NCBI GenBank assembly: GCA_025362295.1
Contig: JANYGX010000005.1
Location: 1-64,000 of the forward strand
Origin: Sphingomonadales bacterium
Lineage (GTDB): Bacteria; Pseudomonadota; Alphaproteobacteria; Sphingomonadales; Sphingomonadaceae
Direction of reading: 5' to 3'
Length of the DNA: 64,000 nt
Part shown: positions 1 through 64,000 of the stretch, in pieces
How the letters are laid out: each line of letters opens with the position of its first letter
How positions within the stretch are numbered: the stretch's first letter is position 1
Position numbers and translations under genes: made by a program
Notes under the pieces: model-generated
Seen by the model: the letters and a program-made list of their open reading frames with translations, nothing else
Told to the model about the DNA's origin: nothing
Database searches by the model: none

Positions 1-508
1 ACCCTCCCAGAATATTCTTGAGGTCTCTACATTCGATCAAAAAACTGTAATTGGTGCTGCCGAGCGGACATTCGGCAAGGGCACACAAGGTGTTGGCAAG
101 GTCATTGAGCGCATATTTGGCGATCTGGGCAGGCCCAACGGGTATATTGTTGGCCGTGAGGCAAGTGCTGCATTTGTCGGTGGCATTCGCTACGGCGACG
201 GTATTTTATACCATAAAATTGAAGGTGAGAAAAAAGTCTATTGGACTGGGCCATCGGTTGGTTTTGATATTGGTGGCGATGCATCGCGCAGCTTCACGCT
301 TGTTTACCGCCTCAATGATACCAATGACATATTCAAACGCTTCCCAGCGGTGGAAGGCAAGGTCTATTTCATTGGTGGCTTTTCAGTGAATTATCATCAA
401 AATGGAAGCATTATTCTGGCACCCATTCATCTTGGTGCTGGTTGGCGACTTGGTATCAACATTGGCTATCTGCATTATACCAGAGAACGCACCGTATTGC
501 CGTTTTAA
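1..508 (+). CDS. eipA: EipA/DUF1134 periplasmic envelope protein, 5' end cut by the window
   Basis: The reading frame is open from base 2 to the TAA at 506-508, so only the C-terminal ~168 residues are present. The protein contains FGKGTQGVGKVIER followed by GRPNGYIVGREASAAFVGGI, a glycine-rich pattern typical of the DUF1134 family, and ends in RERTVLPF. In Brucella this family is EipA, a periplasmic protein that supports envelope integrity; the fold is a small beta-barrel. The signal peptide and start lie left of the window. The assignment rests on remembered family motifs, not on a search. Confidence 0.8.
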   Translation, partial: PSQNILEVSTFDQKTVIGAAERTFGKGTQGVGKVIERIFGDLGRPNGYIVGREASAAFVGGIRYGDGILYHKIEGEKKVYWTGPSVGFDIGGDASRSFTLVYRLNDTNDIFKRFPAVEGKVYFIGGFSVNYHQNGSIILAPIHLGAGWRLGINIGYLHYTRERTVLPF

Positions 509-567
509 GCATTTATAACTGATCTGGTCAGACAAAAAAGGCGTAATGATTAATTAAAGGATTGATT

Positions 568-1107
568 ATGCGCTTTAACACCATTTTTGCCCTGGCTTTG
601 TGTACCGTTGCCACAACATCGTGCGCCACGATGACTATTAACGATTTTAGCTCCGGTAAGCCTGAACTTGATGTGGAAAAATATTTTGCCGGTCGCACGG
701 TGGCAAATGGGATATTTGAGGATCGATTCGGTACAATAAGACGTCAGTTTGTTGCGACGGTTGACGGAAAATTAGTTGACGACGCCTTCATGCTTGATGA
801 AAATTTTATTTGGAACGACGGTGAAAAACAGCACAGGCTATGGACACTGAAGCGGACTGGACCAAACACATATGAAGGTCGCACACCGGAGGTTATTGGT
901 GTTGCACAAGGCACTCGATCGGGAAATGCTTTTAACCTCAACTACGATATCAAACTGAAGGTTGGTGAAAACAAATATTGGAAAGTTCACTTTAACGACT
1001 GGATGCTTTTGCAGCCCAACGGTGTTGTTATCAACCGAGCATACGTTACGAGATGGGGTTTTGATGTCGGGTCAGTGACTATTAGCTTCCAGCATTCGCA
1101 ACCCTAA
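568..1107 (+). CDS. DUF3833 family lipoprotein
   Basis: A 179-residue protein. An in-frame TTG lies at 562, but AAAGG at 556-560 sits seven bases before the ATG at 568, which was chosen. Residues 1-20 form a hydrophobic leader ending in TTSCA, a somewhat weak lipobox, so it is probably a membrane-anchored lipoprotein. The body has the DUF3833 pattern: a GIFEDRFG motif, a D-x-F-x-W-x-DGE stretch, an aromatic WTL and the conserved FNDWMLL followed by NRAYVTRWG. The family has no established biochemical role. Its 3' end overlaps the convergent cold-shock gene by 36 bases. Confidence 0.75.
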   Translation: MRFNTIFALALCTVATTSCATMTINDFSSGKPELDVEKYFAGRTVANGIFEDRFGTIRRQFVATVDGKLVDDAFMLDENFIWNDGEKQHRLWTLKRTGPNTYEGRTPEVIGVAQGTRSGNAFNLNYDIKLKVGENKYWKVHFNDWMLLQPNGVVINRAYVTRWGFDVGSVTISFQHSQP

Positions 1108-1293
1108 AGCCGCAAGTCTTCCATCAGAGAGCTGTGTGAGTTCAAATTCAAGACGGTCCCCATCATTCAAAACATCCATGCCAGCTTCATGAATTGAAGA
1201 CACGTGGACAAAAACATCACGCGCACCAAAGTCTGGTTTGATAAAACCAAAGCCTTTTTTACGGTTAAACCATTTTACAATGCCTGTAGCCAT
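1072..1293 (-). CDS. Cold-shock domain protein (CspA family)
   Basis: A 73-residue single cold-shock domain. MATGIVKWFNRKKGFGFI carries RNP1 (KGFGFI) and VFVHVSSI carries RNP2, the aromatic single-strand nucleic-acid binding surface. Such proteins act as RNA chaperones or antiterminators. The ATG at 1291-1293 gives the canonical N-terminus; the open frame continues upstream to 1386 but that part has no Csp similarity. It starts five bases after the stop of the JAMM protease gene on the same strand, so the two may be co-transcribed. The last 36 bases overlap the DUF3833 gene tail to tail. Confidence 0.92.
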   Translation of the reverse strand: MATGIVKWFNRKKGFGFIKPDFGARDVFVHVSSIHEAGMDVLNDGDRLEFELTQLSDGRLAALGLRMLEANSH

Positions 1294-1298
1294 GAATG

Positions 1299-1748
1299 TT
1301 ATGTAACGATGATTTCGCATTCTGCAAAGCGGTGTGGTGCCATGGTTATAAACACTCTGGTTATTTTGCCTGCGATTATGATCCAAAGTGTATTTGTCGC
1401 GTGAGCGTGAGCAATATCAGTTAACGACGGTTCAGCATCACGGCTCGGATGAGAATGATAATAGCCGATAAGGCGGTTTCTATTGGCGCGATGGGCTGCA
1501 ACAAGCGCGGCAGGGCCAATTTCAAAATGAGTTTGGGGAGTCGGGGAAACGTTGGGGGTTGGAATTAAGTCTTCAATGAAAGCATCATTTAAGAAAGTTA
1601 ATTTCTTCTCAAGCTCGCCTTTCACCTTAAAAGGAGGAGACATTGCTAAAAAATCCCCAACTATAAAACCACAGCACTCTAAAGGCGTTGCCGTAGCGGC
1701 TGCCTGCTGCAGAGTATCAAGCAGCACTTGAGAGATTATGACCTTCAT
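1299..1748 (-). CDS. JAMM/MPN-domain zinc metalloprotease (Mov34/PAD-1 family)
   Basis: A 149-residue stand-alone MPN domain. The JAMM metal-binding set is intact: Glu24 in PLECCGFIVG, His98 and His100 in YYHSHP, and Asp111 in EPSLTD, giving H-x-H-x10-D. In bacteria such proteins cleave ubiquitin-like sulfur carriers (CysO-type) or related isopeptide substrates; the substrate here is unknown and no MoaD/ThiS-like gene is nearby. It is divergent from rluD with only 15 bases between start codons, so both promoters must lie inside coding sequence or overlap. The cold-shock gene follows directly. Confidence 0.85.
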   Translation of the reverse strand: MKVIISQVLLDTLQQAAATATPLECCGFIVGDFLAMSPPFKVKGELEKKLTFLNDAFIEDLIPTPNVSPTPQTHFEIGPAALVAAHRANRNRLIGYYHSHPSRDAEPSLTDIAHAHATNTLWIIIAGKITRVFITMAPHRFAECEIIVT

Positions 1749-1763
1749 GCCATCAGTCTAACA

Positions 1764-2723
1764 ATGACCACTGCCACAATCCACAGCGTAACTATTGACA
1801 CAACCGGCCTGCGACTGGACCGGGCTTTGGCACTGGCTATTCCCATCCTGAGTCGGGAACGTATCAAAGCCCTGATCTCAACGGGAGAGGTCATGAAAGA
1901 CGGTATATTAACGCGCGATCCCGCCCGTAAGGTTAAAATTGGCGACGTGTACAGTATAACCGTTCCGCCGCCTGTGACAGCCGAAGCCGAAGCACAGGAT
2001 ATAGCGCTTAATGTTATATTCGAAGATGAGCATCTGCTGATCGTCAATAAGCCAGCAGGCTTGGTGGTGCACCCAGCGGCTGGCAATTATGATGGCACCA
2101 TGGTCAATGCACTGCTCCACCACTGTGCGGGACGCCTTTCCGGCATTGGTGGGGTAGCGCGCCCTGGCATTGTGCACCGCATTGACAAAGACACATCCGG
2201 CTTGCTGGTGGTGGCCAAAACCGACCCAACACACGTAGGTTTGTCCCGCCAGTTCGCCGCTCATACCGTCATTCGTGTTTATACCGCCATTACCACTGGC
2301 GTGCCCAACCCGACGATTGGCAGAATAGCCGCCAATCTGGCGCGCTCATCTCATGACCGTAAAAAAATTGCCATCGTCTCAGATGGTCATGGGAAGCACG
2401 CCATTACACATTACAAGGTGATTGAAACCTTTAAAAATACAGCAGCCCTCATTGAGGTATCCCTTGAAACCGGCCGCACCCATCAGGTACGCGTTCATAT
2501 GGCCTCGATCGGTCACCCGCTGCTGGGTGATCCGGTATATGCTACACGCCGCAGTGGCACCCCCTTGAAACCCCTGCTCGACACTCTCATATTTAAGCGG
2601 CAGGCATTGCACGCTGGCATTCTTGGCTTTGTACACCCCATTACCGGCGTTAAAATGCATTTCAGCGCAACCTTACCACTGGATATCGAGTTGTTAATAC
2701 AATCGTTACGAAATCAGATATAA
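1764..2723 (+). CDS. rluD: RluA/RluD family 23S rRNA pseudouridine synthase
   Basis: A 319-residue protein. An N-terminal S4 RNA-binding domain (LRLDRALALAIPILSRERI, ISTGEV) precedes the catalytic domain with the motif HRIDKDTSGLLVVAKT, whose Asp is the nucleophile, then GRTHQVRVHMASIGHPLLGDPVY near the C-terminus. It converts specific uridines in large-subunit rRNA (helix 69 in E. coli RluD) to pseudouridine. The ATG at 1764 was chosen because an upstream alternative at 1728 would run into the divergent JAMM gene and adds residues outside the family. rpoH follows on the same strand. Confidence 0.9.
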   Translation: MTTATIHSVTIDTTGLRLDRALALAIPILSRERIKALISTGEVMKDGILTRDPARKVKIGDVYSITVPPPVTAEAEAQDIALNVIFEDEHLLIVNKPAGLVVHPAAGNYDGTMVNALLHHCAGRLSGIGGVARPGIVHRIDKDTSGLLVVAKTDPTHVGLSRQFAAHTVIRVYTAITTGVPNPTIGRIAANLARSSHDRKKIAIVSDGHGKHAITHYKVIETFKNTAALIEVSLETGRTHQVRVHMASIGHPLLGDPVYATRRSGTPLKPLLDTLIFKRQALHAGILGFVHPITGVKMHFSATLPLDIELLIQSLRNQI

Positions 2724-2819
2724 TGCTAAAATATAGAAACAGTGAGTTCATAATACACTGACTTGTGCCGATATGAAGAACAATGCTAACAATCACTACA
2801 CTGAAATTGGAGATTGGTT

Positions 2820-3731
2820 ATGACTTCTAAGTCTCATGCTTTGGCGTTTCCCTCTGGCGGCGGATTAGCCGGCGAGGCGTCGCTTAGCGCGTACCTGCAA
2901 CAAATTCGCAAGTTCCCCGTACTGACCCAGCAAGAGGAATATAGCCTTGCCACGCGCTGGACGCAGCAACAGGATACAAAAGCTGCCCACCAGCTTGTTA
3001 CCAGCCACCTGCGTCTGGTTGCCAAGCTTGCCACCAAATATCGCGGCTACGGCCTGCCGATGTCTGAGCTTATTGCCGAGGGCAATATCGGCCTGATGCA
3101 AGGTGTGAAGAAGTTTGACCCTGAACGCGGTTTTCGCCTCGCAACCTATGCCATGTGGTGGATAAAGGCCTCAATGCAGGAATATATCCTGCGCTCATGG
3201 TCGCTGGTAAAAATCGGCACGACAGCTGCCCAGAAAAAACTGTTTTTCAATTTGCGCCGCATGAAGGGCAAGCTTGAATCGATTGGTGAAGGTGAAATTT
3301 CCCCAGATAATGTTGCAAAAATTGCTACAACCTTAAAGGTGAGTGAAGCCGAAGTTTTGTCAATGGACCGTCGCATGGCCGGTGGTGGCGACACATCTTT
3401 GAATGTTGCACTGTATGATGATGGCGAAGGCCAATGGCAGGACAGCATTGCGGATGACGGCCCGGCACAAGATGAAATTGTTGCCGAGGCGCAGGAACGC
3501 AGCCAGCGGCATGCCCTGCTGAATGGTGCGCTTAGCGGACTGAACGAACGTGAGCGTGCTATATTTTCAGCGCGGCGCTTGCAGGACGAACCGGAAACAC
3601 TCGAGGACTTATCACAGCGCTATAGTGTGAGTCGCGAACGCATCCGCCAGATTGAAGTGCGCGCATTTGAGAAAGTGCAAAAGTCGATTGTAGCTAAGGC
3701 CAGTGAGCAGCGGCTACTTGAAGTGGCGTAA
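2820..3731 (+). CDS. rpoH: RNA polymerase heat-shock sigma factor RpoH (sigma-32)
   Basis: A 303-residue sigma-70 family protein. Region 2 is present as LVTSHLRLVAKLATKYRGYG, then ATYAMWWIKASMQEYILRSW. The RpoH-specific box follows as AAQKKLFFNLRRMK, and region 4.2 as LSQRYSVSRERIRQIEVRAFEKVQ. It directs transcription of heat-shock genes; clpA, a likely target class, is in this same window. The start is ATG 2820, because GGAG at 2809-2812 is seven bases upstream; the TTG at 2814 is less likely. It lies 96 bases after rluD and is convergent with the quinone oxidoreductase gene. Confidence 0.93.
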   Translation: MTSKSHALAFPSGGGLAGEASLSAYLQQIRKFPVLTQQEEYSLATRWTQQQDTKAAHQLVTSHLRLVAKLATKYRGYGLPMSELIAEGNIGLMQGVKKFDPERGFRLATYAMWWIKASMQEYILRSWSLVKIGTTAAQKKLFFNLRRMKGKLESIGEGEISPDNVAKIATTLKVSEAEVLSMDRRMAGGGDTSLNVALYDDGEGQWQDSIADDGPAQDEIVAEAQERSQRHALLNGALSGLNERERAIFSARRLQDEPETLEDLSQRYSVSRERIRQIEVRAFEKVQKSIVAKASEQRLLEVA

Positions 3732-3779
3732 TTCAATTATGATGAATTTTACCGCGCTTAAATAATTTAATTGCGGTGA

Positions 3780-4796
3780 TTAATTCGTCATACTTGAAAT
3801 TTCCAACACGATTTTGCCTATGTGCGCGCTGCTTTCCATTCGCACATGTGCGGTCGCCGCATCTTTGAGCGGATACGTGCTGTCTATCATCGGCAGACAG
3901 CGACCAGTATCGAGCACAGGCCACACCAATTCTTCAAGACTGGCCGCAATCATCGATTTGAATTCGACGGATTGCGGCCTGAGCGTCGAACCGGTGAGTG
4001 TCAGGCGGCGCTGCATGATCTTTGCCATATTGATTTCAGCCATAATCCCGCCCTGCACGGCAATCGTAATATGACGCCCCATTATAGCCAAGCAATCAAG
4101 ATTACGCGCCACATAGTTGCCAGCAACCATATCAAGCACAATATCAACGCCGCGCCCCTCGGTGAAATTTTTGATCTCGGTTACGAAATCAGCTGACCTG
4201 TAATTGATGGCCCTTGTGGCCCCAAGCTTTTCGCAAGCCGCGCACTTTTCATCAGAACCAGCAGTTGCATATACGGTAAGCCCGAATTCTTTGGCGAGCA
4301 TTATCGCGGTCGTGCCGATGCCACTTGAGCCGCCATGAATGAGCACAGAATCGCCGTTGGCGGCATAGCCACGTTCAAACAAGTTGAACCAAACCGTGAA
4401 GAAGGTTTCCGGGATGGCCGCGGCTTCCACAAAAGACGCGCCTTTCGGTATGGGCAGACACTGGCCCTCTGGGGCCGTGCAATACTCTGCGTAGCCACCA
4501 CCGGCCACAAGTGCGCACACGCGCGCGCCAACCTGGAAGCGGGTTACATTTTGGCCGACTGCAACGATGGTACCGGCGACTTCAAGACCAGGAATATCCG
4601 TGACACCCGGGGGCGGCGCATAAAGCCCACGCCGTTGCAACACATCGGGCCGGTTGACTCCGGCGGCGTGTATCTGGATCAGCACGTCTGACCCGCCTAC
4701 GGTTGGCATGGGGCGGGTTTCAGGTTTCAGCACATCAGGTTCCCCGGGCGCTGAAATCGCAATCGCTGTCATGGTCTTTGGCAAATCCGCAAACAT
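3780..4796 (-). CDS. NAD(P)H quinone oxidoreductase, PIG3/zeta-crystallin family
   Basis: A 338-residue zinc-independent medium-chain reductase. The N-terminal GroES-like part has IHAAGVNRPDVLQRRGLY and PGLEVAGTIVAVG; the Rossmann part has GDSVLIHGGSSGIGTTAIMLAK and GATRAINYRS. Members reduce quinones with NADPH. The start was placed at ATG 4794-4796 because GAGGGA at 4803-4808 is well spaced; the later ATG at 4772 would give the shorter MTAIAI start. It is divergent from DUF1192, a neighbour pairing seen repeatedly in alphaproteobacteria. Confidence 0.88.
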   Translation of the reverse strand: MFADLPKTMTAIAISAPGEPDVLKPETRPMPTVGGSDVLIQIHAAGVNRPDVLQRRGLYAPPPGVTDIPGLEVAGTIVAVGQNVTRFQVGARVCALVAGGGYAEYCTAPEGQCLPIPKGASFVEAAAIPETFFTVWFNLFERGYAANGDSVLIHGGSSGIGTTAIMLAKEFGLTVYATAGSDEKCAACEKLGATRAINYRSADFVTEIKNFTEGRGVDIVLDMVAGNYVARNLDCLAIMGRHITIAVQGGIMAEINMAKIMQRRLTLTGSTLRPQSVEFKSMIAASLEELVWPVLDTGRCLPMIDSTYPLKDAATAHVRMESSAHIGKIVLEISSMTN

Positions 4797-4884
4797 TCTA
4801 TAGTCCCTCAATTTTTGTAGATAATCCGTGACTTATGTCATAGTCTATCAACAGTTTTGGTCAAGCAATGAGCTGGAGATGACG

Positions 4885-5082
4885 ATGGACCTTGAAGATG
4901 CCCTGCCGCGCAGGCAGAATGATGCGCTTGTTGCCCTGCAAAAAGAAGACCTTGACCGGCTGTCCCGTGATGAACTGGCGGAGCGGATCGCTGGTCTTAA
5001 CGCTGAAATTGCACGCACCCAGGCCAAACTCGACGGGGCGTCAAAATTCCGGTCTGCGGCGGAAGCATTTTTCAGGCAATAA
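4885..5082 (+). CDS. DUF1192 family small protein
   Basis: A 65-residue charged, helical protein: MDLEDALPRRQNDALVALQ, then LSRDELAERIAGLNAEIART and KFRSAAEAFFRQ at the end. This is the standard DUF1192 layout (acidic start, PRR, heptad-like coiled coil, R-x-A-x-x-FF). Its function is not known. Of two in-frame ATGs, 4885 was picked because GGAG at 4874-4877 lies seven bases ahead, whereas it almost touches the ATG at 4879. It is divergent from the quinone oxidoreductase gene. Confidence 0.82.
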   Translation: MDLEDALPRRQNDALVALQKEDLDRLSRDELAERIAGLNAEIARTQAKLDGASKFRSAAEAFFRQ

Positions 5083-5254
5083 TTTCATAATAAATTTGCA
5101 GTGTCTCAATACCAAACTTTTAAATATAATTCCAACGAAAGTCAGGTTGATACTGTTTGTGAATTGTAATTTGACAATCATTTTATAGGGCATTGGCCGT
5201 GATTAGAAAATTGTCACGAAAAATTCACAGCTGGCAAATATTAAATCACATGAA

Positions 5255-5830
5255 TTATTCTTCAAGCAGTTCTTCTACGCTTGTTGCCTTAACAATACGC
5301 GATGCAAGGCTTATGGCATGGCCGGCGCGCACCAGCGCACTCACTTCACGATTGATTATTTTGGGCATGGTTTTTGAATCAAGCTGTTTGCCTTCACGGC
5401 GAAAAGGGCCAAGGCCACGTTTTTCAGCAAACCTTAAAGCCAGCGCCATTGGTGTATCCTGCTCCTCACCGAGGGCTTGATTGGAGTCTGTATTACCCAC
5501 GCCTTTGATATACAGCATTTGCCGCGCGCGGCGTTCCCCGAAACCTTTGCGATGGGCTTGCCCGACCACCATGGTGGCGACGCTGGTATCGTTGACGACA
5601 CCGATTCGAACCATATCGCTGGCTAGATTACGCACCAGCTCGGAAGGCACCGCGGCCCCGTTTTCCCAACCACGTTCGCGAATTTTACGATTAAGATATT
5701 CGACCAGCTTTTTTTCGGTGACGGCAAAGCGACCAACATAATAAAGAGCAATAGCCCTCAAAAGCTCTGAATTAAGGGGCTTAAGCACCTTTTTGGTGAA
5801 TTTTGAAGGGCGGCCATAGGCCATAATCAT
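5255..5830 (-). CDS. recX: RecX family regulatory protein
   Basis: About 191 residues. The core matches RecX: LLRAIALYYVGRFAVTEKKL, LNRKIRERG, DMVRIGVVNDTSVATMVVGQ, RKGFGERRARQML and the repeated three-helix units. RecX binds RecA filaments and limits recombinase activity; recA itself is not in this window. Several starts are possible. AAAGG precedes the ATG at 5828-5830 (MIMAYG), which was chosen; the frame stays open to 5908. It is divergent from the acyl-AMP ligase gene. Confidence 0.78.
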   Translation of the reverse strand: MIMAYGRPSKFTKKVLKPLNSELLRAIALYYVGRFAVTEKKLVEYLNRKIRERGWENGAAVPSELVRNLASDMVRIGVVNDTSVATMVVGQAHRKGFGERRARQMLYIKGVGNTDSNQALGEEQDTPMALALRFAEKRGLGPFRREGKQLDSKTMPKIINREVSALVRAGHAISLASRIVKATSVEELLEE

Positions 5831-5929
5831 GCCTTTAGAGCTTATTTCGCCTGTCTGTTTAACAATCGTCATGAAGCTGCCACAGTCCCCGTGCTGTGTA
5901 TAGTTCAAAGTTAAAGGTATACGGCTCGT

Positions 5930-7684
5930 ATGACGACCAGCAAAACGGCAGGGGCGCTTTTGCCTACACCCACGCGCGATACGCTTCCCCGCCGATTCAG
6001 CGATTTCAACACTTTGCCCGAAGCGCTTGCTTATGCCGCACAGGGGCAGCGCGGGGCTAATTTTTATGATGCACGCGGATCGCTGAAGTCAATCATCAGC
6101 TTCAGTGATATACATCGCAAGGCGCAGACCATCGGCAAGCAACTGCTTGGCCTCGGCTTCAGGCCCGGTGACCGTATGGCCTTAATTGCCGAAACATCGC
6201 CGGATTTCATCTGTTATTTTTTGGGTGCGATGGAAGCTGGCCTGTGGCCAGTGCCGCTACCACTGCCAACATCGTTTGGCGGCAAAACCAATTATGTGCA
6301 GCAAATGCGCAGCCAGATTGAAAGTTGCGATGCGGCAGTTGTTGTCGGGCCCGACGATTTGCTGACTATTCTGAAATCTGCCACAGACAGTTTGCCCGTG
6401 CGATGGGTTGGCGGCTGGCGTGATTTTGACGCGCTGCCAGTGTCCAAACAACCGCTACCACATGCGCTGACCGGTGATATTGCCTATATACAATATTCAT
6501 CCGGCTCGACGCGCTTTCCGCACGGCGTTATCATCACCCATGCGTCGCTGATGAACAATTGCCACATTCAAGGCAAATACGGCGTTCAGGTGCAGGACAG
6601 CGACCGCAGTGTGTCTTGGTTACCGTTTTATCACGACATGGGACTGGTTGGCGGTTTTTTAACCGCGCTCTGTTCGCAAGTTTCGATGGATTTTCTGGCC
6701 ACCGAGGATTTTGCCAGGCGCCCCCTCACCTGGTTAAAAATGATCTCGGATAATCCGGATACCTCTGCGTGCTTCAGCCCGTCATTTGGCTACGACATCA
6801 CCACACGCCGTGTCGGGCCCGAGGCACTGGCAAAGTTTGATCTCTCGCGCTGGCGTTTGGCTGGCAACGGCGGCGATATGATCCGGCCGGACGTGATGCA
6901 AAAATTCATTGATACATTTGCACCCTGTGGTTTCAGGGCAGAAGCCTTTGTGCCAAGCTATGGTTTGGCAGAATGCACCTTGGGTGTCAGCTTCATGCCG
7001 CTGGGTGAAGGCATTGTGACTGACGAGGTTGATAAGGCGGTTTTACGCGACATAGGGTTAAAACTAAAATCGGACGACATTGGCGGCACACGCCAGTTTG
7101 TTAATTGCGGCAAGCCACTGCCGGGTTATGACATTCAAATTCGCAGCCGCGATGGTGAAGTGCTCAGCGGACGCTCAATCGGCACATTATTTGTCAAAGG
7201 CCCGTCGGTGATGCAAGGCTACTACCGCGATGCTGAGGCGACCGCTGCGTGCTTGTCTGCCGATGGTTGGCTGGATACCGGTGACATGGCATACTTGGCG
7301 AATGGCTACATTTATATTGTTGGCCGGATGAAAGACATGATTATCATCAACGGCAAAAATCATTGGCCGCAGGATATCGAATGGGCGGTTGAACAAATTC
7401 CGGGACTCCGAAACGGTGACATTGCTGCCTTTGGCATTACGGATATGAGCGGTGAGGAAATGCCCGCGGTGCTGGTACAGTGCCGTATGGCCGATGCTGT
7501 CGAGCGCGCCGCTTTCAAAGCGGATGTAACGGCGCGCGTGAAAAATATCACGGGCATGAACTGTCTGGTTGAGTTGGTGCCGCCACGCTCGTTGCCACGC
7601 ACGTCATCAGGCAAACTCTCCCGCTCGAAGGCCCGCACCCTGTATTTATCAGGTGATCTGGTGCCTGTTGACAAGGCAGCTTAA
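5930..7684 (+). CDS. Fatty acyl-AMP ligase-like acyl-ACP synthetase, probable AasR of ceramide synthesis
   Basis: A 584-residue ANL-superfamily adenylating enzyme. The phosphate loop is YSSGSTRFPHGVIITH, followed by SWLPFYHDMGLVGG (typical of fatty acyl-AMP ligases), the A5 motif PSYGLAEC, DTGDMAYLANGYIYIVGRMKD (A7/A8) and the A10 lysine in RTSSGKLSRSKA. It activates a fatty acid as acyl-AMP for loading onto a carrier protein. The next gene is a CerR-like epimerase; in Caulobacter the equivalent neighbours are AasR (acyl-ACP synthetase) and CerR, which supply and reduce ceramide precursors. Serine palmitoyltransferase, AcpR and the ceramide synthase are not in this window, so the pathway link is inference. 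Confidence 0.8.
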   Translation: MTTSKTAGALLPTPTRDTLPRRFSDFNTLPEALAYAAQGQRGANFYDARGSLKSIISFSDIHRKAQTIGKQLLGLGFRPGDRMALIAETSPDFICYFLGAMEAGLWPVPLPLPTSFGGKTNYVQQMRSQIESCDAAVVVGPDDLLTILKSATDSLPVRWVGGWRDFDALPVSKQPLPHALTGDIAYIQYSSGSTRFPHGVIITHASLMNNCHIQGKYGVQVQDSDRSVSWLPFYHDMGLVGGFLTALCSQVSMDFLATEDFARRPLTWLKMISDNPDTSACFSPSFGYDITTRRVGPEALAKFDLSRWRLAGNGGDMIRPDVMQKFIDTFAPCGFRAEAFVPSYGLAECTLGVSFMPLGEGIVTDEVDKAVLRDIGLKLKSDDIGGTRQFVNCGKPLPGYDIQIRSRDGEVLSGRSIGTLFVKGPSVMQGYYRDAEATAACLSADGWLDTGDMAYLANGYIYIVGRMKDMIIINGKNHWPQDIEWAVEQIPGLRNGDIAAFGITDMSGEEMPAVLVQCRMADAVERAAFKADVTARVKNITGMNCLVELVPPRSLPRTSSGKLSRSKARTLYLSGDLVPVDKAA

Positions 7685-7695
7685 GGCCGGGTGGC

Positions 7696-8613
7696 TTGAA
7701 AACTGTTGCCATCACCGGTGCAACCGGATTTGTAGGTTCGCATGTACTCTCGCGGCTTATAGCGAGCGGATATTCAGTTCGGGCTTTAAAGCGGCAGGCA
7801 AGTATCCCGCCTATCCTAAAAGAGGCTTTATGGATCGCTGGTACACTTTCAGACACGCCATCGCTTATCGAACTCTGTACCGGCGCTGATACACTCATTC
7901 ACAGTGCCGGTGTTATCAAGGCAAAACGTGAAGCGGATTTTATCGCTGGCAATGTTAAGGGCACGGAGAATTTGATTGCCGCTGCAAAACAGGCGGGCGT
8001 CAGGAGCATTATTTATGTGTCGTCGATTACAGCCCGAGAACCAACACTATCATATTATGCCAGCAGCAAAGCTCAAGCGGAACATTTGGTTGAAGCGAGC
8101 GGCATCGACTTTACAAACCTGCGCCTGACGGCAGTTTACGGACCGGGCGACAGTGAAACCCTGTCCTTCTTCAAAGCCGCCCAAGGGTTGCTGTTGCCCA
8201 TCTCTAACCCGCAGGCAAAACTCTCGCTTATTCATGTCGATGATACAGCATCAGCGATTGTTGCAGCTTGCAATAATGCAACGATTGGGCAAACCATTGA
8301 ATTATGTGATGGCACCGTGCTGACACAACGCGCGCTTGCAGAAGCCATAGCGACATCGGTAGCGGGTAATCCACGTATCTTTGCATTGCCCCGCAGTCTT
8401 GCCTGGTGTGCCGGAGGCATATCGGAGATCGTCTCAAGCCTGACCGGCAAAACGCCAATGCTCACACGACAAAAAGTGGCTGAGCTGTATCACGATGACT
8501 GGTCAACAACCGATACACAGCTCACGCAGCGCACAGGTTGGCAACCCGGTATCGATTTAACCAGTGGCCTGATGCAAACGTGCCGGTGGTACAAAGCGCA
8601 CGGCTGGTTGTGA
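7696..8613 (+). CDS. NAD-dependent epimerase/dehydratase, probable CerR (3-oxo-sphinganine/ceramide reductase)
   Basis: A 305-residue extended SDR. The nucleotide-binding motif is TGATGFVGSHV at the N-terminus and the catalytic pair is in YYASSKAQAE (Y-x-x-x-K). LRLTAVYGPGDSETLSFFKAA and IHVDDTASAIVAA are typical of the family. It starts with TTG only 11 bases after the acyl-AMP ligase stop, so the two form an operon. That arrangement parallels the Caulobacter aasR-cerR pair, where CerR reduces the 3-keto group of the ceramide precursor. A generic sugar-nucleotide epimerase is the alternative. Confidence 0.75.
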   Translation: MKTVAITGATGFVGSHVLSRLIASGYSVRALKRQASIPPILKEALWIAGTLSDTPSLIELCTGADTLIHSAGVIKAKREADFIAGNVKGTENLIAAAKQAGVRSIIYVSSITAREPTLSYYASSKAQAEHLVEASGIDFTNLRLTAVYGPGDSETLSFFKAAQGLLLPISNPQAKLSLIHVDDTASAIVAACNNATIGQTIELCDGTVLTQRALAEAIATSVAGNPRIFALPRSLAWCAGGISEIVSSLTGKTPMLTRQKVAELYHDDWSTTDTQLTQRTGWQPGIDLTSGLMQTCRWYKAHGWL

Positions 8614-8751
8614 GGGTTTAGCGCTTGATGACACGCCTTCTGAACATTGCATGTGATATCCTCTTACGTGCAAGGCCCACTTGCACTGCCACTATACGCA
8701 AGTGAAGATGGCCCCGAGGGTCTGCACGCCTGCCTAGTAACAAAAGTGGTG

Positions 8752-8820
8752 CATGAAGGTTGAGAATCTGGGCCAGTGGATCTATAAAATATGTGTTTGG
8801 CCCAATTTGGATCCTTCATG
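8752..8820. repeat. Interrupted inverted repeat, 69 bp
   Basis: CATGAAGG at 8752-8759 is matched exactly by CCTTCATG at 8813-8820, and inside it TGGGCCA at 8769-8775 is matched by TGGCCCA at 8798-8804. The stretches between the two arms are not complementary. It lies in the 245-base gap between cerR and the methyltransferase gene, about 25 bases before the latter's ribosome site. It could fold as an RNA hairpin or be a small mobile remnant. No T-run follows, so it is not called a terminator. Confidence 0.6.
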
Positions 8821-8858
8821 AGCCGAGCAAGCCATTAGACAAAAAAGGATGAAAGTTG

Positions 8859-9449
8859 ATGATCTTTATTCCGCTTGTTGCTCTGGCGGTCCTCCTTGTC
8901 GCAACGCTGTTGCGTGGCTGGGGTGTCAAGCGGCAGTCAGGTAAAAGTGCTTGGGCTTTTACCAGTGCGACGGGGATGCAGCGTACCGCTGGTGCATGCT
9001 TTGCTCTAGCATTCCTTCCGCTTGGGTTTGGCACTGTCGAAATCGCTCTAGGCCTCGGCCCGCAGGATTGGCGGCTCTTATTCGGCGCAGCACTATCTTT
9101 GTCCGGATGCATTATTGCTATATTCGCTCAGATTCATCTTGGGAACGCTTGGAGAGTGGGCGTGAGGGAAGGTGACACCGCCCTGTTCGTTGAGAGTGGG
9201 CTCTACCGTTACAGTCGAAACCCCATTTTCGTCGGCATGTTTGTTATGGCATTCGGGATTGCTCTGGCAGCAAGCATTTGGTGGGTTTGGGTGGGCATGA
9301 TTCTACTGATTGCTTCGACCTCCGCGCAAGTTCGTATTGAGGAACGCCACTTGGAAAACGCCTTTGGTGGAAATTATGCCCGGTTCAAGGCTCGCACCCC
9401 ACGTTGGATTGGATTTCCCAATGACCCACCCACTCAAAACCGGCGGTGA
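8859..9449 (+). CDS. Isoprenylcysteine carboxyl methyltransferase/PEMT-like membrane methyltransferase
   Basis: A 196-residue integral membrane protein with about four to five hydrophobic segments. The conserved C-terminal block is GLYRYSRNPIFVGM, then RIEERHLENAFGGNYARFK and RTPRWIG, which binds S-adenosylmethionine in ICMT/PEMT-type enzymes. The substrate cannot be told. ATG 8859 was used; a TTG three bases earlier is possible, with AGG at 8846-8848 upstream. Its last 29 bases overlap the beginning of the amidohydrolase fragment in another frame. Confidence 0.8.
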   Translation: MIFIPLVALAVLLVATLLRGWGVKRQSGKSAWAFTSATGMQRTAGACFALAFLPLGFGTVEIALGLGPQDWRLLFGAALSLSGCIIAIFAQIHLGNAWRVGVREGDTALFVESGLYRYSRNPIFVGMFVMAFGIALAASIWWVWVGMILLIASTSAQVRIEERHLENAFGGNYARFKARTPRWIGFPNDPPTQNRR

Positions 9450-9576
9450 TCGCGGCTACCGTCGCATTGCTACAGAAGAAGCTTTCGCCATGCGGGAACA
9501 GTTGGACGCTTATCTTCGTATGGTGGGCGATGGTAAGGGATTCAGTACCACTTTCGCCGAAAGTAACGGTATATAG
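9421..9576 (+). pseudogene. N-terminal fragment of an amidohydrolase-2 family protein
   Basis: A 51-codon frame beginning MTHPLKTGGDRGYRRIATEE, then AFAMREQLDAYLRMVGDGKG. The GYRRIATEEAFA stretch is the usual opening of decarboxylase-type amidohydrolases (TIM barrel, metal-dependent), which run to 300-400 residues. The frame stops at 9576, about 50 bases before the left end of the IS630 remnant, and no continuation was found beyond the element. It is read as the stump of a gene broken by the insertion and later loss. The family call rests on a short motif. Confidence 0.5.
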
Positions 9577-9626
9577 AATAGCGGAAAGAGGCTATTTATC
9601 AATTCTCCCGTTCGGCAAGCACATGA

Positions 9627-10355
9627 TAGCCAAGCTCAAATAAAAATAATTATACGAATTGAATGACCTCTTCAATAGATTTCCGCCGTAAAGTCTTTGC
9701 CGTTCGCGAGAAGGAGTGGCTTAAGATTGCCGATGTGGCGGACCGGTTTGGTCTGGGTATTGCCACGGTGGTCCGTTAGTTGACCCGGCTTGAGCCGCAG
9801 CGCACACGGTATAAACCTGCTACAAAGATTGACCGGATTGCGCTGGCGCGCGACATGCGCCAACATCCCAACACGTATCAGGCGGAGCGAGCAAAACGTC
9901 TTGGTGCCCGCGAAAAGGGCCTAACAAGAAGGGAATGGATCATGCGCTCAGGCGGATGAATATCACCTATAAAAAAACACTAAAACACCCCAAAGCGGAC
10001 GCCGCCGCACAGCGCGATTTCCAAGAACGCGTTGATCGGCACGGCGCTGTTAACCGCCGGAACATTCACAACCAACATCAACGTGGAGATTTTTATCAAT
10101 TGACCACTCAGGATATATTGCCAAAACGGCCTGCTGCAAGTGTTGTCGTGATGGACAACACAACCTTCCACAAGCGCCTCGACATTCAAACCGACATTGC
10201 CGCCGCAGGTTACACACTCGACTTTCTACCCGCCTATTCGCCCGAGCTCAACCCAATCGAGAAAAAGTGGGCCCACCTCAGGTCAATCCGAAGAAAGCTT
10301 GTATGCTCAATCTCAAACTTGCTCAAAATTGAATCATTTTATTTGAGGTAGGCTA
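9627..10355 (+). mobile_element. Degenerate IS630-family insertion sequence
   Basis: The ends are TAGCCAAGCTCAAATAAAA at 9627-9645 and its inverse at 10337-10355; 17 of 19 bases match. Both ends sit on a TA, as expected for IS630/Tc1 elements, which duplicate a TA target. About 729 bp with the TAs, shorter than the usual 1.0-1.2 kb. Inside is a broken transposase. The element separates an amidohydrolase stump from the region before fau. Confidence 0.82.
9663..10351 (+). pseudogene. IS630 transposase, inactivated
   Basis: The N-terminal helix-turn-helix part starts at ATG 9663 (MTSSIDFRRKVFAVREKEWL) and hits an in-frame TAG at 9777-9779 where a Trp codon would fit. The same frame continues to a TGA at 9957-9959, while the next homologous segment (MDHALRRMNITYKKTLKHPK) is in another frame from 9935. 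The region with the first catalytic Asp is missing: QRDFQERV is followed almost at once by NIHNQHQRGDFYQL. The second Asp (VVVMDNTTFHK) and the final Glu (YSPELNPIEKKW) remain. A frameshift between two ORFs occurs in some functional IS630 members; the nonsense codon and deletion do not. Confidence 0.85.
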
Positions 10356-10424
10356 TATCACGCTGCCCACAACACTTGATCGCGAGACCCGCAAGGAAAA
10401 TTTCTAATTGTCCATCCGTGAGCG

Positions 10425-11000
10425 TTAGCTGCATGCCATCCATCCACTTGGCGAAACGACTGCATCCAGCGTTTCATCCCATGGGTCGTCCAGCACATGA
10501 TCGATGATCTGGCAATCGTAGGCAACACCAATGGCTTTCACCGGTCCATAGCGGCGCAGGAATCGCAGGGTCCTGTCGTAATGACCAGCGCCCTGACCCA
10601 GCCGCAGGCCACGACCATCCACCGCCAGCAGCGGCACCAGCACTGCATCCGGCACAAGCCGTTCGGCTGTCTCAAGTGGCTCTGGGATACCTTTTAATGT
10701 CTCTGTTCGCAGTATATCGCCGGGTAAGTAGCGCGCAAACATGAGCGGGGAATCTATCAGGTCACTGACACACGGCAGTGTTAGCGTGTAACCAGCCGCA
10801 TGCAAAATATGCTCCAGGCGGCACGTGCTGATTTCGGAACCCGCAGCCGCGTAGCTGGCAATACATCGATATGGCCTTAAACGCTCGGCAGCATGGTCTG
10901 CCATGCTTGTCCAATCCGCTATTATAGCGTCACCGCGGCTGGCCACGTAGCTTTTTCGGCGCACCCGCATGGCAACCCTCAGGCTGACTTTGTCGGCCAT
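10425..11000 (-). CDS. fau: 5-formyltetrahydrofolate cyclo-ligase
   Basis: A 191-residue protein of the YgfA/MTHFS family: MADKVSLRVAMRVRRKSYVA at the start, PDAVLVPLLAVDGRGLRLGQ and GAGHYDRTL at the ATP-binding end, then KAIGVAYDCQI. It converts 5-formyl-THF to 5,10-methenyl-THF using ATP. ATG 10998-11000 was chosen because AAAGG is eight bases upstream; the frame extends to 11111 but that part lies inside the 6S RNA. In proteobacteria this gene commonly follows ssrS, as here. Confidence 0.9.
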   Translation of the reverse strand: MADKVSLRVAMRVRRKSYVASRGDAIIADWTSMADHAAERLRPYRCIASYAAAGSEISTCRLEHILHAAGYTLTLPCVSDLIDSPLMFARYLPGDILRTETLKGIPEPLETAERLVPDAVLVPLLAVDGRGLRLGQGAGHYDRTLRFLRRYGPVKAIGVAYDCQIIDHVLDDPWDETLDAVVSPSGWMACS

Positions 11001-11021
11001 TAACAAAACCTTTCGAAAATT

Positions 11022-11188
11022 CGGGTGGGACCACCTTGGCCGTTTGCTGGAAGATCCTCTGACGCCATTTACGTCAGGTGGGAGCCATATGTTGCTGACC
11101 AGGGTCAGCACAGGGACAGCCCCCTAGGATATTGAATCGCCTCAGGGATATTCACTGTGCGCGCACCAGGCAGTTCCCATCAGACAAG
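11022..11188 (-). ncRNA. ssrS: 6S RNA (ssrS)
   Basis: On the minus strand, directly upstream of fau, lies a sequence with the features of alphaproteobacterial 6S RNA: GGGGGCTGTCCCTGTGCTGA, then CCTGGTCAGCAACATATGGC and TCCCACC, then a GACG-loop-CGTC hairpin and GATCTTC. The closing stem can be paired by eye: TGGGAACTGCCTGG (11166-11179) with CCAAGGTGGTCCCA (11026-11039), allowing one bulge, one mismatch and G-U pairs. A TATAAT -10 lies at 11195-11200. 6S RNA binds RNA polymerase holoenzyme in stationary phase. The ends are estimates. Confidence 0.85.
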
Positions 11189-11194
11189 TAAGTG

Positions 11195-11200
11195 ATTATA
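11195..11200 (-). promoter_or_regulatory. -10 element of the 6S RNA promoter
   Basis: Minus-strand TATAAT sits about seven bases before the inferred 5' end of 6S RNA. No good -35 at 16-18 bases was found; a TTGATT lies too near. The position overlaps the 5' untranslated region of the divergent panB gene. Confidence 0.5.
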
Positions 11201-11225
11201 GTGTGTAAATCAAGGGAGCCACGCA

Positions 11226-12077
11226 ATGTCCACATATACCGTTGATACCGCCACCAGTCGCGCCACCCCACTGCCTGCTGCCATGAAGCGGGTGAGTGTG
11301 CCGAGTGTCATGAGCCGTAAAGGCGGCGAGCCGCTGGTGATGCTAACCGCCTACACGGCCCGCACTGCCCAGCTGCTTGATCCGCATTGCGACATGCTGC
11401 TTATCGGCGACTCGCTGGCACAGGTAATCTACGGTTTGCCGTCAACGCTCCCTGTCACGCTCGACATGATGATTGCCCACGGCGCTGCTGTGGTGCGCGG
11501 CTCGATGCATGCCCTGGTGATCGTTGATATGCCGTTTGGCAGCTACGAAGAAAGCCCGTCTGTCGCTTTCCGTAACGCCGCCCGGGTGCTGGCGGAAACC
11601 GGCGCCGCCGCTGTTAAACTCGAAGGTGGCGAGGCTATGGCCGAGACCATAGCGTTTCTGGTTCAGCGCGGCATTCCCGTGATGGGCCATATTGGCCTGA
11701 CGCCACAAGCAATCAATATTCTGGGTGGCTACGGAGCACGCGGCAAATCAAAGCTTGAACAGGCCAAGCTGATTGGTGATGCCAAAGCTGTGGCAACGGC
11801 TGGGGCTTTTGCCATGGTGGTTGAGGGTGTGCTGGAAGCTTTGGCTGTAGAAATCACAAGGGCTGTCCCCTGCCCCACCATCGGCATTGGCGCATCTGCA
11901 GAGTGCGACGGTCAGGTGCTGGTAACAGAGGACATGCTTGGCCTGTTCGAGCGGGTGCCGCGCTTTGTGCAAAAGTTTCATAATCTTGCAGACGAAATCA
12001 GTGTGACGGCAGCGCGCTATGCCGAGGCGGTTAAAGCCCGCACGTTTCCAGGCGTTGATAACGTATATCGCGGCTGA
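11226..12077 (+). CDS. panB: 3-methyl-2-oxobutanoate hydroxymethyltransferase
   Basis: A 283-residue TIM-barrel enzyme. [61 protein letters not shown] and [16 protein letters not shown] are the PanB signatures, including the metal-binding Asp residues and catalytic Glu. It makes ketopantoate in pantothenate/CoA synthesis. AAGGGAG precedes the ATG. panC, the later enzyme of the pathway, is 32 kb away at 44.7 kb. Convergent with argB, 10 bases between stops. Confidence 0.94.
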
Positions 12078-12087
12078 TGAACGCGCC

Positions 12088-13011
12088 TCAAGTGGCCTGT
12101 TCCGCCTTACTCAGTGCCTTGATGTCCGCAACGATCATTGTGCCCGTGCCTTCGTTGGTGAATACCTCGGCGAGAATTGTGTCCGGGGATTTATAGGACG
12201 TAATGTGCACGCGACCAACCCCACCACGCAAGGCATCTTCAATAGCCTTGGCTTTGGGCAATACACCATCTTTAAGGCACCCGCGCATGCGCAATCTGGC
12301 AAGGCCATCCAGATCGGTATAGGATACTAGCGATTGCGGATCATCGATGGATTCCATAATGCCTGCCGGTTCTGCGCAGATGATCATTTTTTCCGCTTTT
12401 AGTGCCGCTGCAATCGCCGATGCAACGGTATCAGCATTGATGTTCAACAGTGTGCCATGTGCGTCGGCCGAAAGCGGACTGATGACCGGCATCACACCAT
12501 CTTCAAGCAAGCGCAACAACACCGTTGGATCCACTTGATTGATGTCGCCAACAAATCCGTAATCTACAGTTTTGCCTTCAACTTCAACCGAAGGCCGCCG
12601 GCTTGCACGAATGAGACCAGCATCAACGCCACTGACACCAACGGCATTAATTCCCAGTTCCCGGCACAGCGCCAGAATTTGAGTGTTGATAAGTCCGTTC
12701 AAAACCATACTGGTTACAGTGATCGATTTGGCATCGGTAACACGGCGGCCAGCCACCATTTGGGCTTTGATACCAAGTGCGCTTTGTGTGTCGGTCAATT
12801 GTTTGCCACCACCGTGAACAACGACGACACGAATACCAACCTGAAGCAGAATGAAAATTTGCTCAAACACACCGCGCATCAGTGCTGCATCGGCAAACAG
12901 CCCACCACTCATTTTAATGAGAAATACCTTGCCGCAATACATCCTTATGTAAGGGGCTGCGCGGCGCAAGGCACTCACGGCAACAGATGGATCTGTACGA
13001 TTTTTAATCAT
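12088..13011 (-). CDS. argB: Acetylglutamate kinase
   Basis: A 307-residue amino-acid kinase. Diagnostic pieces are FLIKMSGGLF, VVVVHGGGKQL, VAGRRVTD, the N-acetylglutamate site around LNINADTVASAIA, and GGVGRVHITSYKSPD with GTGTMIV at the end. It phosphorylates N-acetylglutamate, the second step of arginine synthesis. Last gene of the argR - P-loop protein - argC - argB run, 20 bases after argC. There is no fused acetyltransferase domain, unlike the NAGS-NAGK fusions in some relatives. Confidence 0.92.
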   Translation of the reverse strand: MIKNRTDPSVAVSALRRAAPYIRMYCGKVFLIKMSGGLFADAALMRGVFEQIFILLQVGIRVVVVHGGGKQLTDTQSALGIKAQMVAGRRVTDAKSITVTSMVLNGLINTQILALCRELGINAVGVSGVDAGLIRASRRPSVEVEGKTVDYGFVGDINQVDPTVLLRLLEDGVMPVISPLSADAHGTLLNINADTVASAIAAALKAEKMIICAEPAGIMESIDDPQSLVSYTDLDGLARLRMRGCLKDGVLPKAKAIEDALRGGVGRVHITSYKSPDTILAEVFTNEGTGTMIVADIKALSKAEQAT

Positions 13012-13031
13012 GATAACTCCTGAACACTATT

Positions 13032-14114
13032 TTAAGTCCAGCCTGGGGCTGGTGCGGATAATCCCGCAGTCTCTTCAAACCCAAGCAATCGATTGGCCCA
13101 TTGCAAGGCACCGCCGGCAGCACCCTTGACGAGATTATCGATGGCGCACATGACGGAAATCGTCTCGCCATCCGATATAACACTGAGGTGAGCATAGTTA
13201 CTGGCAACGACATCTTTAATATGTGGCATAGAAGCGCCAACATGAACAAATGGGCATCCGCTGTAAGCCTCCGTCAACACATCAAAAGCATCTTGTGTGC
13301 TGAGTGAGTGCTGCAGCCTTGCCTGCGCGGTTACGTGTATGCCGCGTGCAAACGGACCCGAGTGCGGCACAAAGCGATAGTCGGCTGTTACACCACTTGC
13401 AGCACTCGCGAGCGCTGTGACTTCCGGTGCGTGGCGGTGCACAAGTGCGTTATAGGCATAGAAATCGCTATGCCGTTGCGGGTGGTGTGTGCCAGACGTT
13501 GGTGCCCGCCCTGACCCTGTACTCCCGGTGATGCCCGCAACAAACCACTGCGGCTCAATACTATTTTGCTGCATGAACGGCACTGTCGCCAAAAGTATGG
13601 CTGTGGCAAAGCACCCCGGATGCGCCATGTGCGCTGTTGCCGGGGCTGCCATATAATGCTCCGGCACAGCGCAGGTGAATTCTCGAATTCGGTCAGGTGC
13701 ACCGTGCGGGTGCTTGTAAACCGCCTCATAGGCAGCCGCTGAGCCATAGCGAAAATCTGCCGAGATATCGACTATATGTATTTGCGTGTCCACTGATTCA
13801 GCTGTTGCCAGTATATCATCAATAAGTGCTGCAGATACACCGTGCGGCGCCGCTGACAGAACAAGGGCTTGTGGTATAGCGTTGATTTTAAATTTGAAGC
13901 TCTCGAGATTCGAAAACGTCATATCTTTGAGACTGGGAAACAAATGTGTAAACACGCTGCTGACAATTTCTCCCGGCTGACTGTCTGATAATATAGCGCT
14001 TAGATTTAGATATGGGTGAGCGCTCACCAGACGCAGCAGCTCACCAGCTACATAACCTGTCCCACCAAGTATAAAGGTTGGCACCTGTTGAGTTGTGTCT
14101 TGACGTTTACGCAC
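13032..14114 (-). CDS. argC: N-acetyl-gamma-glutamyl-phosphate reductase
   Basis: A 360-residue reductase. The Rossmann motif is ILGGTGYVAGELLRL, the catalytic cysteine is in AHPGCFATA, and GITGSTGSGRAPTSGTHHPQ and YRFVPHSGPFARGIHVT are typical of the type 1 ArgC family. It reduces N-acetylglutamyl phosphate with NADPH. The start lies three bases after the stop of the upstream P-loop gene, so translation is probably coupled. argB follows. Confidence 0.93.
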   Translation of the reverse strand: MRKRQDTTQQVPTFILGGTGYVAGELLRLVSAHPYLNLSAILSDSQPGEIVSSVFTHLFPSLKDMTFSNLESFKFKINAIPQALVLSAAPHGVSAALIDDILATAESVDTQIHIVDISADFRYGSAAAYEAVYKHPHGAPDRIREFTCAVPEHYMAAPATAHMAHPGCFATAILLATVPFMQQNSIEPQWFVAGITGSTGSGRAPTSGTHHPQRHSDFYAYNALVHRHAPEVTALASAASGVTADYRFVPHSGPFARGIHVTAQARLQHSLSTQDAFDVLTEAYSGCPFVHVGASMPHIKDVVASNYAHLSVISDGETISVMCAIDNLVKGAAGGALQWANRLLGFEETAGLSAPAPGWT

Positions 14115-14117
14115 AGG

Positions 14118-15191
14118 CTATACGCCTTCAGGGGGTTTGGCTTTGAGTCCCAGAGACTCGATCAGATGATTACCCAGAGCAGCGCCGTTCGCAATCGCGT
14201 TGAACGCTGGCACCTGCATTTGATTGTGAATGATATTGATACCAACGGCATTATCGGTGGCTGGACCTGTCACAGCTGCCGGTTCAATATGAAAGCGCTC
14301 ACGCAAAAGCTTGACGCCACCCCAGGCCGCCACAGGATCGTTGGCACACAACACCACAGCTGGAATAATTACACGAATATCATCTGAGGCCAATATAGCT
14401 TCAACGCCGTATGCGCCAAGAAGTCCATCACCAAGCTCAAACACGATCGCATCTGGCTTACCGATTGCCATCTCGGTGAGCAGTGCACGGGTAATTGCCG
14501 GGCCATTTTTTGCCGTGGTTGTTACAACACCGAAATCTGTAAAGATCATACTTTTTTTGGCACCCGCATCTTCCATCGCCAGCACATCACGCCGAAGCGA
14601 CACACCTGTTGACTTAAAGGCATGAACGGTGAGACCGCGCCGACGCATCTGTGAAATGATCGCACAGGCGGCAGCTGTTTTACCGGCTTCCATGCAACTG
14701 CCCGCTAGCGCCACCACCGGCACACCCGCCACATCGAGCGCTGCGTTATAATCAAGTGCACGGTAACCAATATGTGCAGGCACACCAATGCGTTCCCCCA
14801 GATAGGGAAATTGCAGCACCACGCCAAGCACGCGACAATCAAACGGCTGGCCCTTGTCGGGGTTAATGGAATCGCATATTCCCAACACACCGCCAATATT
14901 GAGCATTTGAATGATATCGCCATGTTTGACATGGTCTGGCAGATGCCCCGAGTAACCAAATAACGCCTGCCGGTGACCAAGCGCACCAATAATGATGTCG
15001 CCCTTGGCAACCTTTGACATCCGGCCACCAATAAGCTCCAGTGTATTATAGGCAGATTTGTTGTTGAGTATCTCAACAGCCAACACCGCACCCTCTGTCG
15101 CAGGTATGTCGTGCATATCAATATGGAGATTATGACCAAGATTACAGGCTTGAGCGATCGAACCGATTTTATCAACTGTTATGGTTTTCAT
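14118..15191 (-). CDS. P-loop protein of unknown function in the arginine operon (DUF1611/BioD-like)
   Basis: A 357-residue protein. Residues about 30-135 look like a beta-rich domain (EGAVLAVEI, LELIGGRMSK, KGDIIIGALGHRQALFGY). A Walker A motif GSCMEAGKT at 164-172 opens an NTP-binding domain with a CobQ/BioD/DUF1611 look; FKSTGVSLRRDVLAMEDAGA and FELGDGLLGAYG follow. The usual arginine genes do not include such a protein. It begins one base after argR and ends three bases before argC, so it is part of the operon. A role in arginine synthesis is inferred only from position. Confidence 0.7.
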   Translation of the reverse strand: MKTITVDKIGSIAQACNLGHNLHIDMHDIPATEGAVLAVEILNNKSAYNTLELIGGRMSKVAKGDIIIGALGHRQALFGYSGHLPDHVKHGDIIQMLNIGGVLGICDSINPDKGQPFDCRVLGVVLQFPYLGERIGVPAHIGYRALDYNAALDVAGVPVVALAGSCMEAGKTAAACAIISQMRRRGLTVHAFKSTGVSLRRDVLAMEDAGAKKSMIFTDFGVVTTTAKNGPAITRALLTEMAIGKPDAIVFELGDGLLGAYGVEAILASDDIRVIIPAVVLCANDPVAAWGGVKLLRERFHIEPAAVTGPATDNAVGINIIHNQMQVPAFNAIANGAALGNHLIESLGLKAKPPEGV

Positions 15192-15192
15192 T

Positions 15193-15675
15193 TTATAATG
15201 GCTCTTCGATATGCTCTGAATACAAAAGGCCAAAAACTTCTTGCAGGTGCGTGATCAAAATGTGCTGACTTTTCTGATCTTTTGTTGCTATGAAAATAGT
15301 GTCATCACCGGCAACGGTACCCACTTCTTCTGGCCAGTTCGCGCTGTCGATGGCCTGCGCAACGCTTTGTGCCGAACCCACTCTGGTCTTGATAATTGTA
15401 AGGTTAGGACCGGCAACATGCATACCTTGAACAAATGGTGCCAGAGCCGCAAACATATCAGAAGGCGATTCGCTTCCTGATCGCGGCATGACATATCTGT
15501 CACCAACCTTGGCAACGCCAATGTCTCGAAGATCGCGACTGACACTCGACTGAGTGACCTCAAAGCCATTTTTGCGTAATAAATCAACCAAATGCGCTTG
15601 TTGAGCAACTAGGTTATCGCGCAATAATGATGCAATTGCCTGACGGCGCGATTGTGTTGTCGATAGACTTGGCAT
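15193..15675 (-). CDS. argR: Arginine repressor ArgR
   Basis: A 160-residue protein. The N-terminal winged helix contains RRQAIASLLRDNLVAQQAHL and VTQSSVSRDLRDIGV; the C-terminal oligomerisation and arginine-binding core has GTVAGDDTIFIAT. It represses arginine synthesis when bound to arginine and should control this operon and itself. ATG 15673-15675 gives the usual N-terminus; upstream open frame to 15738 runs through the operator palindrome and is not used. Confidence 0.92.
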   Translation of the reverse strand: MPSLSTTQSRRQAIASLLRDNLVAQQAHLVDLLRKNGFEVTQSSVSRDLRDIGVAKVGDRYVMPRSGSESPSDMFAALAPFVQGMHVAGPNLTIIKTRVGSAQSVAQAIDSANWPEEVGTVAGDDTIFIATKDQKSQHILITHLQEVFGLLYSEHIEEPL

Positions 15676-15691
15676 TATCTCGATACCTTTT

Positions 15692-15729
15692 ATTGAATAT
15701 TTATGCATTTTAATGCATAAATATTCAAT
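15692..15729. promoter_or_regulatory. ArgR operator: two tandem ARG boxes in a perfect palindrome
   Basis: ATTGAATATTTATGCAT (15692-15708) is followed by a four-base spacer and its exact reverse complement (15713-15729). Each arm matches the E. coli ARG-box pattern TGAATwwwwATTCA with one mismatch (TGAATATTTATGCA). As two 18-bp boxes they are two bases apart, the spacing known for the E. coli argR operator. It sits 17 bases upstream of the argR start, so autorepression is expected. Confidence 0.85.
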
Positions 15730-15740
15730 GAAGGTCAAGC

Positions 15741-16691
15741 CTAAAATATAGGCGTTTCAGGTTTTACCGAAGATAACCTTGATAACCAGAGGCCGCTGGT
15801 AACGATGACGGCGACGCCAATCCAAGTTTGGACATCAGGAAAATTATGAAAAAAATACCAACCCAATGTTGCAGCACTAATAATTTCTGCATAACCCAGC
15901 CCAGCAACCAAGGTGGCAGGCACATGACGTGCCCCTATAGTCATCATAAAATGACCACAGGTTCCAAACGCACCCATTGCCAGCAATGCTATTAACACTG
16001 CTTTTGAAGGCATGTTAAATGTTAAGGCTGCAATCGGTACTGCTGCACCCAGTAGCATGAGCGGCACCATCATAATGGATGTTAAAAGGCCCGACCAAAA
16101 TTGTAGAAGCAGAATTGGTGTGTCGCTGGTTGCAACCTTGCGTGTTGCTATAACATAGCCTGCGTAAAAAAATGCCGCTGATAATGGTAAGGTGGCAACC
16201 GGCGAAATTGTTTGTATGCCGGGCCGGATGATGATTATGGCTCCGAGAAATCCCAAGGCAACCGCGACCCATTGGAACCGTGTCAGATGTTCCTTGAGTA
16301 TCACTGGCGATAAAGCTGCCACAATCATTGGACTTACAAATGAAATAGCCAGTGCATCAGCAATCGGCATAAGTTGTACTGAAGCAAAAAAAGTGATGCC
16401 GCAAAACATGATACATAAACTTCGTATGCACTGAATGCGCCAATCCGTCACTTTCAAGACACTGCGGCGATGATGGTAAATAACCAAAGGCAGCAAAAAG
16501 CCAGTTTGTACCAGATTGCGCGCAAATGTAATGGTGGCAACGGATGCCTGGCCCTGAAGGCCTTTGGCAATACTGTCCATGCCTGGCAGTAAAAGAACAC
16601 CCAGCACAATATAGACAGCGGCATGTTTGGCCATGTGCAATTGCCAACCCGCCTGATTATTGCTTTTAATGGCTTTTGAATTGATGCTCAT
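15741..16691 (-). CDS. EamA/DMT family transporter
   Basis: A 316-residue protein with about ten hydrophobic segments in two EamA repeats. LGVLLLPGMDSIAKGL begins the first, MPIADALAISFVSPMIVAAL closes it, and the second holds LGYAEIISAATLGWYFF. Such drug/metabolite exporters move amino acids, nucleosides or other small molecules; the substrate is unknown. It ends just upstream of the ArgR operator, which lies outside this gene, so its expression cannot be tied to ArgR from sequence. Confidence 0.87.
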   Translation of the reverse strand: MSINSKAIKSNNQAGWQLHMAKHAAVYIVLGVLLLPGMDSIAKGLQGQASVATITFARNLVQTGFLLPLVIYHHRRSVLKVTDWRIQCIRSLCIMFCGITFFASVQLMPIADALAISFVSPMIVAALSPVILKEHLTRFQWVAVALGFLGAIIIIRPGIQTISPVATLPLSAAFFYAGYVIATRKVATSDTPILLLQFWSGLLTSIMMVPLMLLGAAVPIAALTFNMPSKAVLIALLAMGAFGTCGHFMMTIGARHVPATLVAGLGYAEIISAATLGWYFFHNFPDVQTWIGVAVIVTSGLWLSRLSSVKPETPIF

Positions 16692-16747
16692 GTGAATAGA
16701 TTTGTGTGCCTGATGACCACGTAGAAAGTTTTAAGAATTCAGCCGAC

Positions 16748-18316
16748 TTAGCTTGTTAAAACATTATCTTTTTTCAGAACTGTCACAAGCGCGAGTGTCA
16801 TGCCCAGCATCATAAACACTACTGGGTGATTATCAGTTTGCGACAGTACAGATTTGATGACCAGGAAAACAGCAAGACAAACTGCCAGTGGTGCAGCCAG
16901 TCTTGCTTGCTGGCTTTTATCGTAGACATAAACCTTGATAGCCTCGAAAATCGTTAACATAAAAATACCAACGTAAGCAATCAATCCAGGTATTCCCAAG
17001 TCCATCAGTAGAGTGAGAAAATAACTGTCAACGGTCAGTGTGCCATCTGGGTTGCGGAAACCGAGAGCATTTCCAGATTGACCTAAACCGTAGCCTCCAA
17101 TTGGCCGATGTAATATCTTGTCCCGGCTCATTCTCCACTGAGCTGCACGACCTTCATTGCTGAATTGGGATTGGCCATGTCCGCCAAGAATGGATGACTG
17201 CAAACGCGGGCTTGCAGCAAGCGCAATAAAAAATATCAACGTCACCAGTGGGTAAATTGTGAGAACTGCAGAATTGACCAGATAATCGCGCTTCTGTCTG
17301 ACGCGCCTGAGAGACCACAAAAGTAAATATAATCCATGAGTGCCGATGAACGCGATGATGCCCAATCGAGATCCGGTAACATATATACCGACACTTACAA
17401 TGAAATAAGCACAAACTGAAATCGTGCGCATAAATTTATTGGCGCCATCAATAATAAAATAAAGTATGACAGGCATGATTAAGCCTAAATATTCAGCAAA
17501 CGTAAGGCTAACAGAAAATGTGCTTTGCGCTCGATATATACCATCTCTCATTTTGACTGAAAAAATTTTATACATCAATACTGGATCTGCAAACATCTTC
17601 GCAGGCAGCCAATTCATCCATAATATATGTTGTTTTCGAAATTCCAATATACCTATTAACGATGTTATAATCGCTGCATAAATCAGATATAAAAATATTT
17701 TTTCAATCTTCATGGTATTCCTGAAATAGTACATGCTAAAAATCATAGGTAACATCCAGGACATGATGTATTTGATTAAAAGTGAAAAAGAGGCGGTTGG
17801 CTGTAGGGAAATCGGAATGCTGATAACAAGAAGTATGAAATATGTAAGAGTAAAGTTTTTGATTACTTTATGAGAACGAAAAACGTCGCGAATGCAATTT
17901 CTGAATTGATCAGAACTAAACGAACAGTAGAGTGCCAGCACCACGAAAATATACTGCGCCAAGTGAGGCGGTGAAAGCCATAAACCTGGAAGTTGGAAGG
18001 CGATATATTCTGGCCATAGAATGGTAAAATAAATATATAAAAAAAAGAAGTTTCCAAGACTGCTCAGGGGTGGATTATAAAAATCCGGCATGGCCCACAG
18101 GCAGAAAATATAAATGATAGCAATAACAGCGACAGGCACCATAATAAGGTTTGGCATAAGAAACGCCGTTAATGCCCCAACCAACACACCAAGGATAATT
18201 GCAAGCAATGCCCAGAAAGAAATAAAGCGAAAACGCCGCCAACCTTTCTGGTTTTGATGATATTGTAAAAGTAAATTTGCCATAGTTTTAAATTTTGCGT
18301 CCGAATTGATCATCAA
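16748..18316 (-). CDS. O-antigen ligase/polymerase family membrane protein (exopolysaccharide polymerase)
   Basis: A 522-residue protein with about eleven to twelve membrane spans. A large periplasmic loop carries the Wzy_C features: VTGSRLGIIAFI, RAAQWRMSRDKILHRPIGGY, GLGQSGNALGF and VDSYFLTLLMDLGIPGL. Proteins of this family link or polymerise lipid-carried sugar repeats in the periplasm. As the polymerase-type gene of the locus it would act after the flippase at 32.3 kb. There is no strong ribosome site; a later Met at 18283 is another possible start. Confidence 0.82.
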   Translation of the reverse strand: MMINSDAKFKTMANLLLQYHQNQKGWRRFRFISFWALLAIILGVLVGALTAFLMPNLIMVPVAVIAIIYIFCLWAMPDFYNPPLSSLGNFFFLYIYFTILWPEYIAFQLPGLWLSPPHLAQYIFVVLALYCSFSSDQFRNCIRDVFRSHKVIKNFTLTYFILLVISIPISLQPTASFSLLIKYIMSWMLPMIFSMYYFRNTMKIEKIFLYLIYAAIITSLIGILEFRKQHILWMNWLPAKMFADPVLMYKIFSVKMRDGIYRAQSTFSVSLTFAEYLGLIMPVILYFIIDGANKFMRTISVCAYFIVSVGIYVTGSRLGIIAFIGTHGLYLLLWSLRRVRQKRDYLVNSAVLTIYPLVTLIFFIALAASPRLQSSILGGHGQSQFSNEGRAAQWRMSRDKILHRPIGGYGLGQSGNALGFRNPDGTLTVDSYFLTLLMDLGIPGLIAYVGIFMLTIFEAIKVYVYDKSQQARLAAPLAVCLAVFLVIKSVLSQTDNHPVVFMMLGMTLALVTVLKKDNVLTS

Positions 18317-18424
18317 TCTTGAAACGTGCGTATCATTATTGTTTTAATACAGTAATTTTAATATAACATGTCTATCTTATTATCGCTTTAATACATATTA
18401 CAATTTATATCACGAAAGCTTGAT

Positions 18425-19450
18425 ATGACCAATAAAGATGCTGTTCAGATAACTCAAAAATACCAGATCGCACTCGTTGGTTCAGGGGGGGGGCATTTGC
18501 GACAGCTCAAGGACATTGCCCCCGGCCTTAAAGATTTTGATGTCTTCTTTGTGACAGAAACGAGTGGCCTTTCAGACAGCCTCAAAGACCAATATCACGT
18601 TGAAAATCTGCCCCATTTTGCGTTTGGGCAAAAAAAAACGGGGTCTTATGCAGAATTTTTGACTTCCGGGTTTGCAAATGCATTCAAGTCTTTCGCCCTG
18701 GCCTTTAAAACAAAACCTGATCTTGTAATAAGCACAGGCGCTGGCTCGGCTTTCTTTTATGTATTAATGCGTCGCTTGCTAGGGTCTCGCTATATATTTA
18801 TTGAATCATTTGCCCGTGTAGACGGCCCATCGTTGTTTGGACGTTTGAGTCATAAATTCGCCAACCGATTAATCGTTCAATGGCCTGGTTTACTGAAAAC
18901 GTGGCCTCATGCTGTTGTGTGTAATCCGCTGCACCCTATAGACTTGCCTTCGGGACAAAAGCCTAGAACCAATGTTTTTGTAACTGTCGGCACAACGCAC
19001 CCGTTTGATCGGATGATAAAAGCCGTAGAAACACTTAAAAATGATGGTCGCTTAACAGCGCCGGTCACAGCTCAGATTGGAAATTCATCTTATGCACCTT
19101 CAGCCATAACATGTTTCAAGTCATGTAATTTTGAGACCATGCAGCAATATTTATGCGCTGCTGACATAGCAGTCTGTCATGGTGGCACTGGCTCTTTGAT
19201 CGTTGCTCTGCAATCTGGCGCCGCTGTCGTTGCCATGGCAAGAGAAGCTAAGTTCAACGAGCATTATGATGATCATCAAGTTGAAATTGTCAGGGCATTT
19301 GCAGAACGTGGGCTCATCGAGGTAGCCCACGATGCCGATAGCCTGGCATCTTCAATAGAGCGTATTAAAGTAGCACAACGCCGTTCTGTGAGAATGGATT
19401 CAGGCGAAATGATAAAAGTTATTCGTGATTATATTGACAGCCATATTTAA
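18425..19450 (+). CDS. PssD-PssE (Alg14-Alg13) type fused glycosyltransferase
   Basis: A 341-residue protein. The N-terminal half is Alg14/PssD-like: ALVGSGGGHLRQL, LVISTGAGSAFFYVLMRRLLG, IFIESFARVDGPSL. The C-terminal half is Alg13/PssE-like (GT28 C-terminal fold): VFVTVGTTHPFDRMI, CAADIAVCHGGTGSLIVAL. These two parts are separate polypeptides in rhizobia, yeast and many streptococci; here they are one. Such enzymes add the second sugar to a lipid-linked primer at the inner membrane. It is the only clear non-initiating glycosyltransferase in the locus. Confidence 0.87.
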   Translation: MTNKDAVQITQKYQIALVGSGGGHLRQLKDIAPGLKDFDVFFVTETSGLSDSLKDQYHVENLPHFAFGQKKTGSYAEFLTSGFANAFKSFALAFKTKPDLVISTGAGSAFFYVLMRRLLGSRYIFIESFARVDGPSLFGRLSHKFANRLIVQWPGLLKTWPHAVVCNPLHPIDLPSGQKPRTNVFVTVGTTHPFDRMIKAVETLKNDGRLTAPVTAQIGNSSYAPSAITCFKSCNFETMQQYLCAADIAVCHGGTGSLIVALQSGAAVVAMAREAKFNEHYDDHQVEIVRAFAERGLIEVAHDADSLASSIERIKVAQRRSVRMDSGEMIKVIRDYIDSHI

Positions 19451-19480
19451 TCTGCTGAATTTTTACTTACAAAGCAGATT
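19449..19480. terminator. Possible bidirectional terminator between convergent genes
   Basis: AATCTGCT (19449-19456) pairs exactly with AGCAGATT (19473-19480) around a 16-base loop containing TTTTTA. It spans the stop codons of the glycosyltransferase and epsI genes. The stem is short and AT-rich, so strength is doubtful. Confidence 0.35.
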
Positions 19481-20150
19481 TCTCGGCATATTTTCCAAGC
19501 AAAAATTTATTTGTTTTTGAGCCGCTGTGAGCTAGTAACGCAGTAATAAAATTATTTTGTAATTTAAACTCTTCGGTCGCGTCTTCGCCAATAGAGGAAA
19601 TCCGAACAAGCACGCCATCAGGCGTCTTACCACTCAGTCCATAAAAAAGTTTGGTCTTCTGTCTTGCCCATGTACCATTTGGAATATCATCACCAACACG
19701 TGTCCAGTACGTAACAGGCTCGTACCGCGTATCTCGAGATGTTCTCAATTGCACAGCGGGAAACTTCAAAGAAGCGGTCTCAAGTGTTACATGATTTGGC
19801 TTTGATACCAGATAACCAATGGCAGTGTAGCAAATCTGCGGAAGGTGAAGTTGTAGGGAATCTGTTTGATTGCTCCCGTAAGCAATAACCAACATAATAA
19901 GTTTGCCATCTTTATTTAGATAACCTCGTGCAAGTGTCTGGCTGTAAATCTTGCTCGCAATGCCGCCTTCAGGCGCAGGTAAAACAATATTAACTTTATC
20001 ACTGGCAACCCAATTATCCAATTGCTTTGGTATCATGGATTGAAGTTCATATGTGGTTACAGGGGTTGAGTGGTTACTTCGAGGAACCATTAAATATGCA
20101 GCCACGGCCGCTAACGTCATAAAGAATGCTATTGCAAATTTGTGCATCAC
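19467..20150 (-). CDS. epsI: EpsI family exosortase-associated protein
   Basis: A 227-residue protein with one N-terminal membrane segment (IAFFMTLAAVAAYLM) and a periplasmic domain. The family block is LIMLVIAYGSNQTDSLQLHL followed by PQICYTAIGY, corresponding to the HxPExCY motif of EpsI/DUF3485 with Gln for Glu. In other genomes EpsI is fused to or follows an exosortase and serves exopolysaccharide export. Its ATG overlaps the exosortase stop by four bases. Confidence 0.88.
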   Translation of the reverse strand: MMHKFAIAFFMTLAAVAAYLMVPRSNHSTPVTTYELQSMIPKQLDNWVASDKVNIVLPAPEGGIASKIYSQTLARGYLNKDGKLIMLVIAYGSNQTDSLQLHLPQICYTAIGYLVSKPNHVTLETASLKFPAVQLRTSRDTRYEPVTYWTRVGDDIPNGTWARQKTKLFYGLSGKTPDGVLVRISSIGEDATEEFKLQNNFITALLAHSGSKTNKFLLGKYAEKSAL

Positions 20151-21073
20151 AAAATATGACTTTTTTTGTTTTTGTTGAAAAATCTGATACTGTAAAAAAT
20201 ACTCAGATCAATAAAAAACAACAGCATCAAAGACATAACAAACAGAAATAGGCCTGAAAAGTCATGGACAAAGCTTTGGGCTACGAGATCGCCAAAATAA
20301 TATGTGATCAGCACTAGGGCAAATACTCTCAAAATATTGGCAAAATATGCAACAGGAAGGGTTAAAGCTAGCAGAACTATTCTGTTAATAGTATGCATAG
20401 TTTTGGCCATATAGACGTAAAATAAACCTATAGCCGACAAACTGTAAAGCGAATTGATACCTGAACATGCATCGGCCACGAGCAATTCATATCGTGCAAT
20501 ATATAAAACAACACCATTTTGCGCTACAGGATAACCAAGGGCAGATAAGTGACTTGCCACTATATCTGAGACGCGCCGCTTCAATGGTATGGTGATCTGG
20601 TCTATAATCCATCCTGGCAATGGCACCACAAAGACAAGAAAAACAAGCGGAAACCAACACAGCTTTAACCCTGCCCAGCCAATTGTTAAAAGCAGAATAG
20701 CGATTAGAATAGGAATTTGGGAAAAAACTTCGACTGCTAAAAGCGATTGTGATCGGCCAATGGCGTAAAGAAACAAACCGACAAAAAGACATATATACCC
20801 TGCAACAAAAGCCGGCTGCCTGTCCAGCGTTGTCAGATTTTTCCACATCTTAGAGAGTATCCACAGCGACGCTATAATTATGAATGGACCGTGACTTTCT
20901 TGTGACGTGTTCCAAGCGCCTTTGGCAAGGTCATGATATGTTGGCCCATACAACAACAAAAAACCACAAATAATTGGCCAACCCCGATAAACAAACTCTG
21001 TGCCAACCAATTGACGCAACAACTCGGCCATTGATAGTCGTCTTGGTGGTTTGATGTTCGATTCAGAATGCAT
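20147..21073 (-). CDS. Exosortase (EpsH/Xrt family)
   Basis: A 308-residue membrane protein with eight or so spans. The transpeptidase residues are visible: Cys203 in LLVADACSGINSL, Arg249 in FANILRVFAL and His270 in AQSFVHDFSGLFLF. It cleaves C-terminal PEP-CTERM signals and transfers proteins to a cell-surface acceptor. The ATG at 21071-21073 overlaps the previous stop as TGATG, showing coupled translation. A PEP-CTERM substrate lies 6.5 kb away. Subtype is uncertain: the XrtV-accessory-like gene at 32.0 kb favours XrtV, the EpsI/EpsD/EpsL set resembles XrtB loci. Confidence 0.92.
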   Translation of the reverse strand: MHSESNIKPPRRLSMAELLRQLVGTEFVYRGWPIICGFLLLYGPTYHDLAKGAWNTSQESHGPFIIIASLWILSKMWKNLTTLDRQPAFVAGYICLFVGLFLYAIGRSQSLLAVEVFSQIPILIAILLLTIGWAGLKLCWFPLVFLVFVVPLPGWIIDQITIPLKRRVSDIVASHLSALGYPVAQNGVVLYIARYELLVADACSGINSLYSLSAIGLFYVYMAKTMHTINRIVLLALTLPVAYFANILRVFALVLITYYFGDLVAQSFVHDFSGLFLFVMSLMLLFFIDLSIFYSIRFFNKNKKSHIL

Positions 21074-21966
21074 CAAGGCTTCTCGTTGAGCAGTGCCCCA
21101 ACCACTGTGCATTGGCTTTCATTTAAAACCTTTGAGAGGTGACCCACATTGTTGGAAAACGATGTATTACGGTTAGCAACAATCAGTGCGCGACCAATCA
21201 CAGCCGCAATTCCCAAACCGTCGGCGCTTGATTCACTGGGCGGTGTATCAAAAATAATGGCATCATATTCACGCTGCAATTCGGCGACAAGATCAGAAAA
21301 AGCCCTGCCGTTCAATAATTCCTGGGGGTTTGGTGGAAGCGGTCCACTTGGAATAATTGTCAGCCCGGGAATTTGAGAGTCGTAAATGGCGGCTTCCAAA
21401 GGCGTATTAAATGCTAAAATGCTGGATAAGCCTTTACCTGCTTTTTTAAGTCCGAAAATTGTAGACAATCTTGGATCGCGCATGTTTGCTTCCACGAGAA
21501 CTGTGGACAAGCCGGACTGTGCGAGTGCCAGGGATAAATTTGCCGCGACAAAGGTACACCCAACGCCAGCTTCAGGACCAAGAATTGCCAAACTTCTGGC
21601 GCCTTGCCCGAAGACACGAATCATCAATTGTGTTCGTAAGGCTCGGAAAGATTCGGCCACAGCAGAGCTTGGATCAGAAGCAATAACAAGCTCGGATGAA
21701 TACTGTACACCGCTCAGACCTTGCAAAATGGCGTAGTTGAAATGACGCGCAAGTGCAGTGTCAAGTTCTTGTTGCTGTAATAAACCCGACTGAACAGCAA
21801 GTTGCCCCAACGGCAATCCTGTTTCCGATTGCTGAGCGAAAAGCGCATCAAGCTGCTCATGCGTCAGCACACCCATATCAGCAAGAACATCTCCAAGCCG
21901 CTTGTCGGAGGTAGGATGAGCCAATGCCTTACTCGGCAAAGTGCGCCATTGAGTTGTAGTCATCAA
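21073..21966 (-). CDS. BY-kinase/EpsG homologue with degenerate ATP site
   Basis: A 297-residue protein. Residues 23-76 resemble a GspE/MshE N-terminal unit (RLGDVLADMGVLTHEQLD, ARHF); residues 105-297 resemble Wzc/CpsD tyrosine kinases. The Walker A reads GPEAGVGCT, with Cys137 where Lys is required, and the Walker A' reads VLVEANMRDP, with Glu and Asn for the two Asp residues. The Walker B DAIIFDTPP is kept. There is no C-terminal tyrosine cluster. It probably partners the Wzz-like protein just upstream (four-base overlap) but is unlikely to be a normal kinase. Confidence 0.82.
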   Translation of the reverse strand: MMTTTQWRTLPSKALAHPTSDKRLGDVLADMGVLTHEQLDALFAQQSETGLPLGQLAVQSGLLQQQELDTALARHFNYAILQGLSGVQYSSELVIASDPSSAVAESFRALRTQLMIRVFGQGARSLAILGPEAGVGCTFVAANLSLALAQSGLSTVLVEANMRDPRLSTIFGLKKAGKGLSSILAFNTPLEAAIYDSQIPGLTIIPSGPLPPNPQELLNGRAFSDLVAELQREYDAIIFDTPPSESSADGLGIAAVIGRALIVANRNTSFSNNVGHLSKVLNESQCTVVGALLNEKP

Positions 21967-23351
21967 GAAGCTCCTGACTTGGATAATTTACGAAATGAAA
22001 ACAGGTTGAATATCTTATCCCGTACGGAATATTTATCAGAACTGCGGGGCAGAACTGCCAATACCGGTGCATTGATGCTCGCCTCAAAGTCTTCAGGAGA
22101 TCGCACACGTCGATCAACCATTTCAGCCAGAAATCCCAAACCAAAGGCCAAGCTTATGCCCAAAGCTGTAGCGGCTGCCATAATCAAAGGGATTTTAGGA
22201 TAAGTTGCATCAGTTGGCACTGTGGCCTCTGATATTGTGGAAATGGAGGTATTGGAAAGCTGCCCTTCCATATGCAGCTGGCCAGCACGTTGCATGACAG
22301 ATTGCAACTGAGCTTGCTTTTGCGTCACTTCGTTAACCAGAACACTTAAGTTATCCTGATTGCCTTTTGTCACCATGACTTTTGCTTTTTGTGCTTCAAA
22401 CGCTGCTTCAAGCTGGCGAACTTGGTCTGCGGATGCACCAACACGTCTGCTGTTTGCAAACAGATTTTGCGCTTTTTCTTGGCCAAGTCTGGCTTCCAGA
22501 GATCGCTTGTCTGACAGCAAAGCTAAATAATCGGGGTGGTTTTTACCAAGCTGAACACCTGTCGCGGCTATTTTCGCATCTGTCTTGCCAATTTCAGCGC
22601 GCAACTCTTGTTCGGCCGCATTGCCAGTACCCGCACTGTTTTGCGCATCGCTGATTTTTGCTGTCGCCATCGCCGCTTTTGCATTTGAGAGTTCAATGGC
22701 AATGCTATTGAGCTTTTCAGTTTCAACATCTTGCTGACCACTAACCTGCACGATGCCTTTGGCATTCTGAGCTGTCGTGAGGCGTTTTTGAGCCGCCACA
22801 ACCTGGGCCCTAAGTTCAGTGACCTGCTGATCAAACCATTTCGCTGTTCTTTGCGATGGATCGACCCTGAGGGCCAAAACAGTATCAATATAGACTTCTC
22901 TAAAAGTATTGACCACCACTGTCGCAAATTTTGCATCCGGAGATTTATAGCTGAGTGATATGATATTAGTTCCCATTGTATCTGCTATGGTCAGATCTGT
23001 TTCCAAAGCATCGCCAATCCAGGTTCGAACATCGCCTTGTCCGCCGTGTTGTAAAAACTGACTAAGCCAATATTGATCTGTGTCCAAACTCAGCCTTCTG
23101 ACCACCTCGCGCGAAATGCGATCGCTTGCAATAACTGTTTCCTGGGTTTTGACATAATTGCGATCCGTCGAAGAGGCTTCACCGGTCACTGGATTAGGAT
23201 CACTGGAATTAACCAGCAATGTTGTAAGGGGTTCATATTTCTTTGGAAGTACAAAACAAATCAGCCCGGCCAGCAACAAGGTAGTTAAAAAAGCCAGCAT
23301 CATTATCCAGAGGCGAGCCTTAAAAATCAACAGTATGTACTTTAAACTCAT
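21963..23351 (-). CDS. Wzz/EpsF-type polysaccharide chain-length determinant
   Basis: A 462-residue protein with one membrane span at each end (WIMMLAFLTTLLLAGLICFV near 16-35; IPLIMAAATALGISLAFGLG near 395). Between them is a long periplasmic coiled-coil region rich in Gln, Ala and Glu (about 165-370). This is the polysaccharide co-polymerase layout. Such proteins set chain length and bridge polymerase and exporter, usually working with a BY-kinase encoded next to them, as here. Confidence 0.88.
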   Translation of the reverse strand: MSLKYILLIFKARLWIMMLAFLTTLLLAGLICFVLPKKYEPLTTLLVNSSDPNPVTGEASSTDRNYVKTQETVIASDRISREVVRRLSLDTDQYWLSQFLQHGGQGDVRTWIGDALETDLTIADTMGTNIISLSYKSPDAKFATVVVNTFREVYIDTVLALRVDPSQRTAKWFDQQVTELRAQVVAAQKRLTTAQNAKGIVQVSGQQDVETEKLNSIAIELSNAKAAMATAKISDAQNSAGTGNAAEQELRAEIGKTDAKIAATGVQLGKNHPDYLALLSDKRSLEARLGQEKAQNLFANSRRVGASADQVRQLEAAFEAQKAKVMVTKGNQDNLSVLVNEVTQKQAQLQSVMQRAGQLHMEGQLSNTSISTISEATVPTDATYPKIPLIMAAATALGISLAFGLGFLAEMVDRRVRSPEDFEASINAPVLAVLPRSSDKYSVRDKIFNLFSFRKLSKSGAS

Positions 23352-23400
23352 AGGGGCATCCTAATGTGCTGGTAATTTAATTATTATAAAAATTGACGAC

Positions 23401-24216
23401 TTAAAAAATACGTTCCTTGAAAATGATGACATCATTTTCCTGTACCAGAGTATCTTTGTCAGCCTTCACAAGACTGATATTTTTATCACGTCCTTGCCGC
23501 CTTATCGTAACACCGTTTTCTGTGCCAGCAGGTGTTAGACCACCGCTCATCGCCAGCGCCTGATGCACAGTTAAATTTGTAACCAGTCGGAAATTTCCAG
23601 AGCGTGCAACAGCACCAAGCACATAAAAATTTGCAGCTTTAGGGACATAGATAACATCACCATTTTGAACGACCATATTGGTGCTTCCGCCGTCCTGATT
23701 GAATAACTTGGCGACCTCTATGCGTTTTAACTCAGCAGTGCCGTCAGCTTTGCTTCTGGTGATTTGAATGTAATCACCACCGTCTTCTGCAATGCCACCA
23801 ACGCGTGCCAGAATTTCGGTCAATGTGGTTGTCCTGTCGAGCACTATGAGGCCAGGCAAACCAACGCGGCCAAGCACTGAAATTTTCTGACTATCAAAAT
23901 TGGCGATGTCCACCCTGACGATGGGATCTTTAACGAAGTCACCCTTTTTGAGCATTTGTTCGACAAGGCGCTCGGATTGGATAATGGTTTGCCCTCCAAT
24001 TTGCACACGGCCAATGAGCGGCATCAGCACAGAGTTGTCTACATTGACACGTGATTTGCTTGCCAGCTCTGGCCTGCTGAACACGGTGATATCAACGGTA
24101 TCGCCGGCACCAATAACATAGGGCTGCTGTTCAGTAACAGCTGCTGTGGCAGGTATAAAAATGAGGGCGCTCAACCCAATCAACATAGAAAAGAGAGCAT
24201 GGAGAATTTTGATCAC
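23401..24216 (-). CDS. Wza/EpsE-like polysaccharide export protein
   Basis: A 271-residue secreted protein. The signal peptide ends near IPATAAVTEQ; there is no lipobox Cys. The Poly_export domain starts at YVIGAGDTVDITVFSRPEL, followed by SLBB domains: ISVLGRVGLPGLI, LTEILARVGG, FYVLGAVARSGNFRL and ALAMSGGLTPAG. It would form the outer-membrane/periplasmic exit channel. First gene of a co-directed run with the Wzz-like, kinase-like, exosortase and EpsI genes. Confidence 0.9.
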   Translation of the reverse strand: MIKILHALFSMLIGLSALIFIPATAAVTEQQPYVIGAGDTVDITVFSRPELASKSRVNVDNSVLMPLIGRVQIGGQTIIQSERLVEQMLKKGDFVKDPIVRVDIANFDSQKISVLGRVGLPGLIVLDRTTTLTEILARVGGIAEDGGDYIQITRSKADGTAELKRIEVAKLFNQDGGSTNMVVQNGDVIYVPKAANFYVLGAVARSGNFRLVTNLTVHQALAMSGGLTPAGTENGVTIRRQGRDKNISLVKADKDTLVQENDVIIFKERIF

Positions 24217-24409
24217 GCTTATGATAGTCCTTATTTATTTTATATATCTTGAATAATTTAATCACATTAAATTACAGTTATAATACTATAATCTAATTCT
24301 CAACAGACATATGGTACTTCCATTATATAGCACAAATTAGGTTGAATTCATAGCTAAATTTAACCAAAAATACCTTTTTAAATAGGGTTGGGTGAGATTA
24401 TGCAATGAA

Positions 24410-24438
24410 TCAGGCCGCCCAGAGCTTGGGCGACCTGA
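24410..24438 (-). terminator. Terminator-like hairpin after the beta-helix gene
   Basis: Minus-strand TCAGGTCGCCCA, loop AGCTC, TGGGCGGCCTGA: a 12-bp stem with one or two mismatches. The following TTCATTG is only weakly T-rich. It lies 26 bases beyond the stop of the secreted beta-helix gene and separates it from the wza-like operon. Confidence 0.6.
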
Positions 24439-24463
24439 TAATCATCACATCATAACGTTTTGT

Positions 24464-26911
24464 TCAGACAATCATCATCTGTGAAAGCCCCAAATCATGA
24501 TGAAAGTATGAGCCGAGATCGAAGTGATGGTCCATCTGGAAATTGGCTATTTTAGGAATAATGTGGTCACTCGTTGCAGCCTGATCACCTTGCTGTCCAT
24601 TAATGACGGCCAAACTGTTGTGGACATCTGCAGTCTGAAGCGCTGCAACCGTTACAAAAGCGCTGGAAGCGGTTTTTGCACTGGCTGAAACAATAGGATC
24701 CGCTGTAATGGCATTCGCGATGGAACGTCCCGGTGGCACCACCGCTTGTACAATGTGTAGATTATCAATCTGTCCCATAAAATGATTGCCAAAACTGTTG
24801 CCGCCAAGGGTCACATCCTGAGTGCCCGAAGTTGCAATTTGTCCAGTTAAACCATCCACATGACCAACCGATTTACCGTCAAGGTAAGCTATGGCCGATC
24901 CTGTCGATGAATCATATGTCAAGGCAACATTATGCCAGGCACCATCTCGAACATTGATTCCAGTCGCTGTAATGTCAGCCTGCGCACCCGTGGATGTTGT
25001 CAAGCTGAATACAAGATCATTATTATGCAGAAAAACAGAATACACTTTGTGATTGTCGAGTAGAAATTCACTGGCGATTGTAGCACTCGCCTTAAAATTC
25101 AAGGCGACTGTAAGTTCTTTCATCCCATAAAAGTGCGAATGATCACCCAAGTCTATATAGCCGCCAGTAAAATCTGCAACGCCGTTGTGAATGGTTACAC
25201 TGCCCGATATGTGCGCTGTATTTTCTTGTGCGGCTGTTTCAATAACAGTTCGCGCTGTATCATGGGCGCTGTGATAAAGCTGTATCACCGGCAAGCCTAT
25301 ATTGAGAGCGTTGCTGCCCACAGCATTGAAATTCATATCAGCAACGACTGGGCTTTCAACCAACACAATTTGTTTGGTCGTCGAAACTTCTCCATTTGAA
25401 GATACACTCAAACTGACATCATACGCACCGGTTTTGGAAAATATATGATCAACAATCTTACCTGTTGCTGTTGTGCCATCACCAAAATTCCATTGGTATA
25501 CAGCATTTGGCGATGTAACTTTACCAAGGGCATTAGCTGAGAATGAAGCGTCGAACGAGGCTTTGAGGCCGTTGTGTGTACCATCGTTGGTTGTCGTGAC
25601 GATAAGAGCCTGTAAATGTGATGGTGCATTATCATAAGACACGGCCCCAGGCACTGTTATGCTACTTGATGACCGTGCTGTATGACCCCCAGCCTGAAAG
25701 GTTGGCAGTGTCGCAAAGCTTTCTCTTGTTGCATCACTCCCTGCAAATCCATTTATAAACACTTTCGCATAATAATTGGGTAGGCTGGGATTGTCGTACT
25801 GCACTGTCAAATTATTGATGTCTGTTGTGTGTGTGGCACCGCTGTGGGAAAGTGCCTTAGTGGTGATGTTATTCTCAACGATGATATTGTTTGTATTTGT
25901 AAGTCTTATTCCAGGGTCATGCGGGCCGCCCGGAGCGCCAACAAGTGTGTTGTTCCGCACCGTGCTGTTGGTAACATTACCAAGTGCTATTCCATTCACA
26001 TCAGAGCTGTAAATGACGTTATTTTCAATCAAGAAATCTGAATAATGTGCAACACCGGGAGCATGATGCGCCAGAGCCTGAACAAAAATACCTTGAATTT
26101 GACCTGTAGAGTTTCCCGGCAAAAATGTATTTCCACGTACAATATTTCCGGTAAAAGTAGATGTTGTGTTGGAAAGCCAAAATTGCAAACAGTCAGGATG
26201 GTCTTGATTAACTTTGCCACTGCCCCAATTGGGATGAAAATTTGAAAAGCTGTTATTTTCAACTAGTGTGTTGCTGGCGTTGGAAAAGTCGGCCCCATCG
26301 CTTCTCAAATCATGAAAATTATTTTTTGTAATGATGGTGTTGCTGCCATTTAAAACCTGCAACCCAAAGTGGCCATCGTGCAGGTTGGAGTTATTAAGTG
26401 TAAAATTATTCGAATCACGCACTAAAATCAGCTTCCCATCATTCAAGTAATTACCATCCATACTGCCATGCAATTCTGCATTGGTCACTGTTATATGATC
26501 TGAGTTACTGATGATGACGGCTGAATCAAACACTGATGCCGCAGGACTAGATGTGTGATTTACGGCTATGCCATCAAAAATAATATTACTGCTGTGTTGA
26601 ACAGCAATGTTGGCAAATGTCGCCCCAAGCGCTGCAGCGGATTTTATTGTGACAGTTGAGGTGAAATTCAAATCCTTCAAAACCAGGTCTGAATAAGTTC
26701 CCGTATCCAGGATTATGGTCTCTCCTCCTTTTGCATGACCAAGGGCATTTACCAAATCATTGGTCGAACCTACGTGAATGATCGCAGGTGATGCAGCGGC
26801 AGCAGATGCCGATTGACTTGAAAAATAAGGCACAGCGCTTGCGCTGCCCGAAGCACTGATTTGATCAGCCATGGCTGCTTTCCAACCGTTGAGTGTGTTT
26901 GTAAGTATCAT
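24464..26911 (-). CDS. Large secreted protein: parallel beta-helix, PKD and LamG-like domains
   Basis: An 815-residue acidic, Asn/Ser/Thr-rich protein with no signal peptide. Residues ~45-365 are a right-handed beta-helix with many short NN-type turns (VENNSFSNF, VRNNTLVG, VENNIT). A PKD fold lies near 465-520 (YQWNFGDGTTATGKIVDHIF) and a concanavalin/LamG-like domain near 575-735 (AWHNVALTYDSSTGSAIAYL). It ends in LGLSQMMIV, a hydrophobic tail of the kind used for type I secretion; a type I exporter is encoded at 36.3-39.5 kb. Beta-helix proteins in polysaccharide loci are often lyases or polymer-binding proteins. Its catalytic status is unknown. Confidence 0.78.
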   Translation of the reverse strand: MILTNTLNGWKAAMADQISASGSASAVPYFSSQSASAAAASPAIIHVGSTNDLVNALGHAKGGETIILDTGTYSDLVLKDLNFTSTVTIKSAAALGATFANIAVQHSSNIIFDGIAVNHTSSPAASVFDSAVIISNSDHITVTNAELHGSMDGNYLNDGKLILVRDSNNFTLNNSNLHDGHFGLQVLNGSNTIITKNNFHDLRSDGADFSNASNTLVENNSFSNFHPNWGSGKVNQDHPDCLQFWLSNTTSTFTGNIVRGNTFLPGNSTGQIQGIFVQALAHHAPGVAHYSDFLIENNVIYSSDVNGIALGNVTNSTVRNNTLVGAPGGPHDPGIRLTNTNNIIVENNITTKALSHSGATHTTDINNLTVQYDNPSLPNYYAKVFINGFAGSDATRESFATLPTFQAGGHTARSSSSITVPGAVSYDNAPSHLQALIVTTTNDGTHNGLKASFDASFSANALGKVTSPNAVYQWNFGDGTTATGKIVDHIFSKTGAYDVSLSVSSNGEVSTTKQIVLVESPVVADMNFNAVGSNALNIGLPVIQLYHSAHDTARTVIETAAQENTAHISGSVTIHNGVADFTGGYIDLGDHSHFYGMKELTVALNFKASATIASEFLLDNHKVYSVFLHNNDLVFSLTTSTGAQADITATGINVRDGAWHNVALTYDSSTGSAIAYLDGKSVGHVDGLTGQIATSGTQDVTLGGNSFGNHFMGQIDNLHIVQAVVPPGRSIANAITADPIVSASAKTASSAFVTVAALQTADVHNSLAVINGQQGDQAATSDHIIPKIANFQMDHHFDLGSYFHHDLGLSQMMIV

Positions 26912-27557
26912 TATTTAGCTCCAGCCTGAGAATTTTTTTATTATCATTACGTGCCGGTTTTATCGGTTCACATAACGGTGCTTTGATTATGACACAAAAA
27001 CATTAATAAACATTTAAACGAAATATTTGTTTTGGGAAGAAGATGAGGACGTGGGTCAACTCACGAAAACTGTTTACAACTTGCAAAATATCGAAAGAAA
27101 AATAATACATCGATGAGCAATATAAATTAACACACTTAAAGGATTAATAAAGCTGTGTATTAACTGATTGTTTTATTAAGTTTTTTTTACTTAAATTAAC
27201 TGTTAACACAAAATACATGAACCAAAGCTGAACGAAACCAGGAATTTGCACACTAAATTTGATAAAACCCTACCCCTAATACAAGAAGCGCAAAGGCTAA
27301 TATATGTCAGTCATTCCAGCGAAAACCGGGGTGACAAGGTTGAGTCAGCGCTAAGGCTTTTGATATTAAACCAAAAGCCATTGAAAACCACCCATCATCG
27401 TCATCGCCAACGCTTGATTGGCAGTTTCTGGCGACTGGGAACCAGTAACAAAAGTGTGCATTAAAGTCTGAGGTCCCTGCTCAAGAGGCGAAAATGACGA
27501 GTCACGACTAAAGACGCTTAGTATGAATGTTAAACGCTTGGGTATGACATTACGCAA
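26912..27557. other. Long intergenic region with AT-rich leader and several hairpins
   Basis: About 650 bases between the beta-helix gene start and the PEP-CTERM gene terminator. 26930-27240 is very AT-rich and should hold the beta-helix promoter. 27310-27430 holds small hairpins: a REP-like unit at 27310-27335, GGCTTTTG/CAAAAGCC at 27355-27379 and GCCAA/TTGGC near 27402. A 72-codon plus-strand ORF here is not convincing. Confidence 0.55.
27310..27335. repeat. REP-like palindromic unit
   Basis: GTCATTCC at one end pairs with GGGGTGAC at the other when G-U pairs are allowed, with the inner sequence AGCGAAAACC. It shares GTCATTCCAGC with the unit at 39555-39588 (read on its minus strand), so both belong to one extragenic palindrome family. 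Confidence 0.55.
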
Positions 27558-27594
27558 CAAAAAAGGGCCCATCTTTCGATGAGCCCTTTTTGAG
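27558..27594 (-). terminator. Rho-independent terminator of the PEP-CTERM gene
   Basis: Minus strand: AAAAGGGCTCATC, loop GAAA, GATGGGCCCTTTT, then a T-run. Twelve of thirteen stem positions pair. The A-run on the other side makes it potentially bidirectional. It starts about 17 bases after the stop codon. Confidence 0.88.
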
Positions 27595-27610
27595 AAGTAT
27601 CTGTATAATA

Positions 27611-28345
27611 CTATGCAGTCTGCATAAGACTATTGCGTGAACGCAGGCCGTAGCCAGCCACACCAAAACCAAGAAGCATCATCAACCATGTTGAAGCTTC
27701 AGGAACTGTTGATGTAAATTTTGCAATTATGAATAGATCATCATGGTTGCCGTCTGGATTGGTTCCCACTTGATCGTCATAACCAAACCCAAGAATGCCG
27801 TGCTGAGTGCGAATGCTGTTTGTACCACCATTGAAGAACACACCAAAACCTGAAGTGTTCAAGCTGCCGTTAGAACCAGGTGTGTGCTGCGAAGAGAAGC
27901 TTATCAATGTGGAAAGGTCAGTACCAGCTGCCACTGCCACAGTGCCTATATTAAGCATTGTTGACAAATTTAAAGGATCTTTACCAGCAGGTGAATTGCT
28001 GTTTGTCCAGCTAGCATAGCCTTCACGGTAACGGTTTGCCGGATTTGTGTGGCTGTAAATAGTGGAACCGTTGAGGATAAAATTATCTTTATACTTTGCT
28101 TCTGAACCTAATGCATAAAAAGTGAGAAAACCCTTGGTTGTCGCCTTAATGCCAACATTTGTTGCCCAATTGTTGAATTGGAGATCACCTGAAGAATTTG
28201 CAAATACATTTTTGAAATCGTTTTTAGGTGAAATCTGGCCAGCATGTACCACTGAACTTGGGTCCGTCGTTATAAACAAACGCGCCTGAGCGGTTTGTGT
28301 GAGTGCTGTGGCAGCTAAAACTGCTGCCATCAATGTTATTTTCAT
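27611..28345 (-). CDS. PEP-CTERM sorted surface protein
   Basis: A 244-residue protein with an N-terminal signal peptide (MKITLMAAVLAATALTQTAQ, cleaved near AQA-RLF). The C-terminus has VPEASTW, a hydrophobic helix LMMLLGFGVAGYGL, and a basic tail RSRN. This matches the PEPxxWA-CTERM sorting signal with Ala for the second Pro. It is the expected substrate of the exosortase at 20.1 kb. The central domain is Asn/Gly/Ser-rich and not recognised. AAAGGGA precedes the ATG. It has its own terminator. Confidence 0.9.
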   Translation of the reverse strand: MKITLMAAVLAATALTQTAQARLFITTDPSSVVHAGQISPKNDFKNVFANSSGDLQFNNWATNVGIKATTKGFLTFYALGSEAKYKDNFILNGSTIYSHTNPANRYREGYASWTNSNSPAGKDPLNLSTMLNIGTVAVAAGTDLSTLISFSSQHTPGSNGSLNTSGFGVFFNGGTNSIRTQHGILGFGYDDQVGTNPDGNHDDLFIIAKFTSTVPEASTWLMMLLGFGVAGYGLRSRNSLMQTA

Positions 28346-28717
28346 TTGGTAGTCCCTTTCGAATTATTGTGTTTAAACGTGATGACAATTATTATTTTAA
28401 CTAACCCCGAGCTGCACATTTACATTGTGCTTAAGAAAGTATTAATCCAAATAAATTTCAAAATCAAGCAGATTATGTTTATTTGCAATGTGTTAACCAA
28501 ATTATTTTGTTCCATAATGATACAAATAAAAAATTATTGAGTATATATAACGACGTATGTCTTTAGGTTGCTCAACACGTGTGATTTTAAATCCATACAA
28601 AACGCTACAAAATATGACATTCGTGTGACGACACAAAAAAGGTGTTGACCGCTAATATTCAAGCGGAATAATAAATATTACTATTAATTCTTTATAACAC
28701 TATGATTTTTATTGTAT
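28346..28717. other. Intergenic region upstream of the PEP-CTERM gene
   Basis: About 370 AT-rich bases between the AAA ATPase stop and the PEP-CTERM start, both minus strand. It should contain the PEP-CTERM promoter, but no clear -35/-10 pair, operator or hairpin was picked out by eye. Confidence 0.4.
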
Positions 28718-30196
28718 TTACACCGAATCGCACAAAATCACATAAAAAGCAAAGTCAGGATTTTGAAAAGTATATTGTATTGAAGATGTACGAATTAATT
28801 TTTTCAAAAATGCGCCATCGCCCATCGAAAGTGATAGTACGACCTTCTCCATCGCATCTGTTTTAATAGGCCTTTCAAAGAGATGCACATAATTGTTTTG
28901 TAACATTTCTATAGTGAAATGCTCGTCACTCGATGCAAAGGTATAGGCTGCCGCGCTAATGACGCCTTTAATAACTTGATCTTTGTCATTTATCATCAAT
29001 TCAGCATATAAATCATGAAATTCTGCTGAGAATTCACTGCTTAATTGCAGGCAGGCTTGCTTTATATGCTGCAATTGTACCACCGTTTCGTTAGCCTCAA
29101 TAGCGTTTCGACAGCTGTAAAGGGCGAGCAACCTGGCATAATAAGGTGAGCCCGCAGTTTTAAATATAATGTCTTTTTCAGCCTCATCCGTATAAGTTAG
29201 CTGAGATGGTCGTGCTCCCAGCATTAAAATTTCACTAACTTCCTTGTTATTCATGCGTGTGACAGGAATACCAACTACGTTACGGCGGATTGAAGGGTGG
29301 TATCCCAACAATTGGTCTAGGTTGTGCGCGACACCTAAAATCACCATGCTCACGCGAGCCCCACGGTCTGATAGGTTTTTCAAGAGTTCAGCTAACTGAT
29401 TACGAAAAAGGTCGCTGGTTACGCGGTCATATTCATCAATAAACATGATAACGCGCGTGTTTGTGAGCAATGACAGAACATCTGATAACTCACGCGGCCC
29501 AAAATCCGATGACGGCAACAAACTGTCAAAATTCCCTTCAGATTCAGCTGTTGTTGAACTCAGTGTAATAGATCGGCTAAATCGCATTGGTATTTGTGAT
29601 AAATAAGATCTGAACAGGCTTGAAAATGAAGCATGTGCCCCTGGTGCATCCAGCAATACAATGTAACCGGAATTCTGAGCAATTTGCGCAAAAATATTTA
29701 TCAGTGATGTTTTACCAAGCCCGCGCTTGCCATACAGCACCACGTGAGATCTCTCTTCTTCTATGGCACTGATCAAGCGTTTCAATTGCTGTGTTCTGCC
29801 AACAAAATAAGATGTTGATGTCACGGGTTGTGAAGGCACGAAAGCATCGCGCAGTGCCATACGCCTTCGTATGTTGTCCGCATTGCTGTTTGCATCAATG
29901 CGTCCATTGGCACTGCTTTGAAAGCTTGGCAAGGCTGGATTGACAGAGTGGGTAAACGTTTTATTCAGCAAACTGCCAGTAATATTTTCAAATGCTGGCA
30001 AAGTAGTTTCCGTATCTGCTGCATGAATTTGATTGATTGTGCTGCTAGCTTCTGTTTGTGAATGCGCCGCTTTGTTAGCGTCGATAAAAAGACCTTCAAC
30101 ATGGTTGGGGTTATCTTTTTTTGAAAGGTCATCAGGCTTTAAAAACCCTGCAATTTGCTTAAAAAAATTCAATATACTTATCCCATCCACACTCAA
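28718..30196 (-). CDS. AAA/STAND-type ATPase in the exopolysaccharide locus
   Basis: A 492-residue protein. Residues 1-120 are low-complexity and hydrophilic. After FVGRTQQLKRLISAIEEERS comes the Walker A VVLYGKRGLGKTSLI and the Walker B VIMFIDEYDRVT, then a sensor region near SMVILGVAHNL and GIPVTRM. The C-terminal ~130 residues are helical. The form resembles Orc1/STAND ATPases. No partner domain suggests its role. It lies 15 bases after the initiating transferase gene, so it belongs to that operon and may regulate or assemble the polysaccharide machinery; this is inference. Confidence 0.72.
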   Translation of the reverse strand: MSVDGISILNFFKQIAGFLKPDDLSKKDNPNHVEGLFIDANKAAHSQTEASSTINQIHAADTETTLPAFENITGSLLNKTFTHSVNPALPSFQSSANGRIDANSNADNIRRRMALRDAFVPSQPVTSTSYFVGRTQQLKRLISAIEEERSHVVLYGKRGLGKTSLINIFAQIAQNSGYIVLLDAPGAHASFSSLFRSYLSQIPMRFSRSITLSSTTAESEGNFDSLLPSSDFGPRELSDVLSLLTNTRVIMFIDEYDRVTSDLFRNQLAELLKNLSDRGARVSMVILGVAHNLDQLLGYHPSIRRNVVGIPVTRMNNKEVSEILMLGARPSQLTYTDEAEKDIIFKTAGSPYYARLLALYSCRNAIEANETVVQLQHIKQACLQLSSEFSAEFHDLYAELMINDKDQVIKGVISAAAYTFASSDEHFTIEMLQNNYVHLFERPIKTDAMEKVVLSLSMGDGAFLKKLIRTSSIQYTFQNPDFAFYVILCDSV

Positions 30197-30211
30197 ACTA
30201 TTAGTAGTTTT

Positions 30212-31684
30212 TTAGTACGCATTCTCGGCCTTGATCACAGACATAAATGTTTTGATCATAATCATAATATCAAACCATACCGACCAATTGTCTATATAAT
30301 ATAAATCATGCTCAACGCGTTTGATAAGCTTGTCTTCAGTGTCGGTTTCCCCACGATAGCCGTTAACTTGGGCCCAGCCGGTTATCCCTGGCTTTACCCT
30401 GTGACGAGAGGCGTAATTGTGGATTATAGTGTGGAATTCTTTACCAGCAGCCTTGGTTGAAGGGGCATGAGGTCTTGGTCCTACAATCGACATTTCGCCC
30501 TTTAGCACATTAAAAATTTGAGGTAATTCATCCAGGCTTGTACGCCTCAGAAACGCCCCGGACCGCGTTATTCTGGGATCTCGCTTTGTAGCCTGCGTAA
30601 TATCGGTGGTTTCACACAAATCTGTCCGCATGCTTCTAAACTTCCACACCAGAATTGGCTTGTGATTAAAGCCTTCGCGCAACTGACGAAAAAATACCGG
30701 ACCCGGCGTATCCATTTTCACGACAATCGCAATGATAAGCATTATTGGTGACAGAATAATCGCAATGAATATTCCAAGAATTGTATCTTCAAGTAGTTTA
30801 ATAACATATGAGAGGCCAGAAATCGGTCTATCAAACAAATTGAATACCGGCAGCCCACCCAGCATGGATACAGTTTTGTTTATATAGGCAAAGCCAACCA
30901 GATCTGACGCCAGCCTGATTTTAACCGGTGCCATCGCCAACACGCTCACGACATCATTTATGCGTTTGTGGGCATACCAAGGCAAAGCAATCATAACCTG
31001 ATCTACTTCACTCCGCTTGATCATTGCCATGAGACTATCCAGACCGCCAATGACTGGCATACCATCAATTCTGGGAGCCAACCGGTCTCGCCTGTCATCG
31101 ATGAAACCTAATAGATTAATCGTCAGTTTTTTATTTGATTGCAGAAATTGCGATAATTGCTGGCCTTGATCGCCAGCACCAACGATTACCGTTCTCGTAT
31201 CAAATCGTCCCAATCGCCTCATTTTTGTCAGTTGCGTATGAACAGCAACACGCAGCAAAAGCGATACCACCAAGGCCGTACCAAACCATCCTATAAACCA
31301 TAATCTTGAATAATTTTCATTAATTTTCAATGCCGCACCAATTGATGCCAGCACCAATGCAGAACTGATAAGCGAAAAAATGAGTTGTTTGCTTGCCGCC
31401 ATATAGTCGAAACGTGTCATCGGATCATATGTACCAAGCCTGCCTGCTATAAACGCAAACAGTAAAGTGCCAAGCATTAAAGCTGTTACATGGTTCGATA
31501 GCTGTGCCTCCGAGATGCTGTTACCACGCAATATGATCCAGAGTATCCCGCCAATTAACATAGAGAGTATGTCAACGGCTCTGAACAGCCCGTCTATAAT
31601 CATAACCGGGGCGGCAGCAGGAACAACTATTTTGCTTCCAGTCGTGTCCTCTGCTGGTTTCAATGAACGATTTACGTCTAACAT
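30212..31684 (-). CDS. Undecaprenyl-phosphate glucose phosphotransferase (WcaJ/PssA-like)
   Basis: A 490-residue polyisoprenyl-phosphate hexose-1-phosphate transferase. N-terminal membrane helices are followed by a CoA-binding-like domain (TVIVGAGDQGQQL) and the catalytic C-terminus: VKMDTPGPVFFRQLREGFN, VWKFRSMRTD, RRTSLDELPQIFNVLKGEMS, GPRPHAP and VKPGITGWAQVNGYRGET. It moves a sugar phosphate onto the lipid carrier, the first step of the pathway. The gene is divergent from the small membrane protein at 32.0 kb. Confidence 0.93.
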   Translation of the reverse strand: MLDVNRSLKPAEDTTGSKIVVPAAAPVMIIDGLFRAVDILSMLIGGILWIILRGNSISEAQLSNHVTALMLGTLLFAFIAGRLGTYDPMTRFDYMAASKQLIFSLISSALVLASIGAALKINENYSRLWFIGWFGTALVVSLLLRVAVHTQLTKMRRLGRFDTRTVIVGAGDQGQQLSQFLQSNKKLTINLLGFIDDRRDRLAPRIDGMPVIGGLDSLMAMIKRSEVDQVMIALPWYAHKRINDVVSVLAMAPVKIRLASDLVGFAYINKTVSMLGGLPVFNLFDRPISGLSYVIKLLEDTILGIFIAIILSPIMLIIAIVVKMDTPGPVFFRQLREGFNHKPILVWKFRSMRTDLCETTDITQATKRDPRITRSGAFLRRTSLDELPQIFNVLKGEMSIVGPRPHAPSTKAAGKEFHTIIHNYASRHRVKPGITGWAQVNGYRGETDTEDKLIKRVEHDLYYIDNWSVWFDIMIMIKTFMSVIKAENAY

Positions 31685-32048
31685 TCGAAATAAATCTCAA
31701 TCTTATTTTTATTAATCAAACACAAAGCATGATTATTTTATATTATTTAATATAAACAAACAAAAAATTAAATACACATTAAGCACTCTCTCATCTAAAC
31801 TCATAAAATAGCATTTTAAACACGACTATTGTTTAGATACTGATAATTACAGATTAACGTCAAAAAATTTAATATCAAGAAATTAACAATTTAGGTTATT
31901 TTTAGTGTATATCAAACATATAGAAACTACAACCTTTGGTTGATCAGTATAGCATTTGCAAAATATTATATATACTAGGAGAGTGAAGTTGTTGAGATTT
32001 ATAAAATAAAACAGGTTTAATTAAGTTTGTTATGGGTGGCTCAGAATT
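31685..32048. other. AT-rich divergent promoter region
   Basis: About 364 bases, very AT-rich, between the initiating transferase (minus) and the small membrane protein gene (plus). It must hold promoters in both directions. Several TATA-like stretches (for instance around 31966-31976) prevent picking a single one. No repeat or operator is evident. Confidence 0.45.
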
Positions 32049-32276
32049 ATGAATACAGTTTATGATGGTGTAGCCGTTTTGCTATTTGCCGTGATTGTTG
32101 CCCTTTATTTTTACAATCAGAACCACAAAGAGCAACAGATTGTTCTTTATGTGGGTGCTGGGGCTGCATGCGGTTTGGCAAATTATATTGGCAATAGTGG
32201 CTATGGTTTGGGCGCACTTATAATCACTATAGGAATTGCTTTTTTCATATATCAATATTTGTGGCCAAGAGAGTGA
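32049..32276 (+). CDS. Small membrane protein resembling XrtV sorting accessory proteins
   Basis: A 75-residue protein with two or three membrane segments (VAVLLFAVIVALYFY, AGAACGLANYIGN, ALIITIGIAFFIYQYLW). The start MNTVYDGVAVLLFA, the GCxxANYxGN-like middle and the ...LWP end resemble the short proteins annotated as XrtV sorting-system accessory protein in sphingomonads and relatives. It is on the strand opposite its neighbours, alone between initiating transferase and flippase. Family recall is moderate only. Confidence 0.6.
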   Translation: MNTVYDGVAVLLFAVIVALYFYNQNHKEQQIVLYVGAGAACGLANYIGNSGYGLGALIITIGIAFFIYQYLWPRE

Positions 32277-32304
32277 TACTTAAGCATAAGAAAACTGATG
32301 ACCA

Positions 32305-33720
32305 TTACTTGTAAGCTTTGACTTGCCTTGCTTTGTTTGAGTATATTTCTAGAATTAACGCACCACCGCATATGATAAAAACAGGCATTATTGCCATTAT
32401 GATTTTTAGCATCAATGTGACTTCAAAAGATTGAATAACGGTCGCCAAAAACCAGAAAATACCAAGCGCTGCAAGCATAAATATTATTCGGCTGTCTTCT
32501 TTCATGATGATCTTCCTGTGCACGCCAAGCTGTGTGAAAAGGCCTATTGTTTCACCTGCCATTAAACAATAGGCAACGGTTACCAAACTGTAATGCCGAA
32601 AGGCCAAAAAGCTGCCCACGCACAAACCCACCAATCTTGTCATGTTCACAAGTGGAATAACTTTTGTTTTCGCATGTGCCATCAAGCTGCTCATAGTCCA
32701 GGTGCGAATAATGTTGATACTTTGGGGAATAACCAATGCCGCAATCAGTCTTGGATCCGGGTGATAGGCTTTGCCGTATATCAAGCGCACCGCATCACTG
32801 CCGAGGCTAATCACCGGAAAGCTGATGGCAGCAGCTGCACAAATGGTCGCCATGCCGAGTTGGCGATGCCGTGTTGCATAAAGCTCAGGGTCGGTCCGGC
32901 TGCGACTCAGTATAGGCAATGATAACGTCAATAATATTCTGTTAATCACCGCCTGTGGTCCTGAAATCAATTGCAGGCTTGCCCCATATATGGCTAATAC
33001 CCGAGGCGAATATGCCATTCCAACCATTGGCCGATCGCCTTGGCCAGCCAGATAAATAATAAAATTATTAAACAGAAGTGGTGCACCGAAATGGTAGACC
33101 TCGCGACCAAGCACTGGTTGCCATTTTGGACGATAGGGTTGATCCGCCATAATATGACTGGCAATACATCCAGCTGCTGCATTTGCTATCAGTGCCCATG
33201 TCATGGCCCAGTAGCTTTTCAAAAGCAGCCCGACAACAAGAGCAACGATCAAATCAGCCGTGAATCTGGACAATTCAATCACCAGTTCGCCTTTAAAGTT
33301 CATTTGGCGTTGACGAAATTTATAGTCCGTGTGGGTTGCGCAGCGTAACAGTACAACCACAGCAATTGCGGCTATGGCCCCCGTGGCTGCCGGCACTTTA
33401 ATGGCGTGCGCCAGAAACGGCGATGCGACAATAATAATAAGACCGACAACAACACCTGTTGCAAGCCTCAAGAAATGCACGACCCCCTGAGAGGCTTGTC
33501 TATCCTTAACGTCCGATTGAATCAGAAATTTATCCCAGCCAAGATCACTGAGCAAATCCGCAGCGGCCGATATGGCTTGAATAAAAACGGCCACACCATA
33601 AAGGTCAGGACCAATAAGCTTTGCGATACTCACATTGCGCAAAAGCAAAAAGACAACACCCACCGAGCTGCCCGAAACCAAAGCAAATTTCGCCAAACCG
33701 CTTTTTGAAAAGAGCGCCAT
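32305..33720 (-). CDS. Polysaccharide flippase (Wzx-like, MATE/MOP superfamily)
   Basis: A 471-residue protein with about twelve membrane spans. GPDLYGVAVFIQAISAAADLLSD-type start, YHFGAPLLFNNFIIYLAGQG in the middle and GDAVRLIYGKAYHPD are usual for lipopolysaccharide/EPS flippases. It would move the lipid-linked repeat to the periplasm for the polymerase at 16.7 kb. Transcribed opposite to the small XrtV-like gene, convergent with it. Confidence 0.88.
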   Translation of the reverse strand: MALFSKSGLAKFALVSGSSVGVVFLLLRNVSIAKLIGPDLYGVAVFIQAISAAADLLSDLGWDKFLIQSDVKDRQASQGVVHFLRLATGVVVGLIIIVASPFLAHAIKVPAATGAIAAIAVVVLLRCATHTDYKFRQRQMNFKGELVIELSRFTADLIVALVVGLLLKSYWAMTWALIANAAAGCIASHIMADQPYRPKWQPVLGREVYHFGAPLLFNNFIIYLAGQGDRPMVGMAYSPRVLAIYGASLQLISGPQAVINRILLTLSLPILSRSRTDPELYATRHRQLGMATICAAAAISFPVISLGSDAVRLIYGKAYHPDPRLIAALVIPQSINIIRTWTMSSLMAHAKTKVIPLVNMTRLVGLCVGSFLAFRHYSLVTVAYCLMAGETIGLFTQLGVHRKIIMKEDSRIIFMLAALGIFWFLATVIQSFEVTLMLKIIMAIMPVFIICGGALILEIYSNKARQVKAYK

Positions 33721-33778
33721 AATGCCCAGTCTTGTCCGTCGCTATTTTAAAGAAAAGGCGCGTTATCGTTTGTAAGAT

Positions 33779-34720
33779 TTATTTTTTGTCTAGCGCGGGG
33801 GTTTTTGCAACGACTGATGGATCAATGGGCATATCTTTGAACTCACCCATGAATTCAATTTTACTATCTGCAATAAGCTTTTTACTCAGTGTCTCAATGA
33901 ATTTACCTTGATTTTGGACATGTAAAACACGCCGCGCCTCTGTTTTAGCATCATCACCAACGAGAGGATCGGACTGCCGCTCTTCAACAACGTTAACAAC
34001 ACTGTAAGGGCCAGATTGCAATACAAAAATATCCTGGCTGGGCGCTTTGGCAACGTAGGATTGCACAGTCGCTGGCAAAGAGCCAATTGGGCCGCTGGTT
34101 TTATTCGTTTTAAAAGCCACGTTCTTTGCTTTTAAATAATTGGCAATCACACTAAGCGTGTTGGGCTCATGCTTGTCATTCTGGGTTTCCATAAATGTTT
34201 TCACATCCCCGATTAAGGAGGCGGCAGGAAACTGTATTTGACTGAGAAATATAACCTGGCGCTGGGAAAACTGTTCGGGGTGAGCGGCAATATATTTTTC
34301 GACATCGGCCGGTGCTGGGTCTGGTATTTGCGCTAACTTCGAACCCATGAAAGCTTTGGCAAGCGTTCCTGTTTTCGCACGTTCAAGTTCAAGTAAAACG
34401 TCAGGTTGATGATCAAGTTTATTGTCTATGGCTTTTTCTTCTAATAATTTTTGCCCGACAAGCTGACGCGCTAAAGTTTGGCGTACCGACGCTTTTTCAT
34501 TTTCAGGAATATTTGGCAGATGATTGAATTCATAATTCAGTTCATGAACCGTAATTTCTTGTCCATTCACTTTGGCAATGACCTGGCCTGCTGGTGCAGG
34601 CGATTTTTTGTCGCTTTTATCACCGCAGGTTGATACGCTCATAGTCAATATAGCGCAGAGGCCAAATGTCATTGACCAATGTCTGCCGTGCAATTTTGCT
34701 GCATTACCCGTCTTGTGCAT
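33779..34720 (-). CDS. epsD: EpsD family peptidyl-prolyl cis-trans isomerase lipoprotein
   Basis: A 313-residue protein. A leader ending LTMSVSTCGDKSD gives a lipoprotein-type Cys. Residues 45-150 are SurA/PrsA-like helices (IAKVNGQEITVHELNYEF, RQTLARQLVGQKLLEEKAID), with a degenerate PPIase region after that. EpsD accompanies exosortase/EPS loci in many proteobacteria and probably helps fold outer-membrane partners. It is divergent from epsL across a 257-base promoter region. Confidence 0.85.
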   Translation of the reverse strand: MHKTGNAAKLHGRHWSMTFGLCAILTMSVSTCGDKSDKKSPAPAGQVIAKVNGQEITVHELNYEFNHLPNIPENEKASVRQTLARQLVGQKLLEEKAIDNKLDHQPDVLLELERAKTGTLAKAFMGSKLAQIPDPAPADVEKYIAAHPEQFSQRQVIFLSQIQFPAASLIGDVKTFMETQNDKHEPNTLSVIANYLKAKNVAFKTNKTSGPIGSLPATVQSYVAKAPSQDIFVLQSGPYSVVNVVEERQSDPLVGDDAKTEARRVLHVQNQGKFIETLSKKLIADSKIEFMGEFKDMPIDPSVVAKTPALDKK

Positions 34721-34977
34721 CTCTAAAATCCTTTAAAAACAATGAGAATTGTAATATTACATACTAAATTAAAACTTTAATGGTCGAAAAATAGCAAAAA
34801 ATCAATTGGCACATAGCGGTAAATTAAATAATTATGAGTTATCATGATTGCTTGAATGGTAAAAACACCAATTGAGAAAATTTGAAAACACGTTTAATGA
34901 TAATTAAAGTCAATATTTTGATGTAGTGTATATAGGACTGCTTCGATAATCTTTCCGAACAAGAGATAATTTCAATT

Positions 34978-36177
34978 ATGCTGCGCAAAACATTATTTGT
35001 AACTGCCCTCATGTGTTGCGAGACCTATTCCGTTGCAGCGCTGGCTAATAAATTCAGCGCCACAGCTGACGTGGATATGGCATACGACGACAATTACTTT
35101 AAGCGCCAAAACGTTGCCTCCCTACAGCCAGGTCTTAGTTTGAATGAATTCAGTATTTTGCCTAGTTTGGCGTTGGAATATGAGCATTTACTAGGTAACC
35201 AATCCGCTTATGCTGATGCAAAAATAGGCCATAAATTTTTATTGCTCAATACAGGCTTTAGCGTGACTCAAGTACGAGCCGACACCGGCCTTCGCTATAA
35301 TCTAGGAAGTGCATGTCATGGTGATATCGGTGGTGTTTATACGCGCGGCGAAAGTGCTTTCGAGGAAAACCTGGATGTATTAAAAAACATCAAGTCTGAC
35401 TATGCCGTCAGGTTGAACAGCAACAGTTGTAATCTTGGCCCTCGACTAAGCATCAGCTTGACAGGAGGCTATGAAACTATCGGCAATGATACAAAAAACA
35501 GCCGTCGAGCAAACCTTAATAGCTATGACATCGAGGGCAGCACAACATACAGCAACCCTGTGCTCGGGAATTTTACCCTTGGGGGCGGCTACAGCCACAA
35601 TCTGTATCCCAATCGTTTTGCCACACCAATATCCAGTCAGGCTGATAAAAATAGTATAATAACAGGCTTTTTAGGGTTTCACCGCGAACGTGGTGGCCGG
35701 TTGGTTTTTGATATTAAAGCCGGCATCACCAAGCTCAATACACCCGTTAATGTGCCGAGTTTCCTTGGTTTTACGGGTAGTGTTGATATTGATTGGAAGC
35801 CTTCATCTTTTCTGGAAATCCACCCCGTTATTTTCAAACGCGTTACGCCTTCTACTGAAAGTATATCAAATAGCATCCGGGAAAAAGGGGCCGATTTTGA
35901 TCTGACCTATACATCATCTTCTAGGTTGTCTTTTGTATCAAGCAACAAGATTACAAACAGAGTACAATCACGACAGGTTTTTGGTCCCTTACTGCAAAAT
36001 TTTACGTTCAGGCCTGAAATAACGACACTTTATGCAACCAATTTAAAAGCTGTCTACCAATTTGGACTGTCTACAACCCTAAGCCTTGGTGGAACGTACG
36101 CGAAACGAACATCCGCTTTGGCGGACCGAAATTATTCAAGTAAAAAAGTCATGTTTGAAATTAGTTTCAAGCGATAG
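34978..36177 (+). CDS. EpsL-like outer-membrane beta-barrel protein
   Basis: A 399-residue protein with a signal peptide (MLRKTLFVTALMCCETYSVA, A-L-A). The rest alternates hydrophobic/polar residues with many aromatic-ended strands (LGGGYSHNLYPNRF, LSLGGTYAKRTSA) and ends in MFEISFKR, as in outer-membrane barrels. Barrel proteins of this size and position (EpsL) are part of exosortase/EPS loci and may help export. The exact family is inferred from context. Confidence 0.72.
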   Translation: MLRKTLFVTALMCCETYSVAALANKFSATADVDMAYDDNYFKRQNVASLQPGLSLNEFSILPSLALEYEHLLGNQSAYADAKIGHKFLLLNTGFSVTQVRADTGLRYNLGSACHGDIGGVYTRGESAFEENLDVLKNIKSDYAVRLNSNSCNLGPRLSISLTGGYETIGNDTKNSRRANLNSYDIEGSTTYSNPVLGNFTLGGGYSHNLYPNRFATPISSQADKNSIITGFLGFHRERGGRLVFDIKAGITKLNTPVNVPSFLGFTGSVDIDWKPSSFLEIHPVIFKRVTPSTESISNSIREKGADFDLTYTSSSRLSFVSSNKITNRVQSRQVFGPLLQNFTFRPEITTLYATNLKAVYQFGLSTTLSLGGTYAKRTSALADRNYSSKKVMFEISFKR

Positions 36178-36310
36178 CGCTTAAAATCATTTCGCCGCCA
36201 TTGTTTTTTCATTTATTCTGAATTAACCTTAAGTGTGATATGCAAGGCGGGAATGAAATAAAAAAATAGCAACTCGGTCTTGTAATCGGGTGCACTGCAA
36301 GGAAGCTGTT

Positions 36311-38098
36311 GTGGATCAACCAAATATGACATCGAAACTGAATGAGCCGCACCCAAGCGAACTGTTAGAATTTTTATCTATTGCCTCAAAGAAGGTCATG
36401 TGGATTGCTGGTGGCTTTTCAGCAGCCATCAATATCCTGCAGTTTACATTGCCGCTTTACATGATGCAGGTGTTTGACAAAGTTTTGCCAAGCGGGAATT
36501 TCAGTACCCTGGGTTTATTAACGGCTATTGCCATTGCGGCACTCGCCGCCAATATTATTCTGGAAATTATTCGCCAGCAGATGATGATTCGGCTTGGCAG
36601 CTGGCTAGAAGCCCGCCTTTCCGTGGAATTGTTTGAAGCCGTTTTTTTAAATACCAATGCACCTGCTGATATCCGTGAGCGTGCTTTTGGTGACATCAAT
36701 CTTATTCGCAGCTTTATTGCCAGCCCGCTGATCCAAAGTTTTTTTGATTCGCCTTTTGTGCTGCTCTATATTGCCGTCATCGCTATGTTGCATTGGAGCA
36801 TTGCTCTGCTCACCCTTGCGGGAGCCATCGTTTTGTTTGCCATTGCTGTGCATTACGAAAAATCCAGTTCATCGATTGAGAACAAGGCAAGCGTCGCAAC
36901 TTCTGTTGCCAACACCACATTGCATGGTGCCCGCAGCGAAGCGGATGTGGTGCTCTCCATGAACCTGATGACCCCCTTGCGCCAACGCTGGCTTGATCAG
37001 CAACTCAAAGTCATTGCCTGGCGCGATTATGCCAGCACGCACAGCACGACGATCGTGTCTTTGTTCAAGGGCTTTCGGATGATTTTGCAGCTGGCGGCCC
37101 TTGGCCTTGGCGCTATTCTTGCCACGCACGGCTCCATAACAACCGGCGGTATGTTGGCAGCCTCTATTATTGCCGCGCGTGCGCTCGCGCCGATCGAACA
37201 GTCTGTATCCAGCTGGAAGCAGTACATAGCAGTGCGAGGAGCTTACAGCAGACTTGAAAAATTGCTGAACTATCAATCAGTGCCGACTGGCAAACTCGCG
37301 AATGATGATGAGGCAAACCGCACTGGTCTTGATGTGGAAAATGTATCTCTCAATTTGCCACATCACAAGGAGCCGTTGCTGAACAATATCAGTTTTAGGT
37401 TAGAGCCTGGCAAACTGGTCGCCGTGGTCGGACCAACCGGCTGTGGTAAATCCTTGCTTGCACAAGCGCTGGTTGGTTTGCACATGCCAAGCACCGGCGC
37501 GCTGATTTTCAACGGTAGCTTGATGGGCTCACTCACGCTCAACCCTTTGGGCGGCAATGATCATCTTGGTTATCTCTCGCAAACACCGCGCTTGCAACCA
37601 GGTTCGATTGCCCAGAATATTGCTCGCTTTGAAGATGAGCCATCGGCTCAAGCCATAGTTCTGGCGGCACGGCTCGCTGGCTGCAACAGCATGATCCAGC
37701 GCCTGCCGCAAGGCTATGAGGAAACCATCAGCCTGCCGGGCAGCATACAGTTTTCAAGTGGCCAGATTCAACAAATCGCCCTGGCGCGGGCACTTTATGC
37801 GAAGCCAAAACTTGTGGTTCTGGACGAACCTCTACGTAACCTCGATGCCGAATCGCAAAGCCATGTGATTGACGCCCTGTCGTCAGTCGCAAGCGATGGT
37901 GCCTCCGTTATTGTGATGACCCATAACCCTCGCCTGTTATCACGCGCAGACTGGATTATAGTGTTGGCGAATGGCAGCATCGCCTTGCAGGGGCCACGTT
38001 CCGTAATTCTTGCGCATTTGATGGGCGAGGCCAGCATGCCGGACACAGCCAATGCCATTCGCTGGAACCAGCGCATTGAACGGGAGGCCACCTCATGA
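36311..38098 (+). CDS. Type I secretion ABC transporter permease/ATPase (PrtD family)
   Basis: A 595-residue transporter. The membrane domain (about 20-310) includes LPLYMMQVFDKVLPSGNFST, typical of PrtD/HasD proteins. The ATPase has Walker A VVGPTGCGKSLLAQAL, Q-loop GYLSQTPRL, signature FSSGQIQQIALARAL, Walker B LVVLDEPLRNLD and H-loop MTHNPR. The signature departs from LSGGQ. GTG 36311 is used because AAGGA at 36299-36303 is seven bases upstream. The frame overlaps the next gene by four bases. It probably exports the beta-helix protein. Confidence 0.88.
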   Translation: MDQPNMTSKLNEPHPSELLEFLSIASKKVMWIAGGFSAAINILQFTLPLYMMQVFDKVLPSGNFSTLGLLTAIAIAALAANIILEIIRQQMMIRLGSWLEARLSVELFEAVFLNTNAPADIRERAFGDINLIRSFIASPLIQSFFDSPFVLLYIAVIAMLHWSIALLTLAGAIVLFAIAVHYEKSSSSIENKASVATSVANTTLHGARSEADVVLSMNLMTPLRQRWLDQQLKVIAWRDYASTHSTTIVSLFKGFRMILQLAALGLGAILATHGSITTGGMLAASIIAARALAPIEQSVSSWKQYIAVRGAYSRLEKLLNYQSVPTGKLANDDEANRTGLDVENVSLNLPHHKEPLLNNISFRLEPGKLVAVVGPTGCGKSLLAQALVGLHMPSTGALIFNGSLMGSLTLNPLGGNDHLGYLSQTPRLQPGSIAQNIARFEDEPSAQAIVLAARLAGCNSMIQRLPQGYEETISLPGSIQFSSGQIQQIALARALYAKPKLVVLDEPLRNLDAESQSHVIDALSSVASDGASVIVMTHNPRLLSRADWIIVLANGSIALQGPRSVILAHLMGEASMPDTANAIRWNQRIEREATS

Positions 38099-39504
38099 AC
38101 ACTTCTGGCACACAAGCGCAAGATTTAACACAGGGCTTTGCTGATGCTCTGCCTGAGAACACAAATGCACGCCCGGTAAAGATTTCCCCCAGCATCAGCC
38201 GTATTCGGGCTCAAGAAGCCCCTTATATGGATGATCTGGTGCGCAAGGGCATATGGGCAACCGTGCTGTTTTTTGGCACGCTGTTGATATGGTCGCTATG
38301 GGCACCGCTTACACTGGGTGTGCATGCCACGGGCACAGTGGCTGTCAAAGGTAACATCAAAACAGTGCAACATCTTGAAGGCGGCATTGTTGAAGCCGTG
38401 CTCGTACAGAATGGTCAGCGTGTGCGCACTGGTGCTTTGCTTTTACAACTTGATGATAAAGCCCCGCATGCACAAGTCGAGCAGTTGCGCGATGAACTCG
38501 GTACGCTGCTTGCATTGAGATCGCGGTTGGACGCGGAACGCGCAGGCACAAACAACATCAGTTTTGATCAGCGGCTGGCCACACTTGAACTGCCGTCCGG
38601 CAAACTTGAAATTTTGAAACGTGAACAGCGCGATGCGCTGGCTACACGACGTCTGGCGCGTGGTGGTGAAAAGAATATATTGGCATCTAAGGCGCAAGAT
38701 GTGAGTGCCAGCCGCGCGGATACCGAACATCAATTGGCAGGCATGCAGCGCCAGCTTGATAATCTCGATCAGGAAGTTTTAGTCGCTCAAGAGCTGTTCG
38801 ATAAAGGCCTTGAGCGCAAGCCACATTTGCTTGGCTTGCAGCGTCAGCGTGAGGCTATGCTGCTACAAGTGTCGGAACTGCACGCCAAGGCTGCCTCAGG
38901 CAATGAAAACCTTGCGCAGCTTCACATGCAAAATGGCGGTATCGATATCAAATCACGCGACGATGTGCTGAACCAGCTTACCGATATTGATGTACGCCTG
39001 GCCGACCAGTTGCCGCGCTATTATGTGGCGCGCGATACTTTGGCGCGCACACGCATAACAGCGCCGGCTGATGGTATTGTCATGAACCTTCACCAGCAGA
39101 CCATTGGTGCTGTGCTGGCCCCTGGGGAACCTCTGCTTGACATAGTGCCGGAGAACAAGCCACTGCTCGCCGAAGTGCACATCAGCCTCCGCGATGTGGA
39201 TAAAGTGCGCGTTGGCATGCCCAGTAAAATTTATATGAGCGGCTTTAGCCAGCGCACCACCAAGCCATTGATTGGCACTGTTGCCTATGTATCGCCCAGC
39301 AGCATGGAAGATCGCGGCAGTGGAACGCCACGCTACTATCTTGCCCAGATTTCCATTCCGCCAGCACAATGGCAAACGTTAGGCAAGGCGAAGGTTGTGC
39401 CTGGAATGCCCGTGCAAGCGCTTATCGTCGCCGGCGACCGGCCAATCATCGACACGCTGCTTGATCCATTAATGGCCGGATTTAGGAATGCGTTTACGGA
39501 TTAA
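38095..39504 (+). CDS. HlyD/PrtE family membrane fusion protein of the type I exporter
   Basis: A 469-residue protein. One membrane span (GIWATVLFFGTLLIWSLWAP, about 45-64) is followed by a barrel-sandwich half (GTVAVKGNIKTVQHLEGGIV, VRTGALLLQLDD), a long periplasmic coiled coil (about 120-300) and the second half (ITAPADGIVMNLHQQTIGAV, PGEPLLDIVPENKPLLAEV). It bridges the ABC transporter encoded just upstream to an outer-membrane TolC, which is not in this window. Confidence 0.92.
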   Translation: MNTSGTQAQDLTQGFADALPENTNARPVKISPSISRIRAQEAPYMDDLVRKGIWATVLFFGTLLIWSLWAPLTLGVHATGTVAVKGNIKTVQHLEGGIVEAVLVQNGQRVRTGALLLQLDDKAPHAQVEQLRDELGTLLALRSRLDAERAGTNNISFDQRLATLELPSGKLEILKREQRDALATRRLARGGEKNILASKAQDVSASRADTEHQLAGMQRQLDNLDQEVLVAQELFDKGLERKPHLLGLQRQREAMLLQVSELHAKAASGNENLAQLHMQNGGIDIKSRDDVLNQLTDIDVRLADQLPRYYVARDTLARTRITAPADGIVMNLHQQTIGAVLAPGEPLLDIVPENKPLLAEVHISLRDVDKVRVGMPSKIYMSGFSQRTTKPLIGTVAYVSPSSMEDRGSGTPRYYLAQISIPPAQWQTLGKAKVVPGMPVQALIVAGDRPIIDTLLDPLMAGFRNAFTD

Positions 39505-39554
39505 TGTTGGAAGACACTCAAGGCACTATACCATAAGCCCTAAAAGCTAACCCA

Positions 39555-39588
39555 CATCATCATACCAGCCTTTGCTGGAATGACGATG
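39555..39588. repeat. REP-like palindrome
   Basis: CATCATCATACCAGC (39555-39569), loop CTTT, GCTGGAATGACGATG (39574-39588); 13 of 15 positions pair. It lies between the convergent fusion-protein and clpA genes and could also serve as a terminator. It shares the GTCATTCCAGC core with the unit at 27310. Confidence 0.65.
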
Positions 39589-39690
39589 TAAGTAATTATC
39601 ATGAGTCAATGAAAAGAGCTTCTGGTACAATACAAAATAACGTTTAACTGATTTATGATAGCCAAAGGGCTAGTCTTTAAAGCTCTTGAT

Positions 39691-42054
39691 TTAAACCTTC
39701 ACCTTCGTTTTTCTCGCGCGTGGTTTCGGCGTATCGCCGTCGTTGTCAGCGTCATCTTTCGCCCCCGGCGCCGCTGCAACAATCTCAAACGCTATCTTGT
39801 CATCTTTGAGGTACACCCTTACCTCTCCACCTCTGGTAAGCTTTCCAAACAGCAGCTCATCGGCCAGCGGTGTCTTGATCTCTTGCTGGATCAAACGGCC
39901 CATCGGCCTTGCGCCCATCTGTTTGTCATAGCCTTTTTCAGTCAGCCAGGTTTTTGCTTCATCCGTGAGTGAAATGTGCACATGACGGTCTTGCAATTGC
40001 AATTCGAGTTGCAGGATAAACTTATCAACCACGCGCGCGACAACTTCGGTAGGCAAATATTCGAACGGCACCACGGCATCAAGTCGGTTACGAAATTCCG
40101 GTGCAAACATCCGCTTAATCGCTTCCTCATCTTCACCTTCACGGCCTGATCTGCCAAAGCCGACGGCTTCCCGTGCCATATCCTGGGCACCGGCGTTGGT
40201 GGTCATGATGAGCACGACGTTACGAAAATCGACAGTCTTGCCATGGTGGTCCGTCAACTTGCCATTGTCCATCACCTGCAACAGAATATTGAAGAGATCG
40301 GGATGGGCTTTTTCAATTTCATCAAGCAACAGAACCTGGTGCGGCTGCTGGTCAACAACATCGGTCAACTGCCCGCCTTGGTCAAAACCGACATAGCCCG
40401 GCGGTGCACCAATCAAGCGGCTGACCGAGTGCCGCTCCATATATTCGCTCATGTCAAAACGCGTGAGTGGAATGCCCATGAGTTCAGCAAGACGTTTGGC
40501 GACCTCAGTTTTGCCAACACCTGTCGGGCCAGAAAACAAATAGCAGCCAATAGGTTTTTCCGGTTCACGCAAGCCCGCGCGGCTAAGCTTGATCGCAGAA
40601 CTTATGGCATCAATAGCTTTGTCCTGGCCAAACACCACGCGCTTTAAATCAGCCGGCAGGCTAGATAACAACGTTTTGTCGTCTGTTGATACTGATTTTG
40701 GCGGTATGCGTGCAATCTTGGCAACAATGGACTCAACATCCTTGACGCCAATGTTTTTCTTGCGCTTGGCTGGTGGCAACAGCATTTGTGAGGCACCAAC
40801 CTCATCAATCACATCGATCGCCTTATCGGGCAACTTGCGATCGTTGATATAGCGTGCCGAAAGTTCAACAGCAGACTTGATGGCATCGTTACTGTATTTT
40901 ACATGATGATGCGCTTCGTAATAGGGCTTCAGGCCATGCATAATCTTGATGGCGTCTTCGATTGTTGGTTCGTTGACATCAATCTTCTGAAAGCGCCGAA
41001 GCAGGGCACGATCTTTTTCAAAGTGTGAACGGAATTCCTTGTATGTCGTAGACCCTATGCAACGAATAGCGCCGGATGACAGCGCAGGCTTAAGAAGATT
41101 GGATGCGTCCATGGCGCCGCCGGATGTGGCACCGGCACCAATAACGGTATGAATTTCGTCGATAAACAAAATAGCATCGGGCAAAGCTTCTAGCTCTGTC
41201 ACAACGGCTTTCAACCGCTCCTCAAAATCGCCCCGATAGCGCGTGCCAGCAAGCAGGGCACCCATATCAAGTGAATATATAACAGCTGGCAGCAAAACCT
41301 CCGGCACTTCACCATGAATGATTTTGCGTGCCAGTCCTTCGGCAATCGCCGTTTTGCCGACACCCGGATCCCCCACATAAAGCGGGTTATTTTTTGAGCG
41401 ACGACATAAAATCTGAATAGTGCGATCAACCTCGGCTTCACGGCCAATCAGCGGATCAATCTTGCCAGTGCGCGCCTTGGCATTGAGATCAACACAGTAT
41501 GACTTGAGTGCTGATTCTTGTCCCTGCTTCTTGCCTTTTTGCGCTGGTTTTTCTGTGTTCTCAGACTTGTCATCTTCGCTGGCACCGCGCACACGACGAT
41601 TTTCAGATTGGCCGGTGGCCTTGGCAATACCGTGGGAAATAAACGAAACCGCATCCAGTCGGGTCATGTCCTGTTGCTGCAAAAAGTAAACCGCATGAGA
41701 TTCACGTTCTGAAAACAATGCCACCAACACATTGGCGCCTGTCACTTCATCACGGCCAGACGACTGCACGTGCAAAATGGCGCGTTGCACGACACGCTGC
41801 AACCCTTGCGTTGGTGTCGCTTCCGCTTGCTCTTCGATATGAAGCGCCTGAAGTTCTGTGTTTAGATATTTATCAACTGATCTTGAAAGAGCGTCCGCGT
41901 CGACAGTACAAGCCTTCATGACAGCAAGCGCATCTTTGTCTTCGGTGAGAGCATATAAAAGATGCTCCAGCGTCGCGTATTCATGCTGGCGTTTTGTCGC
42001 ATCCGCAAGCGCTCTGTGAAGGGTTTGTTCCAGCGCGTTAGAAAAAGCGGGCAT
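39691..42054 (-). CDS. clpA: ATP-dependent Clp protease ATP-binding subunit ClpA
   Basis: A 787-residue Hsp100 protein. The N-domain (1-~145) binds ClpS. The first AAA+ module has GDPGVGKTAIAEGLARK, the second GPTGVGKTEVAKRLAELMG; MSEYMERHSVSRLIGAPPGY is also typical. There is no long ClpB middle coiled coil. The C-terminal ~25 residues are a charged extension (DDADNDGDTPKPRARKTKVK). It unfolds N-degron and other substrates for ClpP. clpS lies 27 bases upstream in the same direction. Confidence 0.95.
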   Translation of the reverse strand: MPAFSNALEQTLHRALADATKRQHEYATLEHLLYALTEDKDALAVMKACTVDADALSRSVDKYLNTELQALHIEEQAEATPTQGLQRVVQRAILHVQSSGRDEVTGANVLVALFSERESHAVYFLQQQDMTRLDAVSFISHGIAKATGQSENRRVRGASEDDKSENTEKPAQKGKKQGQESALKSYCVDLNAKARTGKIDPLIGREAEVDRTIQILCRRSKNNPLYVGDPGVGKTAIAEGLARKIIHGEVPEVLLPAVIYSLDMGALLAGTRYRGDFEERLKAVVTELEALPDAILFIDEIHTVIGAGATSGGAMDASNLLKPALSSGAIRCIGSTTYKEFRSHFEKDRALLRRFQKIDVNEPTIEDAIKIMHGLKPYYEAHHHVKYSNDAIKSAVELSARYINDRKLPDKAIDVIDEVGASQMLLPPAKRKKNIGVKDVESIVAKIARIPPKSVSTDDKTLLSSLPADLKRVVFGQDKAIDAISSAIKLSRAGLREPEKPIGCYLFSGPTGVGKTEVAKRLAELMGIPLTRFDMSEYMERHSVSRLIGAPPGYVGFDQGGQLTDVVDQQPHQVLLLDEIEKAHPDLFNILLQVMDNGKLTDHHGKTVDFRNVVLIMTTNAGAQDMAREAVGFGRSGREGEDEEAIKRMFAPEFRNRLDAVVPFEYLPTEVVARVVDKFILQLELQLQDRHVHISLTDEAKTWLTEKGYDKQMGARPMGRLIQQEIKTPLADELLFGKLTRGGEVRVYLKDDKIAFEIVAAAPGAKDDADNDGDTPKPRARKTKVKV

Positions 42055-42081
42055 AACTATAACTCCTGATCTGGGTAGCGT

Positions 42082-42462
42082 TCATTCTTTTTCATGTGTG
42101 CATTGCAACGGGTGCTGATGCTTGCGGGCAAAATCAACCACCTGATTGACCTTGGTTTCAGCAACTTCGTAAGTGAACACCCCACAAATGCCGACACCGC
42201 GCTGATGCACATGCAACATGACCTGTGTTGCCTCTTCCGTGGTCATCCGAAAAAACCGCTGCAAGACGTGAACAACAAATTCCATCGGCGTGTAATCGTC
42301 ATTGAGCAGGAGAACTTTGTACATGGATGGTTTTTTTGTTTTTGGCTCAGCCTTGGTGAGAACACCGGTGCCGCCACGTCCGCCACGATCATCATCATTT
42401 TGCCCAGGCCCCGATTGTAGCGGTGCACGATGCAAGATTAAAAATAAGTCTGACAAGTTCAT
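42082..42462 (-). CDS. clpS: ClpS adaptor protein
   Basis: A 126-residue protein with the ClpS core: [40 protein letters not shown] and [28 protein letters not shown]-x-FV is the N-degron pocket. The first ~45 residues are low-complexity, rich in Gly/Asp/Arg. The Met at 42460-42462 was chosen; an upstream open frame to 42534 has no family support. It delivers N-end-rule substrates to ClpA, encoded next. Confidence 0.9.
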
Positions 42463-42534
42463 AAACTTAAAATAGGTGACAATGATTGAAAATCCAAGAC
42501 CCCTTTTGTCGCTTAACCAGTTTCTTTGAACCAA

Positions 42535-42564
42535 AGAAAAAGCGCTGCCGGTGAGGGCAGCGCT
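42535..42564 (-). terminator. Rho-independent terminator of the phasin gene
   Basis: Minus strand AAGCGCTGCC, loop CTCAC, GGCAGCGCTT followed by TTTCTTT. A ten-base perfect stem. It begins about 25 bases after the phasin stop and separates it from clpS. Confidence 0.88.
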
Positions 42565-42588
42565 TGATTGGCCGTGACGCGTGTTGTT

Positions 42589-43194
42589 TTAGCGGGCCGC
42601 TTTCATCATGCTGTCCTTTACGACAGCCGCGCGATTTTGCAGGGGCGCCATCACCTGGGTTGCAATTTTGGTAGCTGTTTCAGTTAATTGGCTTGCTTCA
42701 GCCACAAACAGGTCAGCATGGGCTTTGTACTGTGCTTTTTGCACAGCCATAAATTCTGCAGGCGTTTTTGCTGATTTGAAAGCCGCTGCGGTAGATTTCA
42801 TGCCCTCGGCTGACTTCTGCATAAAATGTGCTAATGCTGACGTCATGGCTTCAAAACCGGCAACAGCTGCGTGCGCTGTTGCAACGCCTGCCTCGGTGTT
42901 TGATTTGGCATGCTTGCTCAACTCATCCACAGCTTTCAGGCTTTTGCTGATGTTTGTGCGCGCCACTTCGGCTGTTTTATCAATAGTTGCCGCTGTGGCT
43001 TTGTGGCCATCTGCGATCAGCTTTTCAGCGTGGGCTTTGTTGAAAAATTGTGGTTTTGTGTTGGTCATTTTTGGCTCCGGCTTGGTTGATCTCGTGGATG
43101 CTGGCTTTATAGAAGATTTAGCGGCAACAGTTTTGACTGTGTTACGCTTGGAAGCGGCCTTGGGAGCAGCTTTAACTTGAGCTTTTTTAGCCAT
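42589..43194 (-). CDS. Phasin family protein
   Basis: A 201-residue Ala/Lys-rich protein. The first ~45 residues are a basic AKKAQVKAAPKAASK-type tail; the phasin domain follows with long amphipathic helices (FNKAHAEKLIADGHKATAAT, FMQKSAEGMKSTAAAFKSAK, FMAVQKAQYKAHADLFVAEA). Phasins coat polyhydroxyalkanoate granules, which fits the 3-hydroxybutyrate genes at 51 kb. PHA synthase is not in the window. It has its own terminator. Confidence 0.87.
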   Translation of the reverse strand: MAKKAQVKAAPKAASKRNTVKTVAAKSSIKPASTRSTKPEPKMTNTKPQFFNKAHAEKLIADGHKATAATIDKTAEVARTNISKSLKAVDELSKHAKSNTEAGVATAHAAVAGFEAMTSALAHFMQKSAEGMKSTAAAFKSAKTPAEFMAVQKAQYKAHADLFVAEASQLTETATKIATQVMAPLQNRAAVVKDSMMKAAR

Positions 43195-43291
43195 GTGATG
43201 GGTTCTTTCCTATATAATTGTCGTGCTGCATTGCAACATATGGCTCAAAATGGCCACTGTCAAGCACAATTGTGCAGTGCACAAAAAATAT

Positions 43292-43738
43292 TCAGCCGAG
43301 TAGCACGTCTCTGGCTTGATTGGCTTTGGCTGCCAGATAGTCGCTCCCGCCCTGATCCGGGTGCATTTGCCCGATAATGCGTTTATGAGCCGCCTTTATA
43401 CTATCGGCATTTGCCCCTTTATCGAGGCCAAGCACAGCAAGCGCTTCCTGCTCGTCCATATCACTGGTTGATTTGATCTGATTTTTCGATTTTTCTATGT
43501 GTGTAAGACGGCTATAACGCTGCCACGCTGTAAATGACCCAGTCCAGCACGGGAGTGCCAGTAAAAGACCAAATGGTTCACGCAAGGCAAAAACAGCGCC
43601 TGCCACGGCAAGTGCCGCAGCCAGGGTCATCAACGAAGACAACAAGCCCGGCGTGGTTGATTGGTCACGCCGCCATAGATTAACGGCTACAAAAGCTCCA
43701 AGACAGGCCAGTAGCCCTATAATGGCAAAGGGCATCAT
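43292..43738 (-). CDS. Membrane-anchored DnaJ-domain protein
   Basis: A 148-residue protein. Two or three membrane segments occupy the first ~75 residues (MPFAIIGLLACLGAFVAVNL and the following hydrophobic stretch). The C-terminal ~55 residues are a J-domain: EALAVLGLDKGANADSIKAA, HKRIIGQMHPDQGGSDYLAA with the HPD triad. The layout resembles the Tim14/Pam18 and DjlC type. The start ATG overlaps the mipZ stop (ATGA), which decides the start and suggests coupling. Confidence 0.85.
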   Translation of the reverse strand: MMPFAIIGLLACLGAFVAVNLWRRDQSTTPGLLSSLMTLAAALAVAGAVFALREPFGLLLALPCWTGSFTAWQRYSRLTHIEKSKNQIKSTSDMDEQEALAVLGLDKGANADSIKAAHKRIIGQMHPDQGGSDYLAAKANQARDVLLG

Positions 43739-44553
43739 GAAGTTTGAGCCATAGCGCTGTGTTCGGTCGCCATACATGGAATTTTCAGAGCCGTCACCAG
43801 ATCACGCAGCTCCTGACGGGCGGCCACATGGCTCATGGTCATACTCTCACCGGTTTTAGCGACGTCTCTGAGATCAATCAAAGTCAGGCCTTTTAGGAAC
43901 ATTTCACGGTAGACAACCCGTTCGGACAGTCCGGGCAACACCCGGAAACCGATTCGTTTGGCAAGTTCAGTCAGTGCCGCACCAACGCGACGCATATTCT
44001 TGGCTTCCAGATGAGACAACCTAGTGCGCAAAACCACCCAGTCCACATTGCCTTTATCCCGGCGAGCCCGCTCCTGACGGCATTTCCAGATTAACTCAGC
44101 ATAAAAGCTGGGCTTGATTACTTTGAATGTTTCGGGATCAATTGTGGCCAACAAATCCAAATCGACAAAGCTGTCATTCATAGGGGTGATAAGGGTATCT
44201 GCATGGCCATGCGCCTCACGGGATAACACTGAATCCCGGCCCGGACAATCGATCACGACCACCTGTGCGACTGACACCTTATCAAAAACAGCTGCAAAAG
44301 CGGCTTTATCTGTGGCTTCATCAATATCCTGAAGCACATCTATGCTCGGTACCAGCAGGTTAAGCCCGTGCTTGACGGCGAACGACTGACGATTCTCGAT
44401 ATAGCGCGCCAATGATTTTTGCCGACCATCCAGATCTATCGCAGCCACGCTCAGGCCAGCCTGCAAAAGGCTGACAATAATATGCATGGCTGTCGTGGAT
44501 TTGCCTGATCCGCCTTTTTCATTGCCGAGCACTATTACATGTGGTTTGATCAT
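43735..44553 (-). CDS. mipZ: MipZ, ParA-family cell-division positioning ATPase
   Basis: A 272-residue protein. The deviant Walker A is VLGNEKGGSGKSTTAMHI, followed by AIDLDGRQKSLARYIENRQS, which is the MipZ-specific form, and VVVIDCPGRDS (Walker B). In Caulobacter MipZ binds ParB near origins and keeps FtsZ at midcell. The gene is divergent from panC, an adjacency common in alphaproteobacteria, and overlaps the DnaJ-like gene by four bases. Confidence 0.93.
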   Translation of the reverse strand: MIKPHVIVLGNEKGGSGKSTTAMHIIVSLLQAGLSVAAIDLDGRQKSLARYIENRQSFAVKHGLNLLVPSIDVLQDIDEATDKAAFAAVFDKVSVAQVVVIDCPGRDSVLSREAHGHADTLITPMNDSFVDLDLLATIDPETFKVIKPSFYAELIWKCRQERARRDKGNVDWVVLRTRLSHLEAKNMRRVGAALTELAKRIGFRVLPGLSERVVYREMFLKGLTLIDLRDVAKTGESMTMSHVAARQELRDLVTALKIPCMATEHSAMAQTS

Positions 44554-44676
44554 AGACTGTATTTCTCCTTAACGCTCTTGATACACTATTGGACTTTTGC
44601 AGGGTGTTCATGGCAGTTCGCTGGTAAGAGATCAATGCCTTCGCCTGTTTCAGTTCTGATGAGAGATAACTAGCCT

Positions 44677-45537
44677 ATGCCACATAACCTAAGCGTTGTT
44701 CGAACAGTTTCGGCCCTGAGACATCAGGTGGATGCCTGGCATGCCGGGGGCCTGAAGATAGGTCTGGTACCAACCATGGGGGCTTTGCATCGTGGGCATC
44801 TGTCGCTTGTGGAATGCGCTCGACAACATGCACAGCGCACCGTCGCCTCAATCTTTATCAATCCGCGCCAGTTTGGGCCGGGAGAAGATATTGCGCGTTA
44901 TCCGCGTGATGAAGATGCTGATATTGCCTTGCTTGCAAGCGCTCACTGCGATCTGGTTTATGCACCGGATGTGAAGACCATGTACCCAGATGGTTTTGGC
45001 ACCACAGTCAGTGTGGCAGGCATGAACGACTTGTGTGGCAAATCACGCCCGGGCCACTTTGACGGCGTTGCAACGATTGTTACAAAACTGCTTCTTCAAA
45101 GCAAAGCCGACGTGGCGGTTTTTGGCGAGAAGGATTTTCAACAACTTACAATGATACGACAGTTGGTGCATGATCTTAATATGGACACGCAGATCGTTGC
45201 TGCACCACTTGTGCGTGACGCGGACGGCATGGCCCTATCGTCGCGCAACACGTATTTATCAACTGCCGAAAGGCACTCTGCTGTGGCGCTGCCCACTGCC
45301 ATGTTTGCCCTCAGGGATGCCTTGCGTGCCGGCGCTGATATTGCTTTTGGTCTGGATGAGGCGAGAGCCGCCATATTGGCTGGCGGCTTTTCAAAAGTGG
45401 AGTATATCACCCTACGCTACGAGCACAATTTGGGTTTGCCCACCGAGACAACGCTAGACTTAAATGCCCCACCCATGAGGTTGCTGGCGGCGGCTTATAT
45501 GGGAACGACACGCTTGATTGATACGATATCAGTTTAG
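44677..45537 (+). CDS. panC: Pantoate-beta-alanine ligase
   Basis: A 286-residue protein. LVPTMGALHRGHLSLVECAR is the nucleotide-binding HIGH-type motif, then SIFINPRQFGPGEDIARYPR, VFGEKDFQQLTMIRQLVHDL and DGMALSSRNTYLS. It joins pantoate and beta-alanine in the last step of pantothenate synthesis. It completes the pathway with panB at 11.2 kb; panE and panD are not visible. Confidence 0.95.
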   Translation: MPHNLSVVRTVSALRHQVDAWHAGGLKIGLVPTMGALHRGHLSLVECARQHAQRTVASIFINPRQFGPGEDIARYPRDEDADIALLASAHCDLVYAPDVKTMYPDGFGTTVSVAGMNDLCGKSRPGHFDGVATIVTKLLLQSKADVAVFGEKDFQQLTMIRQLVHDLNMDTQIVAAPLVRDADGMALSSRNTYLSTAERHSAVALPTAMFALRDALRAGADIAFGLDEARAAILAGGFSKVEYITLRYEHNLGLPTETTLDLNAPPMRLLAAAYMGTTRLIDTISV

Positions 45538-45601
45538 AATATTTTTTTACTTCTCTCCCGCAATGGAAGAGTAAATTATATCTCGCGGTAAAGTGCTTTA
45601 A

Positions 45602-46333
45602 CTAACCACCATGGAAGACCTGCGCCACGAGCGCTGAACCACCACCTGCAGGATCGTTGCGCACAGCTTGCTCTTCATTTGCCATGGCAGAAAAAATACC
45701 ATCAAGGGCTTTGGAGCTGATGAAACCACTGACATCGCCAGTGGCAAAGGGTGACGCACCCGCTTGGCCGCCACCACTAAATCCTTGAGCGAGTGACATG
45801 GCCTGGCCCACAAGACCAAGACCACCGTTTTCATTGAGTGCATTGGTGACCAGTGGCTTGAACTGTGCAAGCAATTGCGTGCTCAGTGTCGACTTCAGGA
45901 ATTGCGTTGCGGCTGTTGGTCCGCCCTTGATAATAGCATTTGCATCCGCTGGGCTAAGCGATGAAATCGCCGAATTCAGCATTGGCGTGAGCCGTGTTGT
46001 TGCCACCTCGGCCACAGTATTAAACTGCTTCTCAATATTTTTTGTAATGCCCATTTGATTGAGCAGTGCCATTAACGGTGCAGCGGTTGCCGATGGGATG
46101 CCAATGCGCGCCAGCGCATTGTTCATGAAGCCGCCGGATTTTCCAAGATTGCCCAGTGCACGCGCGGCAACAATAGTAAGCAATTGCCTAATGGCGCCAA
46201 TCAAATCAAGCGGGTTGTTTGTTTTACCACCAAGCGCACCCAAACCGCCTTGCTGAGATGCGCACGCCCCCAAAACAAGTAGGGTAGCCGTGCCAGTTGC
46301 CAATTGAGCCAGAACCGTTCTACGTTGCAGCAT
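45602..46333 (-). CDS. DUF4197 family lipoprotein
   Basis: A 243-residue protein. MLQRRTVLAQLATGTATLLV is a leader with twin arginines, ending at LVLGACAS, a good lipobox, so it may be a Tat-exported lipoprotein. The body has the DUF4197 pattern: GFMNNALARIGIPS, MALLNQMGITKNIEKQFNTV, SPADANAIIKGGPTAATQFL and ISSKALDGIFSAMANEE near the end. No function is established. ATG 46331-46333 is supported by GGGGAG upstream. Confidence 0.85.
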   Translation of the reverse strand: MLQRRTVLAQLATGTATLLVLGACASQQGGLGALGGKTNNPLDLIGAIRQLLTIVAARALGNLGKSGGFMNNALARIGIPSATAAPLMALLNQMGITKNIEKQFNTVAEVATTRLTPMLNSAISSLSPADANAIIKGGPTAATQFLKSTLSTQLLAQFKPLVTNALNENGGLGLVGQAMSLAQGFSGGGQAGASPFATGDVSGFISSKALDGIFSAMANEEQAVRNDPAGGGSALVAQVFHGG

Positions 46334-46429
46334 AATGTATCTCCCCGAATTCATATCTTATTTGTAACAATTACTTATCATAGACTCGGCTTTGCGCAAG
46401 CTCTTATTTTACATAGAGAAAGGTCAGGA

Positions 46430-47206
46430 ATGCAGCCTTATTTACAAGTCGCCGCCACTGTAGCTGCTGGTTTTGCGGCAGGGCTTGTCAATGCTGTCGC
46501 TGGTGGCGGAACCCTGATTTCGTTTCCACTGCTGACTTTGCTTGGTTTGCCACCATTGACTGCAAATATTACCAACAATGTTGCATCCTGTGCCGGATAT
46601 CTGGGTGGTAGCTATGCGCAGCGTCATGACCTCGCGAGGCTTGCGGACAGTTACAAACCGATCTGTATCACCGGGGCTTTGGGTGGTTTGGCGGGGGCCG
46701 TGTTGTTGCTATACTCGCCAGAAAAGGTATTTGAGTCCTTGGTACCATTCATGATTTTGGCAGCCTGTGTGTTGCTGATTTTCCAGAATGCACTGCGCGG
46801 CGCCATTGTTCATTATCAATCCCATCATGATGGCACATCGGGTTTTGGACAGCTGGCCGGCATTTTTATGACAGCGGTTTATGGTGGTTATTTCGGCGCG
46901 GGCCTCAGCATCATGCTGCTCAGCGTGCTGGCGCTGGCGCGCAGCGACGGGCTTGTACTGTTAAACGCACTGAAACAACTTCTGGCACTGGTCATTTGCT
47001 TGATGTCAGCCATTGTGTTTCTGTTTTCCGGACACATCGCATGGTTGTCCGCAACCGCTTTGGCCGTCGGCTTTCTGGGAGGCGGGCACACCGGCGGTCG
47101 CATTGCCAGCAGATTATCCGCTGGGCGATTGCGTCAGCTCGTCGTCATCTTTGGACTGACAATGGCCGCTAAATATTTTTTAGCCCTTTACGGCACACGC
47201 CCATAG
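46430..47206 (+). CDS. TauE/SafE family sulfite/anion exporter-like permease
   Basis: A 258-residue protein with about eight membrane segments. GFAAGLVNAVAGGGTLISFP and LPPLTANITNNVASCAGYLGG in the first half and GIFMTAVYGGYFGAGLSIML in the second are the family's paired repeats. Substrates may be sulfite, sulfoacetate or other small anions. ATG 46430 has AGG seven bases upstream. It overlaps manC by 19 bases tail to tail. Confidence 0.88.
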   Translation: MQPYLQVAATVAAGFAAGLVNAVAGGGTLISFPLLTLLGLPPLTANITNNVASCAGYLGGSYAQRHDLARLADSYKPICITGALGGLAGAVLLLYSPEKVFESLVPFMILAACVLLIFQNALRGAIVHYQSHHDGTSGFGQLAGIFMTAVYGGYFGAGLSIMLLSVLALARSDGLVLLNALKQLLALVICLMSAIVFLFSGHIAWLSATALAVGFLGGGHTGGRIASRLSAGRLRQLVVIFGLTMAAKYFLALYGTRP

Positions 47207-48636
47207 CTGTCCTCAAACCGCACGATATCGTCTTCGCCCAGATATGGTCCACACTGAACTTCAATCAGGTCAAGCGGCATATGGCCAGGGTTTTCCAACC
47301 GGTGGACTGTCCCGACCGGAATGTAGGTGGACTGGTTTTCCTGTAGCAGAAAAACGTCTTCACCAAGCGTAACTTTAGCCGTGCCACGGACGACAACCCA
47401 ATGCTCGGAACGGTGATGGTGCATCTGGAGAGAAAGCTTTGCACCGGGATTGACCACAATGCGCTTGGTCTGAAATCGTTCTCCCAAATCAGTTGTCTGG
47501 TACGTGCCCCATGGCCGGTGTACGACCGAGTGAAATTTATGGAGTTCCCGACCATCCGCTTTCAGGGCATCGACCGCCAGCTTGACATCTTGCGCACGCT
47601 CGCGTGGTGCCACCAGTACGGCATCGCGCGTGGCAACTATAATCATATCCTTAAGGCCAATGGCGGCGACTGTCGCGCCGTCTTCCGAACGCATCAGGCT
47701 GTTCTGGCAGTCAATGGCTTTTATGTCGCCAACACTGAGATTACCCGCAGCGTCCTTGGTGCCGATATCCCAAAGCGAATCCCACGATCCAACGTCTGAC
47801 CAACCCATATCAACGGGCACAACACAAGCTTTGTCTGTTTTTTCCATAACGGCATAATCAATTGAGATATTGGGCGAACCTTTAAACTCTAACGCAGCAG
47901 GTCGAATAAAGTTTCCATCGGTGCTGGCGTTTTCCATAGCGTGCCCTACAGCCTTGGCCACGGCTGATGCATGGTGCGTTAAGGCAGCAAGATACGCCCT
48001 GGCACCAAGCAGGAATATACCGCTGTTCCATACATAGCTGCCATCAACCACATAACCGGTTGCCGTTGCCATATCCGGTTTTTCAACAAAGCGCAGAACG
48101 GTTTTCACGCCGTTGGTGGCTGGCATGTCACTACCCATCTGGATATAACCATACCCGGTTTGCGGGCTGCTCGGGGTGATGCCAAAGGTGGCCAGATTGC
48201 CTGCTATAACCGCCGGTAAGGCGGCATCTATGGCCGCCTGAAAAGCCGCCGGTCTGGTGATGACGTGATCGGACGGCATCACCAGCATAATGGCTTCCGG
48301 GTCTTTTTTGACCAGCCATTCAGCAGCCGTGGCAATAGCTGCCGCTGTATTGCGCCCTTCAGGCTCAAGAATGATGGCTGCTGGTGGCAGCTTGCAAGCA
48401 TCAAGTTGCCGCTCAATCAGAAACCGGTGATCTTCCCCTGCCACCACAATGGGCTCATGATACCGATCCGCATCAGCGGCCCGCAGTGCGGTGACCTGCA
48501 GCATGGTTTCTTCCTGCGCCAAAGGCAGCAACTGCTTGGGATAGAGTGTGCGGGATAGCGGCCAGAGCCGGGTTCCAGACCCGCCGGAAAGCAGCACTGG
48601 CCAGATACGGGGGTGTGATGCAACAGGGTTATTCAT
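47188..48636 (-). CDS. Bifunctional mannose-1-phosphate guanylyltransferase/mannose-6-phosphate isomerase
   Basis: A 482-residue type II PMI. The nucleotidyltransferase part begins VLLSGGSGTRLWPLSRTLYP KQ and includes VMPSDHVI and FVEKPD. The C-terminal cupin has RPWGTYQTTD, RFQTKRIVVNPGAKLSLQMH and HHRSEHWVVVRGTAKVTLGE. It makes GDP-mannose for polysaccharides; the EPS locus is 8 kb to the left, so mannose or a derivative may be in that polymer. Gene name manC or algA depends on the species. Confidence 0.93.
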   Translation of the reverse strand: MNNPVASHPRIWPVLLSGGSGTRLWPLSRTLYPKQLLPLAQEETMLQVTALRAADADRYHEPIVVAGEDHRFLIERQLDACKLPPAAIILEPEGRNTAAAIATAAEWLVKKDPEAIMLVMPSDHVITRPAAFQAAIDAALPAVIAGNLATFGITPSSPQTGYGYIQMGSDMPATNGVKTVLRFVEKPDMATATGYVVDGSYVWNSGIFLLGARAYLAALTHHASAVAKAVGHAMENASTDGNFIRPAALEFKGSPNISIDYAVMEKTDKACVVPVDMGWSDVGSWDSLWDIGTKDAAGNLSVGDIKAIDCQNSLMRSEDGATVAAIGLKDMIIVATRDAVLVAPRERAQDVKLAVDALKADGRELHKFHSVVHRPWGTYQTTDLGERFQTKRIVVNPGAKLSLQMHHHRSEHWVVVRGTAKVTLGEDVFLLQENQSTYIPVGTVHRLENPGHMPLDLIEVQCGPYLGEDDIVRFEDSYGRVP

Positions 48637-48711
48637 AAACGATTTCTGTAATTTACTAAAATTATAAAGATTACGTGTGTGACATATGTATTAAAGCAAC
48701 GTTTGCCAATA

Positions 48712-49188
48712 TCAAATATCTTTGGCCAAAAATCTGACTGATTTCTCCGCATGTGCCAATCTTGCCTGACCAACTTCAACAAACCCCAAGCGATTATGAA
48801 AAGCATCGGATGCCGGGTTTGGCGGATCGCTGTTAACCTCACAGGTGATCATGGTATGCCCGCTTGATGCCGCCTTTTCAGATAACCCTGCATAAAAACG
48901 TCCGGCAAGACCTTTGCCGCGTGCCGCTGGCGAGACCACAACCCTGTCAATATAAACAAACCGCTGATAGCGTGCCTTGAACCACAGAAAATTAAAACTG
49001 TCATAATCAGCATACTGATCAAAACACATCAGGAATCCCGATGCATCAGGTGCAGTACAGCTGTAAAACGATATTGCCAGCAATTGCCCAAGCCGTTCGA
49101 GCGTCAATTTTGATAATTCAACAGCATGCGCATTGTTGAGGGATAAAAGTGCGGGCATGTTAGATTGCAGAATGTGCCTCATACTCAT
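48712..49188 (-). CDS. GNAT family N-acetyltransferase
   Basis: A 158-residue single GNAT domain. The acetyl-CoA site is IDRVVVSPAARGKGLAGRFY, followed by ITCEVNSDPPNPASDAFHNR and LGFVEVGQA. The substrate is unknown; the PNPASDAFHNRLGF style is seen in uncharacterised cytosolic acetyltransferases. Stand-alone gene upstream of the manC gene on the same strand. Confidence 0.88.
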   Translation of the reverse strand: MSMRHILQSNMPALLSLNNAHAVELSKLTLERLGQLLAISFYSCTAPDASGFLMCFDQYADYDSFNFLWFKARYQRFVYIDRVVVSPAARGKGLAGRFYAGLSEKAASSGHTMITCEVNSDPPNPASDAFHNRLGFVEVGQARLAHAEKSVRFLAKDI

Positions 49189-49229
49189 AACCTCATTGTA
49201 TAACTGAATTTAATCTATAAAAGCATGTT

Positions 49230-49898
49230 ATGTTCCATGTATATACCAAAACCAGCGGCATTACCTCTGCTGAAGGCTTGTGGCCGATATTAATGGCCAT
49301 TTTCACGATGGCTGCCGTACATTTTGTGCTGCCATCAAACTTGCGCGCTGGGCCAGCGTGGTTGCAGATGTCTGTGCAGATAGCGCTTGTTATGCTCCTC
49401 GTCATTGCCCGAAAACAACGCAACCATAAATTGATGCACTGGTTTGGTGGCGCCACGCTGAGTGTGTCTACACTTACTCTGGTTTATTCGCTCAGCAGCA
49501 TGTTCATTCTGCTGGCCGAAAAAAAAATTGAAGCCCCTGTGCTGCTGCGCTCAGGGGCGCTGCTCTGGATCAACACCGTGCTGTTGTTTGCCGCCTGGTA
49601 CTGGCGACTCGATGGCGGCGGGGCGCACCAGCGTTTTCAGCATGTGACGCACCGGCAGGGTGCCTTTCTGTTCCCGCAAATGACCCTTGATACCGAAACA
49701 TTGCAGCGGCTAGGCATCAAAAGCTGGCATCCTATTTTTATCGATTACCTGTTTATCGCCTTTACCAACAGCACGGCGTTTTCGCCGACTGATGTGCTGC
49801 CGCATTCACGCTGGGCCAAAGTGCTGATGATGATACAATCGCTTATTTCCCTGATCATAGTGGCCGTTCTGGCTGCTCGTGCTATTAATATTTTATAA
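49230..49898 (+). CDS. Integral membrane protein resembling ion-channel-like/DUF1345 proteins
   Basis: A 222-residue protein with about five membrane segments. The most distinctive part is the C-terminal WHPIFIDYLFIAFTNSTAFS, PTDVLPHSRWAKVLMMIQSL and a final helix. Such DYLYLAFT-TATAFSPTD-type segments look like a pore loop, hence the frequent channel label, but transport is unproven. It starts the co-directed run that continues with patatin, adc and hbd, 16 bases before the patatin start. Confidence 0.6.
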   Translation: MFHVYTKTSGITSAEGLWPILMAIFTMAAVHFVLPSNLRAGPAWLQMSVQIALVMLLVIARKQRNHKLMHWFGGATLSVSTLTLVYSLSSMFILLAEKKIEAPVLLRSGALLWINTVLLFAAWYWRLDGGGAHQRFQHVTHRQGAFLFPQMTLDTETLQRLGIKSWHPIFIDYLFIAFTNSTAFSPTDVLPHSRWAKVLMMIQSLISLIIVAVLAARAINIL

Positions 49899-49914
49899 AA
49901 CTGGAACGCCGCAC

Positions 49915-51039
49915 ATGCTGAAACAAAATATAGCGCTTATCCTGCAAGGCGGTGGTGCTCTGGGCTCATATCAGGCCGGGGTTTATGAGCAGTTGCATCT
50001 TGATTTTCCTAACATTGGCTGGGTGATCGGCACATCAATCGGTGCCATTAATGGTGCGCTTATCGCCGGCAATCCACCAGAGACACGGCTCAAGCAACTG
50101 CACGGATTCTGGGCCGCGATCACCAACGATCCGCCCGACAGCCTGAGTGAATTTATGGGTTTTATGCCGTGGATGGAAATGTGGCAGCAATCATCGGAAA
50201 CCGTGCGCATCATCACCCAAGGCATCCCAGGGTTTTTTAAGCCGCGCGGCATGGCAGCACTGGATATTCATGCCCCGGTTCATATTGAGGAGGCTGGTTT
50301 TTACAACCTGTCGCCGCTGCGCCAGTCGCTGGAAAAATTTGTTGATTTTGATTATCTGAACAAAGGTCACACGCGCCTTTCCGTATGTGCTGTCGATGTG
50401 GAAACCTCGCATATGATGGTGTTCGACAATCGTGGTGACTACACCATGGGGCCAGAGCATATCATGGCCAGTGGTGCGCTGCCGCCGGGGTTTCCACCGG
50501 TGGTGATTGCTGGCCGTGCCTATTGGGACGGCGGTATATTTTCGAACACGCCGCTTGAAGTTTTCCTCTCGGAAACTGAAAAACAGGATGCGTTGTGTTT
50601 CATGGTGGATTTGTGGGACCCGACAGAAGCTCTGCCGCGCACGATTGCCGAGGTGAGTGCGCGGGCCAAGACCGTGCAATATGCCAGTCGCGCCAAAGAG
50701 CAATTGATGATGCGCAAACGCCATCAGGATTTGCAGCGCGCCATTCGCGTGCTGGTCGATGAACTGCCAGCAGAGGCGCGCAAGCGAAAAGATTTGCAGG
50801 GCATTATTGAAATGGGCTGCGATCACACAATCAGCGTTGTACAGCTGATCATGAAATCCTTGCCCGGTGATGATTTTTTCAAGGACATTGATTTCAGCTC
50901 GGAGACCATAACAGCACGGTGGAATGCAGGGATGGAAGACGCCCGGCGCGCGCTGAAGCATCAGGCATGGTTGAAACCATTACCACCGCATGCTGGTTTG
51001 GTCTTGCATGAATTACAACAGGAAGACACCCAATCATGA
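49915..51039 (+). CDS. Patatin-like phospholipase/esterase
   Basis: A 374-residue alpha/beta acyl hydrolase. The oxyanion motif is [14 protein letters not shown], the serine nucleophile is in [12 protein letters not shown] (GxSxG), and the catalytic Asp is in [17 protein letters not shown]3734-like C-terminal region (about 265-350) follows. Patatins of this type sit beside acetoacetate decarboxylase and 3-hydroxybutyrate dehydrogenase in many alphaproteobacteria. They may hydrolyse PHA oligomers or membrane lipids; not decided. Overlaps adc by four bases. Confidence 0.88.
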
Positions 51040-51782
51040 CTGAAGATGAAATCCGCCAGAATGCCTTTGCCATGCCAATGTATAATCCGGCCTACCCACC
51101 GGGGCCATACCGGTTTGTGGATCGTGAATATCTCATCATCACCTACCGCACCGATCCGGTGATACTTCAAAAAATTATTCCGGCACCTCTTAAAATGGCG
51201 GAGCCGGTGGTGAAGTTTGAGTTTATCAAAATGCCGAATTCAACCGGCTTTGGTGATTATACAGAATCTGGTCAGGTTATCCCGGTGACCTTTAATGGTG
51301 TTGCTGGTGGTTATGTGCACAGCATGTATCTTGATGATCATCCACCGATTGCCGCCGGTCGCGAGCTGTGGGGTTTTCCAAAAAAACTCGGCAACCCAGA
51401 ACTGAAAGTGCACAAGGATACACTGGTCGGCACGCTCGATTACAGCGATGTGCGGGTGGCGACCGGCACGATGGGTTTCAAGCACAGGGCGCTAGACCAA
51501 AGCGTTGTCAAAACATCTCTGGAAGCACCCGCATTTTTATTGAAAATCATTCCGCATGTTGACGGTACAGCTCGAATTTGTGAGCTTGTTCAATACGCCC
51601 TCACAGATGTGACCGTTAAAGGCGCATGGACAGGTCCCGGCGCGCTCAACCTGTTTGATCACGCACTTGCCCCGGTGTTTGATTTGCCGGTGCTTGAAGT
51701 ACTATCGACTGTACATATCATTGCTGATCTCACCCTCCCGCTTGGTCATGTGGTGCATGACTATCTTAACATTGTAAAATAA
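51036..51782 (+). CDS. adc: Acetoacetate decarboxylase family protein
   Basis: A 248-residue protein. [20 protein letters not shown] holds the catalytic Lys (Schiff base) in the position of Clostridium Lys115, and [20 protein letters not shown] is the usual start. It converts acetoacetate to acetone and CO2, or acts on a related 3-oxoacid. It overlaps the patatin stop (ATGA) and is followed after 12 bases by hbd, whose product is acetoacetate. Confidence 0.88.
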
Positions 51783-51794
51783 GGAAAACATAGC

Positions 51795-52577
51795 ATGCAA
51801 CTCAAAGATAAAGTCGCCATCATCACCGGTGCTGCCAGTGGCATAGGCAAAGAAATCGCATTCGAATATTCAAGAGAAGGCGCAAAAATTGTTATTGCTG
51901 ATCTTAACCTGGAGGCTGCAACGGCAGCCGCCAAGGAAATTTCTGATGCCGGTGGCACGGCAATGGCTGTGGCGATGAATGTGACTGATGAGGCGCAAGT
52001 CGATAAGGGCGTTGCCGATGCGGTTGCCGCCTACGGTGGTGTAGATGTGCTGATCAGCAATGCCGGTATTCAGATAGTGCATCCACTGGTGGATTTTCCA
52101 TTTGAGGACTGGAAGAAGCTGATGGCTATTCATGCAGACGGCGCTTTTCTCACGGCTCGCGCCTGTATGCGCGCGATGATCAAGCAAGGCAAAGGTGGCA
52201 CAATCCTATTCATGGGCTCTGTGCATAGCTATGAAGCCTCCCCGCTGAAAGCGGCCTATGTCACCGCCAAGCACGGCCTTGTCGGCCTTGCCAAGGTGAT
52301 CGCCAAAGAGGGCGCGAAGGATCACATCCGCGCCAACGTGATTTGCCCCGGCTTCGTGCGCACGCCGTTGGTGGACAAGCAAATTCCCGAGCAAGCTAAA
52401 GCGCTTGGCATTTCAGAAGCTGATGTGATTAAAAACGTCATGCTGAAGGAAACCGTTGATGGCGAATTCACCACGGTGGCCGATGTCGCGCAAACAGCCA
52501 TTTTTCTCGCGGCGTTCCCGAGCTCAGCACTCACTGGCCAGTCGATAATTGTCAGCCACGGCTGGTGCATGAAATAA
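51795..52577 (+). CDS. 3-hydroxybutyrate dehydrogenase
   Basis: A 260-residue SDR. Cofactor motif [22 protein letters not shown], catalytic [20 protein letters not shown] (Y-x-x-x-K) and the family-typical [11 protein letters not shown] and [20 protein letters not shown]. It oxidises (R)-3-hydroxybutyrate to acetoacetate with NAD+, in PHB breakdown. Its stop TAA overlaps the betB start by one base (TAATG). Confidence 0.9.
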
Positions 52578-53986
52578 TGGCAGCGACATTCGAGTCGATC
52601 AATCCGGCAACCAGCGAGTTGCTGGCGACACTGGCTGTCGCTGATGCAAGCGCAATTGATGCAGCAGTCACGCGCGCGGCGGCGGCACAAAAACTTTGGG
52701 CGGCAATGCCGGGTGTCGAGCGGGGTCGCATTCTGCGCCGTGCGGCTGATCTGCTTCGTGCCAACAATAACGTCCTGGCCAGGCTGGAAACGCAAGATAC
52801 CGGCAAACCGATTCAGGAAACGTCGGTGGTGGACGTGATCTCCGGTGCCGATTGCCTTGAATATTATGCAGGCTTGGCAGCGACTATAGCGGGCCAGCAT
52901 ATTGATCTTGGCCCCAGTGCCTTTGGCTACACACGGCGCGAACCGCTTGGTGTTGTGTGCGGCATTGGCGCTTGGAATTACCCGCTGCAAATCGCCTGCT
53001 GGAAATCAGCCCCAGCGCTTGCCTGCGGTAATGCGATGATTTTCAAGCCGGCTGAACTGACTCCGCTAACGGCCATAAGGCTCGAAGAGATTTACCGTGA
53101 GGCTGGCTTGCCAGACGGCGTGTTCAGTGTTGTGCAGGGAGCCGCAGAAACCGGCAGGCTGCTCACACGTCATCCAGATATTCGCAAGATATCGCTGACC
53201 GGTGAGGTGGGCACGGGCATCAAGGTTATGACAGATGCCGCTGCCACTCTCAAACACGTGACGCTTGAACTGGGTGGTAAATCACCGCTGATTGTTTTTG
53301 AAGATGCAGCACTCGATAACGCGGTCTCTGGTGCCATGCTGGCGAATTTTTATTCAGCTGGTGAAGTGTGTTCCAATGCGACCCGGGTGTTTGTTCACCG
53401 GAGCATATATGATGTGTTTATCGAGAAGCTGCGCCTGCGGGTCGGCACAATGAGAATAGGCGATCCGCTTGATCCGGAAACCCAGGTGGGCGCATTGATA
53501 TCCGAACAGCATATGCACAAAGTCCTTAAGTATATTGAAACCGGAAAAAAGCAGGGTGCAAGGCTGGTTATTGGCGGCAATCGTGTCGTTCATAGCAAAA
53601 TGAACAAAGGCTTTTTCGTCGAACCAACAGTTTTTGCCGATTGCCGTGATGACATGAGCGTTGTGCAGGAAGAAATTTTTGGCCCGGTAATGTGCGTGCT
53701 GGTTTTTGATAGCGAGCAAGAGGTTGTGCGCCGTGCCAATGATACGCTTTATGGCCTGGCCGCTGGTGTGTTCACGCAAGATATCACACGCGCACACCGC
53801 GTGGTGGCACAACTGGAAGCGGGCACCTGCTGGATCAACCACTACAACATCACGCCGGTAGAATTACCATTTGGTGGCAACAAACTCTCCGGTATAGGTC
53901 GTGAAAATGGTATTGCGGCCATCGAACATTATACGCAGCTGAAATCAGTTTATGTGGCACTGACAGATATCGAAGCCCCGTATTGA
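52577..53986 (+). CDS. betB: Betaine aldehyde dehydrogenase
   Basis: A 469-residue aldehyde dehydrogenase. Conserved pieces are [50 protein letters not shown] (general-base Glu) and [15 protein letters not shown] (catalytic Cys). [20 protein letters not shown] is the BetB form of the C-terminal region. It oxidises betaine aldehyde to glycine betaine. It starts inside the hbd stop and is followed one base later by betA. The ATG 52577 start was preferred to the earlier in-frame Met at 52565. Confidence 0.93.
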
Positions 53987-53987
53987 A

Positions 53988-55652
53988 ATGGAAATACCCG
54001 CAACCGTTGATTACATCATAGTCGGCGCAGGCTCGGCAGGCTGTGTGCTGGCGGACCGGTTATCGGCGGATGGCAAACACACGGTGCTCCTAGTTGAAAA
54101 CGGAGGCTCGGATAAATCCATCTTTATTCAGATGCCAACAGCGCTTTCCATTCCAATGAATAACCCAAAATATATTTGGGATTACAAAAGCGAACCTGAA
54201 CCGCAGCTCAACAATCGCCGCATCACCACGGCTCGTGGTCGCGTGTTAGGTGGTTCATCGTCAATCAACGGTCTGGTTTACGTGCGCGGTAACCCGCTGG
54301 ATTTTAACCGTTGGGAAAGCGAGGGTGCCGAAGGCTGGGGCTACCGCCATGTGCTACCTTATTTCAAACGCGCCGAAACCCGTAATGAGGGTGGCGATGA
54401 CTATCGGGGTAGCGATGGCCCTCTGCACACCCGCTATGGCAACCTGAAAAACCCCTTGCATCAGGCGTGGCTTGATGCTGCCACGCAGGCAGGCTATCCA
54501 AGCACCAGCGATATCAACGGTTACAGCCAAGAGGGCTTTGGCCGCATGGATATGACCGTCTATAATGGTAAGCGCTGGAGCACGGCAAACGCTTATCTGA
54601 AGCCTGCACTGAAACGCAAAAATCTCAAGGTTCTCACCAACACACTGGTGACAAAAGTTTTTTTTGAAGCGCGCCGCGCCACTGGTATCAAATGTGTTTT
54701 GGGCGGTATTGAACATGACGTTTGTGCCAACCGCGAAGTTATTCTATGTGGCGGGCCGATCAATTCACCCCAACTGCTGAAGCTGTCAGGCGTTGGCCCA
54801 GCGGCAGAACTGGCACAGCACGGCATTCCGCTCATCCACAATTTGCCTGGAGTTGGTGAGAACTTGCAGGATCATTTGGAGTTTTATTTTCAGGTGGCGT
54901 GCACACAGCCTGTGTCGCTTTATTCAGTGATGAATCCGATATCCAAAGCCCTTATCGGGATGCGCTGGATACTCAACAAGGATGGTCTTGGGGCCACCAA
55001 TCATTTCGAAAGCTGCGGTTTCATCCGCAGCCGTGCAGGCATTCAATACCCTGACATCCAGTATCATTTTCTGCCGATGGCCGTCACCTATGATGGCTCA
55101 TCGCTCACCAAAGAACACGGCTATCAGGCCCATGTTGGCCCGATGCGCAGCAAAAGTCGCGGTCACGTGCGGCTAGCTTCAAACAAAGCTACGGACCATC
55201 CAAAAATCACCTTCAACTATATGAGTGACGCCGATGACTGGGCCGAGATGCGCGCGTGCGTGCGCCTGACACGGGAAATTTTCACACAAAGTGCGTTTGA
55301 TGCCTACCGTGAGCGGGAAATTCTGCCCGGTGCAGGTGTTGTTACAGACGAGCAAATTGACGAGTTCATTCGCAACAAAGTGGAAACAGCCTATCATCCA
55401 TCTTGCAGTTGTAAAATGGGCGCGCTTGATGACCCTATGGCCGTGGTCGATCCGACGCTGCGGGTGATCGGGCTTGATAATCTTCGTGTGGTCGATTCTT
55501 CTGTTATGCCGTCCATCACCACAGGCAATCTCAACGCACCAACCATCATGATTGGCGAAAAAGCCGCTGACATGATTTTAGGAAAAGAGCCGCTACCAGT
55601 GTCTGATGCGCCTTATTATGTGGCGGAACGTTGGCAAACACAGCAACGTTAG
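53988..55652 (+). CDS. betA: Choline dehydrogenase (GMC oxidoreductase)
   Basis: A 554-residue flavoprotein. The FAD-binding motif YIIVGAGSAGCVLADRLS is at the N-terminus, GRVLGGSSSINGLVYVRGNP follows, and the active-site His lies in AYHPSCSCKMG. DNLRVVDSSVMPSITTGNLN is the C-terminal GMC signature. It oxidises choline to betaine aldehyde at the membrane. With betB it makes glycine betaine. betI and a choline transporter are not seen here. Confidence 0.94.
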   Translation: MEIPATVDYIIVGAGSAGCVLADRLSADGKHTVLLVENGGSDKSIFIQMPTALSIPMNNPKYIWDYKSEPEPQLNNRRITTARGRVLGGSSSINGLVYVRGNPLDFNRWESEGAEGWGYRHVLPYFKRAETRNEGGDDYRGSDGPLHTRYGNLKNPLHQAWLDAATQAGYPSTSDINGYSQEGFGRMDMTVYNGKRWSTANAYLKPALKRKNLKVLTNTLVTKVFFEARRATGIKCVLGGIEHDVCANREVILCGGPINSPQLLKLSGVGPAAELAQHGIPLIHNLPGVGENLQDHLEFYFQVACTQPVSLYSVMNPISKALIGMRWILNKDGLGATNHFESCGFIRSRAGIQYPDIQYHFLPMAVTYDGSSLTKEHGYQAHVGPMRSKSRGHVRLASNKATDHPKITFNYMSDADDWAEMRACVRLTREIFTQSAFDAYREREILPGAGVVTDEQIDEFIRNKVETAYHPSCSCKMGALDDPMAVVDPTLRVIGLDNLRVVDSSVMPSITTGNLNAPTIMIGEKAADMILGKEPLPVSDAPYYVAERWQTQQR

Positions 55653-55686
55653 AATTCCATGATGAGCAACCTGAATGCATCATGCT

Positions 55687-56742
55687 TTAATTAAACACAC
55701 GGGAACCGGCAAGTTCACTCACCGATTGCGTGTCTGTTGCCATACGTTTTCTGTGCTGTGACGGCGCGATACCATGCTCCTCCTTGAATTGCCGCGAAAA
55801 ATGCGCGCAATCGACAAAACCTGAATCCATGGCAATGTCTGTGACAGATCGATCCGTATTGCTCAGCAGCCAATCCGCGTAGCGCATGCGCACCATGCGG
55901 TAGAGCAGTCCCGGTGTTTTTCCGGTAGTCGATTGGCAAACGCGCTCGAACTGCCGTGTCGAGAGGCCAATCTGCGCCGCCAGGTCGCTGATAGGCATGG
56001 GCTGCGAGAGGTTTTGCTCCATCATCAGCAAGGCGCGCCTAACATGCTCATTGCTGACCGTGCCCGACAGCGGGGGGTGCGGCTGGGTCTCATTGCCACC
56101 GCGCACCCGATCAAACAACAACACCTGGCTTGCTTTTTGTGCGGCAGAACTGCCGAGGTGTTTGCTGATCAGATAGGTTGCAAGATCGGCCGTGCCTGCA
56201 CCGCCAGCGCAGGTTATCCGGTCATCATCAGCAATAAACAGACGATCGGCGATCAATAACTGGTCGGGAAATTCCTCGATAAAATCCTGATGATGATACC
56301 AGCTGACACAGCATTGCCGGCCATTCATCAAACCCAGGCGGCAGAGAATGAAACTGCCAGTGCACAGCCCGACAAGTGTAGTGGATGCTGCTGCCTTTAG
56401 AAGATAAGCCTGCGTATCGTTGTCTATTTGTTCGCCGCTGTGCAGTATGCCACCAACAATCACCACGTAATCAAAGCGCGAGGGATCTGCAAAATCATGC
56501 GTTGGGCTGATGTTTACGCCGCAACTGGCTCGCACAGGCGCCCCATGTGCTGCCATGATCGACCACTGCACATCCACCGGTCGGCTGCGGTCCCCCTCGT
56601 CAGCGGCCAGACGAAGATGGTCAACAAACAGCGAAAATGCCGATAACGTAAAATTATGCGCAAGCACGATGCCAACAGTCAGTGGTGTTTTGCGCACTGA
56701 TTTGCGTCGATGGCTCCCTGCCCCTGGCCGCAATCCATCCAT
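55687..56742 (-). CDS. GlxA/GbdR-type AraC transcriptional regulator
   Basis: A 351-residue protein. The N-terminal half is a DJ-1/PfpI-like domain (VGIVLAHNFTLSAFSLFVDH, VGLCTGSFILCRLGL, TCAGGAGTADLA). The C-terminal half is an AraC DNA-binding domain (ISDLAAQIGLSTRQFERVCQ, SVTDIAMDSGFVDCAHFSRQ). GbdR of Pseudomonas has this layout and activates choline/betaine genes. It faces betA tail to tail with 34 bases between, so a role in controlling betBA is likely but inferred. Confidence 0.85.
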   Translation of the reverse strand: MDGLRPGAGSHRRKSVRKTPLTVGIVLAHNFTLSAFSLFVDHLRLAADEGDRSRPVDVQWSIMAAHGAPVRASCGVNISPTHDFADPSRFDYVVIVGGILHSGEQIDNDTQAYLLKAAASTTLVGLCTGSFILCRLGLMNGRQCCVSWYHHQDFIEEFPDQLLIADRLFIADDDRITCAGGAGTADLATYLISKHLGSSAAQKASQVLLFDRVRGGNETQPHPPLSGTVSNEHVRRALLMMEQNLSQPMPISDLAAQIGLSTRQFERVCQSTTGKTPGLLYRMVRMRYADWLLSNTDRSVTDIAMDSGFVDCAHFSRQFKEEHGIAPSQHRKRMATDTQSVSELAGSRVFN

Positions 56743-56914
56743 ATAACCCCAAAAATATATTGATATGTAATAGATAGTGGAAATAGCCTAACGGGTGATT
56801 TATATAAAGGCTATACTTCAAAACAGAGCGAAAACGACTGTTATTCAAATTCTCTGTTGTGGAACAAACATTCCGTAATAACGTTAACTACCGAAAATAA
56901 TTGAGATTTATGCT

Positions 56915-57967
56915 ATGTCCAAGAATGCGGCCTTGATATCAATTGGGACAGCCGTACCCGATTGCAAAATTCAGCAGTCTGAAGCTTCAGCGCTTGCTCA
57001 CGATCTTTTTAATACCCGGTACGAAGATTATGAGAGGTTGGCGCGTGTCTTTGACGGCTCGGAAATTGTATCGCGATATCTCGCGTGTCCATTGCTGTGG
57101 TATCAGCACAGTCATTCCTGGGCCGAACGCACGTCTGTATATCTTGAAGTGGCGTCCAAGTTGTTTGTTGAAGCCGCTGAAAAAGCTCTTCGCAAGGCGA
57201 ATTTGTCTGCAATTAATGTTGACACAGTTATCACGGTTTCATCGACCGGCATCACCACACCGAGCCTTGAAGCCCGGGTAAGCGGACTCATGGGTTTCAG
57301 AAAAACTGTCAGGCGCATTCCAGTATTTGGTTTGGGATGTGCAGGCGGTGTGACAGGTGTATCATTGGGGGCCCGTCTGGCAGCAACGGAGCCCGGATCA
57401 GTCGTGCTGGTTGTTGCCGTTGAACTGTGCTCCATGGCATTTCACAGTGATACAGTCAGCAAATCCAACATCGTCGCCTCGGCATTGTTTTCCGATGGTG
57501 CGGCTGCTGCCATATTGCAGGCCGGCCCTCAGGGCATCGCCACTGTTGTAGGCAGCGGTGAATACACCTGGCCGGACACACTGGGCATTATGGGCTGGGA
57601 TGTTGACGAGCGCGGCTTGAACGTGATTTTCGATCGGGCCATTCCACCCTTTACTCGTGCCAACATGAAAAACGCCGTTGCTGAAATGCTTGCCGGCATG
57701 AACATAGACGCTTCTGCCATCGACCGTTACATTTGTCATCCCGGCGGCAAAAAAGTGATCACGGCTCTTGAGGATTCGCTCGACATGGCGCGCGATACAC
57801 TGGACCACGAGCGCTTTATTCTAGCCAATTATGGCAATATGTCTGCACCGACGGTGCTGTTCGTGCTGGAGCGCGTGATAGAACATACATTGCCGGATTT
57901 TTGTTTGATGGCCGCTATGGGCCCCGGGTTTACGGCCAGCACTGTTGCACTTAAAAAAGCGCCATGA
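56915..57967 (+). CDS. Type III polyketide synthase
   Basis: A 350-residue chalcone-synthase-fold enzyme. The catalytic triad is visible: Cys142 in VFGLGCAGGVTG, His in RYICHPGGKKVI and Asn in LANYGNMSAPTVLFVLE. A full alpha-pyrone or alkylresorcinol-type reaction from fatty acyl-CoA and malonyl-CoA is likely; the starter is unknown. It overlaps the next gene (ICMT family) by four bases, the pairing of Bacillus BpsA-BpsB. It is divergent from the AraC regulator. Confidence 0.9.
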   Translation: MSKNAALISIGTAVPDCKIQQSEASALAHDLFNTRYEDYERLARVFDGSEIVSRYLACPLLWYQHSHSWAERTSVYLEVASKLFVEAAEKALRKANLSAINVDTVITVSSTGITTPSLEARVSGLMGFRKTVRRIPVFGLGCAGGVTGVSLGARLAATEPGSVVLVVAVELCSMAFHSDTVSKSNIVASALFSDGAAAAILQAGPQGIATVVGSGEYTWPDTLGIMGWDVDERGLNVIFDRAIPPFTRANMKNAVAEMLAGMNIDASAIDRYICHPGGKKVITALEDSLDMARDTLDHERFILANYGNMSAPTVLFVLERVIEHTLPDFCLMAAMGPGFTASTVALKKAP

Positions 57968-58449
57968 CATCGGTTTTTATTTTACTTTTTGTGACCATTC
58001 AAAGAGTGTCAGAGCTTATTATTGCCCGTTATAACACACACAATCTTATGTTGCGTGGGGCAATAGAGATGGGCCAAAACCATTACCCTTACATGGTAGC
58101 GCTGCACACAGGCTGGATGCTCGGTTTGTGGTATTTCGCCTATGCCTTACCAGCAAACACGCCCTTGCTTTTGCTCTATTCAGCGCTGCAACTTGTGCGC
58201 GTTTATATTATGTTAAGCTTGGGGTCGCGCTGGACAACACGAATTATCGTTATCCCCGGTGCGCCGCTGGTGCGCCGTGGTTTGTACCGCTATATAAAAC
58301 ATCCAAATTACTGTCTTGTGGTTATCGAAATCGCCTTGCTGCCTATGGTGTTCGGGCTTTATAAATTTGCCATAGTATTTTCGGTTTTAAATGCGCTGAT
58401 GTTGACTGTCAGAATCAAAGCTGAGAACGCGGCATTACACCAAAATTAA
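57964..58449 (+). CDS. ICMT-family methyltransferase, BpsB/YpbQ-like
   Basis: A 161-residue membrane protein with about four segments. The conserved C-terminal block is RRGLYRYIKHPNYCLVVIEI. In Bacillus subtilis the equivalent gene after the type III PKS methylates alkylpyrone products. The coupling to the PKS here (ATGA overlap) supports the same job. Proteins of this family in eukaryotes methylate prenylcysteine, which is unlikely in this context. Confidence 0.85.
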   Translation: MTSVFILLFVTIQRVSELIIARYNTHNLMLRGAIEMGQNHYPYMVALHTGWMLGLWYFAYALPANTPLLLLYSALQLVRVYIMLSLGSRWTTRIIVIPGAPLVRRGLYRYIKHPNYCLVVIEIALLPMVFGLYKFAIVFSVLNALMLTVRIKAENAALHQN

Positions 58450-58615
58450 TCTATTTTGTGTTCGATGAGAATATATTTCAGACTGACGCAGCCAACAGCC
58501 TTTATCTGTTTACATAAGTGGCATCACATGGCAAAAAAAATGAAAAAACGCACCTGAAAAAATACCATATATGGATTCTGCAACCGAAAGATAAAACTTT
58601 TACAAAATCTACTTT

Positions 58616-59536
58616 TTACAAAGCACCATTTGCAAATGTATCACAGGCTTTTATGTCACCGGCTTGAAACCCAGTGGTGAGCCAGTGCTTGCGCTGGGCG
58701 GAGGTGCCGTGGGTAAAGGCATCGGGACGCACGGTGCCGGTGGCTTGCGCCTGCAAGCGGTCATCGCCAACACCGGCGGCGGCTTGCAAGGCCTGATCGA
58801 TATCGCCCGCCTCTAATGTATGTTTGGCGGCATCTGCCTTGTTGGCCCAGACACCAGCAAAACAATCCGCCTGCAACTCCATGCGCACCTGAATGGCGTT
58901 CTGATCCGTTTTGGAAGCGCGGGCTTGCGCCGTGCGGACCTGTTTATCAATCCCTGTCAGATACTGAATGTGGTGGCCAACCTCGTGCGCGATCACATAG
59001 GCCTTGGCAAATTCACCCGGGGCACCAAAGCGTGTGCCGAGTTCCTGAAAAAAGGCGAGATCAAGGTACAGCTTCTGGTCTGCCGGACAATAAAACGGGC
59101 CTGCTGCGGCCTGGCCCTGTCCGCAACCGGTTGGCGTGGTGTTGCTGTAAAGCACCAGCGTTGGTGGCGGGTAGGTTTTGCCCATAGCCTGCATCTGTGC
59201 CCCCCACACGGTTTCCGTGCTGCCCAGAATGTGCCGGACAAATTCGACCTGCTGATGCTCCTGCGTTGATTCCTGATAGCTTGCCGCCGGCCCGTTGCCT
59301 GCGTTGTGCAGCGCCCCAGCGCCACCGCTTTGTATGCCGCCGACACCGCCAGCGAATTTGGCAATCAGCAGCACGGCACCGCCGACCATAAGGCCTTTCC
59401 AGCCAAACAGCTGGAACGCAATGGCCAGCAATCCGCCGCCGCCGCCCATACCGCCACCACCAAAGCCACTGCCGCCACCGCTTTGACCGCGCAGATCCTC
59501 GACATTGCTGCTGGATTGTTCATCTTGCCATTTCAT
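58616..59536 (-). CDS. YpfJ-like neutral zinc metallopeptidase
   Basis: A 306-residue protein. MKWQDEQSSSNVEDLRGQSG is the usual start, followed by a Gly-rich linker (about 20-36) and one membrane segment (KGLMVGGAVLLIAKFAGG). The zinc site is HEVGHH in YVIAHEVGHHIQYLTG, with MELQADCFAGVWA as a third ligand region. The family is a putative neutral zinc peptidase without known substrates. It precedes the convergent PKS/methyltransferase pair. Confidence 0.9.
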   Translation of the reverse strand: MKWQDEQSSSNVEDLRGQSGGGSGFGGGGMGGGGGLLAIAFQLFGWKGLMVGGAVLLIAKFAGGVGGIQSGGAGALHNAGNGPAASYQESTQEHQQVEFVRHILGSTETVWGAQMQAMGKTYPPPTLVLYSNTTPTGCGQGQAAAGPFYCPADQKLYLDLAFFQELGTRFGAPGEFAKAYVIAHEVGHHIQYLTGIDKQVRTAQARASKTDQNAIQVRMELQADCFAGVWANKADAAKHTLEAGDIDQALQAAAGVGDDRLQAQATGTVRPDAFTHGTSAQRKHWLTTGFQAGDIKACDTFANGAL

Positions 59537-59577
59537 TATCGTTCTCCACCCATAAATAATACAGGTTTATGCAAATC

Positions 59578-60462
59578 TCAGGCGCTTGTCGAGTGCCCGG
59601 CTTTGGCCTTGATCATCGCAGTGGTGGACCGGCTACCATCGTGGCTCCACCCGGGCGGGCCGAAGCTATAGCCTATCACGGCTTTAAGTGAGCGGCTGTG
59701 ATATACATCCCTGGCAATGCCAAACCATTCATAGCTGGCGACCACCAGCGGATTAAAGCTGCTGATATTGTGCACCAGACCATACACCACCGGATCGTCA
59801 GCGCGCTCTGGCACGAAGCTGCCAAACAGCTTGTCCCAGACAATAAACACACCAGCATAGTTGCAATCGAGATAGGCCGGGTTGGTGGCATGATGCACAC
59901 GGTGGTGCGACGGCGTGTTCATGATCGCCTCGAACCAGGCCGGGCATTGGCCAACCGCCTCCGTATGAATCCAAAACTGGTAAACCAGATTTAGGCCGGC
60001 ACAGGTGAAGATCATTGCCGGTGGCAAGCCAAGCCAGAACAGCGGCAGGTGAAAGACAAAACTGCACGATAGCATTCCGGTCCAGGTCTGGCGCAGCGCT
60101 GTGGTCAAATTATAATGCTGGCTGGAATGGTGAATGCTGTGGCTGGCCCAGAACCAACGCACCCGATGAGCGGAACGGTGAAACCAGTAATAGAAAAAAT
60201 CTTCCCCGACAAAGCATATAATCCATGCCCACCAGACAAAACCGATATCAAAGGCACGGTGCAACCAGACGGTGTAGCCAATGCGCCAGATGATGGCGGC
60301 CGTAAGGGCATTGATCAGCACTGAGCCCACACCCATGGCAAGCGATGCCAGCGCATCACGCCGTTCGTAACGCACCCTTTTGGATGTTCGCGCATACATC
60401 CATTCAGCCAGCACACCTGCAGCAAACACTGGGATAAAATACGTGGTTATGGCTTCGGTCAT
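59578..60462 (-). CDS. Sterol desaturase/fatty acid hydroxylase family protein
   Basis: A 294-residue integral membrane di-iron enzyme. The histidine clusters are YWFHRSAHRVRWFWASHSIH with HSSQHYN and, later, NTPSHHRVHHATN. It hydroxylates or desaturates a lipid or carotenoid-type substrate; no partner reveals which. Since the neighbour is a retinal protein, carotenoid hydroxylation is possible but unproven. Transcribed with ypfJ and the TonB receptor on the same strand. Confidence 0.87.
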   Translation of the reverse strand: MTEAITTYFIPVFAAGVLAEWMYARTSKRVRYERRDALASLAMGVGSVLINALTAAIIWRIGYTVWLHRAFDIGFVWWAWIICFVGEDFFYYWFHRSAHRVRWFWASHSIHHSSQHYNLTTALRQTWTGMLSCSFVFHLPLFWLGLPPAMIFTCAGLNLVYQFWIHTEAVGQCPAWFEAIMNTPSHHRVHHATNPAYLDCNYAGVFIVWDKLFGSFVPERADDPVVYGLVHNISSFNPLVVASYEWFGIARDVYHSRSLKAVIGYSFGPPGWSHDGSRSTTAMIKAKAGHSTSA

Positions 60463-60481
60463 ACAGACTTATATACCATTA

Positions 60482-62824
60482 TTAGAAATTGTAGCCAGCT
60501 TCGATGCCAAATGTGCGGGGTGCGCCAATCGATCCGCCGCGCAGGCCAAAGTACGGCGGCACAAACTGCGATCCAGTGCCGTAGCCGGTTTGCAGCACGC
60601 TGGTATAATAATTCTTTTGGGTAATGTTTTTGCCAAATGCAGCGAGTGTTATGCCATGGCTGAGTGCAAGGCTCAATCGGCTGTTCAGCAAGCCATAACC
60701 GGCAATGGTGTTTTCGGCTGTTGAGGCGCTGGTGTCATAGAAACGGCGGCCCACGTAGTTATAATCAACGCGCAAATTGACAGTACCAAGGCGCGTGGGT
60801 TGCTCGTATGCCGCTGAAAGGCCGTAGGTCCATCGCGGTACCAGCGGTTGAATAACCGCCGTGTCCGTATAGCGAAAATTCGTATAGCCAAGCGTTCCGG
60901 ACAGCGACAGCGCTGTGCTGATGCGCAGCAAACCCTCGGCTTCAACCCCGTCAATTTTAGCCGACCCCCTGTTGACAACAACAGTTGTGGTGCGCCCGCC
61001 CACCTGCAAGATTTGCGTTTGCTGCGAGTCGCTCAGCACATCATGAAAATAGGTGAGATTCAGGCGCACACGCTTGTCAAACGCCTCATTCTTGATACCA
61101 ACCTCGTAGTTGGTCACTTTTTCGGGTTTGAATGGCAGGTTGGATTGGCTGCCGAAAGCACGGCCCTGCTGGCCGCCACTGCGCACAGCGGTGTTGGCTT
61201 TGATGTACACAAAAACATCGGGTGTTATGCGGTAATCCGCACCAATCTCCCACGTTGCATAGTTAAAATTATCCTTGCGCTGCAAGCTGCATGGTCCACC
61301 GTTTGTTAGTGATGATGTAGCTGCCGGGTCAGTGATCGCACATACGCCGGGGTAGCCAGCTGAGGCATCGCGCGTGTGAGTGTCGAGGGCTTTGCTGTCA
61401 TTCGTATAACGCACACCAGCGCTGATATTGAATTGATCGCTGAGCGCGTAAATAAAATGCGCAAACGCTGAATTGGATTGGTTGCTGGCATCGAACGCAA
61501 AATTTGTCGAGCTATTGGTGTTGAACGTATAAAAGGCTGTGCCGGTATAAAACTCCGTGCCTGCTTCATCAAAATGATAAAGCCCGAAAATATAATTCAG
61601 CTTGCTGTCGAAGGCTTTGCCAAGCAGCTGAAACTCCTCGGACGTCTGATGCTGAAATTGATGCAGGAACGGCTGGATTTGCAAATAAGCAAGGCTTGGT
61701 GTGACAGTGCCATCGGCATTTGTGGCGGTTTCATTCCGCGCCTGCACATAACCGAAAATAAATTTTGTCGTCACGGCATCCGAAAGCTTCCATTGCAGTG
61801 TGCTGTTCAGGGATTTCACATCAACATTGGATGACGGCACAAAATCTGTCAGCGCTGCGCGAAAATCAGCGGCATGTTGCGGCGAGCTGCTATAGATGGC
61901 AGAGGAAGCTGTGGGTGGTGCGCCCAAGAATATATTCGGATAATTCTGAATATCACCATACACACCAACGGTAAATGCACCGTTGTCTTTGGCGTTGAAC
62001 AGCGAACCAACCACGTCGAGCGTTACGTCTTCAGACGGTGTGAAGCGCAGCGATAACCGGTGTGCGGTTGAATTTTCATCATCCGTGCCGATAGTGCGCA
62101 TGGGCAACAGGCTTGGCGCTAAACCAACAGTGCCCGGTGGGCCGCTGGTGAATGTCGGCACTAGGTAGCTTGTGCTATAGCCATCGTGCTTGCGGTAGGA
62201 GGCTGCGTAACGCAGCGCCAGCTTGCCTGGGGCAATGGGAATGTTTACGGCGCCATTAACAGTTTTGGCGTTGTAATTCCCGTAACCGGCACGCACATAT
62301 CCAGAGAATGCCGTGTTTGGATCAGCGTTGGCTGTACTAATTTTAATGGCCCCGCCGGTGGTGTTGCGGCCATAGAGTGTGCCTTGCGGTCCTTTCAACA
62401 CTTCAACGCTGGCAACATCCAGAAGATCAAACAAATCAGCGTAGGCCCTGGCAAAATAAACGTCGTTCACATAAACGCCAACAGATGGATCGAGCGTTAA
62501 AAGATTATCGCTTTGAATTTGTCCGCGCAGTGCAATGGAAGCCCCGTAATGTGTGCCTGTTGTTGGGGCAATATTGGCGTTGCTGGTCGCGCGTATGATA
62601 TCTGTGGCATTGGCAATCGTGCGGCCAAGCAAATCTTTCCGGCTGAACACAGTGGCGGAGATGGGCACCCGTTGCAGGTTTTCAGGGCGCTTGCGGGCTG
62701 TAACGATGATCTCGTCAACATTGCCGCCAGCTGCGGGTTTCAAAATTTCAGCGTGCACCTGTGTGGCAAATATCAGTGGCAGCAATGCAGGCGCAAGCCT
62801 GCATAATTTAGTGGCGACGACCAT
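60482..62824 (-). CDS. TonB-dependent outer-membrane receptor
   Basis: A 780-residue receptor. A signal peptide (LPLIFATQVHA) is followed by a TonB-box-like region DEIIVTARKRPENLQRVPIS and the plug (NIAPTTGTHYGASIALRGQ, VEVLKGPQGTLYGRNTTGGA). The barrel ends in GIEAGYNF with terminal Phe. AAAGGA sits before ATG 62822-62824, so the upstream Met at 62848 is not used. The ligand may be a siderophore, vitamin or other nutrient. It lies 200 bases past the rhodopsin gene, behind a terminator. Confidence 0.93.
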   Translation of the reverse strand: MVVATKLCRLAPALLPLIFATQVHAEILKPAAGGNVDEIIVTARKRPENLQRVPISATVFSRKDLLGRTIANATDIIRATSNANIAPTTGTHYGASIALRGQIQSDNLLTLDPSVGVYVNDVYFARAYADLFDLLDVASVEVLKGPQGTLYGRNTTGGAIKISTANADPNTAFSGYVRAGYGNYNAKTVNGAVNIPIAPGKLALRYAASYRKHDGYSTSYLVPTFTSGPPGTVGLAPSLLPMRTIGTDDENSTAHRLSLRFTPSEDVTLDVVGSLFNAKDNGAFTVGVYGDIQNYPNIFLGAPPTASSAIYSSSPQHAADFRAALTDFVPSSNVDVKSLNSTLQWKLSDAVTTKFIFGYVQARNETATNADGTVTPSLAYLQIQPFLHQFQHQTSEEFQLLGKAFDSKLNYIFGLYHFDEAGTEFYTGTAFYTFNTNSSTNFAFDASNQSNSAFAHFIYALSDQFNISAGVRYTNDSKALDTHTRDASAGYPGVCAITDPAATSSLTNGGPCSLQRKDNFNYATWEIGADYRITPDVFVYIKANTAVRSGGQQGRAFGSQSNLPFKPEKVTNYEVGIKNEAFDKRVRLNLTYFHDVLSDSQQTQILQVGGRTTTVVVNRGSAKIDGVEAEGLLRISTALSLSGTLGYTNFRYTDTAVIQPLVPRWTYGLSAAYEQPTRLGTVNLRVDYNYVGRRFYDTSASTAENTIAGYGLLNSRLSLALSHGITLAAFGKNITQKNYYTSVLQTGYGTGSQFVPPYFGLRGGSIGAPRTFGIEAGYNF

Positions 62825-62945
62825 CTGATGTATCCTTTTGTATGCCAATAAAAATTGTCAATAAGGGGTGAATACAAATACCCCAAAGGCTAGGCTTGTG
62901 TTATCGGTGCATAAGCTCACAGGTGTCCGGCTAAGCTCTGCCGCC

Positions 62946-62966
62946 ATTCCAGATCAAGTCCGGAAT
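62946..62966. repeat. Short REP-like inverted repeat
   Basis: ATTCC...GGAAT flanking AGATCAAGTCC, part of a common extragenic palindrome type. It lies between the TonB receptor and the rhodopsin terminator. Confidence 0.4.
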
Positions 62967-62970
62967 TGCG

Positions 62971-63003
62971 CAAAAACCACCACCCCGATAACTACCGGGG
63001 TGG
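62971..63003 (-). terminator. Rho-independent terminator of the rhodopsin gene
   Basis: Minus strand: CCACCCCG, loop GTAGTTAT, CGGGGTGG, then TGGTTTTTG. A perfect eight-base GC stem plus T-run, starting about 21 bases after the rhodopsin stop. Confidence 0.88.
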
Positions 63004-63024
63004 CTAAACCCATCCATAGCTAGT

Positions 63025-63786
63025 TCACGCTGTGCGCAAATTGCCCGCTTCAGCTTCTGATTTGCGAACGGCTATGATGTATATCAAAACACCAAACATG
63101 GCTTTTGCAACAATATCAGAGATTGTATAGCCAATCTGTATCACGGTACGAGCATCGCCGCCGCCAAAACCTATCATCGGGAAGATGAACACTATTGGAT
63201 AGAAACTCCAAGACAGCACTGTGAGCCAACGTGCGCTGCTCACAAGCCCGCGCACCGAAGCCGGTTGTGAATCAATCGAGTTCTTGAGGCCAACAAACAG
63301 ATCATAAAGAATAATCAGGAAGGGGATCATTGCGGCACCCCACCACATCCAACGTGTGTTCATGCTGGTGGCGACTTCGCCGGGATAACCCAGAATAACC
63401 ATCAGCGCAGCTAGTAAACCAAGCTTTAAACCCTTTGAAGTGGTTTCGGATTGAGACAGGCGCATGACCAGAATAAGCTCAACAAGCAACAACGGCACCG
63501 TCAGCAGCCAATCAACGTAGCGGTAAGCGTCGTTGAACTTAACGCCGGTGGATTTTATTTCGCCACCAACCACAGAGTATGCGGCTTCCCATGAATTGAA
63601 GATGCGGAAGTAGTGATAGCAGGCAATCAGTGTGACAAGACCGGTAAGCGTGAGCGCGGTTTTGTAAGCCGGAGCAACTTGCGAGCGGCCAAAAAAGAAG
63701 AATAACGTTGCAGCTGCCATCACGGCGATCGAAAATGAGAGAGCATTGTAGACCAGTTCGTATTGACCCATGGTAACAAGTTCCAT
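63025..63786 (-). CDS. Proton-pumping rhodopsin, xanthorhodopsin/Gloeobacter-rhodopsin type
   Basis: A 253-residue seven-helix retinal protein. GQYELVYNALSFSIAVM, ACYHYFRIFNSWEAAY, NDAYRYVDWLLTVPLLLVE and the lysine stretch IGYTISDIVAKAMFG match this group closely. Key residues: His58, Asp92 (proton acceptor), Thr96, Glu103 (donor), so a DTE proton-pump motif; Leu100 predicts green absorption; Lys228 binds retinal. At the carotenoid-antenna fenestration position (Gly in Gloeobacter rhodopsin) it has Trp149. AAAGGA precedes the ATG. A promoter lies upstream. Confidence 0.95.
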   Translation of the reverse strand: MELVTMGQYELVYNALSFSIAVMAAATLFFFFGRSQVAPAYKTALTLTGLVTLIACYHYFRIFNSWEAAYSVVGGEIKSTGVKFNDAYRYVDWLLTVPLLLVELILVMRLSQSETTSKGLKLGLLAALMVILGYPGEVATSMNTRWMWWGAAMIPFLIILYDLFVGLKNSIDSQPASVRGLVSSARWLTVLSWSFYPIVFIFPMIGFGGGDARTVIQIGYTISDIVAKAMFGVLIYIIAVRKSEAEAGNLRTA

Positions 63787-63854
63787 GTCTAATCCTTTCC
63801 CTAAGAGAATATTTATATTTTGTTAACTATTAGCAAATGTGGCGTTTTTAAAAG

Positions 63855-63884
63855 ATATCAACCGAAAAATACCAAATGTGTCAA
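63855..63884 (-). promoter_or_regulatory. Candidate promoter of the rhodopsin gene
   Basis: Minus strand TTGACA (63879-63884), 18-base spacer, TGATAT (63855-63860), about 70 bases upstream of the ATG. The -35 is consensus; the -10 is weak. No light-responsive or other operator is recognised. Confidence 0.45.
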
Positions 63885-63939
63885 TTTCTTGACAAGCTGC
63901 GACACTCTGTCACTGTCCGGCCATAAAGCTTCTTACCCC

Positions 63940-64000
63940 TCAAGGCCCCGCCCTTGCCACAGCCTGCGCAATGGCATCGATCCAGGATTGATCGACATGA
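63940..64000 (-). CDS. C-terminal end of an unidentified protein cut by the window
   Basis: An open minus-strand frame enters from the right and ends with TGA at 63940-63942. The visible residues are HVDQSWIDAIAQAVARAGP. They have normal coding composition and place the gene directly upstream of the rhodopsin gene in the same direction, but 20 residues are too few to identify it. Confidence 0.4.
   Translation of the reverse strand, partial: HVDQSWIDAIAQAVARAGP

Follow-up and report, generated by a model that had tools for sequence, protein, structure and literature searches.

A P-loop protein of arginine operons as a candidate N-acyl-L-glutamate synthase

The first step of arginine biosynthesis has been reinvented several times, in ArgA, ArgJ, NAGS-kinase and other enzymes, and we know of no earlier first-step enzyme built on a P-loop scaffold. 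The P-loop protein DgcN, a member of DUF1611, we take to be one and the same as the D-glutamate N-acetyltransferase with the number EC 2.3.1.312. The name and number of that acetyltransferase come from one report (PMC11747546), and the DgcN-DgcA pathway of D-glutamate is described in two others (PMC10845958, PMC12363236). In the succinylated pathway of Bacteroides, BT3761, which is related to the synthase Cabys_1732, is the proposed N-succinylglutamate synthase and BT3717 is the succinylornithine carbamoyltransferase (PMC7311316). The acyl group used can be read from the carbamoyltransferase, in which Glu92, Asn185 and Lys302 (Xanthomonas numbering) mark the acetyl-type enzyme and A/S/P/V/Q, P and V/I/E at the same sites mark the succinyl type (PMC4581275), the rule for site 92 being repeated in PMC7311316.

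The locus compared here with these systems lies in a window of 64,000 nucleotides, the whole stretch of DNA that was analysed, from a Sphingomonadales bacterium (assembly GCA_025362295.1, contig JANYGX010000005.1, positions 1 to 64,000). On the minus strand of the window, argR (15193..15678), a gene for a 357-aa P-loop protein (14118..15191), argC (13032..14114) and argB (12088..13011) follow one another with intergenic gaps of 1, 3 and 20 bases; the protein encoded between argR and argC is called P for short. The arginine repressor ArgR (161 aa) matches Pfam Arg_repressor and Arg_repressor_C above cut-off, the N-acyl-gamma-glutamyl-phosphate reductase ArgC (360 aa, GTG start) scores 272 bits on TIGR01850 (cut-off 233.6), and the N-acylglutamate kinase ArgB (307 aa) scores 197 bits on TIGR00761 (cut-off 151.3). 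AA_kinase is the only Pfam domain of this ArgB, a fused NAT/GNAT domain being absent, and family search found it to be the sole ArgB-type kinase above cut-off in its genome. Directly upstream of argR, scoring of 18-mers against the ARG-box consensus WNTGAATWWWWATTCANW revealed two boxes that form an inverted repeat, ATTGAATATTTATGCATT at 15692..15709 and AATGCATAAATATTCAAT at 15712..15729, each with 17/18 matches, and shuffled sequence yielded no ARG-box 18-mer with at least 16/18. The P gene, argR and the ARG boxes make up the interval 14118-15729, and the complete unit spans 12088-15729, in which neither ArgA nor ArgJ is encoded. An earlier note on this DNA had described the gene order, spacing and common strand, had named ArgR, ArgC and ArgB, and had pointed to the double ARG box and to the lack of argA and argJ; all of this is borne out by the coordinates, family scores and box counts, and family searches found neither argA nor argJ elsewhere in the genome. 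Beside the operon, window 16748-20150 encodes an O-antigen-polymerase-like membrane protein, a glycosyltransferase-like protein and an EpsI-like protein, and was read by eye as a region of exopolysaccharide/exosortase type.

On sequence comparison, P belongs to no named family among those tested. Window P matched no Pfam or NCBIfam family above cut-off, which agrees with the earlier impression that it is unlike any standard arginine enzyme; TIGR01890 (ArgA, AAK plus GNAT, 202.85 bits) and PF01960 (ArgJ, 32 bits) gave no match, and a Pfam match to MobB was weak and below the curated cut-off. Sequence searches of the PDB with window P, with alignment A1 (31 family sequences 69-75% identical to window P) or with alignment A3 (down to 23% identity) returned nothing, or weak P-loop matches only. 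The translation confirms the Walker A motif GSCMEAGKT that had been noticed at residues 164-172 (14676..14702, minus strand), in which G164 and C166-T172 are invariant in A1 and G164, G170, K171 and T172 are invariant in A3. An AlphaFold2 model of the whole protein (pLDDT 79, pTM 0.71) is confident in the C-terminal P-loop domain and weaker in the N-terminal part, residues 1-157 (14721..15191, minus strand), for which its secondary structure agrees, at moderate confidence, with the beta-rich character claimed before. The N-terminal part modelled separately reached a pLDDT of 45.6, and that model was discarded. Fold matches of the P-loop domain include CTP synthase (Z 16.4), 2g0t (16.0), 2obn (15.5), dethiobiotin synthetase (15.1) and DgcN (PDB 7xrj, 14.5), of which 2g0t and 2obn are DUF1611 structures.

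Membership of P in DUF1611 (PF07755/PF17396) was nonetheless rejected, there being no Pfam match. Window P gave nothing against PF07755 at E<=1 (the Pfam gathering cut-off is 25 bits) and no match to the DUF1611_N domain PF17396, and the Povalibacter homologue scored 19.1 bits on PF07755 (E 0.0009), below the 25-bit gathering cut-off. The DgcN equivalog NF041892 (cut-off 480 bits), on which a true DgcN scores 542.5, matched neither window P nor its homologues, and profile comparison of the P family with genuine DgcN aligned the P-loop region only, with an E-value of 0.0009 and a probability of 23%. A DUF1611 match in one other genome (G150) is a false positive, recognized by eye as FtsY. Literature searches returned nothing relevant on DUF1611 with arginine, or on Steroidobacter with arginine synthesis.

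P is not filed as DUF1611/DgcN because its likeness to DgcN is no better than that to other P-loop enzymes and the profiles align over the P-loop only. The two proteins share a P-loop domain of similar fold and a short F(K/R)(A/S)TG motif downstream of the P-loop, and the substrate proposed for P, L-glutamate, is the opposite isomer of the D-glutamate used by DgcN. They differ in the P-loop itself, which reads GTDCSVGK followed by M or K in DgcN and has a canonical GKT in P, apparently in the beta-rich N-terminal part of P, with no significant profile similarity beyond the P-loop, and in genomic company, P being linked to the arginine operon and DgcN to the epimerase DgcA. The resemblance is kept as a likeness of fold, and perhaps of chemistry too; it hints at N-acyl transfer to glutamate, though without exceeding the resemblance to other P-loop enzymes. 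With MobB, dethiobiotin synthetase and CobB, P likewise shares a P-loop domain, but it falls below all curated cut-offs and has another genomic role. With ArgA, ArgJ, the NAGS-kinase of Xanthomonas and Maricaulis and the C. glutamicum type, P would share a pathway position, although there is no sequence match and a P-loop stands against the GNAT or ArgJ fold.

The genomic company of P is strongly conserved. A scan that took one genome for each species detected 199 stretches with genes for relatives. The best 80 of them (69-77% identical, mainly from Steroidobacteraceae and unnamed Gammaproteobacteria) were retrieved and joined with six more from whole genomes; P lies directly upstream of argC in all 86 of these loci. 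The complete order argR-argG-P-argC-argD-carbamoyltransferase-argB-argH, first read in Povalibacter uvarum, is present in 62 of the 86, and one gammaproteobacterial contig (L057) has a compact argR-P-argC-argB in the same order as the window. Four divergent relatives (42-45% identity), included in the 86, sit between argG and argC, still adjoining argC, in the order argD-carbamoyltransferase-argB-argH-argG-P-argC on contigs long enough to show it. Adjacency of P and argC thus persists although the operon has been rearranged and the sequences have diverged by more than 50%, which argues for a shared pathway rather than chance linkage. The earlier note had asked whether homologues always lie between argR and argC, and this holds on the argC side, whereas argG separates argR from P in most loci; at identities of at least 42% the homologues stay with arginine genes, and only relatives of ~23-30% identity are found elsewhere. 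The complete operons hold all arginine enzymes but the glutamate-acylating and deacylating ones, and the M20 queries used found no homologue in the flanks of the operons. Three loci (L048, L069, L050) are titled Klebsiella pneumoniae or Janthinobacterium lividum, but their operons group with Steroidobacteraceae-like MAGs, and the names are probably wrong.

Where P is present, ArgA and ArgJ are, but for one fragment, missing from the genomes searched. ArgA above the TIGR01890 cut-off was found in none of 50 P-bearing genomes, the sole matches being ArgB and generic GNATs; ArgJ (PF01960) turned up in a single genome, a 1.6 Mb MAG, where it is a fragment of 98 aa. The ArgB proteins of P operons are 300-324 aa long and therefore carry no fused synthase domain, as a NAGS-kinase fusion would. 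The window genome is rated 100% complete, and family searches across it found no ArgJ (PF01960) and no ArgA above the TIGR01890 cut-off, so that, fragment aside, carriers do lack argA and argJ, a point singled out for checking when the operon was first read. A second, weak TIGR01890 match in this genome was rejected as a hidden ArgA, looking instead like RimI beside a TsaB-like gene, and a NAGS-kinase fusion is ruled out by the length and single domain of its ArgB.

Within the window's order, 135 of 147 genomes encode ArgJ. Of the remaining 12, six have no ArgB above cut-off and have evidently lost the pathway, five have a NAGS-kinase, that is, a long ArgB bearing the NAT domain PF04768, and the last is the window genome, the only one of the 147 with a full-length P gene. 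Three other genomes of the order encode far relatives of P (E 1e-9 to 1e-17), and both of the two that were inspected adjoin an ABC transporter gene. Each examined genome of the order that retains the pathway encodes ArgJ, NAGS-kinase or P, and among all genomes examined P is mutually exclusive with ArgA, ArgJ and NAGS-kinase; P is found in the genomic place of the first step where these three are absent. By this strict co-occurrence and mutual exclusion, the P family probably takes the place of N-acetylglutamate synthase. In the window's family, five genomes of genus g12 (G083, G128, G130, G131 and G142), of 2.1-2.3 Mb, have neither ArgJ nor ArgB, which probably makes them auxotrophic for arginine; other members of the genus keep ArgJ.

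Phylogeny suggests how P came to be in the window's lineage. In the tree, window P falls within a gammaproteobacterial clade (support 99/97), on a long branch, and window ArgC stands beside members of that group with weaker support. This placement of both proteins, together with the absence of full-length P from the rest of the order, argues for transfer of a block into the window's lineage, and P and argC look to have been transferred together. In a second cluster (L095), the window genome has kept argG, an ordinary OTC and argH.

The carbamoyltransferase of the gammaproteobacterial operons bears on the nature of the acyl group. It is of the acetylornithine/succinylornithine type (NF003384 above cut-off), and its PDB matches are the Xanthomonas enzyme and then the Bacteroides enzyme. 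With the X. campestris numbering checked on the alignment, where E92, E144, N185, K252 and K302 fall on the right letters, sites 92-185-302 read A-P-A in 70 of 75 operons, A-P-V in two, P-P-E in two and V-P-E in one. None of the 75 has the acetyl-type E, N or K at these sites, and all have the succinyl-type pattern at sites 92 (A/P/V) and 185 (P); site 302 is A in 70, E in three and V in two, never K, the Ala lying outside the published succinyl set V/I/E. Such residues suggest that the gammaproteobacterial parent lineage most likely uses N-succinylated intermediates, as in Bacteroides, and P would then be a candidate N-succinylglutamate synthase. The Bacteroides pathway has succinyl-type residues and a like logic, and differs in that the P operons are proteobacterial. 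In the window genome the OTC acts on free ornithine, so that the acyl group must come off earlier. No ArgE above cut-off was found there; DapE, a desuccinylase, is encoded, and it is speculation that this enzyme might remove the acyl group. At locus L153 (C18, at ~88 kb), the same genome encodes an M20 hydrolase (PRK07338) followed, directly adjacent, by a 342-aa protein that resembles by eye the arginine N-succinyltransferase AstA, and the hydrolase is a possible deacylase candidate for the arginine pathway.

Outside arginine operons, the far relatives of P (~23-30% identity) fall into several groups by neighbourhood. In one, a flavin-reductase-like gene, an M20 hydrolase and the far relative form a three-gene cassette (L143:7136-9967, L144:4348-7197, L147:6402-9246), the nearest models of the hydrolase being PRK07338 and glutamate carboxypeptidase; in one genome (G764) the cassette occurs alongside the form of P found in arginine operons. 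In a second group the far relative lies directly upstream of a gene for an ABC transporter (L083, L084, L145, L146, and L087 and L088, the two from the window's order mentioned above). A further relative, on a Priestia megaterium plasmid (NZ_CP085446.1), sits inside a phosphonate-type cluster with genes for a member of the PEP mutase family, TPP enzymes, two ATP-grasp proteins, an ornithine carbamoyltransferase, an M20 peptidase and an LLM oxidoreductase, possibly a natural-product pathway. Acyl-amino-acid chemistry would fit both the M20-cassette and the Priestia plasmid groups.

We propose, with a probability of roughly 0.68, that P is a non-orthologous N-acyl-L-glutamate synthase of P-loop fold that carries out the first arginine step. 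The protein, with its P-loop domain at the C-terminus and a beta-rich part at the N-terminus, is apparently unrelated to ArgA, ArgJ and GNAT-type synthases; it would put an acyl group onto the alpha-amino group of L-glutamate, and ArgB would phosphorylate and ArgC then reduce the product, both being encoded next in the operon. The most likely acyl group is succinyl in the gammaproteobacterial parent lineage. The donor would most likely be an acyl-CoA, bound at the P-loop as in DgcN, to which P is distantly similar; the acylation of glutamate, the succinyl group, the CoA donor and the direction of transfer are what we infer for P. In the window organism, the block argR-P-argC-argB would have been acquired horizontally, displacing the ArgJ-based start used by relatives, and argG, OTC and argH of the second cluster would complete the pathway. 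That P is such a synthase and that its acyl group is succinyl, taken jointly, we put a little short of an even chance. Just as tentative is the wider proposal, in which a new P-loop family makes N-succinyl-L-glutamate, a succinylated pathway operates in many Gammaproteobacteria (Steroidobacteraceae and others) and a mobile block has replaced ArgJ in a second proteobacterial order.

Of the three roles offered in the earlier note, supply of a missing step is the one well supported, and regulation of ArgC/ArgB and action on a related amino acid are left as rivals. A different chemistry for the same step is also conceivable, in that the canonical GKT of P, as against the P-loop of DgcN, could hold a nucleotide rather than CoA. 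P would then be a ligase that spends ATP or GTP to activate a free carboxylate, such as succinate, and couples it to glutamate. The invariance of K171/T172, K193, D202, D219 and E252, the alignment of the domain with CTP synthase and dethiobiotin synthetase as well as with DUF1611, and the weak MobB match are consistent with a ligase. All characterised N-acylglutamate synthases known to us, however, use acyl-CoA or acyl-ornithine, and DgcN, similar in this domain, is an acetyltransferase, so that a ligase appears unlikely. P could in principle also be a deacylase of N-acylcitrulline (or N-acylornithine), with another enzyme making N-acylglutamate, because the deacylation step has no assigned enzyme in carrier genomes: the complete operons are without both the acylating and the deacylating steps, and no M20 homologue was seen in their flanks. 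Amide hydrolysis, however, requires no P-loop, the known deacylases of the arginine pathway are M20 enzymes, certain far relatives stand beside an M20 hydrolase and so are not needed as hydrolases, and it is ArgA and ArgJ that P-bearing genomes are without, all of which makes a deacylase very improbable.

A role as regulator or maturation factor for ArgC, ArgB or ArgR, of the kind of the GTPase chaperones MobB and HypB, draws on the tight coupling of P to argR and argC and on the fold class to which MobB and HypB also belong. It would leave unexplained that ArgA and ArgJ are missing precisely from the genomes with P, and, to our knowledge, ArgB and ArgC of other bacteria require no such factor; we regard it as improbable. 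Least probable of all is that P acts on a related amino acid or in a side pathway and is merely co-regulated with the arginine genes, for although far relatives occur beside ABC transporters or in the phosphonate-type cluster with its ornithine carbamoyltransferase, the carriers keep the other arginine steps yet have none of the first-step enzymes tested.

If P is indeed an N-acyl-L-glutamate synthase, it would represent a further invention of the first arginine step, by a protein without a Pfam or NCBIfam family name, and would fill a hole in the pathways predicted for a common group of environmental bacteria, which automated tools would label auxotrophs. The succinylated arginine pathway, described so far for Bacteroidetes, would extend to Gammaproteobacteria, and the window organism would offer a clean example of a transferred operon displacing the native committed step of an amino-acid pathway. 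The wider relatives of P that lie beside M20 hydrolases would in turn gain a substrate hypothesis.
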